Shown here piece after piece: positions 1 through 64,000 of a stretch of 64,000 nt of DNA. The position numbers were made by a program, and so were the translations under genes. How positions within the stretch are numbered: position 1 is the stretch's first letter; each line of letters starts with the position of its first letter. The notes beneath the pieces were generated by a model. The model saw only the letters and a list, made by a program, of their open reading frames with translations, was not told the DNA's origin and searched no databases. The stretch comes from Plicaturopsis crispa FD-325 SS-3 (lineage: Eukaryota > Basidiomycota > Agaricomycetes > Amylocorticiales > Amylocorticiaceae), in the NCBI GenBank assembly GCA_000827205.1, contig KN832557.1:1521771-1585770 (forward strand), in the 5' to 3' direction.

Positions 1-1
1 T

Positions 2-2286
2 GATTGTAGAGATGCTTCCAGCGTAACCGCAATCTACATTCAGCTTGGTGCGAGATTCGATGACGACGCGGATAGCATACGGTGCGCACGATATTCTCCC
101 TATTGTTATCATCGTCATGTTCTAACACTAGTCTAGCAAAGCTTTTGAACAGAAACCGTTGGTGTTTTTGCGACGTGCAGATGGCACAGACCCGGGGAGA
201 TGGATGCCCTTGTCTAAGTGTTTTTGGGACGGTCCGCTGTCAATACTCTCCAAAGCCCGGCTCAAGGCATTCTTCTCGGATTCTTCACTCCGAGAATTTT
301 TCGCAGACAAGTTAGGGGTCCAAAACGCGCCCCGAGCTTTGATTGTAGACGATCTGAAGGATGTTGCGGGCCTTTGGCGAGATAAAGTCCTTCCACGGGA
401 AGTCGTTTCTCAAGTCAAGGGCTTACTCTGCGACATCAGTAACGAAATTGGCGATTCGCCACAAACGGCTTCGCGAGATTTTGGCGCCCTTCGCGATCTG
501 GCCATCTTTCCAGCCCACACAAAGCTGGGAACCGTGCTGTTACCTTTGAATCAGCTCTACGTGCCAACATTTCCCTCCAATCACAAACTCAACGAAGTGT
601 TCACGCCACTAGTGCCTTTGTTGGAGGCATCATCGACAGATATTAATCGTCTTGACGCGTTGTTGCGTTCCGAGGTATTCCGGGAGTGCGTACGCTTCCT
701 TGCATTCGCTGCTACCAGCGACACAGTGCCGTCTGGACCGCCCATATTTGACACTGCGTTGACACAACAATTTGCAAGAAGGGTCGAATTCTTCGAGAGG
801 TGCGTTCTTATCTCCGTTCCCAATCCAGTTTGTTGATGCTGAACAATACACAGAATAATACACCACGACATTTTGAAGAGGACGCGCAACAAGTCGGGCT
901 GTGAGCAGCTCTTCACGCAACTACACAACCTCAAAATCTCGCGGGTAGAGTCTCTGGAACAGAAACTCTGTCTTGAGAGTCATATCGTACCATTCAAGGT
1001 ACCCTCCCACACGGAATGCGATGAGCACCAACTTTCGATATTGCTCAGTAACAGCGACCCGAAAGGCGATGATTTCTCAGTCATCGCGGAGCTAAGCACA
1101 TTGCTGGGAATCAGTAAAGATAAGCTTAACAGTGTCGTGTATATGCCACCTGACAATGTGAGGCGATACCTGGATGACGCAGGGATCGCTGAGCTCGGAA
1201 CCTCGGGTGCTTCTGGGCTTTCTTCCATGGAAAGTACACTCTCCGACGCGTATACACGCCCAGCCTCTGGCCCTAGTATGGGAACATCGAGTGCTGCGAA
1301 CGAGGAAGTACTGCCTCCGATTTTAGCGCCCATAAAACGGGCTCACCAGATCGAAATTGGCACTTTCGACGAACTTGCTCAGGCTGCATCGCAATCTGGC
1401 CCGGGCATGATACACAAGGGGGCTTCAGCGTCCTTCGCACGACAAGACATCGGGGACCTTCTCCGTTATGCACCAACATCTGCCGCGGTCACTATTACTC
1501 CCACTACGCGCAAGTCCACGCCCTTGTCCGACAGTGGGCAAGAGTCAACACGTGCTTCATTGACTACTAGTACTAGTAGTTCGATGCTGGCGCAGTCCCG
1601 AAATGAAGATGTCACGGAATTCGACCGCGAGAATGGTATCCGTGGAGAATGTTTCGTGAGTGCCCCTCTTCGCATCAAATTATCTATATTGCTCAACACC
1701 ATTGCGCTTCAGATTTACGCCATGTTACGGGACGTGTACAAGTTGCCCAACTTCGACGAGAACAACTGGACAAGTGAGCTTCGCGGTTGTGTCCCAGAAT
1801 TCAGACCGCAGGAACCAAATTTCAAAGCGCTCGCCGACTTTGAGTACGCCGACACCCGAGGCATTTTAACCGGTATTCTTTATGGGCCAGACAGACGAGT
1901 AGCATGGAAAGATTGTTGGCCAGTATATCACCTGGAGGTGAAATCTACTTCAGGTGCAGCGCGACTTCCATTCCACATGAGTGCGCATCAAATGGATATC
2001 GTTAGTAGCATCCTCTCATTTCTGGTAGACAGCCACGTTAACGAATGTGACCCAATAGGCGTTGAACTTGGCGACAAGAGCTTCGGATGTCATACCCGCA
2101 CAAGTGTATGTGCTTCTACGCGTCTCTGGCGTGCGTTCACCGCAGCCCTCACTAGCCATCTATGTGGACCTTTTCAATGCGTTACACAACGGGGAGCTCA
2201 GGATTGTCTCTGACGTGCAGGTGGTACTTGGCGATTCTTTGGAGTCCGCTAGCGAGACGAAGGACGTAGATATGGACGTATCATGA
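2..2286 (+). CDS. Protein with C-terminal NO VEIN-like (DUF3883-type) domain, 3' part
   Basis: The 5' end lies outside the window. Exons read as 2-81, 137-799, 881-1655, 1713-2046 and 2105-2286, with introns of 34-81 bp class and in-frame joins giving 677 residues plus stop. The last third carries the recognisable part: RGECFIYAML, then NNWTSELRG, then YHLEVKSTSG, then a helix and ELYVLLRVSGV, which is the order seen in the NO VEIN C-terminal domain, a restriction-endonuclease-like fold. The part before it resembles the helical/disordered body of large fungal proteins that carry an HSP90-like ATPase N-terminus of the sacsin/NO VEIN type; that half is outside the window, so this is inference. 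The 2047 donor (GTGACC) is weak but restores the domain frame. Function unknown; a nuclease activity is not shown. Confidence 0.62.
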
Positions 2287-2355
2287 GTATATTTACATAG
2301 GCTACAAACTACAAAGCTGTGTCGATGACATTACATGTTCTTCTTCCGTGGCGGC
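2287..2355. other. 69 bp convergent gap between two stop codons
   Basis: Only 69 bp separate the stop of the NO VEIN-like gene (+) from the proposed stop of the CCCH gene (-). The two 3' untranslated regions must overlap if each is of ordinary length. No AATAAA is seen on either strand in the gap. Confidence 0.5.
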
Positions 2356-3942
2356 CTAAGCAAACAGCAAGGAGCGGTCAGCGGGGCCAAATCCCGTCCA
2401 GCTCTGATTATCAGATGCCGTCGTTAGTAATAGTCAATGCAGTTTGTCAATGCAGTTTCAAACAGTTTGCGTGACACACCTTTTCGGCCCGATGCGACGA
2501 GGACCCAGTAGCTACACCGTTGAGCTGGTCAGCCAGAGAGGCACTGTCCTTGCTCTTGACGACGACCGTGACTCGGCGGGCATGTCCGCGCTGATACTCT
2601 GGCGGGCGGTAAGGAGCTTCGGGAGTGACGGTGATCGTTGTAGCCGGTACAGTCGGTAAACGGGGGTGGGCGTCATTGGTCTTGTTGCTCCGAGGAAATG
2701 TCCAATCCAACTTGAGTTCTCCGATCGTGGACTTGAGGGGGGAGATATCGGAAACAGAGCGCACATCACTCTCGATTTTAGGTGGAGGGGATTTGAAGTT
2801 CGGGTTGGGCTCCCCGGACGAAGGCGGAAAAGGCGCTCCAACAGCGTGGGGTCGGTCGATCGACAACGCAGGACGGACAGGCGCCGCAGCTTTCGGGGCA
2901 ACGGGGAAGCTAGATCCAATGCTCACGTACGAGTTCGTGAAGTAGGTCGTTCCTTTGATGACAACCGGAGCGTTCGCAGTCGCCGCGCAAGAGTCAGGCG
3001 AGGAAGAAGGTCCAGTGACGGGGCATGGGAGGGTGGAAGCTGACGAGGCCGTCTGACCTGGGACAGGATGCTGATACGGACACCCACGCTGTACACAGGC
3101 CGCCCATTGCAGGCAAGGAGTGTATTTGATGACTACAATGATGCGAATGGTCAATTTCGGTGTTCCTCGCGACGGAAAGAAAAGACGAACAAGGCCTGAT
3201 ATCCATCGGATGGGAAAACTTGCACTGGGAGACAGGGCAGCCGCCCTGGACCCAAGACCAGCAATGCGTAGGCTGTTTGGTAGGGACTCTACTGGCCCCA
3301 CCGTTCGCAGGAACATACCTGACGTCCCGAAATCCGCCAGACAGGGATACAGATATTTCAGGCTTGAGTGAGAGGTCGTGGATGCTATGGAAACTAGTGA
3401 GTACCGTTAATGTTACGTTCAAAAAGGCTGAACGTACAAATTGCATTGGTCGCCCAGTGGACACCATCCGTTGTGCTTGACGAAATGCCTGCAGGGAGCG
3501 GTCCTCCACGAGATAGGCTTCATGTTTGGGCCCAGGTTGTTCCTCGCATCCGGTTTGTGAACCAGATTGACAGTGTCAGAAGTTGCCAAGGGACGGGTGT
3601 TCAAGGAAGCAAAAGGCGTGTTGGTGCCAGGGAGAAGTGCGACAGTCGACGGATGTATGAACCTGCAATTGTCGCCTCGTGGACATCTCCCAAATGCAAA
3701 CCGATGACACAGGGCCGCTATTGACATAGGCCGCGCGTTAACAGCGCTCCGTTCGTACCATATGAAGCTGAGCACTCACTGCGATGATTTTCGTCGGGGG
3801 TTGCCTGGTGCGCGACGACAGACATAGGCGTTGGACGGTCGGAGGTAGGTAGATGCGAGGGCCTGAGTGCTGCAGGACCGCCCATAGTATGCCGACGAGA
3901 CCGGGGGACCTTTGGCGTACCGTTGTGAGAGGCTAGAGACAT
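2356..3942 (-). CDS. CCCH zinc-finger protein with four fingers
   Basis: Translation starts at the ATG at 3942 (MSLASHNGTPKV). Four CCCH fingers are visible: CHRFAFGRCPRGDNCRFIH; a second, CRHFVKHNGWCPLGDQCNFIH, which is completed only after removing the intron that ends just before the IH codons; CWSWVQGGCPVSQCKFSH; and CLQWAACVQRGCPYQH. The C-terminal half is Pro/Ser-rich and disordered. CCCH fingers usually bind AU-rich RNA, so a role in mRNA turnover or processing is likely but unproven. The last intron contains a TACTAAC branch site and leads to a short final exon with TAG at 2356-2358; an alternative later acceptor would lengthen the tail. A TATA box lies about 90 bp upstream of the ATG. 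The best name is simply a multi-CCCH protein; orthology to a known family was not resolved. Confidence 0.72.
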
Positions 3943-5053
3943 AGCGCAGGAGGTTGAGTTAAACAGAGCTAAGACAGAATAGAGGATCGAGGTGCTCGGG
4001 AGCTGCTTTAAATTGAAGGGACATGCTGAGTATATATAGCATCGGGCCACCAGGGGGCGCCTTTACACGCGATGTCCGAGCAACGCCAAAGAGACAAAGC
4101 CCAAAGCGACCCCAAGCGACGGTGGACCAAGGGACAATGGCGTGAAATTGTGGCTGTGCCGGAAGAAGTACAATGGGCCATCGCGCGGACACCCTGTCCA
4201 CTGTGACGCCCGTGCAGTGGACCGACGGCGCCAGCACTGATGCCCTTGTCATTGAAATTGCGTGGCGTTCTCGACATGTCACGATGAAGACTTCACAAAT
4301 AAGGTGAAGTCCGCGGCAATGAAGCCGTGAAATAGATTGCGTCGAAAGATTCTACTGAAGGTCCAAGCATCGATAGTGAGACCGTGTCTACAAGGATATG
4401 GAGAAAGGGCTCACAAACGAATTCTTTCGCCTGTTCGCCATGGCTAGTTTGCTGGGAGGACGATCAGACCGATTCGAATGGCTATACTTAACACATAGTA
4501 TGCCAACACGAGGGCCTGAGAGATAGAAAACGGGAAGAGTGGAATGCAAGGCGAGGTGTGAACAGCCATCTGGATGCACGACCGGTCCCAAGTCAAATGT
4601 GCGCGACATATGGTGAAGGTGAGCTGTCGAAGTGAAGCGCCAGGAGGAGAGAATCAGACCGCAACACGATCAGGGGATGCGACACAACGCATATGCTTTA
4701 GTGCGTAAGCTTTCATGGATAGTAGAATGAGCTATGCTTACCTCCTTCCTTCATACTTTGACACGCCCTCTCTCACCAAACAGGAGAGAACAGCGCAGAA
4801 GAGCATAGATTCCGTATAACCTGTACACACCAGCAAAAAAGGAGTCCATGCATGGGATGGGTATACAAGAAAGGCAGCACAAATACATAATCTATAATAA
4901 AGATGAGCAGAAAACAGCAATGATGACAACGAGAGTGCAGTGACACTGGCAGGCCGGTCATGTGTCAGTGGGCGCAGGTGGATTGATCACCGGAGACGTA
5001 CTGGATCAGATTGTATAGGCTACATCGGCGTAAAACGCATCGAATTCCCGAAT
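3943..5053. other. Intergenic region, 1.1 kb
   Basis: It holds the CCCH promoter at its left end and the 3' flank of the next minus-strand gene at its right end. Open frames here are short, have no splice partners and show no familiar motif. I see no repeat, RNA gene or element. Confidence 0.5.
4031..4038 (-). promoter_or_regulatory. TATA box of the CCCH zinc-finger gene
   Basis: TATATATA sits about 90 bp upstream of the ATG at 3942, at the usual fungal distance, with no other gene start nearby. It is seen in the sequence; use as a promoter is inferred. Confidence 0.55.
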
Positions 5054-6866
5054 TCACGATGGCAGCGACATGTCCTGAGTCTGGATGTGGACGCCCATGC
5101 CATCGAATGTCTCTGCCATGGGATGCATGCGCTTGCGCGGTGCAAACACTGGGGAGAGGACTAGATTTCAACGGTTAGCGAGGGCGGTCGATGGACGCAT
5201 ATTGGCGCAGATCACACATACCTTGCCATCAGCTCGTGCATCCAAGCGAATGATAAGGGGAGTTGTGTTTCAGAAGGACAAGACGGTCATCGGACTTACT
5301 TTGCAGCTGCTCCGCATGTTCCCATTCTCGCGAGTGTTTGCGACTAGCGGCAAGCTGATGATCTTGAAATGCTTGAGCGTGAGCATGGTTCTATAAGTGC
5401 TCGTGCTCAGCATCACCCGCAGATTGGAGGACAGGAGTAAATGCTAACCGCGAGCTGGAACTCCGGACTTGCGTCCATATACATGGCGGGTGGATCGGGT
5501 TCAGGCCAGCCATGGGCGCCGTTCCCGTTGTCCGCGGTCGACCGCATTGCCTCAACAGGGTGCCGGTGTTGCCGGTGAATAGCCTACAAGAAAATTAAAA
5601 GATGGCCAAGGCCGAGATGAGGCGCATCAATTACCTCGTGATGGTTCGTGGGCGGCGTTTGATGCTCCTCAAGAGACGCCGAGGATTGCCTGGATGACAT
5701 ATCTAGGGAAGGCACCGGCGAGTAAGCAGAATGCGGTGTGAGGGCGACTCCGATGCATACCTGCGGAAGACTGACTATGGGAAAGAAGCACGGCCACTGG
5801 AATAGAACGGATGAGAAAATCACTTCATGAAACGTAGGACAAAACTCTCACTCGTGTCATCGCGATGCTTCTCCGCGATTGCAACTTCATGGCGAGCTTG
5901 ACGCTCAGCCTCAAGAAATGCAGAGTATTGTCGAAACATGTCTTGACTGTCCTTCTGGGCGCGATTGAGAGTGTTGCGCGCTTCCCGTAGTTTTTGCACT
6001 GTTTCGACATTAGTGTTGAACTTGAAGAGTCTGATATACGTAGCGTACTGGCAGCGTGCGCGGTTTGTAATAAAGACTCCCGGTTTTGCGCCGAGTAGGA
6101 TATAGAAGAATTCCTTGGGCGGCGAGTACCGTTCGGCATCTCAGGTGGAAAGAAATTTGCGTTGTTAGGATCGGGCACGGCGTCTGTCGATGGGCGTGAG
6201 TCACGCATTCGCGTTCGTACGCGAGACTCTCAAGTACGCACCTCGCAAAGACGGGTCGCCGACATCGCCTAGTTCTGGTACATCCGGAGAAACAGAGCCG
6301 ATGCCTTCGTCGCCATGTATAGTGCGTTGTTCCTGGGGCGCATTACGCAGCCGTGGATTGTGAGCGATTCCAGCGTTATGCCGTTCGATGAATTTTGCGA
6401 GAAAAGGTAAGTCAGCGTCGTCGGGCATCACGTATGGTGGCCCTATTGCAAAGTTAGATGCATTACAAAGGGTAGCACTTCCGATAAACTCACCTACGAT
6501 ATCGCCCTTTTGCATTAAAAGCTCAAGGTGCGACATGACTTTATCCTTTAGTTGCTGTAACCATTCGTGCAGTTCCATATGATCTTGATCGGCGCGAGCA
6601 TCGTAGTCCTGCCGTCTCCTCGCCTTCCGCCAGTATGTCTTGGTCAATTTGAGCGCACGGTTGACCTCGCTGTCGAGGATGCGATACCAATCGCTCGCCT
6701 GGCGATTCAATCGCACGGCGAGGACACCGGGCTGAACGCGTAACTGCAGGACTGCTCTGCCCTCGTTATCGGGCTGTCCGAGGACGCCTTTCTGACCTTG
6801 GTTGCCCCGAGTCGCCCCCCGCGACACGTTCCCGAGTTCGGGCCAAGGCAAGTCGTCGGTAAGCAT
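5054..6866 (-). CDS. Basidiomycete protein of unknown function with helical and coiled-coil segments
   Basis: The start used is the ATG at 6866 (MLTDDLPWPELG), because the longer open frame upstream begins only with GTG. A 5' exon around 7000-7300 is possible: an acceptor CTCAG lies just before the codons for PFFDFPVF. The N-terminal 150 residues are helical and highly charged (RALKLTKTYWRKARRRQDYD). After several introns comes a coiled-coil exon at about 5872-6003 (KLREARNTLNRAQKDSQ then FLEAERQARHEVAIAEKHRD), then Ser/Pro-rich exons and a short last exon ending MHPMAETFDGMGVHIQTQDM with stop at 5054-5056. Small exons and short introns make exact borders approximate. I recognise no family. 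The coiled coil suggests a scaffold or transcription-associated protein, but that is only inference. Confidence 0.5.
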
Positions 6867-7435
6867 GAAGACGGGGAAATCGAAAAACGGAGACCTGAGA
6901 AACGGGAGCGCCACAGGGGATGCAGGTTAGGATGTGGTCGTAATAAAGGCAAGGGTCTGATGCATAGTTCCTCGATAACTTATAAGTCTCAACCTCCCAG
7001 TCCGACGACGCTGCTCCTAGATACCACACTGATCCCATCACAAAAACGTATCATTTCGTCTCTTCCGGCAAAATACCCCAAAATCTGCATACCCCATGAC
7101 TTATCAGGCGGTCTTTCTGCCCAAAAGGACCTTTTCTCTGTGTCAATTTTTGAGTTTACCTCCAGACTCGCACTTTTTTCCAGATCCGCGAACGTTCTCT
7201 GAGAGATCGGCGACACAAGGTAAACCTGGTAAAGGAACGTCGGGATCATGCAAACGACCTGAACCGAGAGGTCTTTCTGGAGATCTCCCAGACATCATTA
7301 TCATAAGCTATGTAAGTTGTAGCAGGGCTAGCTGACTGAACCTACACGCATCTCGATGGCTTGGTCCAAGTTCGTCTTGTTCACTGATGTCTGCACAAAA
7401 CATATAGGCGCGCACCCCCAGTACTTATACCCAGC
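6867..7435. other. Gap with possible 5' exon of the unknown minus-strand gene
   Basis: A minus-strand frame starting with ATG near 7303 reads MMSGRSPERPLGSGRLHDP and can be followed by splice-like signals towards 6895. This could be the true first exon of the gene ending at 5054. The evidence is weak because several joins are possible. The left 60 bp near 7436 are the 3' flank of the aldehyde dehydrogenase gene, including nothing else recognisable. Confidence 0.3.
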
Positions 7436-9750
7436 TTAGGCAGTGAAGTTCACTCCCTGTGCCAGCGGTGCCTCGTCCGAGAAGTTGATGGTGCAGGCGC
7501 TCCACCTAACGTACTGCTTCCAGGCATCACCACCCGACTCGCGACCCCTGTAAACACGCGCAGTGAGTCCACGAAAATCTCGCCCACGTTCATCAGCGTG
7601 CACTTACCATCCTGTACTCTGGAAGCGAGAGGCACCAGCGTAAATGCTTAATCTGTGAAAATAGGTAGATTTCGACAAACCTTATTCCCACCGAAAGCCG
7701 CACCAATCTCTGCTCCGCTTGTACCGACATTCACCTGATATCTTGCAGCGTGAGCAGACGTTATAAAGACGCACGCAGACGACGACGAACATTAACGATA
7801 CCGGTATCTGACCCAGACGGTCCTATCCATTTCCCAACGTTCCGTAAATCACGCGTCCATAGACTGCTCGACAATCCTTGTGGCACGGCGTTATTCCAAT
7901 CAATGGCCTGTTCAATATCATCAAATATCGCAACGTTCAGTATCGGTGCGAAGGTTTCCGTGCTCCAGATGTGATCCGCTGGGTTAGTCGACCTTGGTAT
8001 CGCGATGGTGGGTTTTACGAAGTTTCCTTGCGTTAGGGCGCCCTGATCATAGCGCTCGCCGCCAGTGAGTATGTCAGCACCTGCCGTACGCAAGCGCTGA
8101 ATTGCATTTGCATATACTTCGAGTCCAGACTTTGCGTGCAATGGCCCCAGCAGGGTATCCTGGACGAGTGGGTCGCCAACACGAACAGTCGAGTACGCAC
8201 TCTGGAGACGTGAGAGGAACTCGTCGGCTATGGATCGGTGGACATAGAGTCGTCGGGTAGATGTGCTGTGAATCATATTGAGAGCAGCTTGGCATATCAG
8301 AAAAATAATTTCTCTTACCAGCGCTGGCCTGCGGTACCAACCGCTCCGAAGAACACAGCGGGAACCGCCAGAGACAGATCCGCGTCGGGCATGATGATCG
8401 ATGCTGATAACAGACGGCCGTTCATGAGAAAATGTCCAGACAGTTCCTCGAGGCGCCCCAGGCAAGCACATGCGCTATTAACGTACCATTATTACCACCC
8501 AATTCTAATATCACCTTCCCGAACTTGTGTTGCACTGCCTTCCCTACCGTGCGACCAACAGCTTCGCTCCCTGTGAAAGAGACTGCGGACAGAATAGAAA
8601 GATGAAAATGAAAATTGGTTAGCTGATGGCGCGTACGACACGTGATAGCAAGTAGATCACTGCACCCAAGTCGACACCCCTGCTTTCTACAATTGCAGCG
8701 CCGGCGTCCTTTCCACCGATGACCAGTCCAGCGATGGCACCCGGTAGATTGTTGGCCTCCAAGACGCCGGTGACTATCTTGGTCACCGCTATAGAACAAA
8801 GCGGGGTAGTAGGGGATGGTTTCCATATCGTGGCGTTGCCCGCCGCAAGCGAAAGTGACAAGTTCCTGTGGTGGTCCACTTCATCATAGGAACTACTCCA
8901 AGGGGACGGGGTCAACCACGTACCAGCCGTAGACTGCGACGGGAAAGTTGAAGGCCGATAAAACAGCGACAACACCGAGGGGGTTTGGCACTGTGGTATC
9001 GCGGTATTTAGTTGATGTGATGTTAGACATTGTGCTGTGCTAAACGCGCCTTCAAGAATAGAATGACCGGGTCTTTCGGACGCGACTACTCTACCGTTCA
9101 TCATCCGTGATAACCCAACCTAGTCAGGCCGGTAACCGTCAGCATAGGTCGCACCTCAAGAGCGAGATTTCGTTTACTGCATAATCACACTGTTACGAAC
9201 GAGATTGTCAGCTGTGCACGCTGTATAGATCCATAGATTTATGCATAATCCAGCTTACGATGTCAATGAACTCCTGAACTTCACCAACACCCTCCGTCTT
9301 GATTTTACCCATTTCCAGCGAAACGAGAGCACCGAGGGCATCCCGCTTTTCCGCTAGGGCCACCCGAATTTGCCGCAATATCTCTCCTCTGCGAGGCGCA
9401 GGGATGGAACGGAACTCGCGTGAAGCCGCTTTGGTATTTTCCAGGGCCTCTTGCAATTCTTCAGGTGTGGCCTGCGTTCCGTTAGTGCTCGTTATTCCCG
9501 GTGACCAACTATCACAGCATAAACTCACTGAGCGAACGCGAGCAAGTATTTCGCCTGTCGTCGGACAGATACTTTCGAATATCTCCCCGCTGCCTTTCCA
9601 CTGTCCGTCATAGACGCCTGGGATCTCTTCGGAGCTCGCGATGTCCAGCGACGCCAGTATTCCAGAGGCTCTGGACGACAGCACCCGCGCGCCAAACGCG
9701 CCTCGACACGCGCCGCGCAGCGTCGGTATGGCCGCCCTCGATAAAATCAT
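7436..9750 (-). CDS. ALDH7A1: Mitochondrial ALDH7-type aldehyde dehydrogenase (antiquitin, alpha-aminoadipic semialdehyde dehydrogenase)
   Basis: The protein oxidises semialdehydes with NAD+, in animals alpha-aminoadipic semialdehyde of lysine breakdown. Family blocks appear in order along the spliced frame: [50 protein letters not shown]-like segment, [76 protein letters not shown] and [12 protein letters not shown]. The glutamate of LELGG and the cysteine of GQRC are the catalytic pair. The Cys codon is split by an intron at 8266-8318. The start is the ATG at 9750, giving an N-terminus ([17 protein letters not shown]) with Arg and no acids, as in a mitochondrial presequence. The upstream extension of the frame begins with TTG and was not used. 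Stop is TAA at 7436-7438. Length and block order match the family closely. Confidence 0.9.
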
Positions 9751-10525
9751 AGTCAATGGTAAGAGTAGACGTTGAGCGGCCAGCAAAGCTCTGTAACGTT
9801 AACGGTTATGATCCGGTGCAGCAGTCGCGCCGCGCCACGATGATCACGGGCACCACGCGACTTGCGCCGGGGTCTCTAGACTGATATCCGTCCAACTACA
9901 TAGTTGGTACAGAGGCACAAGAATCTCAAATTATCGCTACTGATAGGCAAAGAGCTCGCAAAGGCGTTCCAGGGAACATCGCTTAGATTTTGACCGTCTG
10001 ATTTTAGTTCCATATGCGAAAGAACGGCTCAAAACGACGCATCGATGAGTACTGGGGCACATGATGATCTGGGTGTTGACGGCGTCGCAGAGTTAACTGG
10101 ATACGCGCTCAAATCGAACAGCTGTCGCAGCCTACATACGCCACGGGCCACGGCTGGGCTAAGACGGGGCCATCATGATCAATTGGGGGTTCCGAATTTA
10201 GCAGGCGACGATCGTGTGCTCAGTGCTTTGCTCGTGAAGTCGATGGCATTCGATGTACTGGTGTACACGGGAACAGCCTATGGACCAAGAATACCGAGGC
10301 CATAGATACTGAGTGAAACCTGATCAAAGTCAACACCGTATTGAGTACGCACCGGCATTTACAGAATAATCTACTAGCCTTCCATAGATTTACTTAGGAT
10401 TTGATGACAGTCTCGGCGGAGATGGCTAGATGCTACATGCAGGGTCACTGCATGCTGGGGGTATGTGAGCACTGCGATGTCGCGTTGGCAATGATATGAT
10501 GGGGGCTTACGATGGTGTGAAGAAG
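9751..10525. other. Intergenic region between two minus-strand genes
   Basis: It should contain the promoter of the aldehyde dehydrogenase gene and the 3' flank of JIP5. The only long plus-strand open frame (10045-10305) lacks splice context and any motif. Nothing else is recognised. Confidence 0.5.
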
Positions 10526-12111
10526 TTACAGCTCGGCAAAGAACGAAGGATCCGCGTCCACTTGGTTCTTGCCTTTCTTGGCCCTGCCTAGTGCAGACGC
10601 GTCCGCCGAGTCTTTCTGCCGCTTCCGCTTTTTGGCCTTTGGGACATCAGCGTCTGAGTCGTCTTCGTCCTCGTCAACTTCCGACTCTGGTTGAGGCAGT
10701 GGTCTAGACTCGTCGGCTGTACGCTTCACTGTGTTGCCGTTGTCCTCCTGATCCTCCACATGTGTGTCGTCCTCGGCACTCGCCTCCTGGTCCAGTTTTG
10801 AGTTTACGCCATCTTCCTCTTCCACCTCATCATCTTCGTCCTCGAAAACGTCCTTGAGATCAGTCAACCGAAGCACCTCCTCGTGCCCCGCGCTTCCTAC
10901 CCAGCGTCCCTCACCGCCTCGGTCGACCGCAATCCGTTCAACAGGGAACTCTCCATGATCGGCGACAACACCGAGTAGTTTCGTCGGAAACAGCTGAACA
11001 GCACGAAGCAGTCCATCCGAAGAGCCTGTGAGGATGGTCGAACTCGAAGATGGGTACGATGACGGCAGCGCACACAGCGCGTCGATTGAATGTGGATGCC
11101 TATGAAACGCGTGAACATGACATATCTATCATATTAGAAGTCTGCGCACCCTGGGACTCGGTCGACGAGGTCGGCCCATCCACTACGTCCCGGGTGGAAT
11201 ATCGACAGCATGCCGATCTGGGTACCCACGACAATTTTGGAGTCTCTGTACCATATCGGTCCGGTCAAAATGGCAAAGGCCGTACGTGGTATGTACCCGC
11301 ACGCACCCTTTGATGGATACGATAGACAGCAATTCGTCCTCTTGATCTTCGGACTGCGCGAACGGTTCAGTCTTTTTCGACCGCACATCGATCACCGATA
11401 AGGTTCCGTCCCCACTTTTCCGCGGACCACACCGTCAGATGAGCTCGTAGGCATCGCGTCAGGGTTGGGCAGCTCACCTAGTGGTCACCAACTGTTTCTT
11501 ATCTTCCAACCAGAGAAAATCAGATATAAAATCATAATGATGCGTGTAACTCCTTAGGGCATCGGGCTTCCGAGGATCCCAAAGCTGCACAGCGTGTATC
11601 GTTTCGCATGGATGTTTGGCGTATGACGAAGTAGATGTACATACCTTGATGACGCCGTCGTCGTCGCCAGTGCAGAGCATGTGCGGCATGAGACGTTTCA
11701 CGCGATTTATGGGCGAGCTATCCTGTATACATCAGTTTAGTGAAACGCACCGAAAAACAACACGGCCACTCACTCATGGGCACCTGCACGCGTCTCTGTC
11801 ACGGTCCCGGTAGCCGTGTCGATAGTGCTGGGCATGATCTGTGAGTCTCCGCTATAACAGGGTGAAAGCGACGCGACAAACTAAACGCCTTTTCCCTTGC
11901 CGACCGCCCAGAGCTGCGAGCCATCCTCGCTGATGTCGAGACCACGGCAGCTACGTTTGGACGGTTTCAGCGAGAATTTATCGGTGTGTCCGCCCTGCTC
12001 ATCGTAGCCGAAGGCTTTTATTTCGCCGGTGAGGAGGCCGGTGTAAACGGTAGAGTTGTTCGGGTGGAAAACCAAGTCGAAAATTTGCGCTCCTGTGGGT
12101 ATGTCCGGCAT
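10526..12111 (-). CDS. JIP5: WD40 ribosome-biogenesis protein, JIP5/WDR55 family
   Basis: JIP5 is a nucleolar WD-repeat protein needed for making 60S ribosomal subunits. The start is the ATG at 12111 (MPDIPTGAQIFDLVFHPNNS), the usual beginning for this family. WD blades follow: VYTGLLTGEIKAFGYD, CRGLDISEDGSQLWAVG, DTATGTVTETRAGAH, MLCTGDDDGVIKVWDPRK, FLWLEDKKQLVTTSGDGT, SKIVVGTQIGMLSIF, ILTGSSDGLLRAVQLFP and WVGSAGHEEVLRLTDL. The C-terminus is an acidic stretch (FEDEDDEVEEEDG) followed by basic KAKKRKRQKD, a layout known for JIP5. TAA is at 10526-10528. At least four short introns are present; the first (around 11850-11895) has an ambiguous donor. The gene is head to head with IRE1. Confidence 0.88.
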
Positions 12112-12309
12112 AGTGTTGGGCGGTTTAACTGACGGTGTCGGCCACCTTCAGAAAAATACGCGAAGGATTCAGGAATGAAGAACTACTACAGTGTATTTGC
12201 GGCAGCCTCGACGCCACGGAGCGGAGATTGAAACTTTGTTACTGTCCCCGCTCGACGGCCTTGCCAATATTCTATTCCTCCGAGTCCTAGCATCTACTAA
12301 ATTCATGGC
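12112..12309. promoter_or_regulatory. 198 bp shared promoter region of JIP5 and IRE1
   Basis: The two start codons face away from each other and are 198 bp apart, so the region must serve both genes. No clear TATA box is seen on either side. Confidence 0.55.
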
Positions 12310-15300
12310 ATGATTCCGCTGTTCTCTCTGTCTGCTTTACTCTTCACTTTCACGGTCGTATGTCTGGCGACGGAAACAGTGACGCTCAGGAGTCGAGGAG
12401 AACGGATCACAGCCCTCGCTACCGTCGATAAACGAGACCATCGTTTCTCTGCCCCGGCTGCAGGCAGTGACGGGCGCATAGGTGTAGATGACACGAGTCT
12501 TCTAGATATCGTGTTGGTGGCATCTGTGGACGGCAAATTTCATGCCCTGAACAGGACGTCCGGACATACGCTATGGTCCATGTCCTCCACCTCGAATGCG
12601 CCGTCGACGCTCGGCCCCCTCGTTCGCACGAACCACGTCGACACAGACCCAGATCTCACTGACGACGACACTCAGAACCAAGAGCTGTATGTCGTCGAGC
12701 CGCAGTCTGGCGACATCTATGTCATGGCTACGCCAAACAGTCCACTGCAACGCCTGCACTTTTCTATGTCCCAGCTCGTCGACATGTCACCGTTCAGCTT
12801 CTCGGGTAGCGAAGACCGGCGGGTATTTGTCGGGAAAAAGGAGACATCACTACTGCTCGTCGAGCTGGAGACAGGAAAAGTAAAGGCGACTATCAACTCG
12901 GAATGTCCGTGGGATCCGTTCGAGAACCTCGCTGAAACAGACCCTGCTGGCCTCGATCTTGATGAGCTCGAGGGTACAAGCCCTCCGAAGTCTAAACCGC
13001 GAGAAGTTTACATTGGGCGCACCGGTGAGCGCGCATATTACTCTCGACAAACAGTTTCGTGACTATCAATCAAGACTATCATATCTCCATCCACACACGG
13101 CCGCTCTCGTCGTCTGGACCTAGGCCACCCGTGCAGAACCTCTCCTTTTCCACGTACGGTCCGAACAATCAAGACCACGCACTACAGAACGTCTATCGAC
13201 GCACTGCCGATGATGCCTATGTTCAATCTCTCGCGAATGGCGAAATCTACGCATTTAAGACTCAAGGAGAGGCAGGGACGCTGAGAGAGTCACAGGCGCT
13301 GTGGATTAATAAATTCAGTGCACCGACGTAAGTATATCTTCGCATCCGCATTCTCGTCGAAGCAGTTTGCTGTAACTAAATGATATGCACTTCTCTCTAG
13401 CGTGGCCGTATTTGATGTGCTTACTTCTGCTGACCGTCACCAACCGTTCGTTCTCCTTCAACCACGACCCCGCCTGGAGGATGTTGCATCCACGTCCAAT
13501 TTACCCAATGTCGATGCGGCCTACGTAGGGCTCGTAGAGCAGAGCGGGTCCCTTTTTGCCATGACGCCAAATCGTTTCCCCCTTGTAGCCTTTGGCGACC
13601 GGTCCATTGATCCTTCTCCGAGCGCCGATCGAGACCTACCGCCCGACCTTGATTCCGTAACCAAAGCACGCAAGCTCAGGGCTATGTGTAGGAACGGTGG
13701 TACTGATCGGCGCTGCCTGACAGGCCTTCGGTCGTTGCACGACGACTCCCAGCTTCTAGACGGGGCGCCTCATGTCGAGTTTCCACCAGACCAAGAGGCT
13801 GTGCCGTCCTCTTCAGCCGTCCTTTACGACACGAACGACACCTTGAGAGGCAATGGCTCCATTCTTCCTCCATGGATCATAGGCTTGGGGCACCAGAGCA
13901 AGGCCGGCGCACCCTCCCTTACTCTCGGTGGCGGCCCTGTGAACTTTTTCTGGGGTATCACAGCCTGCCTTCTTGGCTTGACCTACGCTCTGGTGTGGTA
14001 TGTAGCGAAGAAAACCACGCGGCGGAAGATGCAACGGCTCGAATCCGGTCATGCCGCTGACGCCGTCATCAGCACGGCTATCGAGCCGCAGAGCGTCGTA
14101 GCTGGTGTTAGATTGGATGACCAGGCTCTTGCCATCACTGCTCCCGCTGCCGAGAAAAGCGACGCGTCTGCGGAGGCTCCGGCTGTATCTGCTCCGAATG
14201 AATTATCAGGTTCGGCTGCGACAGATGAGCGGGGGGAATCTGTAGCTTCTGATAATCATCTCCCTGATGTTACCCCCGCACCCGACGCCATAGCCAATGC
14301 AGAGGCTTCAAGACCACCTGAGCCACGGGACGATTCTCCAGATGGCGAGGAGAGCGATAAAGATGCGGATACTAATGCTACACCCGCGAAACGGAAGGGC
14401 CCGAGAAGGAGGAGAGGGAAAGGTGGAAAAGGCAAGAAACCCAATGGTCTTGAAGTGGGCGATGTAGTTGAGGGAGACGACGATAAAGCAGACGGGATAG
14501 CCCTACCCGTGCAAGGCGAAAAGGATATTGACGGCCTTCCGCCGCAATCACTCATTCTTCCGCCAACGCCATTACTGCAGCCCTCGCAGGCGACGTCCCT
14601 GATCGTCTCAGAGACAGTTCTCGGTACGTTTCCTCAATTTGGCATATCATACGTATGTTGAACATAATCATCATTGCAGGCTTTGGGTCCCACGGAACGG
14701 TCGTGCTCCAAGGATCACTTCAAGGTCGTGCCGTTGCTGTGAAGCGGTTGCTCCAGGACTTCGTGACGCTCGCATCCCGCGAAGTCAGTATCCTCCAAGA
14801 ATCTGACGACCATCCCAACGTCATCCGATACTACTACCAAGAAGCGCATGCCAATTTCCTTTACATTGCGCTCGAGCTTTGCCCAGCGTCTCTCGCCGAT
14901 GTCATCGAGAGTCCGGATCAATTTCGCGATATATCCATGGTCTTCGAGCCAAAGCGCGCTCTGCGCCAGATTGCGTCTGGCCTCCGGCATCTGCATAGTC
15001 TCAAAATTGTGCACCGAGACATCAAACCCCAGAATATCCTTGTGTCAACTTCAAAGGCTGTTCAAGGTCGATCGGCAGGTCATAGGATGCTTATATCCGA
15101 TTTCGGGCTGTGCAAAAAACTGGACGTTGACCAGACGAGTTTCCTGCCCACGGCGCATGGCGCACTAGCTGCAGGGACGGTGGGGTGGAGAGCGCCAGAA
15201 ATTCTGCGGGGTGAAGTGAAGCTGGACGACAATGTCGCTGATGATCAGTCACAGTCGTCACGGGGAAGCACTGGCACGGTCGGAACACCCACAGGCAAGC

Positions 15301-16071
15301 CCACGCGGCTGACAAAATCCGTCGACATCTTCGCCCTGGGGTGTTTGTTCTACTACACGTTGACGAATGGCAGCCATCCATATGGTGATCGGTTCGAGAG
15401 GGAAGTCAATATCCTACGCGATTCGAAGGTCCTGGGCGGACTAGAGCGATTTGGAGAGGAAGGGTCGGATGCTGTCGACCTTATCGGTGCCATGTTACAC
15501 CCAGAAGCGTACAGTCGGTGCGTAATACTGCTCCTTTGCATCGAATGTAATATTGACCCATCTCAGGCCGGACACTACAACGTGTCTCTTGCATCCCTTT
15601 TTCTGGGATCCGGGGCGGCGTTTGACCTTTCTGCAGGATGCGTCTGACCGGTTCGAAATTATGTGCCGAGATCCTCGAGATCCTGACCTCATTACTCTGG
15701 AGAAGGGTGCCGTCAACATCGTCGGAAACGACTGGCACTCGCGTCTCGATAAAGTCTTTATCGAAAATCTTGGCAAGTTCCGCAAATACGACGGTCGATC
15801 TGTCCAGGATCTCCTTCGCGCGCTGCGAAACAAGGTAAGATCATAGCTGCTCTGCTATTCTGCTTATTTACTAACAACACGTTTCCAGAAACACCACTAT
15901 CAGGATTTGCCTGAAAATGTCAAACGACATCTTGGACCCATGCCCGAAGGTTTCCTATCTTACTTCACCCGGCGATTTCCTCGCCTCTTCCTCCACGTCC
16001 ATGGTGTCATTGCCAGCACGTCACTACATCAAGAGTCGATGTTTAGGTCGTATTTCGAGCTGGTGGAATGA
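12310..16071 (+). CDS. IRE1: IRE1, ER-membrane kinase/endoribonuclease of the unfolded protein response
   Basis: IRE1 senses unfolded protein in the ER lumen and cuts the HAC1/XBP1-type mRNA in the cytosol. Exons are 12310-13024, 13075-13327, 13401-14623, 14680-15517, 15567-15834 and 15889-16071 (1159 residues). The order is a signal peptide (MIPLFSLSALLFTFTVVCLA), a luminal beta-rich domain with ALNRTSGHTLWS and SFSTYGPNNQD, a TM helix (FFWGITACLLGLTYALVWYV), a 220-residue linker with a basic patch, and a kinase with GFGSHGTVV, VAVKRL, HRDIKPQN, SDFGLCKKL and GWRAPE. The KEN RNase follows with KFRKYDGRSVQDLLRALRNK joined across an intron to KHHYQDLP, so the catalytic Tyr, Arg, Asn and His are all present. 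RNKKHHY matches the animal sequence. All catalytic residues look intact. Confidence 0.96.
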
Positions 16072-16443
16072 GCCCCAGTTGTTTGCTGTTTCTTTGTGCA
16101 TGTCATTGTTCTCTCTTTTCGGTGTTGGTCTTACCATGGAGTCGCTATCTACTTATCGGACCTGTATTGTACAACTCGCTGCTCGCTGCATTGCTCTGCT
16201 ATATCTACATTTATCATATTTGAATCGACTATTCACCGGAATACATCCCATCGTTTGCCCGGCCATGTTTACCCTGATGTCTTGGAAAAATCATAGCCAC
16301 TGGACGTGCGCTGCATCGATATCGATCCTGACAAGCCTTCCAAGTACGGGGTTCCTCCGTTGAGCATGCAAGCCGCTGCGAGTGTTTGCCAGCATAGTGT
16401 GAGTACAAACAAATACATTCATTTTCCTGTCGACTACGACACC
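16072..16443. other. Convergent 3' flanks of IRE1 and THR4
   Basis: The 372 bp between the two stops hold both 3' untranslated regions. It is locally T-rich, with no coding motif or repeat seen. Confidence 0.5.
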
Positions 16444-18341
16444 TCATACACTACTTCCAGTTTTACGCGTCTGGTCCCCTTTGACCGTCTCCTCGATGAC
16501 CCGCTTCACCAAATCCACGTCAGGTCCATGCACATCAATGACTCGCTTCTCCCGTTGCAGCAGTCCGCGGAACTCCTCCGGAAGGACATCGCGCTCGAAG
16601 CTGAAATCTGGGTAGGCCCTTAGCGCGCGAGTGACAGCCTCAGAGAACTTTGCTGGATGCGCCGTCGAAAGGACAACTTGTGCCGTTGACGGAGAGCTGC
16701 GACTGAGTGAGAAAGCGGCCTCACATCTTGAGGCACGCAACAATGAATGCTTACTTGTGCTTGGCAACGATGCGTGCTGCAGCGAGGCCTACGGCAGTGT
16801 GAGGGTCGGCTGTGTAAGATGGACTGTGCGTGAAGAATGACTGGATAGTGTCGATCGTCTGCATGTGCAATCATGTCAGCTCAAGGCGGTAGCCTGGTGT
16901 GAAAGTAGGCTGACCTGGCCATCCGATATTCTCTCTGCGATGAAATCCCGCCTAGCGGCCTCCAGAACAGCCGTGGGGACCTCGACCCGTCCGTTGCTCT
17001 TGACCTTGCCCATCCAGCCATCGACTATGCTACACGCTTGTTGTCTCCGTTCCTGGACACCGGCCCCGTCGACGGACTCTTCCGCGAGATACCACAAGAG
17101 GCGCTCGAAGTTGCTGGAGACAAGTATGTCCATCGCCGGACTCAATGTCTCCTTAACGCCGCTCGACGGTGTCGCAGATTGTTTCCCGTCTGAGGAGCCG
17201 CCTACCGCGTCTGTCTGAGCACTACTGGACGACGAATCGATCTTTTCGTACGCTCCGCTCCTCCAGAACCGCGCAAGAATATCGTTTGCGTTGGTTGCGA
17301 CGACCAGCTTGCCCATCGGCAGGCCCATGCGCTTTGCATAGTACCCGGCAAGTACATCGCCAAAGTTGCCTGTCGGGACGACGTACTGTACCTCAGCACC
17401 ACTGGGCAACTGCGACCGCACATGGAAGTAGGATAAGAAGTAATAGACGGTTTGTGCGAGGATACGCGCCCAGTTGATGGAGTTGACGGCACCCAATCGA
17501 TGGGTCGCGTTGAATTCACGGTCTGCGAAGAGCGCCTTTACAATGTCCTAGTAATCGACAATATAATTATTTGAGGGTATACCACCCGCGAGAACGCCAC
17601 ACTTACCTGACAGTCATCAAAAGTGCCCTTGACGGCTAAATTGTGCACATTAGGATCGGTGACAGTCGTCATTTGTGCCTCCTGTATGGGGGAGACGCGT
17701 CCTTTGGGGTGAAGGATGAATATTTCGATATTAGCTTTATTGCGGAGGCCATATATGGCGGCACTAGCGATTGAGGACTCTTTAGCCGTTATAAAAAATC
17801 GAAAGGAGGGTAAAACAAACCTCCCGGTGTCTCCACTGGTCGCGCCTACCACAGTTAATTTTTCCTGCACCTCTTCAGGCGACTTCCGGGCGTTCCTGCG
17901 GAGGAGGAAGAACTCGAACAGGTTGCCCAGGAGCTGCAGCGCAACATCCTTGAACGCGAACGTCGGTCCGTGAAACAGCTCCAGGATGTACGTCTTGTCA
18001 TCCAGCTTCTTCAGAGGTGCAATTGCTGGATGCCGAAACGTCTTGTACGACTTCTCCACGAGTCCCTGCAGCTCTGCGCGGGAGATCTCTTCCGGCGAGA
18101 TGAACAGAGAAAGCACTGCGACGGAGAGCTCTATAAAGCTGTAGGACTGCCATTCGGACTGCCAGCCATCCGGTAATGAGGGAATATGCTCAGGGATGTA
18201 GAGTCCGCCGTTAGGGGCGAGACCAGTGAGCACAGTCTGTGTGATTTCAAAGTTAGCAGTCAGGTCGCGCTAGATGTAAGCAAAGCTGACCTCCTCAAAG
18301 GTGAGTTCGTCGACGCCGCCCCGCGTCGAGAAGTATTTCAT
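16444..18341 (-). CDS. THR4: Threonine synthase
   Basis: This PLP enzyme turns O-phosphohomoserine into threonine, the last step of threonine synthesis. The ATG at 18341 gives MKYFSTRGG then DELTFEE, and a first intron (18237-18290) leads into TVLTGLAPNGGLYIPE. The PLP-lysine motif FHGPTFAFKDVALQ is followed by VVGATSGDTG, then AVNSINWARILAQTVYYF, VVPTGNFGDVLAGYYAKRMG, LSPAMDILVSSNFERLLWYL, DPHTAVGLAAARIVAK and LSTAHPAKFSEAV, all in family order. TGA is at 16444-16446. Between RFWRSGAYEK and KETLSPAMDI there is a Ser-rich insert of about 30 residues that is much shorter in yeast. The gene lies tail to tail with IRE1 and in the same direction as SES1, with no functional tie evident. Confidence 0.94.
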
Positions 18342-18645
18342 GCCGAGAATATAGGTAGAGAGACGCGGTGTGTTCCAGTGGACGAAGAATCGAGTCAAGT
18401 CGTTGGTAAAATCCAAAAATCATAGGGGCCTTCGGGATCACTTCGGGCAAACCGTAATTTACGCCCCAAGCTGCAAGCTAAAGCCGAAAAATAAAAGCAG
18501 ACGTATAGATCAACATTAGCACAGGCCATCGACGTGTAAGTGATACATCTCTATGGCTATGGGATGTAGTACACCAGTGAAACAACACACGAAATATAAA
18601 TCCACAACATACAACATATCCTCGATCCCCAACACGTATCGAAAA
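18342..18645. other. 304 bp between SES1 stop and THR4 start
   Basis: It must contain the SES1 terminator and the THR4 promoter. AATAAA-like A-rich stretches occur around 18488-18497, but none stands out. No gene is seen. Confidence 0.45.
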
Positions 18646-20267
18646 TTATACTTGTTTCTTCTGCAACCCTTTTGGTAGCTCTTTCACCCAAGGCAAGAAG
18701 TCGCGGCCTTGCATGTATGGCCGTAGGACCTCGGGAATTTTCAAACCCTGCGTATTTCGTGTTAGCTCTGCGTCGAGATTATTTGAGGAAGACATACATC
18801 GGGCGTTTGGTAATTCTCGACGATGCAGCATAGCGCACGTTCCGTGGCACAGAGTGTGCCGTTCAGCATATGTACGTAGAGTTTGCGTGTTTGGTCTTTT
18901 GCTTTCAGGCCACATCGTATCTCAAGTCGCCGGCTCTCTGCAGATTATGTGTTTAGCACAGGGCGGAGAAGAAGGCAGAACGGTACACGTACGGTAGTCA
19001 GTGCAATTCGAGCATGATACCAGCTCTTTGTATGCGCCTTGGAACGGAAACCACGCCTCGAGATCATACTTCTGAGCTGCAGCTAGGTTGAGCGCGCCAG
19101 AAACGATGGCAACAACCCGGTACGGAATGCCCAAGCTCTGATAGAATGCCTCTGAATTGGCGACCATCGTATCCAACATCTCCCAGGATTTCTCGGGCTC
19201 GGTGATGCAGAATTGCTCGACTTTCTCAAATTGGTGAACTCGGAAGATACCCCACATGTCCCGCCCCGCGGACCCAGCTTCCTTTCGGAAGCATGTCGAA
19301 TAGCCAGCGTATTTGACGGGAAGCTGGGTTTTCGGGTCCTCGAACCATTCGTCGGAGTGGAATGATGAAATCGGCTGTTCCGAGGTCGCGATGAGGTATT
19401 TCTCGTCATCGCCTCCGATGACCTTGTATAACTCTTCGTCGAATTGGTCGAGCTGCGCAGTCTTGGCCATAACGTCCTTGTTCATGAAGAATGGCGGCTG
19501 GACTTTCTTGTAGCCCTGCTTCCGGAGGAAATCCAGTCCGTAGGAGATGAGTGCCTGGTTCAGGTCAACGCCGTCATTCGTCAAAAAGTAGCCGCGGTGG
19601 CCCGCGATTTTTGCACCTAGGACACCGTCAGAGTCTGCGAAATATGCGATGATATTTTACGCACCGCGATCAAGGTCCATCGCGTCGAGGCGGAGGAGCA
19701 CTTCGTGATGAGGCATAATGTCTGTCTTTTTCTCAACTTGCCCATTCTCGCCATCGGGATGCCATGTCCGTAGCGTCGCGTTGTCATCTTCTGTCATGCT
19801 GACAGGGACGGCCTTCCCTACGATGTTACCGACCGTGCTGGCCTTCTGCCGCATCGTAATCTCGTACTCCTTGGTCTCCTTCTTCTTTGCCTCGACTTGT
19901 GCATCCAATCCCTTCTTCTTTGCCACCAGTTCATCTGCATTCTCTTTGGCCTGTGGCGATGGTCGGATAAATTCACGCGACTAGGACACCATGCTCACCT
20001 TCTTCTTTGCACCGATTTCTTTCTGCACGCCGTTTACTTGTTTGCTCAAGCCATTGATCTCAAAATCCACTTGATTGCGCAGCTGATTCAACACGACGCG
20101 TAAATGTACAAGACTGAATACACAGACGTACTTTTCACCCACTCTGTGTACATCGCGATCACTTCGTCCACCAGCTCGACCTTCTCTCCCCGCTTCCGTT
20201 GGGACTCGCGGATCTCCTCCGCATTGCCGCCCTTGTTGTCGATGAAGCTGAGTACGTCCAGAGTCAT
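18646..20267 (-). CDS. SES1: Cytosolic seryl-tRNA synthetase
   Basis: The enzyme charges tRNA-Ser. The ATG at 20267 gives [20 protein letters not shown]. The N-terminal arm is a long antiparallel coiled coil ([20 protein letters not shown] and [19 protein letters not shown]). The class II catalytic core follows with [37 protein letters not shown], motif 2 [37 protein letters not shown], and motif 3 [20 protein letters not shown]. The C-terminus ends KGLQKKQV with TAA at 18646-18648, a short basic tail as in other eukaryotic cytosolic enzymes. Introns are short and fall at about 18735-18795, 18925-18990, 19630-19660, 19950-20000 and 20090-20135. No mitochondrial presequence is visible. All motifs are intact. 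Confidence 0.95.
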
Positions 20268-20513
20268 GGCCGAAAGGTTACAGAATATACGGTGTCAGTG
20301 TTGTTGTGCACACAAGTGTTTTCAGACTTGCACTTTAGAATCGATCGTACTAGTCATTGATCTGCATTTCCGTTTAAGGTACTTTCTTTAATTAATTATT
20401 TAAGCGATTTTCAGAATAAAGTATTACCGACGACCGAGCGCGGCGCGTTCAGGTGACCCTCATAGTTTCCCCTTGCACATTACCCTCGTCTTGCGCAAAG
20501 ACCTGCATCCAGG
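20268..20513. promoter_or_regulatory. 246 bp shared promoter region of SES1 and the Asterix-like gene
   Basis: The two ATGs diverge across 246 bp. An A/T-rich block with TTTAATTAATTATTTAAG lies near 20387-20403. Its role is unknown. Confidence 0.55.
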
Positions 20514-21011
20514 ATGTCAAGCCACAGCGACCCCAGAGATGCATCGCTCGAGACAAAAGTCACACTGCCCAGTACATGGTTCAGGGAGAGCGCCGGTATG
20601 GTCACTGCTATATTTCACACTCGAGCGACTCACTTTGTGTATTCACATTTCAGATGGGCTGGCCACGTCAGGCATGTTCTTGGGTGGTCTGATTATGGTG
20701 ACGCGGAACAGGTACGCCTCGTGCAGCCCTTTCTTTCCAGTCAATCTAACTCACTGCACAACACACGCCAGATATCTAGCATGGCCCAATCTCCTCTTGG
20801 CAATAAATGGACTTATTAACCAACACCCTTTGCGCACAAAGGAGAGCGGAAATAGTCCATGGCTCACCCTCGCGTACGTCTCCTGGAGGTCCATTCTTCC
20901 CCGTTCATGCAGCTGATTTTTCTTTGTAGATTGGCTGTCACAGGGCTTTTCGCCAGTTATTTCCCCTTCTTCACTCTCACTCCTACCCCATTGTCAACAC
21001 CTCTGGCTTAA
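20514..21011 (+). CDS. Asterix-family (WDR83OS/PAT complex) ER membrane protein
   Basis: Four exons (20514-20595, 20654-20711, 20772-20873, 20930-21011) join in frame to 107 residues. No single open frame covers it, so it is easily missed. The protein starts MSSHSDPRDAS and has three hydrophobic segments: GLATSGMFLGGLIMVTRN, YLAWPNLLLAINGLIN and LAVTGLFASYFPFFTLT. The loop QHPLRTKESGNSPWLTL matches the conserved NPLRTKE-SPW signature of the fungal Asterix/UPF0139 family. In animals Asterix pairs with CCDC47 in the PAT complex, which shields polar transmembrane segments during membrane-protein insertion at the ER. All four exon borders have GT-AG ends and TAA is at 21009-21011. Confidence 0.82.
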
Positions 21012-21368
21012 ATGTCAGCATCGTACCGTAGGCTGTTGTACGGTGCTCATTATATTTATGATGTTCTCGATCTGCCCGCATACTACTTGGCCGTACAAGC
21101 TGTGCTACTGGCAGTCCCTTTTGTGCATTCGACACGGGCGTTTGTTTCAGATCGGTGGTCAGTCAGCTCCGGCAAGCCTCCAATGTTCTCCCGCCAGGAC
21201 ACGGCGTGCTCCACGAACACCCCAGCTGCAAAACATGATGAAAACATACAATTTGCTGTGCCCGCTGGTTGCAATCGAATAAATAAATAAATGTCCGTTA
21301 CATATAAGGAAATGTAATCTTACATATTACGCCCGTCATCTCGTCGTTCGTTCTTGTTTCCAACTTCC
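21012..21368. other. Gap with an AAAT-repeat polyadenylation-like signal
   Basis: A run of AATAAATAAATAAATG at 21278-21293 could serve the Asterix-like gene upstream, although it is 267 bp past its stop. The right side is the promoter of the F-box/WD40 gene. The short open frames here look random. Confidence 0.4.
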
Positions 21369-23607
21369 ATGGCATCCTCCTCGTCCGCACCCTACAGCTA
21401 TGTTTCTACGCCGCAGAAACCGTCAACGCTCAACAAACTGAGCAGAGGGTCTCCACGTCCTCGACCCCATGTTTCTCGTTCAGCTACCTTTCAAGCGCCT
21501 TCGCAGGGCGAGTCTAGCGGCAGCGGCAGCAATCCTTCGCCTCGGTTTAGCAGAATGCTGGGCTCTGTCCTCGGTTCACCCTTTCTTACCACATCCGACC
21601 AGGCTGCGGACATACCCATATCAGACATCGACGTCGTGGACGGCGCTATGTCCGCCGTACCCCATGCCTATACCGTCACGCGCCCAGCGTCTCCAGCCCC
21701 GACCATGGATTTCTCGATGATCAGCCCGCCCAGTCCCTCGCTCTCCGCAATCGACTTGAACCGCTCTTTCTTTGCTACGCCACCCCGTCGATTGTATTCT
21801 AGTAACAGCGTTGGGGTTTATTCTGGGTCCGGCAGCCCGGCCAATCCCCTGAAGAACATCTTACCCCGGATTTGGGGTGCACTTGCGTCTCCGGGAAAGA
21901 AAGCGAAGGGGATGTCGTCGTCCCGTGGGATGGACTACGAAGGCTACAACTACGAAGATCTGCCGCCGCTTGACGGAGAGGAGGGCGAGTTGATCGACGA
22001 CGAGGCATGTTTCATTGATGTCAGAGCCGTTACTGGAATGGGTACGCACTTTCTTGATGGTGTTTCATTGCCAAAGCTTGACATCATCTTGCAGACATCG
22101 TTGCACAGCTGCCTCCCGAAGTAGCATTGCACTTGCTTCTCTTCCTCGACCTCCCCAGCATAATCGCATGCCTCAGCGTCTCGCGGACGTGGCGAGAGCT
22201 TGCTGGGGATAATGCTATATGGCGGGAGCTCTTTCGGCGGCGCGATGGATGGAACGTCGATTTGCAACGTGCCCGAGCGCGCGGCTGGTCACCTGTATCA
22301 ACGCTGAGCCCTGACATCAACATCACAACGCCGTCTCGACTTAGCCATGCGATCGAAGAGTGGGGGCGACGACGCCTGACCTCACAAGCGTCTGCTCCGA
22401 GCCCCCAACGTCGGTCGATCGTTCCAACGATAGAAAGGTGTGCTTGTTCCCTGCTGTGCTGGCTTTCCATTACTAATGGTAGACAGGTCCGCTACTGTGG
22501 CGCCATTAATGCTTGATTGGCGTGTACTATACAAGGCACGTCAAGAGGTTGATAAACGGTGGGCAACAGGGGAGCCAAGAATGGCTAAGATATCCGGTCA
22601 TGCGGATAGGTAAAAGCTTCCTCACTTTCATCGTTTTGTGCACGACTGACAATGAACACAGTGTCTATTGCCTGGAGTTCGATGCCACCCGAATAGTCAC
22701 CGGCTCGCGAGACCGCACAATCAAAGTCTGGTCGCTGCTCAACGGAAAACTCTTGGGGACGTTCTTCGGGCATGCGGGGAGCGTTCTGTGTCTCAAATTC
22801 GACAAGGACTGGGATCTCGAGGATCGCTCGAAGCCTGGGTTCATGGTCAGCGGGAGCAGCGACTGTTCGGTGTGCGTGTGGGAGCTTCGGACCCAGCGCA
22901 ACGGAGACGTAAGGGCCGATGTGAGCGCAGTGCTTCGCGGGCACTCGGGTGGCGTACTGGATCTACGCATCGACGAGCGGTGGATCGTCAGTTGCTCCAA
23001 GGACGCCGTCATTCGCGTTTGGGACCGCACGACACTGGCGCTCCACTGCACGCTGCGCGGTCACGAGGGTCCCGTCAACGCCGTCGGGCTGCAGAGTGGC
23101 CGCGTCGTCAGTGCTTCTGGCGATGGGAAGATGATGCTCTGGGACATTCACAGTGGAGAGCGTCTACGCACCTTGGAGGGTCATGACCGCGGGCTCGCGT
23201 GCATCGAATTCAAGGACGACCTCATCGTCTCCGGATCCAACGACTGCAAGATCAAGGTCTGGAATGCGTCCACGGGTGAATGCGTGCAGACGCTTGTGGG
23301 GCACGATGCGCTCGTGAGGGCTCTAGCGTTCGATCCAGCAACGGGGCGGCTAGTAAGCGCCAGTTACGACAAGACCGTCAAGGTCTGGGACTTGAAGAGT
23401 GGCAAGATGATCAGAGAGTTCCGCAATTGCCATGTGAGCCATATCTTTGACGTCAAATTCGACGTTTGCAGAATCGTCAGGTGTGTTTTTCCGTCCACTT
23501 TTGTTGCGGTGGTTGCTCACCATGGGCTGGCATGCAGTACTTCGCACGACCAGAAGATCGTCGTGCTCGACTTCTCGCAGGGCCTCGATACTGCCCTCTT
23601 CGTTTGA
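21369..23607 (+). CDS. F-box/WD40 substrate receptor of an SCF ubiquitin ligase
   Basis: Exons are 21369-22041, 22095-22437, 22487-22609, 22662-23480 and 23538-23607 (675 residues). The ATG at 21369 (MASSSSAPYSY) was used because the frame upstream opens only with TTG. The first 225 residues are Ser/Pro-rich. The F-box is LPPEVALHLLLFLDLPSIIA followed by CLSVSRTWRELAGDNAIWREL. Seven WD repeats follow, such as VTGSRDRTIKVWSLLNGKLL, VSCSKDAVIRVWD, VSGSNDCKIKVWNASTGECV and VSASYDKTVKVWDLKSGKMI. The family (Fbxw7/Met30/beta-TrCP-like) binds phosphorylated substrates on the propeller and links them to SKP1-CUL1. Which substrate is recognised cannot be told. The Ser-rich N-terminus is unusual in length and may itself be regulated by phosphorylation; this is inference. 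Confidence 0.92.
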
Positions 23608-24143
23608 TCTTCGTGTAACAACAACAATTCGCAAAACCTGTTCAGTGTGTTATCCTCAATTTTCAATTCTTCTCACTCACACCGCTACCTGTCCCTCGTT
23701 TGGTATACCCTCGTTCAACTCGCCACGGTTCATGATACCTCCAAGCCCCATCCTTTCGCTCCTCTACCCATACCAACTGTGTTTTGTAATGCGGATTCCC
23801 CATCTACGACTGCCCGCCCTCTCGTTCTTTTTTTGGTTCCTGTGTTATTCTTTGCATCCTGTTTTCATGTTGTGTCTAGTTGTATCTTATTATACGGACG
23901 GACCGTCGTATGTACTGGCTTGGACTCTCCATAGAGAGGTACATATATATCTGTTTTCTTGTCTTCCCCCGCCGTCGATGCCGCTTGAACTCGGCGCACG
24001 GTGGCAAAGCGATTCTGCCAGAGGGCGCCACCCCCACGGCCGGAGTTCGAAAAGCACCAAACGCGAGATCAAGAAATTCTTTCAACAAACGTGTCCCGCG
24101 CCTCTCCTTCACGTTCTCATCCTCTATACCCCCTCAGAGCGCG
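23608..24143. other. Intergenic, T/C-rich upstream region
   Basis: The 536 bp between the F-box gene and the next ATG are pyrimidine-rich on the plus strand, typical of fungal promoters and leaders, with TATATAT at about 23944-23950. Nothing coding is supported. Confidence 0.45.
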
Positions 24144-24929
24144 ATGTTCAACCTAATACGCCGCATATCTGGCTCGGTGATTCCGCGCCCTGACAGGCCT
24201 TGGAGAGACGACGGTGAGATTTACGCGTTTTATTTGTCACGTCCCACGAAACGCGTGCTCACGGACGCGACAGCCACGTCCAATGCGCCGCAAATAGGGC
24301 GCAAACGACAGCGCGATGCCGACGACGATGAGGCGCCGTCCACGTCGAAACGGACGCGAGGGGATAGCACGCCTGCCGCGGACGATGCGGAGGGCCGCGG
24401 GGCGTCACCGGCAGTCACGGTCCCGCAAGGGAGTGAGACCCAGGACGTGAAGGACGTCACGAAGGGCGTAAAAGATGTCGAATTGGAGAAGGTTGTGGAG
24501 GCAGAGGGTGAAGAGGTCGAAAACGCACCGTCCGAGGGCTCGGCAGCCACCCAGCCGCCGGAGACGCAAGTCGTGGATGAGGCATCCCACGAGGAGACAC
24601 CCGATGTAGCGAACGCTGTCGTTGAAGACGCCGCCACTCAGCCGTCCGACGCCGTTGAAAACGAGACTTCGACCCTACCCGAGACGGATGAGAAGGAGAA
24701 GGACGCGCCCGATGCCGTTTCGGAAAGCGAGCCATCTGCTCCTGCTGCTGTGACACAGACGACTACGCAGAAGAAAAAACCGAAGAAAGCGGCGAAGACA
24801 GCGAAAGCTGCGGCGAAGGAGAAGAAACCAGCCCCAGAGCTCGCGAGTGCCACCACCGAGGACGGAGCCTCAGCAGCTCTTACCACGGAGGAACATGTCG
24901 ACAGCACTCCGGCCAATGCAGAGGAGTAA
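24144..24929 (+). CDS. Disordered acidic protein with Lys/Ala-rich C-terminal segment
   Basis: The ATG at 24144 reads MFNLIRRISGSVIPRPDRPW. A GTGAGA...GACAG segment (about 24212-24270) is probably an intron, but the frame is open through it, so both forms are possible. The rest is almost entirely disordered: KRQRDADDDEAPSTSKRTRG, repeated Glu/Val/Asp blocks, then KKKPKKAAKTAKAAAKEKK, which looks like a histone H1-type tail, and a short acidic end. The hydrophobic/basic N-terminus could target a membrane or mitochondrion, and the KRKRQR and KKKPKK stretches could be nuclear signals. No known domain is visible. The long open frame and biased composition argue for a real gene, but function is unknown. 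Confidence 0.55.
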   Translation: MFNLIRRISGSVIPRPDRPWRDDGEIYAFYLSRPTKRVLTDATATSNAPQIGRKRQRDADDDEAPSTSKRTRGDSTPAADDAEGRGASPAVTVPQGSETQDVKDVTKGVKDVELEKVVEAEGEEVENAPSEGSAATQPPETQVVDEASHEETPDVANAVVEDAATQPSDAVENETSTLPETDEKEKDAPDAVSESEPSAPAAVTQTTTQKKKPKKAAKTAKAAAKEKKPAPELASATTEDGASAALTTEEHVDSTPANAEE

Positions 24930-25703
24930 TATAGTGGAGAAGGGTGCAATTATGGAGCCCAACGATACCATGGCTTTACGGTTCGGTCGGATGTTTCTGT
25001 CTCTCTCGATGCTTTCTTATTGATGCTGTCGCACTCGTTTGTATTGCTGGTGTAGGATGGTGTTGCTAATTTACTTATATGAAATTTAGGGTGTCAGATG
25101 CGTGTCTAATAGTCTTGTTACTATTCATCGACGCCCATCTTCGTTCTGAATCTTCATTGAGGTGATACAGGTAGCGAAAGTTGGTAGACTGATGCAACGA
25201 GGCGCAAGCACTGCACCAACGTTATTGCAGATTGACGTGATGGGGCCTACTTCCTACCTGCCGTGACAACGCCCGGAGCTCGTGTTCCATCCCTTCAAAC
25301 GCATTGTTCTACGTACTGATGGTGTTCGCATTTTCAGTTATTACGCTGCCATGCTCGAGCTCAGGAGCAGAAATATTGCTTAAGCGATCCATTGGTGACT
25401 CCCTGTGGGCTCGTATTTATTGCATCTGGGACCGGCAACTGTGATTATCCATTGGAATTTGGGGCTGGCCTGCGCAAGTGATATACTTTCACTAGTAGGC
25501 CACCAATTTCACAACGGACCGAAGGATCTCCTGATGGTACGCGTCAGCCTCTATGCACCGCTACTGACAAGCAAACTATGCAGGTCTATCGCAGGCGTGA
25601 TTTATTACGCTACAAGCGTATAAAGGCCTGCGTCCGCTCGGAAATCGCGTAGCCGGAACACTGCCTGTCGCCCTATTTTCCTCGCAGTGCGTCTTCGCTG
25701 AAG
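24930..25703. other. Intergenic region
   Basis: The 774 bp hold the 3' flank of the disordered-protein gene and the promoter of the next gene, with a TATA box at 25619. A T-rich stretch lies around 25000-25100. No other feature is seen. Confidence 0.5.
25619..25624 (+). promoter_or_regulatory. TATA box of the Ser-rich two-TM gene
   Basis: TATAAA lies 80 bp before the ATG at 25704, a standard spacing. Seen directly; function inferred. Confidence 0.55.
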
Positions 25704-27263
25704 ATGTTCTCCGTGTCGTATCCGAAGAGTACAGACGACCTACGGGCGAACGCAAAGCGGATATTGGCATCCTTGCCTTTACCGGGCTCGTCCTCGGCCA
25801 GTGGACCCCGCGCCCATTCCGACAAGGTCTCCGTCACTATTGAGCACATAGTGCGCTCCGAGCCCTCCCATGTCGACTGGCGTGCCCCCACATCATATGG
25901 TCGCGATCTGACTCGCTCTGTGTCGTCCCCTTCCCCGACAACTAGGTCGAAGGTCCGCAGGCATACGTCGCTCCGGAGCACGCACTCCCTACGGCATTAC
26001 AGCCCTACCGTCGACGGTCAACATACTCCACCACCTCTTTCGCCCATAGTCGAGCAGGATTATTTATCGCCTGAACGGCGCTCCATTCCTCTTCCTGTAG
26101 AGCCTGTTGTACGGACAGAGCACAATTCTGTTCTCGATGAGGCAGACCACCCTTTTGTCACGCGTACGTGTATGTTTCCCTCTGCGTCTGACGGGGTTCC
26201 TTACACCGGAAACAATTACCCAGGTCCCTCGCCTGTGTATACTACGTTCCTCAGCCGTCCCCTCAATAGATCAATATCCCAGTCGTCGTCCCTCTCGCAC
26301 CTTTCTACTGCATCCATCAGGACTGCGCCGCCGGTTCTTCCTGCGATCGACCTCCGCCCTCAATTCCCTGGGCCGGGCTGCCCGCCGCCGAAGACGCCTC
26401 CGTTGAGGACTCCACGCGTCGCGGTGACACTCCCAGTAATCGAGGGTACGAGCGACGAAGACGAAGACTTTGACACGTCCTCGAATAGAGCAGAGAGCTT
26501 CACGACTGCCCGTTCCTCACACTCGCCACCCTTGGGTGACATGTCCCCCCCTGGCATCGACGCAGAGTCCGTTGGGTGGGACATTAGTGCGGAATATGGC
26601 GCATCGCCGCCTGTCCCTTCCTACCAAGACGAATGCCACCCTGCGGACGAGGAGTCGTCTATTCTCCCGACGCCATCGCAGAGTGTGCATGACATAGGCT
26701 TAGCCTCGCCGTATTCGCGAGCGTCCACATCCTCGTCCTTCGTGGACAAGCGCTGGATGGAGGGTGCCTCCTTCGGCGGGCCCCCCATCGTGCTGGCGAA
26801 GAAAAAGGCGTGGCAGACGCGCCTCTCCGGCGTGAATGCCGCGTGCCTGCTCTTTTGGCTCGGTTTCATCGCGCCTTGGTGCTGGCTCATCGGCGGCTGG
26901 CTTGTGAATACGCACGGCCATACCCAAGCTGCTGCGGAAGGACGTTGGCGTCCCCGGAAGATGAAGAACGGTAGCCTGCTACCGTTGTGGTCAGCCCAGA
27001 GGCTCAAGATAGGCCAGCTACCGGGTCCGATGGTGATGGGTCCCGGGTATCCTTTCATAGCGCCTTCAATCGAGAGCCTGGAGAGCACATTGGCTCTGGG
27101 CAGCTCTACTCCGGCTGCGGAGATGCGTGTGCAATGGAGGTGGGAGCCTGATAGACGGAGGATTGACAAGTGGGTTTTGCGATGCCGTATTGCTGCTGTT
27201 ATGAGTGGGTTTGCTATGACTGTCGCACTGATCGTTGTCCTCGCGGTTATGGGGAAGGGATAA
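25704..27263 (+). CDS. Ser/Pro-rich protein with two C-terminal transmembrane helices
   Basis: A single uninterrupted frame of 519 residues begins at ATG 25704 (MFSVSYPKSTDDLRANAKRI). Residues 1-360 are Ser/Pro-rich and disordered, with no signal peptide. They are followed by a basic stretch (VLAKKKAWQTR), a Trp-rich TM helix (LLFWLGFIAPWCWLIGGWLV), a middle segment of about 95 residues, and a second TM helix (AAVMSGFAMTVALIVVLAVM) close to the end. The long cytosolic-type tail in front of a helical hairpin resembles proteins listed as serine-rich protein in basidiomycete genomes; I know of no experimental function. Intron-less structure contrasts with most neighbours. A TATA box and an AATAAA at 27351 bracket the gene. 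Confidence 0.72.
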   Translation: MFSVSYPKSTDDLRANAKRILASLPLPGSSSASGPRAHSDKVSVTIEHIVRSEPSHVDWRAPTSYGRDLTRSVSSPSPTTRSKVRRHTSLRSTHSLRHYSPTVDGQHTPPPLSPIVEQDYLSPERRSIPLPVEPVVRTEHNSVLDEADHPFVTRTCMFPSASDGVPYTGNNYPGPSPVYTTFLSRPLNRSISQSSSLSHLSTASIRTAPPVLPAIDLRPQFPGPGCPPPKTPPLRTPRVAVTLPVIEGTSDEDEDFDTSSNRAESFTTARSSHSPPLGDMSPPGIDAESVGWDISAEYGASPPVPSYQDECHPADEESSILPTPSQSVHDIGLASPYSRASTSSSFVDKRWMEGASFGGPPIVLAKKKAWQTRLSGVNAACLLFWLGFIAPWCWLIGGWLVNTHGHTQAAAEGRWRPRKMKNGSLLPLWSAQRLKIGQLPGPMVMGPGYPFIAPSIESLESTLALGSSTPAAEMRVQWRWEPDRRRIDKWVLRCRIAAVMSGFAMTVALIVVLAVMGKG

Positions 27264-27350
27264 TGTTTTGTTTGCTGTGTACCACACTCTTTTTGTATCA
27301 TGTATGCTCCTTGTACACTACACTCGTTGGGCAGTCGGCGATGGGTGTTG

Positions 27351-27356
27351 AATAAA
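27351..27356 (+). terminator. Polyadenylation signal of the Ser-rich two-TM gene
   Basis: AATAAA occurs 88 bp after the stop at 27263, inside the 179 bp convergent gap before the GH95 stop. Confidence 0.45.
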
Positions 27357-27442
27357 CATATGTTGTATTTTATATTCTTCGACTTGTCAGGATAGTGATT
27401 CATTTCACGTTGTTCTACGAGTTACAATGCTGGAATATCGAA

Positions 27443-30400
27443 TTACCCAGTCAATGTAATGCTCTCTCCCGGAGTCAGCGCGAAGCTAATTGTGTCCCCC
27501 TCCTGTAAGACGCGACTCCCATTTGCCGCATGCATGTCGCCGAAAGATGCGGATTGTAGGGCGACTGTTCGTGCTTCGACAGCTCTATCAGATTTGATTG
27601 TAACTTCGCGTAGAAGGCTCCCCGACCACGACATATCGATCCCAAGGCCGTCACGAAGGCGCCCACCACTCAGTAAGCCAGTAGGCCATGTCGGCGGGAG
27701 TGCAGGGAGCAATTTGACCTGGGTGACATTGCGGTATCTGGCGAGAAGGTGGTCAGGAAAGCGCGAGCTTTTGCTGCAAAACATGCGAAACTTACTCTTT
27801 TGTCGAGTCAAGGCTCTGGAAAAGCATGTTTATTACTGCTGCTGGCGCACCACCATTTGCATCCATCTATCTCCCTGTAAGAGATAGACTGTATCATTAA
27901 TAAGATAACACACAACTTACCTGGAATGGTGAGTTGTGCCCTGAATACATACTCAAAAGATTCCCGTTCAAATTCCCATATATCATGTACCTACAGTCAT
28001 TCAGCACCAAATTGGCCATGTTTTTCGAGGCAGACAGAAATCATGACCACGCACCGATATTCAAACATGGCGTGCGATGCATTGCCAAGGGAGCTAGCTA
28101 CAACCGAACGCATCACTTTCTCCCATCCTGTGGTGACCGAAGCTCCCGTAAGGGTCGTGTAGTCAAAGCATAGTCGAAGACTTACCAGCATCACTGTCAG
28201 TGGTCCCGTTTCCTCTAGCTTGAAGTGAGACCTGAGCAGCATCCAGCACCGATTGGTTGCCCAACGACTGTCCGATATATCCGCTTATTTCCCACCCTGA
28301 AAGTGGCACATATGTCAACGCCGTACGAAAAAAGTGCGAAAAAAACAGTAAGCTGATCCATACCAGGGTAAACGCCTAGTAGATGGCTTAGATGTCGGTG
28401 TTCATCGGTCTTGTTGTCCTTGTCTATTTTCCACTCTGGCGATATTTATCGCATGTCAGATAACGTAGAGCCAAAGGCCTTGCTGAAACCTACCTTGCAG
28501 TTGGCCCCAGTTCCCGACTCTTATGCCGTCATATAGCTTGGCTAATATTGCGTTCACCGCATCTAAGAAGTCATCGTCGTCGTCACCTGAGGCAGCGTAC
28601 AGTTTCCGAATGTTGTGCAGCAGCTCGAACGTCTGCTGCTGATTGTACGTGCACCCAAGCGTCGTGTATACTGTAGAGACCACATGCTCGATTAGCCGTC
28701 GAATCTAAGAGCAAGTCACGCCCTAAATACCTTGTTCTGGAGAATTGCAAGGCGAGACGACAAGTGTCCCATCATTGAAGTAGGTGTCGTTTACCAGAAA
28801 ACTCATCTGGAATTGAGCATGGCGCTAACGAGGTCGCGTCAGTGGGTAGTTGCCATCTTACAGGTTTGAACACGCTTACCTTCATTAACGGGTATGTCAC
28901 TGTTCGCAAATATGACGTTCCTCCCGCCGGATCGTACACGAAATGATCATACAAGTGCTGCAGAAGCCATGCGGGCCCAACAGTGAAGTCCGACCACTCG
29001 GGATGATATACACCATCGGCATCGCCTTGTAATCCTGTATAGCCGAACACTATAACCGAGGGGAATTCAAGCTTTTTCCTGAGGACTTCCCATATGTAGC
29101 ACTTACAATTCGAGGCTGTATGGAAAACAAACCCGTCGGCATCATACAGTATCTTCGCTGTATCGGTGCCGCGGTCCGCCATTGCGTACTGCACAAATAG
29201 ATGACACCTCTTGTCAGTGAAATCAGACAGAAAGGGGAAGACTATGAAATCACCAGCATCCAGTTTCCGGTGTTGACAATCCCATCTGAAATCCCTGTAC
29301 TCTCTCCCGCCCACTGCATCATCTGGAGGTTAATATCATAATGAAAATCGGCGCCCCAAGCGCCCGCAGCTGTCTGCAGCCACAGGCCTTGTAGGTTGGG
29401 TGGAAGATATCCGGCGCGGGCACTGGATATCTGCATATGCCGACCGTAGCTATAGACGTTGTGTTCGAGAAGGGGAGACCCAGAGTCGGAATACGAGTAT
29501 TTGTCCACGAGTTGGTCAGTCGGCAAAGCGATGTCAGCTTTGTTGGATGATTGCCCAATGTCGAGTTGGAATGCGTTCGAGAGCGCACTATAATCGCTTA
29601 TATGGGAAGCTGATAGACATGAAAGCATCAGCGGTTTGAATGCGAACTCTGGGTCGTTCAATATGACTTGCCTAGTAATGTTGAGAATGGGACAGAATTG
29701 GCATTTTGGATGTTACTCTCAACTGCCACAGTAGGATCAGGGCCTTTGCAACTAAACCCTGCAGCGCGCGCGCAGTTCTCCAGCTTGAACCTGCAAGCAA
29801 GTGTAACCATCATCAATCAGCAAATGAGATTTCCAAATAAGAAAAGTGACAGGATACGCACTCTGTCTCACCACTCCAAATTATCCAGCTTGCGTTTGTA
29901 CCCGCAACACTAGCCGTCCCGTTTTTCTCGCAAGTGACATTTCCACCAAGTGCATTGACAAGGACGCGTACCTCATAGAGCATCGGCTGTGCAATTCCGT
30001 CCGTTGTGTCGTTCAGTCTGCCGCGTTGCACGAGAGTGGCATCCCCGCTGGAGGTCGAGCAAGTGGCGTCAGGAACAGTGCCCACGGGTGTTGAGAGCGA
30101 ATATGTCAAATCCAAGGAAGATGCATTGGCGGAGGTATAGGTCGCGCAGATCTTTCCCGGGTTGCTGCAAAACGAGACTCTGAAGAAACTCGTTGATAAG
30201 CCCCACAGTTCTGTAGTAATATAGAAAATTCAAACCTACCGATTATACGACACTCCGCTTTCGGTCCATGAGATATTCACAAGACCTTGATCGAAATCAA
30301 GCACACGCGTATAACTAGTAATATCTGCGTCCAAAGAGGGTGAAGAAATGTTGATTGCGCCAGCAGTCGAATATGAGCCCTGCGTGACAGCAATGTTTCA

Positions 30401-31072
30401 GCATCGACGGCTAATATGAACGTAGCCACTGACATAGTCAGGATCGTTGGAATTCCCCATCATTGCATTGATTGCTGAGAGTCAGGCTGTCAAATCATGA
30501 GCCCGTCTGGAGGCAAAAGAGAACATACAGCCAGTCCCGTGGGCCGCAATGTCTGCTCGGGTGTTTGCTAGCGCTGCAGCGTCTGGTATCGCGTAGTGAG
30601 TGACACTCTCCGGACGAACACTGATAGAACACTAATTACAGCTAGCGTTTGCAGATGCAGGTCCGTTCTTAGGCGCAGTTAAAATCAGAGGCTGTAGATA
30701 TATAGAGGAGTCTTTGTGACTCACCCCAGCAGAATATGTCGAATTTCGAAATGGCCCACCAGTCCAGAGCGAAGCAATGTTGATCTTTCAACTGATGCAT
30801 TAGCCGTTTTCTATGTTAGTGGGCGAAATACTGACGAAGTGTACATCCTCTGCTGGGCGCCCTAAAACCATCTCCCCAAGATAGCCATTTCCGATAGGAT
30901 ATGCGCCTGTAAACCAATCCGTTCCAGGTCCCTGAGACCAGATTGCATTGAGCGATTGTGGACGAGAGCTTGTCGACGCGTTATTCGGCGGCGGGGTCAA
31001 CGTTATTCTCGCGGAAGCACTCGAGAAACAACCTGAAAAAGCAAAGCAGAGAATCAAGAGCTTGGAGAGCAT
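27443..31072 (-). CDS. Secreted glycoside hydrolase family 95 (alpha-L-fucosidase-like)
   Basis: The ATG at 31072 starts a clear signal peptide ([20 protein letters not shown]). GH95 landmarks are [20 protein letters not shown] near the N-terminus, [20 protein letters not shown] and [20 protein letters not shown] in the (alpha/alpha)6 barrel, [28 protein letters not shown]-like segment (read in part), [11 protein letters not shown] before [12 protein letters not shown], and [19 protein letters not shown] in the C-terminal beta domain. TAA is at 27443-27445. The gene is split by roughly 20 short introns, so exact borders are approximate. GH95 enzymes release alpha-1,2-L-fucose or related sugars from glycans outside the cell; in wood- or litter-decay fungi that would mean plant xyloglucan side chains, which is inference. 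Galactosidase specificity is also known in the family. Confidence 0.88.
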
Positions 31073-31828
31073 GCGAGCGAGATGTAGGCGCGACAAGATC
31101 CTGCTCGTCGCACTTAGCGTACGTGTACTTATTGATCGGGTAGGAGAGTAAGAGCTGTCATGAGACCGACAACCCGACAGGTACATACCAGAGTTATGCC
31201 GGGCCGCAACGAGCAGGCTCATAGTCAGTGCCACGACCAGAGGGCGTGTACATCTCGACATCACGGTGTATCACGCTGAGAGTCGGACGGTAAAGTTACA
31301 TCGATACGATGGTATTCGGCAGTGGTGGTCCATGCGCACGAAGATGATACAAGATTCTCCGAGCACCATATGATCCAAGCCGGTCCGCTGTAGCTCTAAG
31401 AATGGCTGCTGAATATCCGACGATCAGAGTAGAGAGGATCACATTCTGCAGCTCACATTTATCAAAAGAGCGGAAGCGCAAGGCTTGCCATCGGTAATGG
31501 CATTGGAAAATCCATGGCCTCCTCCCAAATGTCGCGCACACCGCGGTGACGGCGATAGATAATAATATTGAGGACACTTGGCTACAGGCATCCACTCAGC
31601 AGACCAGTCGATAGTGAGATGTCAAGCATCAAAGTCTGTAGTATCACCAGTACTCTGACAGCGTCAATTGGCAGAGATGTACGGTGATAAATATTGTGGA
31701 ATTGTGAACGGATACGAAATGCGCGCAAAACGAAACACGAGTTCCTTTGTCGGAGTTTCAAAATCTGTGAGCCTTGCGGCGTACGACGCGACGCGTTTCT
31801 TGCCACGAACTTATTTCCTGCCACCGCT
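31073..31828. promoter_or_regulatory. 756 bp divergent promoter region of the GH95 gene and SCC3
   Basis: The two ATGs face away from each other. The minus-strand frame continues upstream of 31072 (from about 31262), but its earlier ATGs give no signal peptide, so that extension was not used. No clear TATA box is seen. Confidence 0.45.
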
Positions 31829-34800
31829 ATGGACGACCCAGATTCCTCGCAGGGTGCCCGACGTTCCCAGAGAGAGAGGAAGCAAGTCAAAATATACAAC
31901 TCGCGTATGTTTCCTCAGTTCTTGACCGTCATTTCTACGCTGACGCGCCAAATGCAGTGGAGAGCTCGCAGTCGGGCAAGCGCAAACGTGCAGACAGCGA
32001 CACAGAGGACAATGACCTCGCTCTGTCCGATTTAGATGGTCCTACTCCGGAAGACGACGACGACGAGGACGAGGAGGAATATGCTGCACCCACACCGAAA
32101 GCAAAGAATGCTTCGCCTCGCAAGAGCAAACAACCGAAAGCGCCTCGTGTTCCATCCCCCAAGAAGCCACGAACAGCCAAAACTACAAAGAGCGCGAAAA
32201 CGACGACGCGCAAATCCAAGAAGGGCGGAGAGAACGACGCGTTTGACGCGGCAAAAATAGCGAGCGACACGAAAATATCTGGGGACAACCCGCTCTTCAG
32301 TGAGTCTCTTCGGACGTTCTGGATGCTTGATATGAGCTAAAAACGCGCTCGCTCAGACGCCGTGATGAACCCGTCCGCCGCCCTGCAATCGACCGCTGAG
32401 GATTTCTTGGAGTCTCTGGAGCAAACTCCTGGGCCTGCGCTATCAGAACTCATCAACCTCATATTGCGAGCTTGCGGCTGTAATGACTCTGTCGATGCCG
32501 ACGAGGTTGTTGATTATGATGGAGTGGTCGACGCGTTAGACAACTTCACGGAAGGTCTGAAACAGGTGCACCTATTCACATCATGCCTTATGTTTCAATT
32601 TTTAATATATGTCGAGCAGGAGAATTCTCCGGTCTACCCGCTCACTTCAAAGTTACCCGCGTTCAAGAAATTTCGAAAATCAATATCTGAATTTCTTCAC
32701 CGACTAACGGCGTCATCCGCCGAGCTGGGCTCTCTTTACACCTCGGACCTTATGGTCACCCTCCAAACGTGGGTAGTCGCCATGTCGTCTTCGCAAATCC
32801 GAAGTTTCCGCCATACAGCGACCGTCGTTGCGCTAGAGGTTGAGACCGCCCTTTGTGATGTCGCAGCGGCTGTCGAAAAGGAGGCTGAGGTGATTGGACG
32901 GCAACGAGAGGGCGAGAGGAAACGCAGAGCTAAGAACAAAGGTGCCGGAACGCGCGAAAAAGAACTGGAGGGCAAAGCAGCAGAGGTTCGCGAGCGCCGA
33001 ACGAAGCTCTCCGAGTTTATCGCCGAGTTCGTGAATGGGTGAGTACCTTACTGCGCAAGGTGTATCCCTGCGCTTACGCATGTCCTCCAGTGTTTTCGTC
33101 CACAGATATCGTGATCTCGACCCTAGTATACGCGCCGAGTGCGTACGCGCGATCGGTCTCTGGTTCAAGAAATACCCCGGGCACTTTCTTGACGGCGCGT
33201 ATCTTCGTTACGTCGGATGGGTTCTCTCCGATTCCAACACACACGTCCGACTCGAGGCGGTGAACGCCCTCTCTGGCGTCTACGCCCAGGCGGACTACAT
33301 CGGCTCCTTGAACCACTTCACGGAGCGGTTCAAGCCTCGCCTCATCGAGATGGCTACCGGAGACACCGAGCTCTCCGTGCGCGTAGCTGTAATCAAAGTC
33401 CTCGGAGCCATCGATGGCCATTCCTTGCTTGAGGATGAGGAGCGAGAAAAGCTCTGCTTACTTGTGTTCGACGAGGAGCCGAGGGTGAGGAAGGCAGTCA
33501 GTGGATTTGTGAGGGGAGTGTGGAGTGACGGCGTCGACGAGCAGCTAGTGGGAAAGAAGGCTAGCGAGAAGGACACGGAGCGTGCCGGGGTCAAAGTCTT
33601 GGGAATGTTGCTCGTGAAGTGGGGCAAGACCTTGGATCAGGCGGCAGCATCGACGGACGACCAGAACAGCGGAGTGGACGACGACAGCCTTGGTCCGCGA
33701 GAAGGAGGATCGAGGGCGAAATTTGTGAAAGAGACTACTTCTCTGGTCGGACTAGGTCAAAAGGGTCGGACCGCCTTGGCCGTAGAGGCTCTCTGGGACG
33801 AGGTAGACCCCGTCCGCAGCTGGGATACCCTCCTTGATGTCTTACTCCTTGACCATTCTGCTGCCGGAGAAGATGCATCCCAGCCAAGCCGCGGACCAAA
33901 AAGCAAAGGAAAGGCCGCCGCAGGGACTTCGCTCGTCGATGAAGCCTGGAGATTGGATGAAGTTGAAGAGAGCATCTTACTCGAGGTCTTCGTCGCCGCT
34001 CTTCGCAGGGCGAAAGCTGAAGCAGCTGGCGCGAAAAAAGTGTGTCTGCATCCATTGCGCCCTTTCGAAGTATACTGATAACTTTCTCCGTACCCAGGGA
34101 GAAGATGAGACCGTAACTTCCGACATAACACGCGCACTAATCAAAGGCCTCCCCCGCCTATTCATCAAATATCAAACTGACCAGAACCGAATCGCTAACG
34201 TGCTCCTATTACCGCCACTCATGAACCTGGACTTATATCTCGAAATGCGAATGATTACTGTCAGTCCATTTCGCCGCTTTCTCCATTGACACTGTACGGA
34301 TTAACACCTTCACAGGCGTATTCTACATTATGGGAGGATGTCTCCAAACAATTTCTCTCGCATTCGTCCTTGACCGTGCTTAAGCACGCAGCGCTCGCGC
34401 TCGAGCACTTCATGCGCGCTACGAGTCTGCAAAACACGAACAGCACCAAAATCCTCGAGCTCGAGGATGAGCTGTCTACGTTCCTGAGGGATGCTGTTGC
34501 CGGCAGAGATGAGATTGAGGTGGCGTCTTTTACTGAGGATGAAGTCCTCGCGCTCGCCGCTCTCTGCTCTCGTCTAAATGTATTGGCTGGCATGCGAGAT
34601 ATGACTGCGTGGGTGGATGAAGATGAGGGAGGAAAGCAGAGTAGTGCTTGGGACATCATCAGTGCGCTCGTCGACAGAGGCAGGCTAGGATACAAAGAGG
34701 AAGAAACGGTGAGTATCCCGCTTCCTCAGACAGGCAGAAGTTGTGCTTATCCCTTTCTCTCAGATGGTTGACCAAGCCCTACATTTCCTCACTCTGCATA

Positions 34801-36738
34801 TAATATGGAAAGTTCGTAGGCTAAGCGCCGACCCAGAACAGACCGCGGAGGAGGCCCAATTATGGGACGTCTTGCGGCAGCAGCGTGATTCTCTCATGGA
34901 GAAGTTAGTCGAATATGCTGTCGGCACCCAATCCAACACCGCCGAAGGTGTCAAACGCGAGGTGACACCAGTGTTCCTGTTGGCATCAAACTCTTCTCTG
35001 ACCTGGAAATCCCTCTAGGCTTTCGAGGATCTTGTCAATCTGCATATTCTCTTCCGTCCCGCTGACGGAGAGGAGAACCCGTCGCCACCACTTGCCTCCT
35101 TAACATTGACTTTGGATGACGAAATCCAATATCGTTGCGCAGGATTTATTCAGGCGGAAATCGAACGCTATGCCGAAGAGCTTGACGAAAGTCCCTCCGT
35201 TGCAGACGACGACAGCGAAGGCAGCAGCAGTGGATCCGATCTCGACACGGACAACGACGAACCCAAACAAAAGAAGAAAAAGCCTCAGCGCAAGGGTAAA
35301 GCTGCCGGCGGTACATCGGGTATGCTTTTCTCACCTTTTTGAATGTACGGATTTTGACCAGTTCAACAGCCGAGAGGCCGACGTCGCGTTCGCGCCTTGA
35401 ACTGGAGTATGCTTTCATCAACGTCATATCAACATTTCTGCGTGCTATTCGTGCGGGCGCGATCCATATTCGACACAGCGCAGTCCTTCTCGCTCATTAC
35501 GGTCGCCTCGGGGTTGCCTTCGATTCGTGCTGTAAAATAATCGTGGACGTTCTCCGCGAGGAAGGCCTTTTCAATAAGAACGGCGAGATAGTTGTCGCTG
35601 TCATCACACAGTCGGTCCAAGAGGTTCGTGCTCAAGTTACATTCATCGTAGTACAACTATTTATCTGATCCTACCTTAGTCATTCACCATGGTCCTCGAG
35701 GGCCTTGTCAGTACCGAAGTCCCCTCCGTGTCATTGGCCAAGCTCCTGTCATCAACTTTCCTCATCCGTGGTGCCCAACTCGCAGTCGTGCGACGTCTAG
35801 ACAGTAAGTTTATCGTCCAAATACAGACGAACCTTTTGTCTTGGGTTGGCAAACGGCTGGCGACATACGAACATAACAAGAACAAGTCCGCCCGGAAGAC
35901 TGCAGTCTTGTTCTTCAGGACTCTGACACCTATGCTGGCTACTGTGGACAGCAAAGATGCCCTAACCATGTGCGTGCTTCACGTATCTCATTCCATTATC
36001 CTTACAGCTGACACTACGATACAGCAAAGCGCATATGGATCAAGTACTAGCACAAGGAAAAATCGAAGTACCCGCGACGTCTAAAATCTGGGAGCCCCAG
36101 CGATCCTATGAAAAGAGATTGCATACGGCGATGGCCAAAGAGAAAGGTATGCAAGTGCGCTAGTATGAGGCTCCATGGTTCTGACCCTATTTTGTGTCTC
36201 CTCTGTAGTCAACGGGACAAGGGGCCGGAAATCCAAAGGCGCGAAGAGTGCTGCCCTTGTCACAAGTGATGATGAAACCGGGGGTGAATCCGGAGGGGAG
36301 GACCTTGTGGATACACAAGTCCCGTCCCCATCTCGACCGCGCCCTCGGCCCCGTCCCCGCCGGGCAACTCGTTCCGCTGCCGCAAATCAACCGGACGACT
36401 CTGACGATGCCCTCGATCGCGGTGGGAGCGCTGATGAGCAGGACGACCTTGCGACGCCCAAAACACGACTACGAACGACAGCCACGTACAGTGCTAAATC
36501 TCCCACGAAATCTCCCACAAAATCCTCCACCAAATCCCTAACGAGATCGCCAGTCAAATCGACACCCGCACGAAAGATCAATGGCGACGCGACACCGAAA
36601 TCATCGAGAAAACGGCAGCGCTCCGAAGAGGATGAAGAGGTAGACGAGATGCTGTCGAATCGTGGGCCATCGACGCCTCTGTCACCCGCTACCCCACCAG
36701 GAGATATCCAAATCAAACGAAAACGTGCAAGACATTGA
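31829..36738 (+). CDS. SCC3: Cohesin subunit SCC3/STAG
   Basis: SCC3 (stromalin) is the HEAT-repeat subunit that holds the cohesin ring on chromatin. The ATG at 31829 gives MDDPDSSQGARRSQRERKQV; early exons are 31829-31904, 31958-32299, 32357-32565, 32620-33038 and from 33091. An acidic/basic N-terminal tail (PEDDDDEDEEEY, then KKPRTAKTTKSAKTTTRKSK) precedes the STAG domain. The stromalin conservative domain is plain: YRDLDPSIRAECVRAIGLWF, KKYPGHFLDGAYLRYVGWVL, SDSNTHVRLEAVNALSGVY, GSLNHFTERFKPRLIEMATG. More HEAT-like exons follow to about 36150, with around a dozen introns in all. The C-terminal tail is basic and Ser/Pro-rich, contains short SPTK repeats, and ends KRKRARH at 36736-36738. Loss of none of the conserved blocks is seen. 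Confidence 0.93.
36480..36563 (+). repeat. Short tandem SPTK-type codon repeat in SCC3
   Basis: Four to five imperfect 12 bp units (aaatctcccac-type) encode AKSPTKSPTKSSTKSLTRSP. Seen directly in the spliced reading frame. S/T-P-x-K units are the consensus for cyclin-dependent kinases. Confidence 0.6.
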
Positions 36739-37192
36739 AAATACGAATTGTTACGAATGGACGACTAACTTTGCTTCACTATCTCCTCCATCTTCCTACC
36801 TTATTGCTCTCAGTATGCCCCGCTGTCCAGTCTCCTGCTCTGCTATCATTTCCATTTCCTCAGGCTACCGTTGTAATAGAGTGCAAAGAGTCGTGATGCA
36901 TTGAATGGGTATTGTAATGACAACATGTATGTAACGCGTGTGGCGAGTCTCTCCCGCCCACACTCTCGAATAAAGTTAGCGATTACAAGTAATTGAATAA
37001 ATATAAGTACTGCGACTGGATGGAGCGTTGAAAAGGAATGTTGATGAGGTGGTGATAGATAAACAAATCTCGAAAGAAATGAAGCAATAACAGATACTAA
37101 TGTAATGGACTGGCATCGCCAGCGCAGCCAGGGATGTACGAGCGTGAGGTTGGGAAACGTTTTGTTCACATGGAGTGGATGTTCCTCCAAGC
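36739..37192. other. Convergent 3' flanks of SCC3 and the large disordered-protein gene
   Basis: The 454 bp are A/T-rich near 36960-37090, with AATAAA-type strings (TGAATAAATATAAG at about 36995). No gene is supported. Confidence 0.5.
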
Positions 37193-40100
37193 CTACGGAG
37201 AAGAGGAACGGAAACCCGTGGCCGAGTGGAAGCCCGGCGACAGACTGTCCGATAAAGGTCTTGTCACGGCCGTAGATGCGCGTCGTGACTGCGCCGAGAC
37301 AGGACCCGCAGACATGGACATGGAGCGGGTTCGAGTGAGCCGCCATGACTTCGGCTCCTGGTCCATTCGGATGCCCAGCATGGCATACAGTTCGTCCTGA
37401 GCGTGCACCATTGCCCGCGTTTCTGAGGTTGGCGTAACACTGGAAGCAAAAACTGAAGAAAATAAACACATCAACAAGCTATCCGTGAAGAGAATGGAGC
37501 AAATACACGAACCAGAATGGCGGGTAGGTAGACCAGAAGTCACAATGCCCAATGGCCGTGGCATGGGAGGAACGGGAGGTATGATGGAATCGGGCATGCC
37601 AGCCGACGACGGTATCGAACTATTCCTGGTGCTGGCTACCGAGATTCGTTGACTTCGCCGACTCGCACTGTGAAGTCCTGCTTTTGAGGCCCGCAAACTG
37701 GATTTGCGGACAGCCGAAACGCGGTGGGAGCGTAAACTGGTCGAAGACCTCGCCGACCGAGTTTGAGAGCCAATGTCTGGGCATGCATCTACGAGCTTTT
37801 CGTTCAGGTCGTCGAAATCGTGAGCGACATCCTCCGCCTGTTTCCAAGCCTGGTCACGCTCAGCCTCAAGGGCGCTGATCCGCTCCCGGAGTAAGTTGTT
37901 CTCAGTCGCCTTGCTCAAAAAGCTCGAGTTCAACTTCCGGAGCGCCATAGCAAGAGCACTGGCGGAGTGCACATCACGCAGGCTCTTGAGCTGCGCTATC
38001 TGGTCTGTGACAGAGTGCAACTCTTCCGCGAGCTGGTCGAGCTGGTTGGACATGTCTGCGAGCTGCTCTACCAGGCGAAGAGCGCTCGCGGGATCACCCG
38101 GCTGCTCGCCGTCCACGAGCGCCGACAAGGATCCGATGAGAGACCACCGCTTCCGCGTCATGGCCTTGTACCTCGTCCTGATGTCCATCCTGAGCATATC
38201 CAAGCGATGCAGTTCCTCCGGCACCTCGTTGTCCAGTGTCTCTAGTCGCAACAGCCGGATAGACGACGCCTCCGCAGACTGCTTGATCGCGCGCGAGACG
38301 ATGCTCTGCAGTTGGTGCGAAGTAAACGTCCAGATCGCGGCATCCATAGTGTAGCCCCGCCACTTGATCGGCTGTGTCTGAAACTTTGGGGAGGGGCCAG
38401 TCATGCCCGCGCTGAATGTCCGCCACGTCCCAGCACTCATCTCGCCACTCTCGTTGCGCGTGCGGATACTTGCCATAGACGAGACGGAGCCGTTCCTAGC
38501 TCTACCATCCACCAGGATGGAGGACCCCGTTGCGCTGGGCTTTCGGGGCCCAATGGGCAGCGGAGGTCGCGTCCTCGGACGGCGGCCACTCCCGCTGATT
38601 GAGCCCAAAGATGAAGCCGGCAGCCCTTGACCCAACTTCACAGGACCGTTAGACGCCTGGACCGGGGTGTCCGCAGTGGTAGGCGGGGAGCTCATGTTCG
38701 TCAGTTGATCGCTCCCAGGCGATGGGGTCTGAGAATTCGGCTGTGACGGGGGAGAGGAAACCGCAGCTTGATAGGGCGGTGGCGCAACATACGAAGGGCT
38801 GAACGACGCGGAACTGGGGGCGAGGGAAGGCTGTGGTGAGCGCGCACGCGGCGGCGGTGGCGGCGACCGTGATGGCGGTGGCGCAGAAGGCAAAGGTGGT
38901 GGCGCCGGAGGGGGCACAAAAGAAGTGCTCGTCGACGGCGCTGATAGAGCGGTAGAAGCAGGAGGCGCGAGCTCCGATGGCCCAGAAGGCTTGCGTGCGT
39001 TGGCTTGTACAGTGTCCACCTCGATATCGGGCGATCGACGCGTCGGTGCAGTCATTGGCCGCCCCTCGGACGTCTCTTTGGACTGCACAAACGCAGGAGG
39101 TGTTGGAGGAGGCACATTGGGTAGATCCTTCATGACAGATAACGGCACAGGCGGGCTGTGCTCGTAGTCGGCCATGAACGCGCTGAGCGGGTACTGCGAT
39201 GTGCCGTTCGACGCAGCCGTCGACTCCCCGTCCTCACCAATAGGCGAGAGCGTCGACTCCTTCGTCCCCGGCGCCGTCGAAGTGGGATTCGTGCGCGGAC
39301 CTAGCATTATCCTGGAAGACGCCGACGGCCCCGAGTTCGGCCTCGAAGATGGAGGCGCGGGCTCGGGCTCCGCGGACTCCGCAGGCATCGTCTGCCCCGG
39401 CCCCGCCGACCACATCGGGCTGAACGCGTCGGGAGTCTCGGGGAACGTCTGCTGCGTGCCAGAGGTGGGCGGCGAGGTGGCCGAGGACGACATCGGGCTC
39501 TCGGACACCGCGATGCTGTATGCGCGCATTTTCGCGTCGCGCACCACCGTTATGGGGTTCGGCGTGCTGCCGGAGCGCTGGCGGACGAAGATGCCCCTCG
39601 TGGCTGGTGCAAGCATGCCGTCGAGGATGTCGGGCGACGTGGGCGTCGAGGAGTCCGTTCGAGGCGCCGTGGACGGTCTTAGGGACTTTACGGAGGTCGC
39701 GGAGTTGGGTACGGACCCAGCGAGTTGGGAGATGGAGCTCATGCGGATGGTGGACGAGGTGATCTTGGGTTCAGACGTTGCGGCGCCAGGGGAATGGGGG
39801 GAATGAGGGACATGCAGGGAGTGCGGGCGCTCTCCAATGGGTAGAAGCGCTAGCGAACGGTTGGCGTTTTGTTGAGTGCTAACCCGAGTACTGCCACCCA
39901 GGACCCGGGAGTCAGTGCGATTACCCCAGTCGAGTCGACCTGAATTGCATACAATGGATCAATACAGAAGGAATGCTGAAGATTAAACGCGACTTACCGC
40001 TGGGGCCGGTGGGCAGTATGACTTTTCCACTGCGGATTTTCTTCGAGCTTCGCTTTGTCGGCGCTGTATTGCTGAGGGGCGATGGGGGTGCAGTTGCACT

Positions 40101-41786
40101 TGCGGATTGATCAGATGTAGCGCTAGGCAGCGGTGACACGAACTGGTAGTTCTGCAACAGATTACGGATGTCTGTACCGGAGTCGTCAGAGAGAGGGCCC
40201 TCCGAGATGGCAACGGACCCCGTTCCAGAAAGCGGACCATCTGGCACCTCCATTTCCTGCTCCTGCACAGGAGTCGTCGACTCCCTATCGGGCGTATGCT
40301 CGCGCTCTACCCCCTCGGTCGAAACGCTATCCCGGTCAGCACCTGTGGATTGCATGTGCTGCTCCTGCTCGGTTTCGAATGTAGGCGAGGGCGAGGTTCT
40401 TCGCAGAGAGGGAGACACAATGGATGACTGCTCCCCATTGATAGAGCGCCCACTCAGCGGCGTGCGCTGGGGCGTCGACGGCGCACTGGGCGCAGGCGAT
40501 GGGGCCTCCGAGATGCGCGAGATCCTGCGCGACGCCTGGTACTCACCCACCTCCAGCCTCGAGTGCGTCGACGACGAGCGCACGAGCCCTGCGCCCATCT
40601 CCTCCTGCAGGCTCGCCGCCGAGGTGCTCCGCCGCCGCGCAAGGGTCGCGGCGTTCCCGCTTGCGCTTGCGCCCTTGACGAAGCCGGGCATCGGCGGGAC
40701 GGGCGGGATGGGCGATGTGCGGCCGGTGTCGGGGGTCATGACCATGGAGCTAGTGGAGACGCGCCGGTCGCGCCAGTACGGCGAGTTGAGCATGGGGCTC
40801 TCGCCGCGCGGGAGCGTCGCAGAGTCCTGGCGCATGACGCCGGAGCGGTGTCGGGAGGCCCGCGGGTCGCTCGAGAGGATGAAGGAGTTCGCGATGAGTG
40901 CGCGCGCAAGTGTCGTCCCCGAGACCGCGGAGAACTCGTCTGTCGACATTGTGGACGGTGGCCTGGAGAGATAGGCGTCACGGCTGTCGCTAGGGCCTGC
41001 ATTGCGGTCGGTAGAATTATTTTGGTCACTGCTCTTTAACGACGCCGTGTGCTGGACATGTACTTGAGGCCCTTTCATTGCATGCTCAGGTATTTGGATT
41101 GGCGCGGGCGGTGGCTTGCGATAAGACGGTCCAGTGGTCTAAGGTGATAGCATTAGTTAGGTCGAATATCAAATTCAGTGGGAAGTAAACGGACAAGTCC
41201 ATTTCTGCGGGGCTTCTCGTCATCTGAATAGTCGATAAAATTGGTCGTCTAGAATCGCAGGTCAGTGACAAGTCCTTGCGTCAGTCTCTAGTAGAGGACA
41301 TACGTTAGTCCCGGTAGGCTCTATCACTAGTTGCTCTTCAGAAAGTGCAGCTGCCCGACTTCCGCTGCCATCACCGCTGCCACTTCCGCTTCCACTACTC
41401 GTAAGCATCTCCGTGCCCTCCCCCCTCATTGCTTGCGAGAAAATCTCGGATAATGGCGGCTCCGAGTCGAACTCGAGCTGCACCTTCGGCGATGGCTTGT
41501 GCTTCTCCGACTGGCGGTGTTCGTTATCGGACTCTTCGTAGGAATCATACATCTGGTCGTCGTCGGGCACCTGAAAGGCGCGTGGAACGTAGTCAAACGA
41601 GCCATGGTCGCGTTCGTGGATGTCGAATATCTCTGGGGACGCAAAAGACGCTGGCGAAGACGGCGAGCGCGGGCGCGTCGACGAGCGTGAGGACAGCACG
41701 GTCGGCTGGGGGCTGCTGACGAAGATAGACGCCTTGCCCTTCCTGCGCGCGTTCTTGCTCTTCCCGTAGATGAAATTATGCAACAT
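37193..41786 (-). CDS. Very long Ser/Pro-rich protein with a conserved helical/coiled-coil region
   Basis: Exons 41786-41304, 41248-41195, 41138-39998, 39939-37513 and 37452-37193 join to 1454 residues. The start is MLHNFIYGKSKNARRKGK; TAG is at 37193-37195. Residues 1-1000 are disordered, rich in Ser and Pro, with polyproline runs (VPPPAPPPLPSAPPPSRSPP, SPPPPPRARSPQPS). An ordered segment begins at MDAAIWTFTSHQLQSIVSRA and continues with SIRLLRLETLDNEVPEELHR and RYKAMTRKRWSLIGSLSALV, followed by heptad-rich coiled coil (LVEQLADMSNQLDQLAEELH and LLRERISALEAERDQAWKQA). The polyproline runs suggest profilin or SH3 partners and the coiled coil a scaffold, for example in cell polarity or septation; this is inference. 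I could not place the family. Large antisense open frames inside it are shadows. Confidence 0.78.
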
Positions 41787-43684
41787 ATGTGCGCGCTAGG
41801 AAGACAGAACGGCGAATTTTGAGACGAGGAAAGTGGCTGCGGGGCCGTATAGCGCTTGTGAACGTCAAGGACTCGACAGTGAGCAGGAATTAGGAAATAT
41901 ACATCAGACACGGCGGTCAATAGAGAAAACAGAAAGTGGCAGCGTGTAACTGGTAACAGCAGGGGTATATTTGCTAGTGTTTTTTGATCTTATCACTATC
42001 TCCACCAGGTTCACCGCCTCCTCGCGTGTTTTTTCTGTACAGCCGTTCCTTTTCACTTTTCGCAATTGGACAAGAAAATATAGCTGGTCAGTGCACACCG
42101 TTCTCTGTCGGCGAAAAATTAGAGGATGCGGACAGCCACGGTCGATCGACGCTAGCAGACCGTACGGCGCTGCGCTTTCGTTCCTACCGACGCTAGAGTG
42201 GCAGTGTCGCTAGCCCTACGTTAGCCGGTAGCTCTGGTAAGCCTCGCCAGTGCCTCGCCACACGCTCGCACTTCTGCATCTCATGACCTTCGCAGTGATA
42301 TGGGCGTTGTAATTCCTGCAGGGTCTGGTAGATGCGCAATTGCAACCAAATTGCAACCCCCAATATTTGTCGGAGTCCGATGTCATGGAGCCCGTGAGAG
42401 CCAACCGCGAAGGTCGGGGAGTCGATAATTCCCCGCCAGATATTGGCCAGCTGGAGCACTCAAGTCGTGATGCAATGGCATGATGCAGCAGCATAACGCT
42501 ATGGAATCCCTCAGCATACTCAGACCTTCAAATATACTCGAGACACTCGGATTGCAAGTGTTACACCTTCAGCCCCACGACGAACGAATGTTTGGGAGTC
42601 CGTGTTGAGCGCCGCTGACTGCTGCAAGTACTTACATGCCTGCCGGAAACACCGCGGTTGCTGACCGGTCTGGCCGACATAAGACAGGTTCTACTCCATC
42701 TTACTGGTCGGGGCTTACGCACCATGCAGGTCATCGCATATACGCACTTTCGCACTTTCGCCGAGGGGGCCCAATCTTGCGCGGCCAGCAGCCGTAGTGG
42801 CCTCACTGCAGATCGCACGACGTGCCACAATGGCAACACAATGGTGAGTGATTTTGACTTGCAAATTTTGTGCATCGATTCATATCCGTGACCCCTCCAA
42901 AGGACTGTGTACCAGCGCCTATAAATTTCTAGGTATGTCCGACCACCATCTATTAGCGCGGCGATGGACCTGAAAGCATCCTCAGAAGGACGTCTCCTGG
43001 CTTGATGATGCAGAGAGTGATCAACGTTGAGGTGCGTATACCAGTACTTATCTGCTATCTGCGCTCCATTTCACGGATATGCAATTGCCTCAGTCAGGGT
43101 AGCTATTCGGGCTCCGGCTGGGCCAAAGCAATGCTAGGCCCACAATGCCGGGCACCGCTGTGCTCGCCGTCGTTTCGTTCCGCGATGCCTTTGACGCGTT
43201 CCCACCGCAACTGCCCGCAGGTTCGAGCTGAGGGCATCGCGGGATGTCGTGTCGCCAGGCAGATTGAGCCCGGCGTCACCCCCACAGATCACATCCTGGC
43301 TGAGGACGGCAGTACGTAGCTGTTGTCCCCCTGTATGCACTCCAAAGGCGCCACTGTTCACGTCATACACCCTCTGCCATAGGCTCGACACTCGTTTTCT
43401 TGTCGATCGTCATCCAACTTTACATTATCACTCAACTTCGCTTTCTTGAAAATGTCTTTGCCTGCTTTCCCTCCGCCGCCTAGGTGCGCTCTGGTGCGCT
43501 CTGGTGGCGCTACGCTTGCTCTCATCTCCCCGACGTCGCGTACGCGCCGATCCTTTGATAGGGGCAAGTCCAAATCTGGTATTGAAAGCCCCTGAATATA
43601 AGGATCCTCTTATTCGACGTCATTCCGCCTCAAGCTCGGCGGCGATGTTTGTGTTGTCCTCGACGCCTCTTGTTCCCGACCATC
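41787..43684. other. 1.9 kb divergent intergenic region
   Basis: This separates the starts of the large disordered-protein gene (-) and the DUF3292-like gene (+). Open frames on both strands are short and without motif. The GC content changes along the stretch, and an octamer CGACGCTAG occurs twice near 42147-42195. I find no terminal repeats, transposase motif or RNA gene. A 43489-43510 duplication (GTGCGCTCTG twice) is trivial. Confidence 0.45.
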
Positions 43685-45870
43685 ATGTCGATGAAAAGCA
43701 CAGAAGCTAACAATGCGGACGCACAGCGCCGACTCGCGCAGAAGTCCGAATCGAGGAAAACGGAGACGCTGGCACGGGAGGTCGAGAAGGAAAAGGCGGA
43801 ATGGCGCGACTTTCACGGCGCCCCTGTGGGTGGGACGGTCGTCCTGGGCATCGAAGACAACCAGTTGTGGGCGATGATGCGGCGCTTTGACCAGCAGGTC
43901 GTGCACGCAGCGACCCCGCCGCACAAACTGCCACCAGGCGAGCCAGATCTCCGCCCGTCGCCCTTGCCCTCCGTGCCGTTCACTTCAGATATCATAAAGA
44001 CCAATCTTGAGCAGGTGTATATAAACCTGGGCGTGTCCGTTCACCGCCTCGCCGGCGAGGTCGAGCGGCTCACGTGTTGGCGGGAGGAGGAGCGCCACAG
44101 GGCAGCTGTGTTTTGTGCCGTGAGTTGTACCGGCTAACGTGTTCAACGCAATCTCACATACTGCCCCGTCTAGGCATACTTTACCGCGTGGTTTTGCCAC
44201 CTTACCGTCCCGCTGTTGATTGGGTTTCTCATAGTCCTCGTCCTCTATCCGCCGTCGCGGCGCTTTTGTTTTCCGCCAGTACGCCCGCCGCACGTCGCGG
44301 TCCCGTCGGTCACAGATCCCACGAACCGCAAGGGCGACCAGTCTCTGCTGGATGTCGGCAGTAACGCCGTGCACCGCACAAAGGCTGAGCAGGCCGAGCA
44401 GCAGGCGTTCGAGTTCATGAAGATCACCGAGCGTTTTGGGCTGCGCGTCATCATGGGCGGGCGCCACAAGAACGAGGAGCCCGACGAACACGGCAATTTC
44501 GGCCAGGATAAGGTCGACGCACCGGAAACTGAGGAGGCCGAGGGGCCGGACGTCAAGGAAAAGCGGGATGCGCTCGTGGGTCTGTACGCGAAAATGCTGC
44601 AGGACGCGCTGGGTGAGCTCGCAGACGCTTGGGAGCGATTCGCGAAGTACACCGTTAATTTTGTCCGTTTGTACGAGTGCTGATCCGCGTTGCAGCGCCC
44701 TCACACCACCGCGCCCGTACCCGAAGAACCGAGCACGCGAGAAAATCGCGGGCATACTTTTTGCCATCCTCCTCGTGACCGCGGTGACGCCAGTGTGGAT
44801 ATTCGCGCACGCGTTCTCGTTTCTCGTAGGATTCGCGTTCTTCGGACAACCCATCATCACGCGCGGCGCCCGGGCTTTCGTCCTGCGCGTCCCGGACTGG
44901 CGTGAGCGGCTCGATATACGCAAGTGAGTCATTGCTAGCACCGGTCAAATGTCACAGCTACTTACGCGGATGCAGCTCTATACTATCAGGCGTGCCGACC
45001 AACGCGCAGCTATTGCTGCATCTGCATCGACGCGCGGAGGCGACCTCGGTGCCCCTCCCCCGCCCGCCGCCACCGCCTGGCGCGGGGCAGGAGGAAGCCG
45101 AGAAGCTGCACGACACGTCTGTCATCTCCGAGATCCCCCACGGGTCGGACCGTGCGACGGAAGCGCCAACGATAGGCGAAGACGCCGACGACGCCGCGGA
45201 CGAGGGCGGAAAGAAGGCCGGCCTGATAAGCAAGGCGAAGGGGGCGGTGATGCACGGCGTGCGCAGCGCGGCGAGGAAGGGGGCGACTATTGGCGCAGAC
45301 ATTACCGTTGAGGCGCCGGAGGCTGATAAAGAGGTGTGGATGGAAAGGGACATCGCTGACTTCAGTAAAGACTAACCTATCATTATCTCTTAGCAACAAG
45401 ACCAGAAACTTTTGAGGTCTGTGGGCAGCAAGCCCAAGGAGGACGATGAGTCGCCAGACGGTCAGTATCTCCCGCGATCACCTTGTTTTCCACTGGAACT
45501 TACAAATCCCCCCGCAGTGTACCCCGTGAAACTAGACGGCAAGATCGTCGGCAGACTCGTGCTGTCGGCGCCGACCGCGACTTCACTCGCCCGCGCGACG
45601 TTCCACCCGAAGAGCTCACGCGCGGGCGACGCGGCGCGGACGTTCCTCGTCGCGGACATCCTGGAGATGAAGAAGCGCGGTGTCGGGATGGGGCGGTCGG
45701 TGCTTGGGTACGTCGCGGGTATGAGCCTTCTCGGGACGGGCCTCGAGGTGCGCGTGCGCTCCGCGGCGGAGGGTGGGGAGGAGACTTTGGTGTTCACGAA
45801 TGTTGTGCGGCGCGAGCAGCTATTTGTAAGGCTGTTGAGTATGGGCGGACAACTGTGGGAGAGCTTGTGA
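43685..45870 (+). CDS. DUF3292-like multi-pass membrane protein
   Basis: Six exons (43685-44119, 44174-44646, 44696-44923, 44976-45333, 45394-45460, 45518-45870) join to 637 residues; the start is MSMKSTEANNADAQRR. An N-terminal charged helix is followed by LWAMMRRFDQQVVHA, which resembles the LW-IRRFNKQ motif of the fungal DUF3292 family. A TM hairpin (FCHLTVPLLIGFLIVLVLYP), a long charged loop with DALVGLYAKMLQDALGEL, and a second membrane segment (ILFAILLVTAVTPVWIFAHA, FSFLVGFAFFGQPI) follow. The C-terminal third, after a Pro/Glu-rich linker, contains KKAGLISKAKGAVMHGVRSA and a folded end (VYPVKLDGKIVGRLVLS, YVAGMSLLGTGLEVRV). Proteins of this family are fungal and of unknown function. Family assignment is from motif memory and is not certain. 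Confidence 0.75.
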
Positions 45871-46390
45871 ATCGCGACGGGAGAGGCGAGAGTTTCAGTT
45901 CCAACCACTGGCAGTGGACTGTATACTATGAGATTGGACACTTGCTAGGATGTATTTTGAATGAATGGTTTATACAATCCATTTGAAAAGCAATACAGAT
46001 ACACCTAGAGAAATAAGTTCAACTGGGTTAAGGTAAGACGAAAATGGGTAATGACTGTGGAGGGCGTAATGCGACAAGAAGGAACGTTCATGAAAAATGC
46101 TAGAGATGTCACTGTAATATCGATGCGGTACTGCAACAGGCCGGAATACGTGTGCACGAAAGCGAATAATAGTAGGTATGCGTAGGGCACTTTTGAAACG
46201 AGTTAAGAATGGGGTAATGGGGGCCAAATATAGGTGGTGATTACTGTCGAGGGAAAGGATTGTGTTCGGGGGGTACTATATGCAAGGGGTAGGCACAAAA
46301 CAGAATAAGTGAGACTATAATAAGATAATGAGTGTTCGGATATGCGGGGATGAAATTGGGGATGTGATGCGGAGTGTATGAGTCCGTGTT
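45871..46390. other. Convergent 3' flanks
   Basis: The 520 bp between the DUF3292-like stop and the next minus-strand stop hold no supported gene. It is A/G-rich on the plus strand in its second half. Confidence 0.5.
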
Positions 46391-49196
46391 TCAGTTGTCC
46401 GAGCTCAGGCCCGCGAAAGGCCGCAGCATCTCCAGGACGCCCTCCATGTCGGGAGATTGCTCTAGCAGCTGCGCTATAGAGGGCGAGCGCCCGACGTCGA
46501 GATTGGCTGCATACGCGGCGGTGGTAGACGGTGGGGCTGCCGCGATGGAGGAAACGGACGCAGTGGAGCCTACGGACATGCGGCGCAGTGCCCTCGATGC
46601 GCGTCGTTCCTCCTTTTCCTGCTGCCGTTGGACGGCCAGGGTTGCCTCGCTGACACCCTCCTCGGATGGAGGCGGCGACTCGGGAATGGCAGACAGGACA
46701 GCCGACGAGCGGTCTCCTGCGAGGGGAAGTGACGACGTGGAGGATGCCGCCGAAGAGGGCAACGATGCGCCAGGAATGATCTTCTCAGCACTTTGAAGCG
46801 ACGATAACTCCGGGAGATCGATCCCGAGGCCAGCATTGGGCGGACTACGGGTGGTGGCTGTTCCAGATGCGCTGAATGCATTGTGGGCGTTGGGCATAGA
46901 GCTTGCGCTCCGTAGCTTAGACTGGTGGTCGTGGTCCTCCACGTCCGTGAGTGAAGTACGGCTGCCGTTCGCACCTGCAGACGTCGATGGAGCCAGACTT
47001 TCTGAGTTGATCGTAGACTGACTGTCTGCCGCTCGAAGACGATTGCCAGTCCGGGCGCCGTTGGGCGCAGTCCCGTTCATGACGAGCCACCTGAGGCCGG
47101 CAATCTCTTGTTCCCTTCGCTTGGCCTCCCTTTCGAGAGTTTCAATCCTTTTTTCCAGGACCATTTTCTCCGCGTCGTTCTTCTCGCGAATATGCGTTAG
47201 ATGAGATGCGAGCACACTGTACCGCGCGCGCTCTCCTGCCAATGCCTCCCGTAGCTGTTCCGGGGTTGTTGACGCACTATTTTCCTTGTCCAACGGATCG
47301 GTAGGAGGCAATGCCTGGACGTTCGGAGGATACGCGGCTTCACGTGGCGAGGTCGATTGAGGGGACGATGGCATGGGGGGAGGGACAGAATCGGGAGGAT
47401 ACTGATCGTTTGCCATCGTCTGCGCTCTCGGGCGATAGATCATGCTGCTTGGCCTAGATGGCGACCCAACCGACTTCCGGGAGGACAGGGAAGGCAACGA
47501 GGACATGGAGGGGATCGAGGGCAACCCGGACAACGGTGGGAGATTCGAGTTGGAGGAACGCATCGGGGGAGAAGGTAGCGGCATCGCTGGAGGGGCTGTT
47601 GTGGGCATTTTGGGAATGGAAGAAGGGGAACGTAGTAGCGTTGGAGAGCGGCCTCCTTTCGGCGATCCCTTCGGCGACGCATAACGGCTGTCTGGAGGCT
47701 TCGAAGGAAGGGTATTGAGCGGCCTAGGTATCTTACGAGCACGGATTGAGCCCCGCTGGCTGACCTCAGATGCCTGCGAGGGGCGCCTACTGAGACTCGG
47801 ACTCTCGTGTCTAGTAGCGCGATTGCTATCAAGATCATGAGCCGAGTCGGGGTCGAGCGATGGGCCCGGGATATTGAGCTCTTTCGTACTTGCACCCGAC
47901 ATCGACCGTTGACTGTACCGAGAAGTCCTCCTGCTATCAACCGACTGGCGCGAGGGCGTGGTTGAGGGTGTGGACGACGGATCTTGCGAGCTACTGCGCC
48001 GCGATGAAGCGGAAATGGTTTTGTGTCTGTACAAACTCCATTCGGCCGTTCCCTCCGAAGGAGGGTTCGGGAACTCCATATGCGGAGTAGTAGGCGGACT
48101 TGGGCTCTGCATAAGGCTTCCTGGTGACGACTCGTCCTGTATATGTCCAGGTATGGCAGCGCTTTGCGCAGGGGACATCGTGGAATCAGGGATATCGCGA
48201 GGGGAGAAGTAGAGATCGCCGTAGCGCATCGTATCTTCTGCTGGAGGAGACACAGAGACGGTGATCGCAGGGTGCGATGCGTTTCCACGCGGCGTCTGCG
48301 CACGGCTGCCGTCTACGCTCGAGCGAGTCGTTTCATGGGATGGGCCACGTAAATTGCTCGCTGAAGACGGTGACAAGGATGTAGACTCTTCGATTGGTGG
48401 GGTTGATTCCGGAGACAACGGCGACTTGGCAGTTTTTTTCGGGGAAGAGGGCATACGCAATTTCGAGGGTGTAAAGTGTGCAGCAAACTTGGAACCAAGT
48501 GATTGGGGAGAGACATTGACTGGGGGAAGCGTCGAAGAGAGAGATGTCGTTGATGGCGCGGTTGGAAGAACTGGAGGCGAACTTGGCCTGAAAAGGTGAT
48601 GTTAGCGACCGATGAAATGGACGTGAAGCTTAATTATGAAAAAGCCCCGTGGGTCAACAGAAAAATTGTAGTGCCCAAGATGAAGACGACGAATCGGTGC
48701 TCTGAGGCATAAAACAGCGGCTTAAAACCACATGCAATGCCATGGGCGGCATGTCACCAATAATCTAGACGTGTGCGCTCGCACAGAAATTGAGCGCCGA
48801 AGGCACTGGCCTATCATGTGATCCAATACTGAGAGGATCGAGTGAAAAGCACTGCGCGCAGTTTCTAGGTACAGAGAGACGAACTCACTCTTCCGGTTCA
48901 GCCGTTATTGAAGGCTTGGGCACCGCTGAAATAGTAGAGTCTCGCGAGAGACGCGCCGACTTGCGCGAAGGCCCTGGTGACTTCTTGGTCTTGGAGCGAC
49001 CAAGGAATGCCGGTATCCTGCTCCGCTTGGGCGCGTCAGACAACTCGGGCATAGGTGGCAGAGGCGGCGGTGGGTCGCTCATAGCCGCAGGATCCGTATC
49101 GCGGCTGGAGCTCGCGCGCGACGAGCCGTGTCGCAGAAATTCGGATATGTCCGACGTCTTGGAGCGCAGACGACGCGTGGGGGACTTTCCCGACAT
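46391..49196 (-). CDS. Ser/Pro-rich disordered protein with a central coiled coil
   Basis: Two exons, 49196-48889 and 48587-46391, join in frame (834 residues) across a 301 bp intron that is long for this genome. The start is MSGKSPTRRLRSKTSD; an early basic stretch reads RSRIPAFLGRSKTKKSPG. Most of the protein is Ser/Pro-rich, for example PPAMPLPSPPMRSSNSNLPP and LPSIPSMSSLPSLSSRKSVG. A single coiled coil of about 65 residues lies at TPEQLREALAGERARYSVLA, EKRIETLEREAKRREQEIA and GLRWLVMNG. The C-terminus ends SPSIAQLLEQSPDMEGVLEM then LRPFAGLSSDN, a possible short binding helix. The form suggests a phospho-regulated scaffold at the cortex or on microtubules; no known domain is seen, so this stays inference. 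Confidence 0.8.
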
Positions 49197-51282
49197 GAGA
49201 GAGCGTCAAAGGAGGGCGTTAGAGGATAAACGAGCGTTGAGGAGAGTGAAACGAATGGCGGACAGGTCGTGGTAGAAAACGAGCGGTCGAGTCCAGAAGG
49301 ATAGGGTTGTTTGTCGATGCGTCCAGAGGAACCACGGCAGACTGACAGCGTCGAACGCGATTTCGTATCTTTCCGATATGAAAAGAAAGGCGCTTGACGA
49401 GGTCCGAAAAGCTGCGTTCAACGGTCAGCTACCGCCTTTTGAGAGAACAGAGAAAAAGAGTTCTGTCATCGCATGAGGAACACAGGAAACCAATCGTCGC
49501 TCTTGTCTTCGCGCATTTCAAAACGCTTCAGAATCTTGGAAAACCTCGGCAAATTTACCGCCGCCGCTGCTTCTCTCTTCACATCTTCCATTCTGCATGC
49601 ACGATTTCACCTCCGAAACCTGGGTTTGCCATGTAGGTTTTCTGGTTCTCGTTCGTGCCCGAAGACTTGGAAGCTGATAGGTACTACTTTTCCTTTCAAC
49701 GTTGAGCCTCGTTGAGCAGCATGCAGACGCGACAGGATGCATGCTGCACATCTCCGAGAGGGATATGCTCCGCGTGCGTACTCGTACTGATCCTTCAAAA
49801 TTAAATCAATCTCACCCAAATCTCACCAGTGAAACCTTGCGTTAACAGTCGTGATCCGGTGAACGGGGACAATAAATCCTTGATACGACATCAGTAAGGA
49901 AGTCCCGGCGCAATGGAGAGCTCGGAGGCGTGCTCTGCTCTTATTTATGTTCCGTTGAACGTTGAAGAGCGGGTGAGCTCCATGGACGTATTGGACGTGT
50001 AACAAAACAAGACCGGTCACCGAAAACGTTTTGGGGGGCCATGTATGTATACCTTCGCAGTTCTCAAATTCAGTGGCATACCTTCGTTGAAGACCATTTG
50101 GCTTGTTTAGGACTTTTAACATCTCAGCTGGCCCGCTTCTCGGATTCTAGCGATGCAACGGGGACCTGTCTCGCTTTGATCCCGAGGAGACGGTGTCCCC
50201 ATCTCCTCCGTCGCAGGACTGCGTAGCCTCTCTTACTGGGTCACCACTGAGCAGCACTGAGCATGTAAGTAAGACACCCCCGTTTCAATTCCTTTCTGAC
50301 ACGCCTCCTTCTCGCCTTTAGCCTCAGTATTCCCACTTCCGCGCCGACAGGTACTACCATCCGACTGCAAGCACCCACCGGGTGATGCGTACGCAGAAAT
50401 TACACTCGATGTTCCTCGGTGGAACGACTACATCGCATGCACCCCACCAATCCAAGAACCGCCCAGGGCAGACAGACCGTGGGTAGACTCCCGTCAACGG
50501 CGATTCCCGTTGGACTTTGGACGCTGGATTCATACCCGTAGGCCTGTGCAGTGTGCGAGTCCCGGGCCCCGGCAATGTCTACGTCACCGTCTCTGAAGAG
50601 CCCCATACCACTGGAAGGAGTAACATTACCCTGCGCGGTGGATGTTGACAATCTACTTACGCAGAGACGCGTACTTAGCCCGCAGGATGGTGTTAAGCTT
50701 GTACTTTATTTCTTGTGTGCGTACGCCGCTTGCCACGGTGTGCACCGGCGTGCCCTTACTTTGCTCCGACCATCACGAATTAAGTTGTGCCGCCGTTCTA
50801 ATTCTCAACTTCCTGTAGATTGGGGTTGGGGATTTTACATTTCTGGCTTTGAAGCGCAGTGATTGGGTGGATCTGGGGAGGATAAACACGCCGGCGTCGA
50901 CTGCGTGTGACACTGACACAGCATATAGGAATCTTAAACGTGTTCAAGTAAGTCCGTATGACATGTACTTGGGCGCTATGCACTTGGAGTACATACTGAT
51001 TGACAAAGCTCAGCTAATTATTATATCCCTGGGCGAGGGCTTGGGCATATTGAAACAAACGATTGGCACGACCACAGTCCTAGTATATGAGACCACGTAA
51101 GATTGGAAGAAATAGTAGCCTAACGCTACAGGTAAGATACTAACGAGACACCGACAGACACAAACTCCAGTACAAATACAAAATAAGACACGACTCAGTC
51201 CCCCATAACGATACAATCATGCGTAACCCGGTTTTGGATGGGAAAAACGCGTACTTTTTAGAGTAGGCAGCCTTCCTGCCAC
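49197..51282. other. 2.1 kb intergenic region with one possible gene remnant
   Basis: The left end is the promoter of the disordered-protein gene. At 50151-50486 a plus-strand segment looks like two exons joined by a good GTAAGT...TTTAG intron and is listed separately. The rest shows no domain, repeat or RNA gene. Confidence 0.45.
50151..50486 (+). other. Possible two-exon coding remnant of unknown family
   Basis: After an acceptor-like CTAG at 50150, the frame reads DLSRFDPEETVSPSPPSQD to 50264, then a GTAAGT donor and a TTTAG acceptor at 50319-50321. Joining gives HPQYSHFRADRYYHP then THRVMRTQKLHSMFLGG, with TAG at 50484-50486. The composition looks like real protein, but no start codon or upstream exon is found and no family is recognised. 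It may be a decayed gene or chance. Confidence 0.22.
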
Positions 51283-53374
51283 TCAGCTCGCCCAAGCGCC
51301 CCAAGGATTTATCCAGCGCAAGTCCTCGAATGCCCGGTCGTCTGGGTCGGGGTGCTCTCGTCGCTCCGCAGTGAGGAACCGAATGTCGGCGTTCGCAACA
51401 TCCAGGCGTCCGGGATCCTCGGGCTGGTAGTGGATGGGGCGCGTGCGAGCTAGAAAGGAATGGGGTTAGCGACGTATTAGATGAGAGACGGATGAGGAGC
51501 GTACATCGAGCACCGTCGCTGAGGTCGGCGAATATAAGTTTGCTGCGTGATGGTCCGTATGATGAGCGCCTGTCTGTACGGAGAAGATAGACACGGAACT
51601 CACTTTGTTTCGCGGTCGTTGAAGTAGTCGAGCTCGGAGAGCACGCTAGCGTCGAATCTATCGTCGGGGTTGCGCCGTAGCAGCTGTATAGGAGCAAGAG
51701 CCGGTCAGCGTAGTGAAGAGGGGCAAAGACGAGTGAGAAACATACCCCAGCGATCAACTTCTTCGCAAGCGGGTCAGTGACGCCTTCACGTTCAATGAAC
51801 TCCTCCTCCGTGAAGGTGCTCTCCGCGAACCATACCACGTCCTCCATGCCCCTGAAAAGCGTCTGCAAACCCGAGCAATCAGTTCCGGTTTCAGGGACCA
51901 TGCTGCGCGGCATCACGGACCTTGTGAGATAAGATGGGACACTCGAGGTCGAACGCCACACATCCAAGCGCCCAGTAGTCGACCATGGGGCCGTATTTCC
52001 TCCTGTCCTGTCGGTGCTGCGTGTCCATGACGGCGATCTCCGGCGCCATGTACTCGCACGTGCCGGCGATCTCATCGCAGTACCCGAGGTCCAGGAATAC
52101 GGGGGCGGAGGGGTGGATGTACGAGGTGCCGAAGTCGGTGATGCGCATGTTGCCGCGCGAGTCGATGAGGAGGTTTTCGGGCTTGATGTCTCGGTGGATG
52201 ATCCCGAGGTTGTGAAGCGCGTTGAGACCCATTATCTGCGGTAGAGGATATGGAAGTCAGTTGGGCTGCGCGTAAACTGGAGCGTGCAGTAAATGAACTC
52301 ACGATTTGGGCAATCCAAAGCTGGGCGTTCAGACGGCAAAACTCTAATTTGCTCACAAGCATCTCGAAGAGATCGCAATGCATGAGCTCCTACAAACAAA
52401 CGGTCGAGACATTAGCGTGCAATGAATTTAGGAAAAGTGAACGGGCGTACTGTGAAGAAATAGACAGAGCTCTCATCCTGCAGCGTACCGTCGCTCTGCA
52501 TCAGGAAGTCGAGTCCTCTCAGCTGTCCGGGCTCGCATCTCGCGATAATCTTGTATGCGTCGAACTCCATGAACGCGTGGTGCACAACCCGGAGCGTACG
52601 TAGCTGCGCCTTGTTGAGCACCTTGACGCAGATGAGGCGCCCGGAGGGGAGTTGGCTGGCGGAGCAATCGCGGACGACGTACGTCTCGCTCAGCTTGCCC
52701 TTGAAAAGGAGCTTGGCGAACTGGAGGGGCCCGGGGGTGGGCGCGAGCACGTCGGGACCGTAGAAAGATTTCAACGAAGTCTCGATGTGGTTGTCGATCC
52801 GTGCCGTGACCTCAGCGTCGGAGTCCTCGTCGTCCTCGTCGTCATCATCTGCGTCAATCATATCGTATTCCTCGAGATCGAAGGAGCGATGGACATTGCT
52901 GATGGAGTATGGGTCCGAGTAGTCGTCGGTCTCGTCGTCATACTGGTCCATGGCCTCGTTTGCGTCCATATCATCCTCGGGCTCCTCCTGGCCGACGTCC
53001 TCGTCCCGAGCAATCTCTTCTTCAGCCCGAACCATATCGCCCACATCCTCGACCGCTTCGGGCGGACACCAGGTAGGCGTCGAGGGGCGATGAAGAGGAC
53101 TGCGCGGGTCAAAGGCAGCGGATACGTCGGCCGAGGGGCTGCGAGGGATGGGGGGCAGATCAGCTTGAAGGCGTGCGGTCATATTCACCCGAGAAGTCGC
53201 GGAGCCAAGGACGCCATGCCTGAGAATCGGCGCTGGTGTGCGGGGAGTCGAGTCGGACCCGTCGCGATTGCGGGAAGGGGAGTTCTCGCGGCCTGAAGCG
53301 GGGGATCGGTGATTCAGGCGAAGCTTGCGGCTGGTAGAGCGGATGACACCGGTGAGGACGTTGGGCGGAGGCAT
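51283..53374 (-). CDS. Ser/Thr protein kinase with acidic N-terminal region
   Basis: Seven exons (53374-52451, 52389-52303, 52235-51921, 51862-51746, 51683-51604, 51569-51505, 51449-51283) join to 584 residues. The start is MPPPNVLTGVIRSTSRK. The N-terminal 200 residues are disordered and acidic (ADDDDEDDEDSDAE). The kinase lacks a normal Gly-rich loop (GKLSETYVV), but has ICVKVLNKAQ (ATP lysine), HRDIKPENLL, TDFGTSYI, YMAPEIA and MVDYWALGCVAFDL, so it should be active. A C-terminal extension ends RAFEDLRWINPWGAWAS, with TGA at 51283-51285. The domain is closest to AGC/CAMK-type kinases, but I cannot name an orthologue. A paralogue with broken catalytic motifs lies 6 kb away in inverted orientation. 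Confidence 0.88.
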
Positions 53375-54507
53375 CGTGGAGAGCAGTGGGCGTGAAGGGC
53401 GGATGCAGGCAGTAGGGTGGGTATGGCGCTGTGAGGTAGAGGAAGATGTCAATCTCAGTGGCGCAGATCGAGACGAGCAGTCGACTCGGTGAAGAGAGCA
53501 GTTCAGTCGCTGCAGTACGGTACTTTATAACCAACCACGGTGCGCTTAGGCTTTGACTACTCGTAAGCCTAAGTGGACGGATTCGACCCTGCGGAAGTTG
53601 CCGCAAATAGGCCATTGTCCACAGTAGGGTGAAGTGGACCTTTCATATCAGATCGGCACTGAACAATGGGCCCCCTATTTCTTCGGAATTATTAGTGATG
53701 CCAAAGTCAGAATCACAGTGACCGCTTACTTGACGTTCAGCTAGATAGTTGGATCAGGGTCGTTCACGGCCGAAATGCCCTTCTAGATGCAACGCTTTGA
53801 CCTTGATATTCAATTTTTCGGGTGAAATTTCGTCACCCGACGTGAGAGTGTGCGAGCGCATTTCAGATAACACTATGTTTCCTTTTTTGTAATTCGTGTG
53901 CTCACACGCTGAGTAGTCTTGCGAAATGTCGCTGCAGGTACAGGACAGTTGGGCACAACGGTGAACCATTAAAGACCCTCAAGTGTCCCACTCAGTTTAC
54001 GATGTGTGATGATGCTCATACTTTCTAGATAACTTTAAGTTTTGTGAGTGGTTCCCGCCTGAAGACGCAACGCAACGTACGGCGAGTCACTCGCTACCAG
54101 CGCAAGCCTGGATTTTGCCAATACTTTCTTTCAAGGTGGGTGGACGCGCCAAAGCGGACATCCGACTGCGATCGCAGAAGTGGGATGCATCGACAGAGAG
54201 AAGGATGCTGCAAGAATTGCCAGAAAATAACGATTCCAGTGCACCATGAACGTCGAAAGATACGATGTCTCAATCGGGAAAAGCGTTGAGTATAAAGTCA
54301 GAAGCGAGTCGAACCGGCTTGAGGTGAAGTCGGGTCGGCTCACTTTCTCGTCATCGGAGCCTCCGCTGTGACGTCGTTTCCCCCTTGAATTTGGCCCATT
54401 TCCTCCCGCCGCAAAAGCGAAATGTTTCTTCGTTCTAACCACCATCTCCTTTCCACATTCCAGCTTTTCCGTTCTGTCAATAGGCCTGAAAAGTTGTCGA
54501 CAATCCG
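53375..54507. other. 1.1 kb divergent intergenic region
   Basis: This lies between the kinase start (-) and the membrane-protein start (+). Short frames on both strands carry no motif. No repeat or RNA gene is evident. Confidence 0.5.
53524..53529 (-). promoter_or_regulatory. TATA box of the kinase gene
   Basis: On the minus strand TTATAAAG lies about 150 bp before the ATG at 53374. The paralogous pseudokinase gene has the same octamer in front of it. Confidence 0.5.
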
Positions 54508-55772
54508 ATGATGGACTCAGACTCGCTCCCGATTGACTGGTCTCATCCAGCAGTCAAGGAATACCTCTCGCTAATTCGGTGTGTTGCATGAATTCTGAGA
54601 TCGGACAGCACGAGACTGACAATCATATAGACTACAAGTGTTGACACCGCTGTCGCTGCTCATCAACATAGCGACTGTCCTCGTATGCGCAGCCGTCGTG
54701 AACCCGTCAATTGGCGAGGTCGCAAAGCAGCATAGGACGAGCATATCCCCTCGATCCTCTCTCATCGCAGCGTACCTCGTCGCAGTGTATGTGGGTCAAC
54801 TTGGATATTGCTTTTTGTTAGTTCTTGCACGCAAGCCAGAAACAAAGGTACGTGCATTTCCGAAATCGATGTCCTTCTGTCGAAATCCCGGTGCAATGTG
54901 GACGGGATATGCTTAAGCTCGCCATCTTTCGCGCTTGGCCAGGAGTGTCGTCCGGAACTCATTTTCACGAGTTCTTACTGACTTACATCTCTAGAAAACC
55001 CTCGTAAAGGGCGTTGGATTTGCCCTCGTACTCGCCAATTGGGTGATGGCAGCGTGGGCCGTCACCTGGGTCTTCAAGCTCTTCATCGCCTCCACAGTCT
55101 TCCTCGGTATACTCGTCGTCCTGCTTGTGTACTCCAACATCGCGCTCCTCGTCTACCACCCACCGACAAAAGCGCGGCCCCTCGACACTGCGCTCATTCA
55201 TGCGCCTATGCGCTTCTTCCTTATCCTCCCACTCTCACTTATGCTCCCCTATGCGCTCTTGTACGTCTTTCCCGTATATACGTTCTTCCTGGACTAACAA
55301 ATCAATCACAGCGTCACTCTTGGCCTGTCATACGACGCGTCGGCACACCCGGGCGCGTACGATAACCACCCATGGCCCGGTTTCGGCGTCGCGTTTGGCA
55401 CGAATCTTATCGGCCTTATTGTTGTGCTCGCGCGTCGCGACGTGGTGTGGACCGTCGCAGCGACATGGCTGTGTGTCGCCGTGTGGAGCCAGCGGCCGAA
55501 GCCGTCGCCCGTTTATGTGCGTGCCTTCGTCGTCTTGTTTTCGCTACAGCTGACTAACTTGCCCGCAGATTGTGGAAATTCTGTTCACGGTGCTGCACCC
55601 GCTTGCGCTCATCGTCTCTGCGGTGTACACGCGCATGCACAATCGGGGAGGGCACATTGCGCTCCCGCCTGACCACCCCGACCATCTCGAGAACGGGAGA
55701 CGCCAGGGTGAGGGCGAGGGTCAGAATGCTCGGGGCCCGAGGGAAGTAGACACAGATGAGTTGTGGAACTAA
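54508..55772 (+). CDS. Fungal multi-pass membrane protein of unknown function
   Basis: Five exons (54508-54578, 54631-54847, 54995-55260, 55312-55516, 55569-55772) join to 320 residues. The start is MMDSDSLPIDWSHPAVKEYL. Hydrophobic helices are LSLLINIATVLVCAAVV, SSLIAAYLVAVYVGQLGYCF, GFALVLANWVMAAWAVTWVF, FIASTVFLGILVVLLVYSNI, APMRFFLILPLSLMLPYAL, GTNLIGLIVVLARRDVVW and EILFTVLHPLALIVSAVY, so six to seven segments. The C-terminal 40 residues are charged and end VDTDELWN. The layout recalls the fungal DUF1774 family, but I cannot confirm it. No transporter signature is seen. The consistent splice sites and frame make the gene real. Confidence 0.78.
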
Positions 55773-57087
55773 GGGTTTTCCGAGGCCGGTCGTTGGCCAG
55801 TGGTATGGTTGGATGGACTAGCAGTATTAAATCGGCTGGAGGATAATATACATACCACGCATGTTTCCCTATGTCACCCGTGTATTTATCTTACGAATTT
55901 CTATAGTTTGGATTCGTTAGTAGCAAGCATAGGGTGCTCACAGTCACCTGGCCGGGGTAGACTATGACGACCCTGCAGGCCTGAAGTCGGAACAGTTGTG
56001 TGATGCAGCTGAGTTCAATTGCAACTGCACATGAAGCTTGAACTTCAAGTTGAAGAAATAAGTAATTTCCTTCTCTCGAGTCGCATTCCATCGGCAAGTC
56101 AAGGTCCTACGACACACTCAGCGCTCAGCATGTATTCGACAGGTCGCTCAAGCGGTTCAGTAGCTCTCACGTTGAGTACTACACACCTTGCAGGCTTGCA
56201 ATGGTCTACTGGGTGACCGTCGGTGACCTCGACTCCACGGTTTCCTGCAGACTCAAAGCGTCCTTCCTCAGCTGCTTCCGAGGCTTGGACGAACTGGACA
56301 TGACAGGCCCGCTCGAGTCACCTTCAACGCTGCGTGAGCATGGTTCCAAGGGCACGTTGAGGGATCGCATGGCCTGATGGGAGATAGTGAGTGCACGGAT
56401 TCTAAGTGCGCTAGGACGACGACTATCGTGCAGCGACTCGAGTTCGACAGTATGCCTCTCGATTAGCGACTCCTGGGATCCCTGGACCCACTGGTGCTTT
56501 AGCCTCTCTCTATCTCCTGGTGCAGGAATTCAGTTCGTCACCCCTTGTTTGACCATCCGGGTCCAGGTGAGTTGTTGCAGGACCTCCCCTCAACTAAGCT
56601 CCTTGGCGACGGTAGACTGCAGTCCACCAACGGGGCGGTCGTCGCTCCAAGGAAACGGTCTTTCAGATATCACCCGGCCCATGTCTTTCACACCACGAGG
56701 CTCGCAACCCGGCGTCATTGTCAAACTCAGGGTCGCGTCGCAGGCCGTGTAATTACGTTCTCGTTGAACCACAAACGCTAGCCGACGCGCGGCTCGTCCT
56801 TGGACCCTTTCGCTGCGAACAATGGCAAAGGCGTTTCGTGTCCACATTCCATATTGGGCGATGCAGCTTTGCCGCTGTCCACATCTCCATGTTCGACAAC
56901 GCGAGGGGTATATATATATCACAGCACCTCACGTCTCCGCCTCTCCTCAACGTTCCTCTCGTGAGCAACTGGTGTACCCATCGTTGTCCGCCTCCTACAT
57001 CGTACAATACACCTCTACCGCGCCCTCTTCCTCGGCCCTCTACCTCCATCACCACCTTTATCCCCGCGACTAACAGCTTGTCCCGAC
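55773..57087. other. 1.3 kb intergenic region with one small open frame and a promoter
   Basis: The right end is a promoter with a TATA box at 56909 and a CT-rich leader. A 58-codon frame at 56201-56377 (MVYWVTVGDLDSTVSCRLKA...) is protein-like but unsupported otherwise. Nothing else is recognised. Confidence 0.4.
56909..56918 (+). promoter_or_regulatory. TATA box of the small Ala-rich ORF
   Basis: TATATATATA is followed by a strongly pyrimidine-rich stretch up to the ATG at 57088, the pattern of highly expressed basidiomycete genes. Confidence 0.5.
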
Positions 57088-57471
57088 ATGTCACTCCCTC
57101 GAGTCGCCAACGGTTTCCTCTACGGTCCGGGCTTCAGACTCCGTTTGGCTGTAGTCCGCGTCGTCGTCGCGCACACCACTGCACCTGTCGCCGGTGCCAT
57201 GCAGGCATCTGCTAGTGCACACCCTTCCACCACCGCTGCTGCTGCGCCCATCGACGGCGCGCCGGCACCCACTCCCGACGGCCCTCAAACCGCGCCTTCC
57301 ACCTCTGCCGCTGCCGCAGCGCAGTCCACCACCAGCCCTTCCGCGATGCCGTCTACCGCCGCCGCCGCCGCCTCGTCGGCACCGCGGGTCATCGCTCCTC
57401 TACCGCGCCCCCGCATCACATTAATCGTCAAACCATCCCTACCGTCGCGCCACCGCGACGCGTCGGATTGA
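57088..57471 (+). CDS. Small Ala/Pro/Ser-rich protein
   Basis: A 127-residue frame begins MSLPRVANGFLYGPGFRLRL and passes through a long Ala/Ser/Thr/Pro low-complexity stretch (APIDGAPAPTPDGPQTAPST) to a basic end (PLPRPRITLIVKPSLPSRHR). The N-terminal part has a hydrophobic stretch (LRLAVVRVVVAHTTAPVAGA), perhaps a membrane anchor or signal. A good TATA box and CT-rich leader argue for transcription. No intron or known domain is visible. It could also be a non-coding transcript with a chance frame. Confidence 0.42.
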   Translation: MSLPRVANGFLYGPGFRLRLAVVRVVVAHTTAPVAGAMQASASAHPSTTAAAAPIDGAPAPTPDGPQTAPSTSAAAAAQSTTSPSAMPSTAAAAASSAPRVIAPLPRPRITLIVKPSLPSRHRDASD

Positions 57472-57964
57472 TCCTTCTATCCATCCAGCGGCTGCCGCCC
57501 TATACAGGAGAGAAGGGAGGCTTGTAGGAGTGTCCGTGACTTTGCCGGGGAAGGCTTTCGTGTTTTTTTTTTCATTATTGGCCTGCCTCATTCTGTTATG
57601 TTTACCTGTCCTGTTTGTCATAATGATCTGACCTCTCTTATGTACGTTATGCAACCACACTTATGCTGCTCCTGGCCCCCGTCTGAACTACTCAATTGGA
57701 GGTACAACTGAATCTGTTGGTCTCTGTCTAGGAGAGACCAAGTCTGAACCGGGTCTCACTTGGAAGATCAATGACGTCACGGCGGCAAATCAAACAACGC
57801 CAAATATCCGCTACTCAACGCTTTGCCTTTTATGGTATCTTCCTCGTTTGTTCGCTCGCAAATCTTCATTTTCTCGCCCGCATTCCTTTCCTCACCAAAA
57901 AAATACGCCGCTCAATGAAACTACCACCTCTCGCTGACGCCTACACGGGGTGTACAAAAGGTAA
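57472..57964. other. Intergenic region with a short T run
   Basis: The 493 bp include a run of about ten T at 57563-57572 on the plus strand and the 3' flank of the tRNA gene. No gene is supported. Confidence 0.45.
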
Positions 57965-58067
57965 TGGACTAACTGGGAATTGAACCCAGCACCTCTCGCA
58001 TCGGATTACGTAATCGTAATTACATAATATGCTAAGCGAGCGTGATAACCAACTACACCATCAGCCC
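57965..58067 (-). tRNA. tRNA-Ala (anticodon AGC) with a 29-nt intron
   Basis: On the minus strand the acceptor stem GGGCTGA pairs with TTAGTCC, and pair 3:70 is G:U, the main alanine identity element. The A box (TGGTGTAGTTGG) and B box (GGTTCAATTCC) are intact; the T stem is CTGGG/CCCAG. The anticodon stem CTCGC/GCGAG encloses TTAGCA|T, giving anticodon AGC, with the intron (58001-58029) after position 37 as expected. The mature length is 74 nt. The intron contains a perfect 12 bp palindrome (GATTACGTAATC) next to an 8 bp one (GTAATTAC). Confidence 0.93.
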
Positions 58068-58216
58068 TTGTGAAGTGATTGATATTGGTGCTACTACTAG
58101 TAGTACTACTAGAGTGCCATAACACGATACCACTTCAAGAGTCCACCGACCACTTTTCAGCGCACACCGAAAGCCAGTCCATCACGATCCACCACTAGCC
58201 GCTAGTACCATACTCG
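58068..58216. promoter_or_regulatory. 149 bp between the tRNA-Ala gene and URM1
   Basis: The two genes diverge here. It contains a palindromic trinucleotide cluster, CTACTACTAGTAGTACTACTAG (58091-58112, given in two halves of the pattern CTA/TAG), of unknown role. No TATA box for URM1 is clear. Confidence 0.4.
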
Positions 58217-58683
58217 ATGTCTACCACCGCTGCCTCTACGACGCCTACGATATCAGTCAAGGTCGAATTCAGCGGTGGACTGGAGCTCTTATTTGGCAAC
58301 ACACGGTCCCACAGCATCGTTGTTCCCGGACGCGTATCGATCAAGAACACTACTACTTCAGTACGAGACAGCGAGAAAAAGATCGATGAAAATGCGACAA
58401 AACCTGCGGACGTAGCGTACTTGATAGCGCATCTGCGAGATCACCTCCTGCAGGAACGCGAGGAACTGTTCGTCGAGGATGGAAGCGTGTACGTCTGCGT
58501 CGCTTTCTCTACCTAGCTTTCTCGCACTGTCACGCGTACTACGATGAGCTGATGATTTCTAACAGCCGTCCGGGTATCCTCGTCCTTATAAACGACACGG
58601 ACTGGGAGCTTGAGGGTGAAAGCGCGTATGTGCTGCAAGAAGGAGACGAGATCGTGTTCATCTCGACGCTGCACGGTGGCTAG
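58217..58683 (+). CDS. URM1: URM1 ubiquitin-related modifier
   Basis: URM1 is the sulphur carrier for 2-thiolation of wobble uridine in tRNA Lys, Glu and Gln, and can be attached to proteins. Exons 58217-58488 and 58566-58683 join to 129 residues: [17 protein letters not shown] at the first strand, [20 protein letters not shown] in the helix, [17 protein letters not shown], and the end [14 protein letters not shown]. The C-terminal Gly-Gly, needed for adenylation and thiocarboxylation, is present and TAG is at 58681-58683. The N-terminus ([11 protein letters not shown]) is about 20 residues longer than the yeast protein, which begins near VKVEF. Size and end motif make the call firm. Confidence 0.95.
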
Positions 58684-59385
58684 TGGGTGCAAGACGGTTC
58701 GTGTGAAACAGGAAGGGGTGCTATGCTCTGCGTCATGAGCTTAGTCGAGTCGGTGCGGAGGGCGGGGTGATTGCACGAATAGCCCGCGCAACGGGGTGAG
58801 CTCAAGCCAACCTCACGATTCCTCAGGGCTGGCCTACGCGCTGGGCCATCCCTTACCCTTCGCTGTATCGCTTGAATGGACTATCGCTTACTGCCGGTCC
58901 CTCTATATGTGGAGGAGGCATACTAGGTGCGCTCTATCTATATATGCGCGCTCTAGTGTACATATGACTGATTGGCATTCTTACAGTCATACAATACCAT
59001 CGCTGCGTGTACGACCAATACTATTTTTCATCGCCAGGAAGCTGCATGCGTGCCACCACAACCGTTTAAAGTGATCTCGACTCTTACCATGGCCCAAGTG
59101 TGCCCCGAGCTCCAATGTGAGTAGTCTTGTCTAGCCGCAGCTTCTAACATGATTCCACAGAAATTCACCGCTTAGACCACCACAAGCACATCCCCATTGT
59201 TTAGGGCATTGGAATCTCCGGTCTTTTTCCAGGACAAAGGGGCGTAGCGTAGATGCCACGACCGCGGATGCACGTGGATCTAACAATGCCATTCAGGCGC
59301 GCGTCCTTATAAAGCCTTGTTGGATATCTTGTCTCTCTCTCACCCAACAACCCCCGTCGCCTCTAGCTTGCCCTATCAACCTACC
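58684..59385. other. Intergenic region upstream of the pseudokinase
   Basis: The 702 bp contain the URM1 3' flank and, at 59308, a TATA box. Short frames are not supported. Confidence 0.5.
59308..59313 (+). promoter_or_regulatory. TATA box of the pseudokinase gene
   Basis: TATAAA (in TTATAAAG) lies 73 bp before the ATG at 59386, the same octamer as before the paralogous kinase. Confidence 0.6.
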
Positions 59386-61792
59386 ATGGATTACACTACT
59401 TTGGTGCACAACCTACAGAACCTCGCGGACATGATGGAGCTGCCTTTCGGTAGCCCGCAAACACCCCTCTCCAATGATCCTTACACCTCCTTCGATCTCG
59501 ACGCTGCCAGTGCCCTCCTCGAGCTCTCATCGCGTGAATTTGTGACCATCGACGAATCTCGCGGACACGTTGCTGTCTGGGACTACGCCACCCCCGATGA
59601 ATCATGCAAGGACGCGCCGTCTTTCGCTGATCTCCAGACAGTCGATAATATGCTTGCGCACACCTTTTTCAACACCCCGGGTGTCAGCCAGCCTCTTACA
59701 CCCGGCCACCAGGATCCTCTATTGCAGTATGCTTCTCATAACGTCGTCGCACCAAGCGGCGACGCACACATTCCAACTATATGGCCATCGAACATCATGC
59801 CTTTCACTGGGCTCCCCGCTATGCACGAGCGGAATCATGACCAACAAGCCACACCAATAATACTTGACTCCTCAGGCGGATCTCCGTCAGCGGCACATAA
59901 CAGCCAGCTCGCCGAAAAGCCACGCCCTGGCTGTTTTCTCCCTTCATCCGTGCGCGTGACTGCAGCGGTCGTTGAGGAGCACGGGTCCGAATCCGCATAT
60001 CTCTCCCCGATTGACTCGGAGAGCGACGATGGGTCGTATTCGGAAGAATCTTCCAATCCAGCGAGCCCCGTTCGCCGTAACCCGACGGTAGAACACCCTC
60101 TGTCGTCCCTCGCTTCCGCTGTCAGAGAGCGCCTCCAGTCTCGCTCACGTGCCAGTCCAGGTCCTGAGGGCGAAAGCCCCGTTAATGGCTCGAAGAGTGC
60201 GGATGCTGCCGACTGGTCCGAGGCGAGCAGCGTGCCCTCTACTCCGAGCGTGTCGTCCCACAGCGACCCGAACACCTCAGAGAGCAGTTTGGAGCAGACG
60301 CTAGCTTATGATGCTGTTGGTGGTGTGGAACCCTCCTCTTACGACGGCACCGACCACTCAGCGGGCGCGGAGTCGTCTCTAGGCCCGTTCACGATTGGCG
60401 ACGAAATTTGCGCTGGCGAACACAACAAAGTGCTCGTCGCCCTCGATAGCTCAAACGGAGGGCGGGAGATCGTAGCGCTGAAGTTGTGGTCGAAGAAAAC
60501 TCTCCTCTCGAGCAGAATTGCGCGGTCGAAACTGATCAACGAGATCGCTGCATTCCGGCGTATTGCCGAGCGTGAGGAGATGCCGAAGGGGAGCCAGTTC
60601 CTCATGCATTGCGATGGCGTCCTACAAGACACTCTGCACGTCTACATGTCTTTGGTATGTCCTTCACTGTGGCGGCGCATAATTGATGCTGAGCAGAGGC
60701 CCATCTATAGGAACTCATGCACCAAGACCTATCCTGGTTCATCGATAACAATGCAGGAGTCCTCGCCCGTAATGTCGAAAGATGGGTCGCCCATGCGGTA
60801 CGTCGTCCCCTTTCCCTCCTGCTCCCCTTGTTTCTGATAAAACTACACCTTTAAGGCCTCCGCTATACATGCGCTTCACGGTATGGGAATCATACATCGG
60901 AACGTCAATCCCCGAAACCTCCTCATTGATGAGTACAACAATCTCCGCCTTGGTGACTTCTGCCGCGCGTACATCACGCCGCTGGGGGATACTTTGAAGT
61001 GCGAGACGGTTTGCTCGGACGACTTCACTGACAGGGCATGCTACTTTGCCCCAGAGATCGCTACAATCCTACACAACAAGGACCCTGCTGAGAACCGATC
61101 GTATGGGCCTAGTGTCGACTATTGGGCGCTAGGATGTGTGCTTTATGAGATGGAAATTGCGTCGGTAGACGAATTCCGGACCGTGCGTTTTACCCGTTCA
61201 AGCCGACGTCATGAAGATGCTGACACTCAGCGCCAGGTTTTGTTCCCAACTTTGGAGGACGTCGATGCGTATGTGAAGTCTGAGCAGTCACCAGGGGAGT
61301 TTCTCTGGGACGCTGGGATCGAGACAGGTCCGCTCGGCGGATTACTTGCAGGGGTAAGCAAAATGTGCGAACGTCTGTCCTACTGGCATACCAATACACT
61401 ATGCTAGCTCATCCGCCGCGACCCGAAGGATCGTTTCACGTTCAACGAAGTGCGTGACCACCAATACTTCAAGGAAGCTACGAAGTGGAAGGGTGACCCG
61501 TCAGTTCTCGTTCCACTTCTCTTCGCTGCCACATGTATTTATACTCCGTTCTGCCAGCCCCACGAGCTTTGATAGTCTGGCCGATGATACTATCACCCGC
61601 AAGCGCGGTACGTATTGGTCTACCTCGCTCAGAATGCCCACTTCGAGCACGGATGTCCGCCGTCCGTCTGTGCGGCTCCCCCGTGCGCTCGAAACTTCGC
61701 ACGCGATGTTCGATACGCTTGGGTGGATTGACCCCAAAGGCCACTGGGGCGGTAATTCTGACGAGTTTAACCTCGGTCGCTCCATCTGTTAG
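59386..61792 (+). CDS. Kinase-like protein with degenerate catalytic motifs (probable pseudokinase)
   Basis: Exons 59386-60654, 60711-60797, 60856-61164, 61237-61353, 61408-61499 and 61558-61792 join to 702 residues; start MDYTTLVHNLQNLADMM. About 340 residues of Ser-rich disordered sequence come first. In the kinase domain the ATP lysine is kept (IVALKLWSKK), but HRDIKPEN is HRNVNPRN and DFG is DFC (RLGDFCRAYI), while FAPEIA and SVDYWALGCVLYEM remain. The catalytic Asp and the DFG glycine are thus lost, so phosphotransfer is unlikely. The fold residues are intact and frames are open, so it is not a dead copy; a scaffold or decoy role is inference. The C-terminus has MFDTLGWIDPKGHWGG, like the end of the active paralogue at 51283-53374. 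Confidence 0.85.
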
Positions 61793-62112
61793 GCAGAACT
61801 TGTGGTGAAGCCATATTGGCAGACGGGCGAGACTCTATCTCTGAAATGTGCCCATCGTAGCTCCATATTATCTGTATCGGTTTACATCACTTTGTACTGT
61901 TTACGGATATATTTCAAGTCGACCATCCTTCCACGTCTGCGCTGTGCCGCTTTATATCTGTGTTTGAGTTCGTCAACGCCAATTTGACGAACACTGGACT
62001 TGCCAAACGCGTCGATCCCCCCTAACGAGGCCTGCAGCTTTACCTGTTTCATTGCAATTGCTCTTCGTTCCTCCGACGTCGATATCGTGCACATCCTGGC
62101 TTGCTTGTCGCC
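61793..62112. other. Intergenic, pseudokinase 3' flank and RCF1 promoter
   Basis: The 320 bp contain no supported gene. An inverted A/T pattern near 61870-61920 is ordinary. No TATA box is clear for RCF1. Confidence 0.45.
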
Positions 62113-62824
62113 ATGAGCGCCTACAACCCGCTGGTGCCCCCAAATGAGACCACAGGACAGAAGGCCATACGCAAATTCAAGGAGAATCCCGGCGTCCCCA
62201 TCTGTACGCCATTTCCAAATTGCCCACGCTCGTTGTGCACGTTTACGCTCGCCCTGACCTCAATTTTTTGTACAATCAACAGTCTTTGCTGCGACATGTG
62301 GTGCCATGGCCGTTGCCTACCGGCGCGCTCGCCAGGGTGACGCGCGGTCGATGAACAATTGGCTACGCATTCGCGTCATCATGCACGGTCTCGCAATAGC
62401 TGCTTTCTCCGTCACCGCCTTCCGCCTCGCCCCGAAATCCAAGGCCGAGCCCTCGCACATAGAGACAGAGCGTGCGCTTACACGCGAGAAAGAGCACAAG
62501 CAGTGGGAGGCACGTATGCGCGCCGCTGAAGAGAATTACCGCGTCGAAAAGGGTGGTGTCTCTCTGGAGGAGGTAGAGAGTGCACAGGAGCGGCAGCGGA
62601 AGGCCGAGGTTGATGCACGGAGGGAGGAGAGGAAAGGTTTCTTCGGGTGGATGGGCAGTGGGGTTGCGTTGCTAAAGGGGGATCTGCCAGACTGGGCGAG
62701 GAAAGAGAGGGAGATGGTGAGGAAGGAGGACAGCGTCAGTCTTGCGGACCGAAAAATTGCCAAGGATGCTGCCGCTCTCGAGGAGGCAGCGGGAAAGGAT
62801 TCCAGTACAGGGAAGAAAATATAG
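62113..62824 (+). CDS. RCF1: HIG1-domain respiratory supercomplex factor 1
   Basis: RCF1 is a mitochondrial inner-membrane protein that joins complex III and complex IV. Exons 62113-62203 and 62283-62824 join to 210 residues. The start is MSAYNPLVPPNETTGQKAIR; the HIG1 signature spans the intron as ENPGVPI then FAATCGAMAVAYRRARQG and MNNWLRIRVIMHGLAIAAF. Two TM helices flank the conserved QG/RxR loop (R-Q-G-D-A-R-S-M-N-N-W-L-R-I-R). A long charged coiled-coil tail (EHKQWEARMRAAEENYRVEK) follows, as in other fungal RCF1 proteins. Without splicing, the downstream frame begins inside the first helix. Confidence 0.92.
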
Positions 62825-63250
62825 GATTGTCCATAATTGTATGTGTTCCGTTTGACTCCCTGTGTGTTCTCAGGAGCGCCTTTAGGCGGCATAGCAGGCT
62901 GTTTCAAGAGTCAAGATAATTCCTCTGCTCTGCTTGTTGTCGCACTCAACTCTTCCGGGCGGCCGTTTCGTAGCTTCAGAGCCATACGGCACTAAATATG
63001 CGGTTATGTGAGTGTTTCTTATAGACTGCAAACTCAAACTACTGAATTTACAATGCGGAACGTCCGACGATTGAGGCTACTGTGATATATTGACTGCACA
63101 TATCGCGTCTGGACACCAGCTTTGACGGTACGCATGCTCTCTGATGCTCGTAACCTGCAGGATAGCGACAAAAAGTGCTCCATTCCATGTATACGTATGA
63201 CTGATACTTCGTCCAGGTCACAGAATGCCAGCAGATATTGAGCAGATATC
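62825..63250. other. Convergent 3' flanks of RCF1 and the F-box/LRR-like gene
   Basis: No gene or repeat is seen in these 426 bp. Confidence 0.5.
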
Positions 63251-64000
63251 TCAACTCCATGTTTCGTCTTCGTCCGTGGAGCCATCCTCATCCGACGTGT
63301 CTTCGTCTTCATCCGATGTAATCTCAGCGTCATCCGAAATGCCTTCAACTTCATCCGCTGTATCATCATCTTCGCCGGCAGTGTTCGCCACCCACTCCGC
63401 CAGAAGACTGACAACCTTCGCCCATTCCGGCCCGTAAATGCCATGAATATTGTCCCAGTCAACCGTGATCTCGGTCAAGGCAGGGAAAATGTCATGCAGA
63501 AATTCCGCCGCAGACCGGACGTTCTGAGCGTGGATCACTGAGCGGCCAAAGTGGATTTGAATGTTGCTGTTGCTCCGGCTGAACAGGTGGGACCGCCAAA
63601 TCCCCGAGGCGTGGGGGTCGACGCGCCCGTTAATATATACCGACAGGTATTCGAGTTTCTTGCAATTCACGAAGAGCGGAAAGAGGCCGTCGAGGGTGAC
63701 CTGACACTCGGCCCAGTCGTCGTAGGGTGGCTGCCCTAGAATTTCCAGCCACACAAGGTTGGGCCATGCCATGGCCATATCCCTTAGCAAATCGTTGTCA
63801 AGGTCGAGGGTCACCCCATCCAGGGAGATACAAAAGTCGGTAAGATTCAGCGACAGAGGGGGCCGGAACGTGCTAGCTCTCGGGATGAACGTTTCAGCTC
63901 TCGGAATGTACGCCGGGGAATCCTGCGGCACCTTTTCTCTATATATTATCACCAGGGATTCGACGGCTGCCAGTGTATCATGGTCCCGAAATGTCTCAAC
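63251..64000 (-). CDS. F-box/LRR-like protein, C-terminal part
   Basis: The 5' part is outside the window. The open frame runs from the window edge (FRDHDTLAAVESLVIIYRE) to TGA at 63251-63253. It reads as leucine-rich-repeat-type sequence without strict repeats: MAWPNLVWLEILGQPPYDDW, CKKLEYLSVYINGRVDPHAS and IFPALTEITVDWDNIHGIYG. The tail is strongly acidic (ITSDEDEDTSDEDGSTDEDE). This matches the many basidiomycete F-box proteins whose C-terminal half sums distances to a target, but the F-box itself would lie beyond 64000, so the name rests on the LRR-like half only. The family is known to expand in these fungi. Confidence 0.6.
   Translation of the reverse strand, partial: VETFRDHDTLAAVESLVIIYREKVPQDSPAYIPRAETFIPRASTFRPPLSLNLTDFCISLDGVTLDLDNDLLRDMAMAWPNLVWLEILGQPPYDDWAECQVTLDGLFPLFVNCKKLEYLSVYINGRVDPHASGIWRSHLFSRSNSNIQIHFGRSVIHAQNVRSAAEFLHDIFPALTEITVDWDNIHGIYGPEWAKVVSLLAEWVANTAGEDDDTADEVEGISDDAEITSDEDEDTSDEDGSTDEDETWS

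Follow-up and report, generated by a model that had tools for sequence, protein, structure and literature searches.

Two protein kinase genes that lie in inverted orientation in the genome of the basidiomycete Plicaturopsis crispa, here named A and B, are paralogues with a shared gene structure, and B combines an intact reading frame with a pattern of active-site residues that makes it a predicted pseudokinase, well supported by its sequence. The explanation considered likely, taken as a whole, is that both genes descend from a common AGC-like ancestor and that A would have stayed active, B having become non-catalytic but useful. The analysis covers a stretch of 64,000 nucleotides (hereafter the window), to which all positions refer.

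Locus and gene models

Models of both genes were derived anew from the bare DNA, and the start and stop coordinates claimed in an earlier, sequence-only reading of this DNA were recovered exactly. Gene A (51283-53374, minus strand) has seven exons and an open spliced frame of 575 amino acids, and gene B (59386-61792, plus strand) has six exons and an open spliced frame of 708 amino acids (Table 1). Their introns are short (54-67 nt) and of the GT-AG type, which fits a fungus. Splice sites were picked by reading frame and in part by homology, and two of them have alternatives, namely an in-frame donor at 61165, 18 nt earlier, for intron 3 of B, and two possible donors for intron 6 of A, where the last exon base is either 51505 or 51514. 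The N-terminus of A is rich in Asp and Glu (49 among the first 210 residues) and that of B in Ser and Thr (72 among the first 329).

Table 1. Exons of genes A and B, in the order in which they are read
Gene	Exon	Positions	Strand	Length (nt)	Content
A	1	52451-53374	-	924	Acidic N-terminus and kinase N-lobe as far as VYFFT
A	2	52303-52389	-	87	ELMHCDL...
A	3	51921-52235	-	315	HRDIKPEN, DFG, EIAGT, APE, VDYWALGC
A	4	51746-51862	-	117	
A	5	51604-51683	-	80	Phase 2 end
A	6	51505-51542	-	38	Possible end 51514; next intron missing in B
A	7	51283-51449	-	167	C-tail, final residues FEDLRWINPWGAWAS
B	1	59386-60654	+	1269	Ser/Thr/Pro-rich N-terminus and kinase N-lobe
B	2	60711-60797	+	87	ELMHQDL...
B	3	60856-61182	+	327 (309 with donor 61165)	HRNVNPRN, DFC, DDFTDR, APE, VDYWALGC
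B	4	61237-61353	+	117	
B	5	61408-61499	+	92	Phase 2 end
B	6	61558-61792	+	235	C-tail containing FDTLGWIDPKGHW

Elsewhere in the window, STAG and SCD domains (PF08514, PF21581) are encoded at 32341-34078 (+), as in a cohesin subunit, and a WD40 protein similar to WDR3 (247 bits for its first beta-propeller model) at 22510-23607 (+). An open frame of 921 codons at 37193-39958 (-), whose Pfam matches are weak and all below the cut-off, overlaps the 2-kb bin with the highest GC content of the window (0.633, at 38001-40000).

Paralogy and shared introns

The proteins encoded by A and B are identical at 117 of 370 aligned positions (E = 7e-49) over an alignment that begins with the kinase domain and extends to a C-tail motif, which reads LRWINPWGAW in A and LGWIDPKGHW in B. 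The paralogy proposed earlier is thereby confirmed, and all the peptides quoted in its favour were found. Between the N-terminal parts (210 amino acids in A, 329 in B) no relation was detectable, the best E value being 9.5.

Gene structure is shared as well. Exon 2 (87 nt) and exon 4 (117 nt) have the same length in both genes, as had been noticed before. The previous count of four common introns holds for exact coincidence and falls one short of the total, which is five. Introns 1 to 4 lie in the same column of the protein alignment and are all in phase 0; intron 5 corresponds by phase (phase 2 in both genes) and near position only, the two sites being 12 nucleotide columns apart within a gapped loop. 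With zero tolerance, four of the five introns of B match those of A, a score equalled by 0 of 200,000 random placements; with a tolerance of 12 nt all five match, which was equalled by 6 of 200,000. Use of the donor at 61165 for intron 3 of B would remove one of the four exact matches. In total, A has one intron more than B.

A third kinase domain of the window (14532-15647, +), which we take to be IRE1-like, scores 122.6 bits against Pkinase, has HRD and DFG intact and is open in frame through most of its length. When aligned with A and B (hhalign probability 99.0), it shows no interruption where introns 1 and 2 would lie; at the sites corresponding to introns 3 and 4 it is likewise open in frame, but the alignment is poor there. 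Since the third kinase reads through introns 1 and 2, the exon structure of A and B is not general to kinases of this region, although a single control gene says little.

Relatives of A and B were also sought in viral contigs (2, 33 and 3 pattern stretches) and in bacterial and archaeal genomes (31 pattern stretches), and none was confirmed in these collections, which are non-fungal and silent on fungi.

Kinase classification

Against the Pfam family Pkinase, A scores 123.5 bits and B 92.0 bits, and with a cut-off of 31.7 bits B is thus recognized as a kinase domain. An assignment to the fungal family FunK1 (Pkinase_fungal, PF17667) was rejected, this family being absent from the five matched by A and the three matched by B at E values up to 0.1. 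The top-scoring solved relatives are RSK for A and ROCK2 for B, both of which belong to the AGC kinases. By group, 59 of the best 60 of 1825 solved chains matched by A are AGC kinases, the remaining one being a MAP kinase, so that similarity to the AGC group is apparent. The list for B opens with 22 ROCK or Greatwall chains, but its best 60 of 810 include no more than 29 AGC chains, next to 21 TTK chains together with PLK, SNF1 and a MAP kinase. Both domains would be classed as Ser/Thr-type and, less clearly for B with its mixed set of structural relatives, as AGC-like.

In AGC kinases, the hydrophobic motif of the C-tail has the form F-x-x-F-S/T-F/Y. The tails of A and B show a similar pattern, F-x-x-L-R/G-W, in which Arg or Gly occupies the Ser/Thr position. 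In addition, the activation-loop Ser of RSK1 is replaced by an acidic residue, Glu in A and Asp in B, as read by eye from the alignment. If so, neither A nor B would depend on PDK1-type phosphorylation, a reading that builds on the rules established for AGC kinases; tail and acidic residue together would suit a regulation without PDK1.

Active-site residues and predicted loss of catalysis

The motifs VKVLNK, HRDIKPEN, DFG, EIAGTCEYMAPE and VDYWALGC of A, which also has APE, correspond to LKLWSK, HRNVNPRN, DFC, DDFTDRACYFAPE and VDYWALGC in B. The sequence-only reading was right in setting A, with HRD and DFG, against B, with HRN and DFC in an intact frame. To its list of losses two more are added, so that B lacks the HRD Asp (HRN), the catalytic-loop Lys, the DFG Gly (DFC) and the activation-loop GT. 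Retained in B are the beta3 Lys, the alphaC Glu, the catalytic-loop Asn, the DFG Asp, the APE motif and the F-helix Asp.

This pattern was also placed against two reference kinases by aligning A and B with fragments of RSK1 and ROCK2, the ROCK2 fragment being without most of the N-lobe. Among the 80 columns in which RSK1 and ROCK2 are identical, A keeps 36, B keeps 29 and both keep 25. A alone keeps 11 columns, and among these are five active-site positions: the Asp of HRD, the Lys of the catalytic loop, the Gly of DFG and both the Gly and the Thr of the activation loop; four columns are kept by B alone. Overall identity to RSK1 is 77/243 for A and 58/242 for B, and identity to ROCK2 is 55/208 for A and 56/208 for B, comparisons that are not neutral because RSK1 is the best match of A and ROCK2 that of B. 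In the glycine loop, one of three glycines is kept in both proteins, and for this reason the activity of A is not certain either.

Pseudokinases are defined in PMC4718504 by the loss of at least one of the beta3 Lys, the HRD Asp and the DFG Asp. In B the HRD Asp is Asn, the other two residues being retained, and the losses at HRN, the catalytic-loop Lys, DFC and GT together lead to its prediction as a pseudokinase. B probably still folds and, to judge from its beta3 Lys, alphaC Glu, catalytic-loop Asn and DFG Asp, may bind ATP; catalytic activity would be absent.

That B is active by an atypical route, through weak HRN activity or a substitute residue, is considered unlikely. The HRN domains of HER3 and JAK2 have a very low reported activity (PMC9988210), Haspin is active with DYT replacing DFG (PMC4718504) and B retains ATP- and metal-binding residues, all of which would agree with such a route; however, the active site of B is changed at four places, and restoring the Asp in PSKH2 gave no autophosphorylation (PMC9988210). 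The analogy with PSKH2 is weak, since PSKH2 orthologues with a natural HRD were also inactive in the same assay (PMC9988210).

As a rescue of B, RNA editing was rejected. The Asn of HRN is encoded by AAC in the sequence of B, a codon that would read as GAC after A-to-I editing at the first position, with the HRD Asp restored; stage-specific A-to-I mRNA editing is known in some ascomycetes (PMC11087585). However, neither the catalytic-loop Lys nor the DFG Gly would be recovered, and this possibility is hardly credible.

Probable maintenance of gene B

Measures of frame and codon use, rather than dN/dS, point to B being a protein-coding gene under constraint. Its first exon comprises 423 codons without an in-frame stop, and 0 of 20,000 mononucleotide shuffles of this exon were stop-free. 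The GC content of third positions is 0.633 in B and 0.753 in A, with 0.496 in the introns of B. Over 356 aligned codons, the nucleotide identity between A and B is 0.494, 0.562 and 0.379 at the first, second and third positions, respectively. With its fold motifs conserved and its frame open, B fits the earlier proposal of a copy that became a pseudokinase, by prediction, and seems to have been kept as a protein. It is very improbable that B is a recent pseudogene: its catalytic residues are lost, as would be expected of one, but its frame of 708 codons is unbroken across six exons with GT-AG splice sites, its fold motifs are kept, and its third-position GC and the outcome of the exon 1 shuffles are those of coding sequence.

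Age, arrangement and origin of the pair

At fourfold-degenerate sites shared by A and B, 21 of 49 are identical, where about 35% would be expected from base composition; synonymous sites are thus near saturation, as after an ancient duplication, and by this measure the divergence of A and B is ancient. The genes are inverted and divergent but not adjacent, their start codons being separated by 6.0 kb in which other genes lie. One of these encodes Urm1 (PF09138; 58199-58683, +) in two reading frames that overlap and presumably represent two exons; the second is probably a membrane protein, the joined pieces of which had no Pfam match. A HIG_1_N domain (PF04588) comes after B.

TATAAA is found at 53524-53529 (-), 155 nt upstream of the start codon of A, and at 59308-59313 (+), 78 nt upstream of that of B. 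The background of TATAWA in the window is about 0.09 sites per 300 nt of one strand, and the presence of TATAAA upstream of both genes is not counted as evidence for co-regulation.

An old local inverted duplication had been proposed for the pair. Paralogy, age and inversion bear this out, whereas for 'local' the linkage is no more than compatible, as synonymous sites are near saturation. An old local duplication nevertheless offers a plausible account, and would be the simplest one, of linkage and shared introns together. About an even chance is given to a history in which A and B belong, as two of its old members, to a larger fungal kinase family whose exon structure is ancestral; their proximity at 6 kb would then be due to descent or chance and carry no functional link, the role of B being its own, whether non-catalytic or otherwise. 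Such a history overlaps with the explanation preferred here, which needs no partnership between A and B. The near-saturated synonymous sites favour it, and the dissimilar N-terminal parts and the unrelated genes in between fit independent careers. Against it stand the close linkage of A and B, their shared introns and the finding that a different kinase is the only further match to either at E < 0.01 within the 64 kb window.

Proposed explanation

According to the preferred explanation, A and B would derive from one AGC-like Ser/Thr kinase gene with about five introns in its kinase domain. After an ancient duplication, A would have remained a probable active kinase; B would have undergone four active-site losses, namely of its catalytic base (HRN in place of HRD), of the Lys in the catalytic loop, of the Gly in DFG and of the GT in the activation loop, and would have retained nucleotide- and metal-binding residues, the unusual C-tail and its structural motifs. 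In function, B is most likely non-catalytic, with a kinase fold and probable ATP binding, and could serve as an allosteric partner, a scaffold or a substrate decoy. A probably phosphorylates proteins, and B probably acts by binding. What weighs against the explanation is that B is further from RSK1 than A, has the lower Pfam score and has a mixed list of solved relatives.

The idea that A itself is the partner of B, which goes back to the sequence-only reading, is speculative and rather doubtful. Less probable still, and improbable in its own right, is a hitherto undescribed fungal signalling module made of a phosphorylation-independent AGC-like kinase (A) and an ATP-binding HRN/DFC pseudokinase (B), the linkage of which would have been kept on account of an allosteric switching of A by B. 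Should the pair prove to be conserved, mushroom-forming fungi would gain a kinase/pseudokinase module whose common descent is visible in shared introns, and with it a tractable case of a paralogue that lost catalysis yet stayed useful. If it is not, the pair amounts to one more divergent fungal kinase and an inactive cousin.

Comparison with known systems

Among solved structures, RSK and ROCK give the top scores with the kinase domains of A and B, but the similarity is low, and A and B differ from them by the acidic residue at the activation-loop Ser of RSK1 and by an unusual tail with WINP or WIDP. Pairs of a kinase and a paralogous pseudokinase are a known kind, exemplified by PSKH1/PSKH2, Fam20C/Fam20A and Bub1/BubR1. 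The earlier statement that no such system had been described is therefore too broad as regards pseudokinase paralogues of active kinases; it stands for mushrooms insofar as a search of open-licence literature (titles and abstract openings) gave no linked AGC-type kinase/pseudokinase pair among the matches listed. Likewise, no such pair is described in the parts covered of the fungal kinase literature (PMC2838846, PMC5030230, PMC3937382, PMC12394161), which deals, among other kinases, with FslK, the TK-related kinases of Agaricomycetes (PMC3937382). Possible pseudokinases have been raised among the fungal SRPK and Ffk kinases (PMC3591445).

The canonical kinase PSKH1 has a relative, PSKH2, that is an HRN pseudokinase, and this vertebrate pair resembles A and B in joining a canonical kinase to a close HRN relative that keeps ATP-coordinating residues (PMC9988210). 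It differs in belonging to the CAMK family and to animals, with an HRN form restricted to primates, and in that PSKH2 deviates at HRD (PMC9988210), whereas B has four active-site changes. In the Fam20 pair, an active kinase (Fam20C) is likewise accompanied by a related pseudokinase (Fam20A), which activates it allosterically; however, these are kinases of the secretory pathway for which activation has been demonstrated (PMC5413348), whereas for A and B any such effect would be hypothetical. The Bub1/BubR1/Mad3 family has undergone repeated duplication in which one paralogue almost always lost kinase function, either by deletion of the domain (Mad3) or by mutation (BubR1), and in this it is like A and B; it is unlike them in kinase family and domain layout and in its known role in the spindle checkpoint (PMC3591445).
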